12,134 nt of DNA from Candidatus Woesearchaeota archaeon (lineage in GTDB: Archaea; Nanobdellota; Nanobdellia; Woesearchaeales; GW2011-AR9), in contig JACPCC010000109.1 in NCBI GenBank assembly GCA_016179995.1, positions 1 to 12,134 of the forward strand. The letters run 5' to 3'. Positions 1-12,134 of this stretch are shown one piece after another. The position numbers were made by a program, and so were the translations under genes. The notes under the pieces were generated by a model. It searched no databases. It saw only the letters and a program-made list of their open reading frames with translations, and was not told where the DNA came from. Within the stretch, counting starts at the first letter, position 1. Every line of letters starts with the position of its first letter.

Positions 1-1
1 A

Positions 2-796
2 ATAAAAAGGCTTGCATTCAGAAACATCAAGGATCTTATCTAAAATTTGTGCTTCAAATTTCAAATTAAATTTTTGCGCTCTTTTGAGAAGATAATTTCG
101 GGCATCTTCTCGAGGGACCGTTTTTATTTCATAAGTTTCAAAAAAATTAAAGAATGGCTTTTTTTCATTAGTAATCACTTCTTTAAAACGATGCCAAGAA
201 GAGCTGACCACAAAAGAAGCTTTGCTAGAAGCTATCTTTGCCCTTAAAGCCCATAAAAATTGGTCGCCAAAAGAAAAAAGTTCTTGGAATTCATCGAGGA
301 AGATAACTACTTTTTTCTGCGACTGTAAAGCAATTTTATCAATTAGTTCAAAACTCTTGTCCAAAGCTTCTTTGACTGTTATTTTGCGCTCACCAAACTT
401 TAGCCAAAAAGTAATGTCAGCTATTTCCAAACCAATTTTTGTCTTTTGGAATAACTCTTCCAAAGAGGCTTTAACAGCACCAATTTTTTGGAGCTTTCCA
501 TATTCTTTCAGTAAATGGAGAGTAAGGTTTTCTAAAAATGTTAACTCATCTAAAGGCAACAATTCTTCACATTTAATGAAAATAGGCAGAGAATTCTTTT
601 GTAATTTCTGCTTTAATTTTTCAATCAAAGAAGTTTTTCCTACCCGCCTCTGACCAAAAAGAGCAAAGTTTAAAGGTGGAGTTCTTTCTAATTTCCATTT
701 AAGCTCTTGAACTTCTTTTTTCCTATCAAAGAAGTAATCTTTAAGGTGTTCAGAAGTAATTTCTTTTCCAGCAAAAAAAGGCAAGGTTTGATTCAT
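2..796 (-). CDS. Archaeal-family P-loop ATPase (C-terminus beyond the window)
   Basis: The minus-strand frame opens with ATG at 796 and runs off the window edge, giving 265 residues without a stop. Walker A is GQRRVGKT (residues 48-55). Walker B is VVIFLDEF (163-170), with D168 and E169. A sensor-like FVVSSSW strand follows at 195-201, then the start of a helical lid (from about 220). This arrangement matches the archaeal ATPase family (Pfam Arch_ATPase, STAND-like), single-domain ATPases common in archaea and often of unknown substrate. Many members are longer, with a C-terminal winged-helix or nuclease-like domain, which would lie outside the window. No Shine-Dalgarno is visible. The TATA-like box at 853-860 predicts a leader of about 34 nt, and a perfect inverted repeat overlaps the promoter. 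ATPase assignment is firm; the cellular role is unknown. Confidence 0.88.
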   Translation of the reverse strand, partial: MNQTLPFFAGKEITSEHLKDYFFDRKKEVQELKWKLERTPPLNFALFGQRRVGKTSLIEKLKQKLQKNSLPIFIKCEELLPLDELTFLENLTLHLLKEYGKLQKIGAVKASLEELFQKTKIGLEIADITFWLKFGERKITVKEALDKSFELIDKIALQSQKKVVIFLDEFQELFSFGDQFLWALRAKIASSKASFVVSSSWHRFKEVITNEKKPFFNFFETYEIKTVPREDARNYLLKRAQKFNLKFEAQILDKILDVSECKPFY

Positions 797-835
797 TTTT
801 AGTCTGCTCTGTTGAGTGTTTTTTGTTTTTAGATG

Positions 836-860
836 ATACTACAAGGTTGTAGTATTTAAA
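836..860 (-). promoter_or_regulatory. ATPase promoter with palindromic operator-like site
   Basis: A TATA-like TTTAAATA (853-860, read on minus) lies about 26 bp before a predicted transcription start near 830. Between them is a perfect 9-bp inverted repeat, ATACTACAA / TTGTAGTAT (836-844 and 847-855) around a GG spacer. It overlaps the TATA edge by three bases. A repressor or autoregulator bound there would block TBP/TFB access. The bound factor is unknown; the ATPase itself is one possibility. Confidence 0.55.
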
Positions 861-876
861 TGTTTCTAAGCGCAAA

Positions 877-917
877 ACTAGTCTTTCTGCCTCTTCGTAC
901 GTAATGAACAGACTAGT
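877..917 (-). terminator. Possible terminator hairpin for the glyS operon
   Basis: ACTAGTCT (877-884) and AGACTAGT (910-917) form a perfect 8-bp inverted repeat with a 25-nt loop. On the minus strand the second arm is followed by TTTT. It sits 13 bp past the stop of the last operon gene and before the ATPase promoter, where termination is expected. The loop is long and the U-tract short, so the call is tentative. Confidence 0.35.
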
Positions 918-930
918 AAAAACCCATACT

Positions 931-1110
931 TCAACACTTCTTTTTCCTTTCCATATACTCTTTCGCGCTAGGCTGTTTGACCGTCTTCAACACAGAATTA
1001 ATTAACACATTCTGCTGCCTGCTCCATTCTGCATCAGTGTGTGTTTTCATATAATCTACCCAATAATCAATAAAACCTTTTCTGTCAAGAATTAATCTAG
1101 ATGCGGCCAT
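931..1110 (-). CDS. Small charged protein, 59 aa, partner of the nucleotidyltransferase
   Basis: The frame starts with ATG at 1110, inside the 3' end of the upstream nucleotidyltransferase gene (14-bp overlap, different frame), and ends with TGA at 931. The product begins MAASRLILDRKGFIDYW and contains a DAEWSRQQNVLINSVLKT segment and a basic tail (ERKKKC). It is probably helical, with no signal peptide or membrane segment. The overlap implies translational coupling and a functional partnership. I recall similar short LDRKxFxxxW...WSRQQ proteins beside nucleotidyltransferases in archaea and candidate-phyla bacteria, but cannot check this here. An antitoxin or cofactor of the upstream protein is the obvious hypothesis. 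No characterised family can be named. Confidence 0.72.
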   Translation of the reverse strand: MAASRLILDRKGFIDYWVDYMKTHTDAEWSRQQNVLINSVLKTVKQPSAKEYMERKKKC

Positions 1111-1672
1111 GTTCTTTTAAAATATGCCTGTATTTATTAACATTTTCATCAGAAATATTAAACCATTCCTGTAGGTGCTGTGCATCCTCAATATCTTTCT
1201 CACTCTTCAAAACAAACCGTTTGTAAGCAATTTGCAGAGCTAACTCAGAAATACAAATTATCCCTCCGCGTGTGAAAACTTTAACTTTATTTTCTAAGGT
1301 TATTTTATCTAAATAATCTTTCACGAATTTAACTTCCATATTTGGAATAACTACCCCATTCCTAGCAAAACGCACCGCAATATTTTCAGAAAGAGCTGAA
1401 AAAAAATCAACTTCAGAATTAACATTTAAAGCCCAAAAACCACTACGCAACAAATCTTCGTAAAGTAATTTTGCTTTTTCTAAATCTAATATCTCGATGA
1501 ACATATCTACATCTTCCGTAGTTCTAGTCCGTCCAAAAAGAATAGCCACATAGCCAGAGACAATTACATAAGAAGCATGCTTTTCTAAAACTTTAACAAA
1601 GTCCAGAACAAATTGATCTAGCTCGCTCAATTCACGCTCGAGTTCAATTATCCCATTTTCTTTAAAGTTCAT
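1097..1672 (-). CDS. Nucleotidyltransferase-fold protein, 191 aa
   Basis: This is a probable member of the Pol-beta-like minimal nucleotidyltransferase superfamily, enzymes that transfer NMP to protein, RNA or small molecules and include AbiEii/MenT-type toxins. Residues 37-57 (IVSGYVAILFGR...EDVDM) match the SG...DxD signature: S39-G40, then D54 and D56 as metal-binding acids. The usual second glycine or serine after S-G is tyrosine here. A third acid could be E113 in the MEVKFVKD strand. The C-terminal segment SEKDIEDAQHL (157-167) is the helical tail typical of these proteins. It follows glyS by 21 bp with no TATA box in between, so it is probably co-transcribed. It overlaps the 59-aa gene by 14 bp. 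Substrate is unknown; AbiEii-like or housekeeping roles are both possible. Confidence 0.8.
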   Translation of the reverse strand: MNFKENGIIELERELSELDQFVLDFVKVLEKHASYVIVSGYVAILFGRTRTTEDVDMFIEILDLEKAKLLYEDLLRSGFWALNVNSEVDFFSALSENIAVRFARNGVVIPNMEVKFVKDYLDKITLENKVKVFTRGGIICISELALQIAYKRFVLKSEKDIEDAQHLQEWFNISDENVNKYRHILKEHGRI

Positions 1673-1693
1673 ATTTCTCTAATTCAATTTTCT

Positions 1694-3175
1694 TCAAAAA
1701 AACAACTCAAACAACTTCGCTTTCAAATGAGAAATCTTGACCCGTTCTTGTTTGGTTGTCTCTCTATCTCTAATTGTTACCGCTTCATCAACCAGACTAT
1801 CAAAATCAACAGTAATACAATAACGTACACCCATTTCATCGGCTCGAGCATAACGTCTGCCGACACTGCCTGATTCATCATAATAAATAGAATACCCTTC
1901 TTTTAACAGTCTATACACACTCTCTGCTTTAGCCGTAATCTCGGGTTTATTTTTTACTAAAGGAAAGACTGCGCCATAAAAAGGAGTCAATTGATTAGAC
2001 AAATGTAAAACTATATTTCCGCGCTCTTTATTATCTTCCAAACCCAAGTCCAAGAGAGCATAAACATTTCTATCGACACCAAAACTTAATTCTAAAACAT
2101 GCGGTACAAACTTCTTACCCGTTTCCTCTTCCAAAACTTCCATGTTTTCTTTTGAAACGCGTTGATGACCGCCTAAATCATGATCGGTCCTATAATGCAG
2201 ACCACCCATTTCCGTAAAACCATGCTCGTCTAATTCAATCTCTAAGTCGAAATGAAATAAATTATAGAAAGCCTTTTCCTGATCGCTTAACTGATAAAGT
2301 CTAAATTTCTCAGCAGGAATTTTTAGCACATCTAAATAAAACTGTTGAATCTTCACTAAATGATAGACATAAAACTGCGGCAAACCTAACTGCAACAATT
2401 CTGAAGCACTTTTCTCTCTAACCGCTTCACCTTCGCGATCTTGGACTAATAAAGTTCGAAGTTTATAATTTTTTACCGTCTCAAAGTCAGGATGAAACTT
2501 AATTTTGTCAGGGTTAAAAAAAATCTGCAATTCTGCCTGCGTAAATTCGCGCTGACGTAAAGTAAAATTTCTAGGAGATATCTCATTACGATAAGCTCGA
2601 CCAACAATGGCCAATCCTAAAGGCAACTTCTTCCTTAACAATTCATATTGCAATTTGAAATTAACATAAGGACTTTGCGCCGTTTCTGGACGTAAATAAC
2701 CCTTGCCTCCAGAGCCAGTTCCTAAAGATAGAGGAAACATCATATTTATGATTGTAGCAGGCAATAATTCATGATTACAGGCTGGACATTTCAAATTATG
2801 CTCTTCAACTAAAGCAGTATATTCTTCAGGTTTTAAACCTTCGAAACGTTTTCCTAATTTCTTAGTCAAGAAATGATCTGCTCTCTCGCCAAATTCACAA
2901 TTACTACACTTAATTAATGGATCGATAAAATTCTCTAAATGACCAGACGCTTTAAACACGCCCTCCGGCATAACATTAGCAGTTTCTATCTCGAAAAAGT
3001 TATCATTTAAACCTAAGAAATACTTGCGCCAAAGATTCTCAAAATTATGCTTTAACTTTGTTCCCAAATGACCGTAATCATAAAATCCCGCTAAACCGCC
3101 ATGGATTTCCGAACTAGCATAAATAAAACCTTTCTTCTTACAAAAAGAAGCCACATCGTTAGCAGTATGAGTCAT
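1694..3175 (-). CDS. glyS: Glycyl-tRNA synthetase, alpha2 type
   Basis: This class II aminoacyl-tRNA synthetase attaches glycine to tRNA-Gly in the cytoplasm. The N-terminal motif 1 region (residues 25-53, HGGLAGFYDYG) is followed by a zinc-ribbon-like insertion with C90-x2-C93 and C130-x2-C133. YLRPETAQ (160-167) is next. Motif 2 is GRAYRNEISPRN with RQREFTQAE (192-215). GLHYRTDHDLGGH (325-337) is the glycine-site region, and motif 3 is LELSFGVDRN (361-370). The anticodon-binding domain occupies about 385-480. At 493 aa it is nearer the compact bacterial GlyQS than the roughly 570-aa archaeal enzymes. No Shine-Dalgarno precedes the ATG. A TATA-like AT-rich box at 3196-3205 lies about 26 bp upstream, suggesting leaderless translation. 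It leads the operon with the nucleotidyltransferase and the small protein. Confidence 0.97.
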   Translation of the reverse strand: MTHTANDVASFCKKKGFIYASSEIHGGLAGFYDYGHLGTKLKHNFENLWRKYFLGLNDNFFEIETANVMPEGVFKASGHLENFIDPLIKCSNCEFGERADHFLTKKLGKRFEGLKPEEYTALVEEHNLKCPACNHELLPATIINMMFPLSLGTGSGGKGYLRPETAQSPYVNFKLQYELLRKKLPLGLAIVGRAYRNEISPRNFTLRQREFTQAELQIFFNPDKIKFHPDFETVKNYKLRTLLVQDREGEAVREKSASELLQLGLPQFYVYHLVKIQQFYLDVLKIPAEKFRLYQLSDQEKAFYNLFHFDLEIELDEHGFTEMGGLHYRTDHDLGGHQRVSKENMEVLEEETGKKFVPHVLELSFGVDRNVYALLDLGLEDNKERGNIVLHLSNQLTPFYGAVFPLVKNKPEITAKAESVYRLLKEGYSIYYDESGSVGRRYARADEMGVRYCITVDFDSLVDEAVTIRDRETTKQERVKISHLKAKLFELFF

Positions 3176-3195
3176 AAAGACAAAAAATAGAGGTG

Positions 3196-3264
3196 ATTTA
3201 TTAAGTTTTGGGATTAAAAAGTTTAAAACTGTTATTCAACCACAACAGCACATTTTATATATAA
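3196..3264. promoter_or_regulatory. Divergent promoter region, glyS and surface-protein gene
   Basis: TTTTATATATAA (3253-3264) is a near-symmetric TATA box that could serve both strands. On plus it predicts a start near 3285 and a leader of about 77 nt for the 3362 gene. On minus it predicts a start near 3232. A second minus-strand box, CTTAATAAAT (3196-3205), is centred about 26 bp before the glyS ATG and would give a leaderless glyS mRNA. Which box drives glyS cannot be told from sequence. Confidence 0.5.
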
Positions 3265-3347
3265 GAAATGATTAACTAGACTAAAAAATCAAGAAGAAAA
3301 GAACTCTCGATTTAAGAGAAGAGAGATTTCAATAAGATATCATCAAA

Positions 3348-3353
3348 GAGGTG
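3348..3353 (+). promoter_or_regulatory. Strong Shine-Dalgarno GAGGTG
   Basis: GAGGTG lies 8 nt before the ATG at 3362 and is perfectly complementary to the CACCUC of the archaeal 16S rRNA 3' end. It fixes the start of the surface-protein gene. Most other first-of-operon genes in the window lack such a site. Confidence 0.8.
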
Positions 3354-3361
3354 TATGTTCC

Positions 3362-4567
3362 ATGAAAAAAGGTCAAGCTGCTGGCGCAGCAGTATTAGTT
3401 GCGATTATTGCAGGTCTGCTTATCGGTTTTATCGTCATGATTAGCCCTGAAGATCGGGCCGACATTCTAGGAGAAGATCTTTCTACAACCACAGATTCGG
3501 GAACTAACTCCGCCACCAGCACTGATAACAATCTTGCTCAAGCCACCGTAACCTCTAATTTATTAAGAAAAAGTCCGGGAAGAATAGATTATCTGGAGCA
3601 AAATGAAGTAGAACATCCTTTGCCCGTCGTTAATATCTTTACCAAAACTGAAACAGAAGTTATTGCTGAAAAAAGCAGCGCTTACGCTAAAAAAAGTTTA
3701 TTCAGCGAAGAACCAGACACATTTAGATTCTCATTACAAGATTGGGAAAAAGCAGAAAATATTTTATTTGCATTTGATGTACGTGAAGCTAGTGGAAGAG
3801 TTAAAATCAACCTCAACAAAGAAAATATATTTAATGGCGAATTGAAACTTTCCGCTGCGCCCTTACGCCTGCCAAAAGGTTTGCTTAAAGCAGATAACGA
3901 ATTAACTTTTGTATTATCCTCCCCAGGAGCTGCTTTTTGGTCAACTAACACTTTAACCTTAGAAAACTTGAAAATAGTCGCCGATGTAACTGACGTAGAA
4001 GCGCAAAGCTCAACTCAAGTATTCTTAGTATCTGAAACGGAAAGAAATAATTTAGAAAAAACAACCTTGCGCTTTCAACCAGATTGCTTATACAATGAAG
4101 TTGGACCTTTACAAATAGTCCTTAACGGACAGAAAATTTATGATGCCGTTCCAGATTGTGATTTAGCATTTGTACCCATAGAGCTATCGCCAGGATTAGT
4201 GAATAAAGGCGAAAACCAAATCCAATTTAAAACCGAAAGAGGTGTTTATTTATTATCACATGTCCTCATCCTCTCCCAGCTTCAAGAAGTGCAATTCCCC
4301 ACTTACTACTTTGAATTATCTTACGACCAGTTTAAAGAAATAAAAGCTAATAAAGCCAAAATGCGCGCTAAAGTAGAATTTGTAGATAGTACCAATAGCA
4401 AAGCCGGTTTTTTAGAATATAATGGATTTAAAGAACACTTTGACACTCGACAAGTCAGTTTAACTTTAGACTTAAGTGAAGATACTGTTCAAGGCACTAA
4501 CGCCGTAAAGATAGTTCCTCGCAGAACAATAGAGATTAGAGAGATTAGGATGGATTTGGTGAGGTAG
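3362..4567 (+). CDS. Membrane-anchored extracellular protein with three beta-rich repeats
   Basis: The 401-aa product starts MKKGQAAGAAVLVAIIAGLL. A short basic end and one hydrophobic helix (residues 9-27) resemble archaeal class III (pilin/archaellin-like) signal sequences, where cleavage would fall after KKG. A Ser/Thr/Asn-rich linker (about 40-65) leads to the outer part. From about 118 there are three roughly 90-aa units (118-208, 218-308, 314-400). Each has the pattern I.LN..I / L...L..G.N.I.F / L.L..L.I, suggesting tandem jelly-roll or carbohydrate-binding-like sandwiches. C242 and C266 in the second unit could form a disulfide. I associate this N-terminus with DPANN surface proteins. 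Function (adhesin, pilin-like subunit or cell-envelope protein) is unknown. Start is fixed by GAGGTG at 3348-3353. Confidence 0.82.
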   Translation: MKKGQAAGAAVLVAIIAGLLIGFIVMISPEDRADILGEDLSTTTDSGTNSATSTDNNLAQATVTSNLLRKSPGRIDYLEQNEVEHPLPVVNIFTKTETEVIAEKSSAYAKKSLFSEEPDTFRFSLQDWEKAENILFAFDVREASGRVKINLNKENIFNGELKLSAAPLRLPKGLLKADNELTFVLSSPGAAFWSTNTLTLENLKIVADVTDVEAQSSTQVFLVSETERNNLEKTTLRFQPDCLYNEVGPLQIVLNGQKIYDAVPDCDLAFVPIELSPGLVNKGENQIQFKTERGVYLLSHVLILSQLQEVQFPTYYFELSYDQFKEIKANKAKMRAKVEFVDSTNSKAGFLEYNGFKEHFDTRQVSLTLDLSEDTVQGTNAVKIVPRRTIEIREIRMDLVR

Positions 4568-4574
4568 ATTTAGT

Positions 4575-4606
4575 ATTAATTTTATTTAGTGTTTTCTTTG
4601 TTTTTG
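4575..4606 (+). terminator. T-rich stretch after the surface-protein gene
   Basis: Runs of TTTT, TTTT, CTTT and TTTTT follow within 40 bp of the stop codon at 4565-4567. Archaeal RNA polymerase terminates readily at such clustered T-tracts. No hairpin is evident. Confidence 0.4.
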
Positions 4607-4645
4607 AATAGAAGAATAGTATGTCAACGCATATAAAGCCATTAT

Positions 4646-4654
4646 CAACAGAAC
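4646..4654 (+). repeat. Left target-site duplication, CAACAGAAC
   Basis: This 9-bp direct repeat immediately flanks the left end of the inverted-repeat element; the identical copy is at 4794-4802. Confidence 0.8.
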
Positions 4655-4793
4655 GGCTCTGTAGAAAAAGTCAAGAAGAGTGAGAGCCTAGCAATTCGTA
4701 GAGGGTTCAGGGAGCATATTTCTTCTAAATCAGATCTATTTTTTAACCAAACCATAGCGAAAATCTGCCTCGAACGAGACTTTCTACAGAGCC
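4655..4793. mobile_element. 139-bp MITE-like non-autonomous element
   Basis: The ends are perfect 13-bp terminal inverted repeats: GGCTCTGTAGAAA at 4655-4667 and its reverse complement at 4781-4793. The match extends through GTC if a 2-nt gap is allowed. Both ends abut a perfect 9-bp direct repeat (4646-4654 and 4794-4802), the hallmark of transposition. The 139-bp interior has no open frame, so movement would need a transposase encoded elsewhere. The GGCTCTGT-type end recalls ends of IS5/IS6-like DDE elements, and 9-bp duplications occur in some IS5 members, but the parent cannot be assigned here. The perfect duplication implies a fairly recent insertion. It lies in a gene-free stretch and disrupts no gene. 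Confidence 0.85.
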
Positions 4794-4802
4794 CAACAGA
4801 AC
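4794..4802 (+). repeat. Right target-site duplication, CAACAGAAC
   Basis: Identical to 4646-4654 and directly adjacent to the right terminal inverted repeat of the MITE-like element. Confidence 0.8.
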
Positions 4803-4869
4803 AGAGGTATTTTAAACGTGTTCATTTCTTAAAACCGCAGACACATCAAAAAAACAACGCAAGATTTCT

Positions 4870-4908
4870 ATATATTTATATAAATTGATATATGATAGTA
4901 TATAAAAT
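4870..4908 (+). promoter_or_regulatory. TATA-rich promoter of the winged-helix gene
   Basis: Two overlapping A/T boxes precede the gene: TATATTTATATAAAT (4871-4885) and TATATAAAA (4899-4907). Starts 26 bp downstream would fall near 4905 or just around 4923. The mRNA would therefore have a very short leader or none, in keeping with the lack of a Shine-Dalgarno. Confidence 0.5.
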
Positions 4909-4922
4909 GAGATATGTGCAAA

Positions 4923-5204
4923 ATGGAACAAGAAATATTACATTACCCGAATCTAAAAACAGTACTGATGGTAGAACAAGTTCTAAAAGAAGCGGAACTA
5001 GCCATAACTCGTGAAGAATTAAAAAAACGTCTTCCCACTCAAATAATGCATCAAACACTTAATGTAATTCTAGAATATTTGGAAGAAAAAGGTTTGATTA
5101 TTGATGGACATAAAGGGATACTTTGGGCGCATAGTGACAGTCCAAAATTGCGTGAAGCCCTAGCTCAGGGAACAGAATTATTAAATTTAAATGAAAAGAA
5201 ATAA
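4923..5204 (+). CDS. Small winged-helix DNA-binding protein, 93 aa
   Basis: The product runs MEQEILHYPNLKTVLMVEQVL..., with helices at about 8-22, 27-36 (ITREELKKRLP) and 41-56 (MHQTLNVILEYLEEKG), then a beta wing (LIIDGHKGILWAH). This is the usual archaeal winged helix-turn-helix outline, with the helix at 41-56 as recognition helix. A short charged tail follows. An in-frame ATG at 4914 would add MCK. I prefer 4923 because MEQEIL resembles the N-terminus I recall for homologues, but the nearest TATA box fits either. It is probably a transcription regulator or chromatin-associated protein. It converges on dnaG with 35 bp between the stops. No target can be named. Confidence 0.78.
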   Translation: MEQEILHYPNLKTVLMVEQVLKEAELAITREELKKRLPTQIMHQTLNVILEYLEEKGLIIDGHKGILWAHSDSPKLREALAQGTELLNLNEKK

Positions 5205-5207
5205 AAC

Positions 5208-5232
5208 AAAAATAGAAAAAAACTTAAAAAAA
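5208..5232 (-). terminator. Triple U-tract terminator of dnaG
   Basis: On the minus strand, T7 (5232-5226), T7 (5222-5216) and T5 (5212-5208) follow the dnaG stop within 35 bp. Clustered U-tracts without a hairpin are the usual archaeal termination signal. The short convergent gap is thus dominated by the minus-strand terminator. Confidence 0.65.
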
Positions 5233-5239
5233 TCTTGAC

Positions 5240-6646
5240 CTAAGCCAGCATCTCATCCGTAATGATATTCACTCTGCTCTGTTCTTTCACTTTCGAACCC
5301 GTAGCAATTAAATGATTGATGCCTAGTTTCTCAGCTGAGCGAAGTAAATCAAGGTCCACTGGACCATCTAAAGCTAGAGCGTAAATTCCGCCATTCAAAC
5401 TTTTAATGGTAGAAGATAACTCACTCAAAGGAACTTTGCCTAGAACATTAAGCTTCTGGTCGAAAATACAAGCTCCCCTAGTACCAAAAAGATTTTCTAG
5501 AGTTTCTTTAAAAACTTTGGCTTCTTCAAGTGTGTATTTTTTATCTCTAGAGGACGCAGCAGCTGGTGCAGTTGAAACAGTAGCAGCATTAACTAAAGGC
5601 GCTGCAGGAGTGTTCATGGGTCTACCAAAATTAGACAGCCCGCTTCTTGGCGCAAAACGTCCTTTATTCTCCTCACGATTATCACGTTGCTCTCTATTAT
5701 CACGCAAATTATCCCGGTTATCGCGATTATTTCGACCGCCGCCCATAAAACGCTGCTCGCGCAAAGATGAAGCCTTACCATTGCTTTCTTCCTTCAAAGC
5801 CCCTTGGTCATCAATACCTAAGTCCATTTTGACTTGTTCAGCCGTAACTCTGCTACGTAAAGCTTTATGGATTTCTTTCTTAGTAATTTCTTCTACTTCT
5901 TTGCCATCTGGAGCTTTACAGACAAAATCTACATCAGCAGTACTTAACATTTCCCGCACGATTAATTCCCCTCCTCGATCTCCATCGACAAAGACTACCG
6001 TGTTTTTCTTGCGGCTTAATTCCTTGATACTCTGCGGAGCAGATGTTCCATTCATAGCAATGCAATTTTTGAAACCGTTTTTCAACATGTTCAAAACATC
6101 AGCACGGCCTTCCACAATGATGATTTCATCACTTTCTTCGATAGCAGGACCGGCATCAAGTCTTTCCGGACCATAAGTAACCACTTCCATTACTCTAACA
6201 GATTGAGCCACTTCATCGGCTAATTCTTGGGAATCTGGTAAAGCAGTATCATTCAGTTCTTTCAATAAAGCTTTAGCTCTTTCAATCACAAAGTGTCTTT
6301 TGCTAATACGCACATCTTCCATCTTCTTGATTTCAACTTTAGCATTACAAGGACCGATACGCTGGATAACTTCTAAAGCCGCAGCCACAATAGCTGTTTC
6401 AGTACGGTCTAAAGAACTAGGAATAACAATCTCACCATCGGTCTTACCGGAACTGGTAGCAGTATTAACTTCAATACGACCGATACGGCCGCTTCTTTGC
6501 AATTCTCTTAACTCTAAATCACTTCCGAGCAAACCTTCTGTCTGTCCAAAGATTGCCCCAATTACATCTGGTTTATCTACGATACCATCGATATGAATAC
6601 TAGCATAAACAATGTATTTTGCTGCTACTGGACTAATTTTTGCCAT
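5240..6646 (-). CDS. dnaG: Archaeal DnaG primase (TOPRIM)
   Basis: Archaeal DnaG is a TOPRIM protein with primase activity that also associates with the RNA exosome and helps it bind poly(A)-rich RNA. The 468-aa product has the conserved archaeal N-domain (residues 1-160, MAKISPVAAKYIVYASIHIDG, FGQTEGLLG). The TOPRIM domain follows at about 172-245: IIIVEGRADV with E179, and VVFVDGDRGG with D221 and D223. A disordered Arg/Asp/Asn-rich linker (about 300-335, repeated RDN units) and an Ala/Pro/Thr stretch (345-366) come next. The conserved C-domain is about 370-468. An upstream in-frame ATG at 6667 exists, but GGAGG (6651-6655) lies 4 nt before 6646 and decides the start. It is monocistronic, with TATA box 6719-6726 and a U-tract terminator. 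The low-complexity linker makes it somewhat longer than many homologues. Confidence 0.96.
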   Translation of the reverse strand: MAKISPVAAKYIVYASIHIDGIVDKPDVIGAIFGQTEGLLGSDLELRELQRSGRIGRIEVNTATSSGKTDGEIVIPSSLDRTETAIVAAALEVIQRIGPCNAKVEIKKMEDVRISKRHFVIERAKALLKELNDTALPDSQELADEVAQSVRVMEVVTYGPERLDAGPAIEESDEIIIVEGRADVLNMLKNGFKNCIAMNGTSAPQSIKELSRKKNTVVFVDGDRGGELIVREMLSTADVDFVCKAPDGKEVEEITKKEIHKALRSRVTAEQVKMDLGIDDQGALKEESNGKASSLREQRFMGGGRNNRDNRDNLRDNREQRDNREENKGRFAPRSGLSNFGRPMNTPAAPLVNAATVSTAPAAASSRDKKYTLEEAKVFKETLENLFGTRGACIFDQKLNVLGKVPLSELSSTIKSLNGGIYALALDGPVDLDLLRSAEKLGINHLIATGSKVKEQSRVNIITDEMLA

Positions 6647-6650
6647 ATTT

Positions 6651-6726
6651 CCTCCACAAAACTTCAAGAAAGAGCTGCACTAAGATGCCAAATTATACAC
6701 TGAAAGAGTTAAAATTACTATTTATA
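6651..6726 (-). promoter_or_regulatory. dnaG promoter and Shine-Dalgarno
   Basis: GGAGG (6651-6655) precedes the ATG at 6646 by 4 nt. TATAAATA (6719-6726), inside GTGTATAAATAG, predicts a transcription start near 6697 and a leader of about 50 nt. A second GTGTATAATT (6691-6700) repeats the same 8-base core and could be a second TATA box with a leader of about 24 nt. Confidence 0.6.
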
Positions 6727-6940
6727 CACTCTTTAAAGGTTCTTATCCTTAAAGGAAGCGATATTCGGTGATAATTTGACGAAATTATGAGCAAGCATTT
6801 TCTAAAGTTTATTGATTTTTAGTTTTTAATTTTTTATTATTTTTAATTGTAATTATTTAAGACTATTTACTTTTTACTCTTTGTTTTTACTTAACTGGTT
6901 TTTAATTTAGATTTACTTTATCTGAAACTTTGTCTGAAAT

Positions 6941-7026
6941 AAAAAAATTGACGCCCGATCACTAACCCCCGTGACTCATTGCTTGGCAGTGCCGTAGGCT
7001 CCTACAGGTATACTCTGAGTCGGGCC
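6941..7026 (-). ncRNA. Candidate structured non-coding RNA with three-way junction
   Basis: In this A/T-rich surrounding, 44 of the 74 bases at 6953-7026 are G or C. Three helices abut with no unpaired base: 6953-6958 with 7020-7025 (GCCCGA/TCGGGC), 6959-6962 with 6971-6974 (TCAC/GTGA, 8-base loop) and 6975-6978 with 7016-7019 (CTCA/TGAG). Inside the third, 6994-6998 and 7001-7005 (GTAGG/CCTAC) and 6985-6987 and 6991-6993 can form hairpins. An alternative GACTCA/TGAGTC pairing (6973-6978 with 7016-7021) competes. Minus orientation is favoured: a TATA box at 7048-7055 is centred 27 bp before G7026, and the RNA ends in U7 (6941-6947). A T5 run at 7027-7031 leaves the plus strand possible. It does not fit tRNA, 5S, C/D or H/ACA features. 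No family recognised. Confidence 0.6.
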
Positions 7027-7045
7027 TTTTTGCTATAAAAACAGC

Positions 7046-7059
7046 TTTATTTATAAAAT
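7046..7059 (-). promoter_or_regulatory. TATA box of the 6941-7026 RNA candidate
   Basis: Read on minus, TTTTATAAATAAA contains a good archaeal TATA box centred near 7053, 27 bp before the first G of the GC-rich segment at 7026. This is the expected distance to an archaeal transcription start. Confidence 0.55.
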
Positions 7060-7224
7060 GTTTGCTGGAAAAATGGGTTTAGAGGAAATATTGTGGATTA
7101 CTGATCAAACAAATAATCGAAGCCATAACTTAACCGAAAATAAAAATCTTAATCGCTGCAAGCAGTAAAGTATTAGATCTACGAAAGAAACAATGTAACC
7201 ATAAGGACTCATTAAGAACTTTAA

Positions 7225-7258
7225 AACTTACTAGATGATTGGAACTTACTAGGTGATT
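7225..7258 (+). repeat. Two-copy 18-bp tandem repeat, AACTTACTAG(A/G)TGATT
   Basis: 7225-7240 and 7243-7258 share 15 of 16 bases at an 18-bp period. A third copy of the core is inverted at 7418-7428. Two direct sites spaced about 1.7 helical turns apart, plus a distant inverted one, look like binding sites for one regulator. Their position between the small RNA candidates and the PolB-like gene fits control of either. Confidence 0.6.
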
Positions 7259-7261
7259 ATG

Positions 7262-7325
7262 AAAAAACCTCAGCAAACCGCACTTGCGTACAGCCTGCCG
7301 AGGAAAAGAGGTGTTTTGAGGTGTT
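7262..7325 (-). ncRNA. Candidate small hairpin RNA with U6 tail
   Basis: On the minus strand CCUCGGCA (7303-7296) pairs with UGCUGAGG (7275-7268) as a continuous 8-bp stem including one G-U pair. On plus the same position is an A-C mismatch, so minus is the likely sense. The interior holds a short CGC-AAGU-GCG hairpin (within 7280-7289). The stem is followed directly by UUUUUU (7267-7262). A TATA box at 7346-7357 predicts a minus-strand start near 7325, giving about 64 nt. The 5' part contains two CACCUC motifs. No gene upstream on this strand needs a terminator here, so an independent small RNA is plausible. It lacks an ACA box. Confidence 0.42.
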
Positions 7326-7345
7326 TGTTACTCAAAAGTGAGGAC

Positions 7346-7357
7346 TTATATATAAAT
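7346..7357. promoter_or_regulatory. Bidirectional TATA box
   Basis: TTATATATAAAT is nearly symmetric. On minus it would start the hairpin RNA near 7325. On plus it would start a transcript near 7378, giving the PolB-like gene a long leader of about 138 nt as an alternative to its proximal promoter. Confidence 0.4.
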
Positions 7358-7417
7358 CTTTCGGTGAGTTGTTACTTTACAGTGGTTTAGAGGAGTAGTT
7401 ATAACTTATAATTCCTC

Positions 7418-7428
7418 AATCACCTAGT
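7418..7428 (-). repeat. Inverted third copy of the repeat core
   Basis: AATCACCTAGT here is the exact reverse complement of ACTAGGTGATT at 7248-7258, 11 of 11 bases. The pair could form a long-range stem or be two operator half-sites in opposite orientation. Confidence 0.55.
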
Positions 7429-7482
7429 CCATTACTCTGTTTTTATTATTACTATAGCATTATATTCATTGCTGTTCATCAA

Positions 7483-7493
7483 TAGTTATAATC
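7483..7493 (+). promoter_or_regulatory. TATA box giving a leaderless PolB-like mRNA
   Basis: TAGTTATAATC is centred about 27 bp before the ATG at 7516, and no Shine-Dalgarno is present. A leaderless transcript starting at the start codon is the simplest reading. Confidence 0.5.
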
Positions 7494-7515
7494 TCAAAAT
7501 TAAACTTAAACCTTA

Positions 7516-9927
7516 ATGCCAAAATATTACATCACCCACGTTGAGCCATTACACCCATTAAAAGGAGAAGAAGTACTATTTTTTATCCGTGAGAAAGAAG
7601 AAAATAAACCTGGAAAAACGCATCTTCATCTGGCTAAGATTCCCCATAGATTTTATACTAAACCGCTAGAAGGGGGAGAAGCTTTTAAAATTAATGAAGA
7701 ATTGAAAAGAGACTTTCCAAATAGACAATTATACCACCAGCAATTTACCCACAAAACAGTTACTTTAAGCTTAAGAGGATCAAAAGAAGAACGTAAAATT
7801 CTTCCCGAACCATTTATATGTAAAAAAGACTCTTTAGATAAACGAGATCCTTTTCACCTAAATTCTCCATCGAGACAATTACGCTGGCTCTATACTCCCT
7901 TTACTCAACTTGACTCACTCACAGACATAACCTATTATCCAAATGAAGAAAAAGAGAGAAAACTAATAGATTTAGAAACCTTACTGCAAGACACACATGC
8001 CACCATTGATTTAGAACTAGAAAATTGGGAAATGGGAAAAGACCAGATCTCACAAGTGATTTACCTCTCTACAAAAAGGAAAATTATTTTTCATAACTTG
8101 CCATTCGATGAAGAAAAAAAAGAGGACTGCATTTTGCAACGCTTCACTACACAACAAGATTTGGGAGAAAAATTAAGTCAAGTAATTGCTGAAGATGATC
8201 CACTTTGGCTCTTTGGCCATAATTTAATGGCTTTCGACCAGATTAAATTAAGAAAATTAACCACCAATTATTATCCAGCACCTAATCATCATTACCCAAT
8301 TACGAAGAGCGCTGCAGCTCTACGTCGTGTAATTACAAAAGGCCGCTGGACGCTAGATACTTTTGGTTATCATTTTAACTACCGCAATTTATTATCCAAT
8401 AACCGTTTAGAAACTATAAGTGGTTTACTAAAATCAATTAATTACCAAGAACAAGCTGATCTGATTAAAAAAGCACGTCAAGGCAATGCTGCTGCATTTC
8501 ATTCTCTTTTGCATTATCTATATGAAGATGGACTTTATGCCCAAAAAGCAGCTTTAGAAGTGTTAGAAACTGCTGCAGCTAAAGCACGTTATTTTCGCCG
8601 TGCTCCAGATGACATCTGTACTGCTTCTCCTAAAACAATTAGCGAAGAATATTGGGATAGACACTATTTTTTAAAGCGAGGAAATTATAATTTAAGAAAC
8701 GCAGCCAAAAAATCTAGACAAAGAACAGCAGACCAAACAGAACCAAATTATATAGAAGAATTAACCGACAGCTTATCCGCAGGTCAATTACAAAAAGGCT
8801 TTTTTTCAGAAGGAATATCAGTTATTTATCTTACTCCTTTACTGGCAGGAAGTGCTTCTCTAGTTGAGAAAATGGCGCCAGATATTTCTACAAAATTTAA
8901 ACAAAGCACTAATTCGTTAGAAAAATATGATTGTCTACGCACTTTAGAATATTTGCTATATCCATTTTTAGAAATAATCTTTACCGCAGAAGAAAATAAA
9001 GAACAAGAGATATTAAAACCATCAAAACTTAAAGACCAATTTCAATTATCTCCTAACTTGCAAAAAAAAATATCCTCTACTTTTTACTCTACAGGTTTAG
9101 AAGAAATTGACGCTTACAATTGGATTAAAGGCTTAAAACTGGCGCTGGAGCAATCTCAAAAAGCTTTGCACAGCCATAATTTAATTAATTACGGAGGCAG
9201 TTTAGTCTTCATAAATGGAGAGATTAACTACACTAAACTGGAACAAAATTATTTTGGCACTTATTTGGGGCAAGGTCCTGCCCTGTCTCTGAACCGTAAT
9301 AGAATAGTAGCTAATCCATTTAACGAATCCAATCCTGCGCGTTTTCTCTACCAAAGCTTAGATATACAATCTGGAGGAAAGACTAATTTTGAAAAAAGAA
9401 TATATTCAGAAGCTATAAAAAAAATATTTTCTAAAGAATCAATCTTAAATGTATCTTCTTTCTTAAGAACAGAACAAAAACAATTTATTAGAGGAAAAGC
9501 AGAAGAAAAAGCTTATCACATTAGTCGTGGAAGACGCACGTACTATAAAAATCAACTAGGCAATCTATTAGAGTTTAGCGGTCAAAAACCAGAGATTATA
9601 GAATCTTATCTAAACCTAAAACCACGCATCACTTCCACAATGAGCGATGAAACTAAAGAAGAATTAATTGAATTAATTGAACTCTGTCAAAACACATATG
9701 CTTACCCCTATCTAAAAGAAGAATGTTTGGAACAAATCTTAAATCCATATCCGCAAAAGATAGAGTTAGTATATGATCTGGCATGTAAAGGAGAATTGAT
9801 TCCTAAAGAATTATCTAGTGCACCAGACTTAGCAGCTTACCGAGATAAAATAACACCACTATTTAAAGAATTTATTGGTGCTTTACGACCGAGGCAAATG
9901 GATTTATTTGAAAAAAGTGGAGAGTAA
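7516..9927 (+). CDS. B-family DNA polymerase homologue, exonuclease intact, polymerase site lost
   Basis: The 803-aa length and order match archaeal PolB: N-terminal domain (1-150), 3'-5' exonuclease (about 155-360), then palm, fingers and thumb. The exonuclease motifs appear complete: Exo I TIDLELE with D165 and E167, Exo II GHNLMAFD with N236 and D241, Exo III YLYED with Y334 and D338. The following segment (about 364-391) still aligns by eye with the PolB region after the exonuclease. Where motif A (DxxSLYPS) should be, 436-447 reads IYLTPLLAGSAS, with T440 in place of aspartate. Where YGDTDS (motif C) should be, 559-562 reads YGGS. The motif B region near 515-527 (QKKISSTFYSTG) is weak. 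No frameshift is visible. Polymerisation is therefore unlikely; a proofreading, structural or regulatory role is inferred. A family of inactivated archaeal PolB paralogues is known, and this may be a diverged relative. The C-terminus has QMDLF (794-798). Confidence 0.85.
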   Translation: MPKYYITHVEPLHPLKGEEVLFFIREKEENKPGKTHLHLAKIPHRFYTKPLEGGEAFKINEELKRDFPNRQLYHQQFTHKTVTLSLRGSKEERKILPEPFICKKDSLDKRDPFHLNSPSRQLRWLYTPFTQLDSLTDITYYPNEEKERKLIDLETLLQDTHATIDLELENWEMGKDQISQVIYLSTKRKIIFHNLPFDEEKKEDCILQRFTTQQDLGEKLSQVIAEDDPLWLFGHNLMAFDQIKLRKLTTNYYPAPNHHYPITKSAAALRRVITKGRWTLDTFGYHFNYRNLLSNNRLETISGLLKSINYQEQADLIKKARQGNAAAFHSLLHYLYEDGLYAQKAALEVLETAAAKARYFRRAPDDICTASPKTISEEYWDRHYFLKRGNYNLRNAAKKSRQRTADQTEPNYIEELTDSLSAGQLQKGFFSEGISVIYLTPLLAGSASLVEKMAPDISTKFKQSTNSLEKYDCLRTLEYLLYPFLEIIFTAEENKEQEILKPSKLKDQFQLSPNLQKKISSTFYSTGLEEIDAYNWIKGLKLALEQSQKALHSHNLINYGGSLVFINGEINYTKLEQNYFGTYLGQGPALSLNRNRIVANPFNESNPARFLYQSLDIQSGGKTNFEKRIYSEAIKKIFSKESILNVSSFLRTEQKQFIRGKAEEKAYHISRGRRTYYKNQLGNLLEFSGQKPEIIESYLNLKPRITSTMSDETKEELIELIELCQNTYAYPYLKEECLEQILNPYPQKIELVYDLACKGELIPKELSSAPDLAAYRDKITPLFKEFIGALRPRQMDLFEKSGE

Positions 9928-9930
9928 AAA

Positions 9931-10635
9931 TTAATCAATCTGCTCAAAATGCGCTTTATCTAAACTATATTTATTTACTAATTTATATTTGCTAACCAAT
10001 TTTCTAACTACTTTAGCTTGACCTACAAAGACAATTAAGTCTTCTTCTTTAATCACTTCGGTAGAAGTTGGAATACCAATAACTTTACCTTTTCTCCTAA
10101 TTGCTAAAACAATGACATTAAAATTTTCTCTCAAGTGTAATTCTTTCAAACTCTTGCCCACAAACTCCTCGGGAGCAACTACTTCTGAAACTTGATATTC
10201 AGTTGAAACTTCTAGATATTCCAAAATGTCAGAAGAAGTTAATTGACTGGCCAAACGAATGGCACTTTCCCTTTCGGGATAAATTACTCGAGTAGCTCCT
10301 ATTTTTTCAAGAATTTTCCCTTGTTCTAAAGTGTTGGCTTTAGCAATAATATTTTCTACTCCCATTTCTTTTAGATTAAGTACTGTTAGAAAACTAGCTC
10401 CAGCAGCTTCACCGATAGAAACAATAACCGTACTACAATTATGAATCCCGCTCTCTCGAAGTGCATCTTTGTTAGTAGAATCTAAAATTTTTGCCGAATC
10501 AACATAATCTTTAACTTTTTCCAACTTAGATTGGTTTTTATCAAAAGCCATAATCTGCTGTTCGTAATGAGCTAAAGTAAGAGTTATATTTATTCCAAAT
10601 CTTCCAAGGCCAATAACACCAAACATATTTTTCAT
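9931..10635 (-). CDS. trkA: Potassium uptake regulatory subunit, TrkA/KtrA family
   Basis: This is a cytoplasmic RCK protein that gates a TrkH/KtrB potassium channel in response to nucleotide binding. The RCK_N Rossmann domain (residues 4-120) shows GLGRFG (9-14) and the ribose-binding acid D32 at the end of the second strand (IMAFDKN). RCK_C spans about 145-215 (GKSLKELHLRENFNVIVLAIRR). At 234 aa it has one RCK pair, like KtrA, rather than the doubled E. coli TrkA. Start could be 10635 or, three codons in, 10626; 10635 fits a TATA box 27 bp upstream. It lies 32 bp behind trkH on the same strand, so the two form a unit. Its stop faces the PolB-like stop across 3 bp. Confidence 0.95.
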   Translation of the reverse strand: MKNMFGVIGLGRFGINITLTLAHYEQQIMAFDKNQSKLEKVKDYVDSAKILDSTNKDALRESGIHNCSTVIVSIGEAAGASFLTVLNLKEMGVENIIAKANTLEQGKILEKIGATRVIYPERESAIRLASQLTSSDILEYLEVSTEYQVSEVVAPEEFVGKSLKELHLRENFNVIVLAIRRKGKVIGIPTSTEVIKEEDLIVFVGQAKVVRKLVSKYKLVNKYSLDKAHFEQID

Positions 10636-10657
10636 AATGATTTATAATTAGAGAGAT

Positions 10658-10667
10658 GTTTATAAAA
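10658..10667 (-). promoter_or_regulatory. Possible internal promoter for trkA
   Basis: TTTTATAAAC on the minus strand is centred about 27 bp before the trkA ATG and ends just beside the trkH stop codon (10668-10670). It could give trkA a leaderless transcript of its own besides read-through from trkH. Confidence 0.4.
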
Positions 10668-12014
10668 TTATCCAATTGACACATACTCTTCTAGTAATTC
10701 TACATTTTTCTTTTGGTTGCGAGAGATCCAAACGACTAAAGTCAAAGGAGTTAATCTACCAATAAACATCAATAGTATTAAAGCTAATTTTGAAGCAGAA
10801 GTAAGATGAGGAGTTATTCCAGTAGATAACCCAACGGTGCCAAAAGCTGAAAATGCTTCAAACACTATTTGTGAAAGAGAAAACGGCTCCACTATAGAGA
10901 TAAAAACTATAAAGAAAAAAATAACTACTAAAGATAAAATGAACAAGAGCAAAGCTTTTTCTAAGCTTTCCCGAGCTATCCTTCTACCAAATGCTTCAGG
11001 CATGTCTTTATTTTTTAAAGCCGCAAAAATAAACAAAACAATTACTGCAAAAGTTGTTGTCTTTATACCAGAACCGGTGCTGCCAGGAGATGCACCAACA
11101 AACATCAATAAAGTAATAAGTAATACTGTTGCCGTAGAAACTTTGCCAAAATCTATCGTCGCAAAACCAGCAGTTCTAGAAGTAACAGATTGAAATGTAG
11201 AAACAATTCCCTTATCAAGTGTTGAATCATAAACACTCAAAACCCCCTGCGATTCTAAATAATAAAAACTCAAAGCACCAAATATTATCAAAAACAACGA
11301 AGTAGTCAAAACAATTTTAGTATGCAGACTAAACTTTTTCTTTAATCTTATTACCACACCCCAAACATCGGAAATAACTATGAAACCAATACCGCCGCAA
11401 AAGATTAGCATCATGATTACCAAATTAAGAATAATGTTAGTTGAATAATCCATAAAACTTCTAAAACCACCCATAAGGTCAAATCCAGCATTGTTAAATG
11501 CACTCATAGCATGAAATATTCCATTCCAAAGAGCTGTCAAAAAGCTTTGATCACGAAAGACCCACATTAACATTAAAATTCCTACAAATTCAAAAAGAAT
11601 AATTGTTAAAAATACTTTTTTAGCCAGTTGAAATATATCACCGATAGAAGGTAAATTAAGTGACTCTTTCATATACACGGCATATTTTAATCCAATTTTG
11701 CTGTTCAAGAAAGAGAACGTAATTAAAGTCATATACCCCAAACCGCCCAGGTTAATCAAAAGCAAAATAATCAATTGCCCCCAGAAATTATAAGACTCAA
11801 ACGTATCTATTACCACTAAACCAGTAACTGTGCTAGCCGATGTAGCCGTAAATAAAGCATTGACTGCCGAAACTTCAACTCCCGCTTTGTGCGTAAAAGG
11901 CAGCCATAAAAGAAAACCACCAACAAGAATAGTAATAAATAAACCCCAGACTAGAAAATTAAGAGGATGAATTCTTTTTCGTAAGAACTTTTCCTCAAAA
12001 GCACCGATAGTCAT
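10668..12014 (-). CDS. trkH: Potassium channel/transporter subunit, TrkH/KtrB family
   Basis: This integral membrane subunit of a potassium uptake system contains four M1-P-M2 repeats. The four selectivity-filter loops are visible: ATSASTVTGL (57-66, G65), AFNNAGFD (172-179, G177), SVTSRTAGF (276-284, G283) and FGTVGLSTG (391-399, G395). ASPGSTGSGIKTTT (308-321) is the gating-loop region after the third repeat. Hydrophobic helices occur at about 18-40, 78-102, 132-152, 192-216, 232-252, 293-306, 320-334, 352-375 and 406-430. The 448-aa length matches KtrB. The C-terminus is short and cytoplasmic. It heads the operon with trkA, which would form the gating ring. No Shine-Dalgarno; a TATA box 26 bp upstream suggests a leaderless mRNA. 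Confidence 0.96.
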   Translation of the reverse strand: MTIGAFEEKFLRKRIHPLNFLVWGLFITILVGGFLLWLPFTHKAGVEVSAVNALFTATSASTVTGLVVIDTFESYNFWGQLIILLLINLGGLGYMTLITFSFLNSKIGLKYAVYMKESLNLPSIGDIFQLAKKVFLTIILFEFVGILMLMWVFRDQSFLTALWNGIFHAMSAFNNAGFDLMGGFRSFMDYSTNIILNLVIMMLIFCGGIGFIVISDVWGVVIRLKKKFSLHTKIVLTTSLFLIIFGALSFYYLESQGVLSVYDSTLDKGIVSTFQSVTSRTAGFATIDFGKVSTATVLLITLLMFVGASPGSTGSGIKTTTFAVIVLFIFAALKNKDMPEAFGRRIARESLEKALLLFILSLVVIFFFIVFISIVEPFSLSQIVFEAFSAFGTVGLSTGITPHLTSASKLALILLMFIGRLTPLTLVVWISRNQKKNVELLEEYVSIG

Positions 12015-12036
12015 TTATTAGAAGAAGAGTGTCGTG

Positions 12037-12046
12037 GTTTAAATTG
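12037..12046 (-). promoter_or_regulatory. TATA box of trkH
   Basis: Minus-strand AATTTAAACC is centred about 27 bp before the trkH ATG at 12014, with no Shine-Dalgarno between. The remaining 88 bp to the window end show no gene. Confidence 0.45.
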
Positions 12047-12134
12047 TTTGTGGTAAAGTGGAAGTTATCTATAGAAAGACCTAATTAATCATTTTTCTCT
12101 TTAAATCTTAAAGCACAGGAATTTAAACAATATC

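Follow-up and report, generated by a model that had tools for sequence, protein, structure and literature searches.

A gene in the genome of a Candidatus Woesearchaeota archaeon (0.87 Mb in 131 contigs, 77% complete) probably encodes a homologue of B-family DNA polymerases (PolB) that has become a dedicated 3'–5' exonuclease for DNA end processing, an activity that we infer. The gene lies in the 12,134-nucleotide stretch of DNA analysed here, which we call the window (contig C92). The computed basis for this reading is a PolB fold, an exonuclease site that is invariant across the family, the loss of the palm carboxylates, a tree branch with all exonuclease-only (exo-only) proteins examined on one side and, in divergent members, head-to-head pairing with a second nuclease gene.

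The reading frame opens with an ATG and runs over 803 codons with no internal stop, and 20 further homologues of 770–834 aa align with its product. Because these homologues are full-length, the window gene is not a decayed one, and the first-pass annotation was right to call it intact. Its features are collected in Table 1.

Table 1 Features of the exo-only PolB gene and its divergent neighbour. A3 is the wider alignment described in the text.
Feature	Position	Strand	Residues	Remarks
Archaeal dnaG, divergent neighbour	5240..6667	-		Toprim; conserved family start 6646
Exo-only PolB gene	7516..9927	+	803 aa	Span includes stop codon; ORF, homologues, AF2 model, structure comparison
DEDDy 3'–5' exonuclease domain	7990..8550	+	~159–345	Putative limits, from alignment and model
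Exo I, D165-x-E167	8008..8016	+	165–167	Invariant 21/21; equivalents invariant in A3
Exo II, N236...D241	8221..8238	+	236–241	Invariant 21/21; in A3 Asp invariant, Asn at least 90%
D281, exonuclease-domain Asp that occurs in active PolBs too	8356..8358	+	281	Invariant 21/21
Exo III, Y334...D338	8515..8529	+	334–338	Invariant 21/21; equivalents invariant in A3
Palm motif A remnant	8797..8853	+	428–446	Lacks the catalytic Asp (I437/Y438 gap); strand 428–439 and helix 441–445 in model
Fingers-like region	8926..9150	+	471–545	Motif B not recognisable; mean pairwise identity 0.33
Palm motif C remnant, N-Y-G-G-S	9187..9201	+	558–562	Strands 555–560 and 563–567 in model
KGxE-like element and thumb-like region	9361..9885	+	~616–790	Weak collinear patch with Pol II 618–678; hhalign, model
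C-terminal QMDLF, clamp-binding-like	9895..9909	+	794–798	Putative function; residues 797–803 pLDDT <50 (AF2)

For any single protein, the sequence evidence for PolB homology is weak. The window protein (P0001) matched no PolB family in Pfam and gave no match in NCBIfam, in PADLOC or, by phmmer, in the PDB. Its only match in PHROGs was a weak one to a holin (E 0.26), and another family member, P0017, matched a 'DNA polymerase exonuclease subunit' there (0.015). With matches listed to a maximum E of 1, PF00136 was matched by 3/21 members (best E 0.011) and PF03104 by 2/21 (best 0.0033). An hhalign comparison with 30 active PolBs was weak too, at an E-value of 0.0089 and a probability of 4.5%. 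The homology is settled by the fold, as seen in the model and in structure comparison, and by a wider family profile, which retrieves the exonuclease domains of active PolBs (G022: 2.4e-22). The PolB fold extends over ~750–800 residues, with N-terminal, exonuclease, palm, fingers and thumb domains all present, in agreement with the earlier description of a full-length PolB homologue. Archaeal PolBs and Pol II rank close to one another in the structure comparison.

A search of 5.8 billion proteins yielded a family of 22 members including the window protein, all unnamed or 'hypothetical', and a second search with the family alignment returned the same 22. We aligned 21 of them (alignment A1), leaving out the partial P0022; the truncated, 90%-identical P0002 was also left out of the identity means and the count of C-terminal motifs. 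All three DEDDy exonuclease motifs of B-family enzymes are present in the window protein, and D165, E167, N236, D241, D281, Y334 and D338 are invariant in 21/21 proteins of A1. The Exo I, II and III residues listed in the first-pass annotation were thus all found, and its proposed counter-evidence, homologues in which the exonuclease acids are not conserved, did not appear among these 21. Among seven regions compared, conservation is highest in the exonuclease domain and lowest in the fingers-like region, with mean pairwise identities of 0.55 and 0.33 over 20 proteins. From the DEDDy site, 3'–5' exonuclease chemistry is predicted.

The window protein retains none of the motif A Asp, the motif B KxxxNSxYG and the motif C DTD of a B-family enzyme. 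When it was aligned with 50 active PolBs, the D-F-R of motif A stood opposite a three-residue gap between I437 and Y438 in both MAFFT modes. The catalytic Asp therefore falls in the gap, and T440, which had been proposed as its replacement, stands instead at the position of the motif's Tyr, again in both modes. Motif B was not recognisable in this alignment. With MAFFT localpair, the motif C Y-S-D-T-D-S of active PolBs aligned to N558-Y-G560-G-S562-L, which places G560-G561-S562 at DTD and N558 at its Tyr; the YGGS reported earlier is residues 559–562. The distal motif C Asp, which PolB2 keeps, is replaced by S562. The modelled secondary structure (AF2) agrees with these placements of the palm motifs (strand 428–439; strands 555–560 and 563–567). 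MAFFT genafpair put motif C in the wrong place, and Exo I was off by two residues whichever mode was used; its register is fixed by hhalign and by the invariance of D165 and E167. With the motif A segment gapped, motif B unrecognisable and DTD turned into GGS, the earlier claim that the polymerase site has been lost stands.

The same pattern extends to distant relatives. A search of the order with A1 matched 19/193 genomes, and later profiles recovered divergent members that it had missed (G203, G060, G098, G163, G090, G086). We built a wider alignment, A3, from 16 divergent and 5 close members, with a mean column identity of ~18%; two wide alignments omitted L056, L057 and L059, and L045, whose sequence is partly N, was excluded from A2, A3 and A6. 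The invariant columns of A3 are L107, D166, E168, D289, D330, Y397 and D401, six of which belong to Exo I, II or III or correspond to D281; N284, L347 and K369 reach at least 90%. A search of the phylum with A3 matched 325/371 genomes, and judging by profile range, among the matches listed, most of these would be exonuclease domains of active PolBs. Matches below 1e-30 occurred in 36 genomes, which were inspected in part, and no inspected active PolB among the matches listed reached this level. Ten ORFs from this search (L197–L206) matched none of the motif A, DTD and KxxxNSxYG patterns. The full D-E-N-D-D-Y-D set is present in six of them and in the remaining 14 divergent members aligned with them; L197 is without the Exo I part, and the Asn column holds a gap, F and K in L198, L201 and L205. 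In a tree of exonuclease domains, one branch parts 49 exo-only proteins from 50 active PolBs (SH-aLRT 99), in an unrooted tree with long branches made from 193 columns by a quick method, with active PolBs from this order only.

Within the window's taxonomic family, A1 matched 12/40 genomes, two of the matches being weak and unchecked, and this patchy occurrence implies that the function is dispensable. The searches under-report, since A1 missed G203 and the A6 search described below apparently missed G086, which was found by A2. A viral origin was also considered and set aside: a scan of viral contigs with A1, the close-family profile, matched 109 stretches, none of which was a confirmed relative.

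Many divergent members stand head to head with a gene of ~665–860 aa, sometimes split in two. In this partner, C446, G468, H472, E504, D522, D535-x-K537, Q549, Y553, C650, C653 and C659 are invariant (10/10), so that GxxxH, D, (D/E)xK, QxxxY and four Cys are found in every sequence compared. This set we take to be the signature of Cas4/AddB-type Fe–S PD-(D/E)XK nucleases. Pfam gave weak support, with PDDEXK_1 for 2/6 partners tested (E 0.0014 and 0.041, below cut-off); matches to Cas4 in NCBIfam and PADLOC were weak as well, and two partner proteins found later carry precomputed PF12705. Cas4, RecB, AddB and Dna2 are homologous (PMC5704561); as far as that source describes them, the partner likewise keeps GxxxH, D, DxK, QxxxY and the four Cys, but its N-terminal ~400 residues are without an assigned fold and it pairs with an exo-only PolB. 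AF2 models of two partner sequences were of low confidence (pLDDT 30). In six genomes (L144, L145, L146, L245, L246, L247) the partner is divided between two adjacent ORFs, an N-terminal and a nuclease part.

A profile of the partner nuclease (A2) matched 18/193 genomes of the order, five of them weakly over ~50–70 residues (G003, G035, G070, G131, G173; not counted). In all of the other 13, the exo-only PolB homologue is the direct divergent neighbour. Six of these had supplied A2 and two (G099, G148) were A1 matches whose neighbour matched; the remaining five were found by A2 alone and the homologue was then shown alongside. In G060 and G090 the contig ends within the homologue, leaving 250 and 572 aa, and the palm was therefore not judged. 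In the phylum, profile A6 matched 15/371 genomes: eight known, six new and G070, again weak over ~50–70 residues and not counted. In all six new genomes the nuclease is adjacent and divergent and the homologue lacks the DTD pattern; in G281 it is the adjacent ORF that contains the A6 match, which was absent from a local hmmsearch at 1e-4. The pair is thus present in 19 genomes in total. Since neither A2 nor A6 matched the window's own genome (G000, 77% complete) and no partner was found at the other loci of the window subfamily examined, the pairing is evidence about relatives of the window protein.

The C-terminal QMDLF of the window protein differs from the C-terminus of the active PolB in this genome, KQTGLGSYF, whose QTGLGSYF resembles the PIP consensus. 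The pattern Q..[LM][FLAVW], chosen post hoc after the sequences had been seen, occurs in the last 25 residues of 11/20 close and 6/17 distant proteins, against a background of 8/442 among other mechanically called ORFs of at least 150 aa from the same loci, some of them overlapping. QxxLF is described as a bacterial clamp-binding motif (PMC12926913).

If the protein is a dedicated exonuclease, its polymerase-shaped body would hold a DNA end and pass the 3' strand to the exonuclease site, just as an ordinary PolB does during editing. Conservation of the body implies that it binds DNA, and the exonuclease mode would be permanent because the protein cannot synthesise. The QxxLF-type C-terminal motif may tether it to the sliding clamp. 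Ancestrally, the protein would have trimmed or resected DNA ends or flaps together with its nuclease partner, as the joint nucleolysis implied by head-to-head pairing in the relatives suggests; in the window's branch the partner would have disappeared, leaving the protein to work alone or with another host nuclease. Several observations speak against this reading: the partner's absence from the window's genome and subfamily loci, the post hoc choice of the clamp pattern, the different end of the host's active PolB and the patchy occurrence of the gene. A broader proposal, which we offer tentatively and rate somewhat short of even, is that these genes belong to an undescribed DNA-processing system of Nanoarchaeota. 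In it, a polymerase-dead, exonuclease-live PolB and a Cas4/AddB-like Fe–S nuclease would form a helicase-free, clamp-tethered machine for end resection or flap trimming, reduced in the window's lineage to the PolB half.

The first-pass annotation suggested a proofreading or DNA-end-processing subunit beside an active polymerase, and its proposed search of the same genome did turn up a second, active-looking PolB (L001). Together with the intact exonuclease and the clamp-like motif, this PolB would suit proofreading in trans for an active PolB or for PolD at the fork, the part that DnaQ epsilon plays beside bacterial Pol III. We consider such a role unlikely because active PolBs keep their own exonuclease site. 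We compared 50 active PolBs from the order, a chosen set rather than a random one: the 30 usable sequences with the best scores, the PolB of the window's own genome and further selected ones. D, Y and D of Exo II and III are kept in 50/50 and Exo I in 49/50, the exception being a fragment, and 16 of these PolBs come from genomes scored as having an exo-only homologue. In the window's family, 28/40 genomes have no A1 match (G203 among them carries a divergent member), against PF00136 in 179/193 genomes of the order, and PF00136 had no match in G075 and G098 (95% and 97% complete), which both carry the exo-only gene and its nuclease neighbour. Of the two suggested roles, proofreading is therefore disfavoured, and end processing is the better half, to which the relatives' head-to-head nuclease points. 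A separate difference lies in the Exo II Asn, which is Phe or Tyr in 33/50 active PolBs (GYFSDGFD type), Asn in 16 and Ser in 1, whereas the exo-only proteins mostly keep it.

The chromosomal neighbourhood of the close family raises another alternative. Besides the window, where it is adjacent, a divergent dnaG lies within 3 kb upstream in 6/7 loci (immediately adjacent in L035, L036, L038 and L040). RIO1 kinase is directly downstream in 5/7, with a KH protein next (next but one in L037) and then topoisomerase VI genes. RIO1 and KH were recognised with Pfam in a single representative, and the dnaG of the window, also with Pfam, by its Toprim domain; we named topoisomerase VI and HerA by eye and the rest by BLAST similarity. 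RNase J-like genes, also labelled by eye, lie near some distant members, and archaeal DnaG is described as an exosome subunit (PMC4227792). That the neighbours dnaG, RIO1 and KH are partly RNA-related counts against our preferred reading, and because of dnaG and RIO1 we retain as a rival a 3'–5' exoribonuclease that acts alongside the exosome, DnaG or RNase J. We find it improbable. Of 20 dnaG regions from the window's GTDB family, six contain the exo-only PolB, 13 have dnaG and RIO1 but not the gene, in some cases with different small ORFs in between, and one (G199) has the gene on another contig; G201, G210, G215 and G226 are apparently the contigs of L040, L036, L041 and L035, so the two locus sets overlap. 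The survey indicates that the exo-only gene occupies a variable slot of a conserved housekeeping site, as a passenger, and the same slot is held by divergent homologues in G118 and G203. Elsewhere the gene pairs with a DNA-type nuclease and, in L051 and L054, lies near PCNA, and its fold is that of a DNA-binding PolB.

The same region holds other conserved features. The listed dnaG start (TTG, 6667) probably lies 21 bases upstream of the true one; in many relatives the gene begins at MAKISPVAAKYIV (6646). An ~85-nt element with GCCCG...CGGGC ends (window 6949–7034) is conserved in 10/10 dnaG intergenic regions, five with and five without the gene, and looks like a structured RNA; its consensus fold has 16 pairs, three with two-sided change, and covariation is weak. 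Rfam gave no match for the 5' gap including this element, which rules out a known RNA gene there, and its only match in six whole loci was one tRNA elsewhere. A second element conserved in the same ten regions (window ~7285–7389) is perhaps the dnaG promoter and leader: read by eye on the minus strand towards dnaG, it carries a BRE/TATA-like CCGAAAG...TTTATATA and then two CACCTC repeats, which resemble the 16S anti-Shine–Dalgarno.

Patchy, fast-diverging genes in one chromosomal slot, with relatives paired with a Cas4-like nuclease, would also be expected of a defence or anti-mobile-element nuclease module, but we give this reading only a slim chance. PADLOC had no match for 6/6 exo-only proteins tested, no toxin, modification or sensor gene was noticed among the neighbours, a minority of which were scanned, the gene is syntenic with core genes, and the scan of viral contigs with A1 confirmed no relative. 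A scaffold with both activities silent, like the C-terminal half of Pol epsilon, has a known precedent (PMC7544198, PMC2669801) but is very unlikely here, as six of the seven invariant columns are catalytic-type residues of the exonuclease domain. That the protein still polymerises through substitute acids is hardly credible: PolB2 too was called inactive from its motifs, wrongly (PMC8764526), which counts against our preferred reading, and the close family conserves some acids from the palm onwards (E469, D472, E576, E626), while one distant subgroup has Glu or Asp close to where motif C begins, but no acid is invariant outside the exonuclease domain in the 21 proteins of A3, the motif A segment is deleted and both motif C Asp are lost.

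Exo-only PolBs are apparently an undescribed family: no report of one was found among the literature matches listed (titles and abstract starts of open-licence PMC papers). The best named matches, all weak, are to Pol II (PDB, E 0.031; for P0017 the DNA polymerase II family of NCBIfam, E 1.9e-4, well short of the cut-off). The Pol II-like clade is reported to include group B7, which is archaeal and occurs in Woesearchaeota and Pacearchaeota (PMC7544198). E. coli DNA polymerase II differs in being an active polymerase, and the weak best matches establish no descent from its clade. The C-terminal module of Pol epsilon, poxvirus F12 and herpesvirus UL8 share a PolB fold with a lost polymerase site; the exonuclease of F12 is reportedly probably inactivated too, with residual activity not ruled out, and the cited passages describe none of the three as a dedicated exonuclease (PMC7544198, PMC4304020). 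DnaQ-type proofreaders likewise have an exonuclease separate from the polymerising polypeptide. DnaQ itself is a small protein. It is of the DEDDh type (PMC12926913), whereas the window protein has a DEDDy site on a whole PolB body.

The exo-only family is the mirror image of PolB2. The first-pass annotation had placed the protein with the established inactivated archaeal PolBs, a kinship that is not supported, PolB2 showing the opposite pattern. According to the passages cited, PolB2/Dpo2 shares with the window family a full-length PolB paralogue, an altered motif C and a patchy distribution (PMC2527604, PMC4104785, PMC8764526). In PolB2, however, the exonuclease is disrupted by loss of Exo I and Exo III and the distal motif C Asp is kept (PMC2527604), and one member, Dpo2, is a robust polymerase without exonuclease (PMC8764526); here the exonuclease motifs are all preserved and none of the three palm Asp remains. 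A further mark of PolB2 is an operon with arCOG07300 and an inactivated RadA. Replicative polymerases unite synthesis with editing in a single body, and the natural losses in the PolB paralogues compared here are of the editing site or, probably, of both. If our reading is true, the PolB scaffold is able to act as an exonuclease in its own right and nature has separated the two functions, and the relatives' head-to-head nuclease provides a testable proposal for DNA end processing in DPANN archaea.
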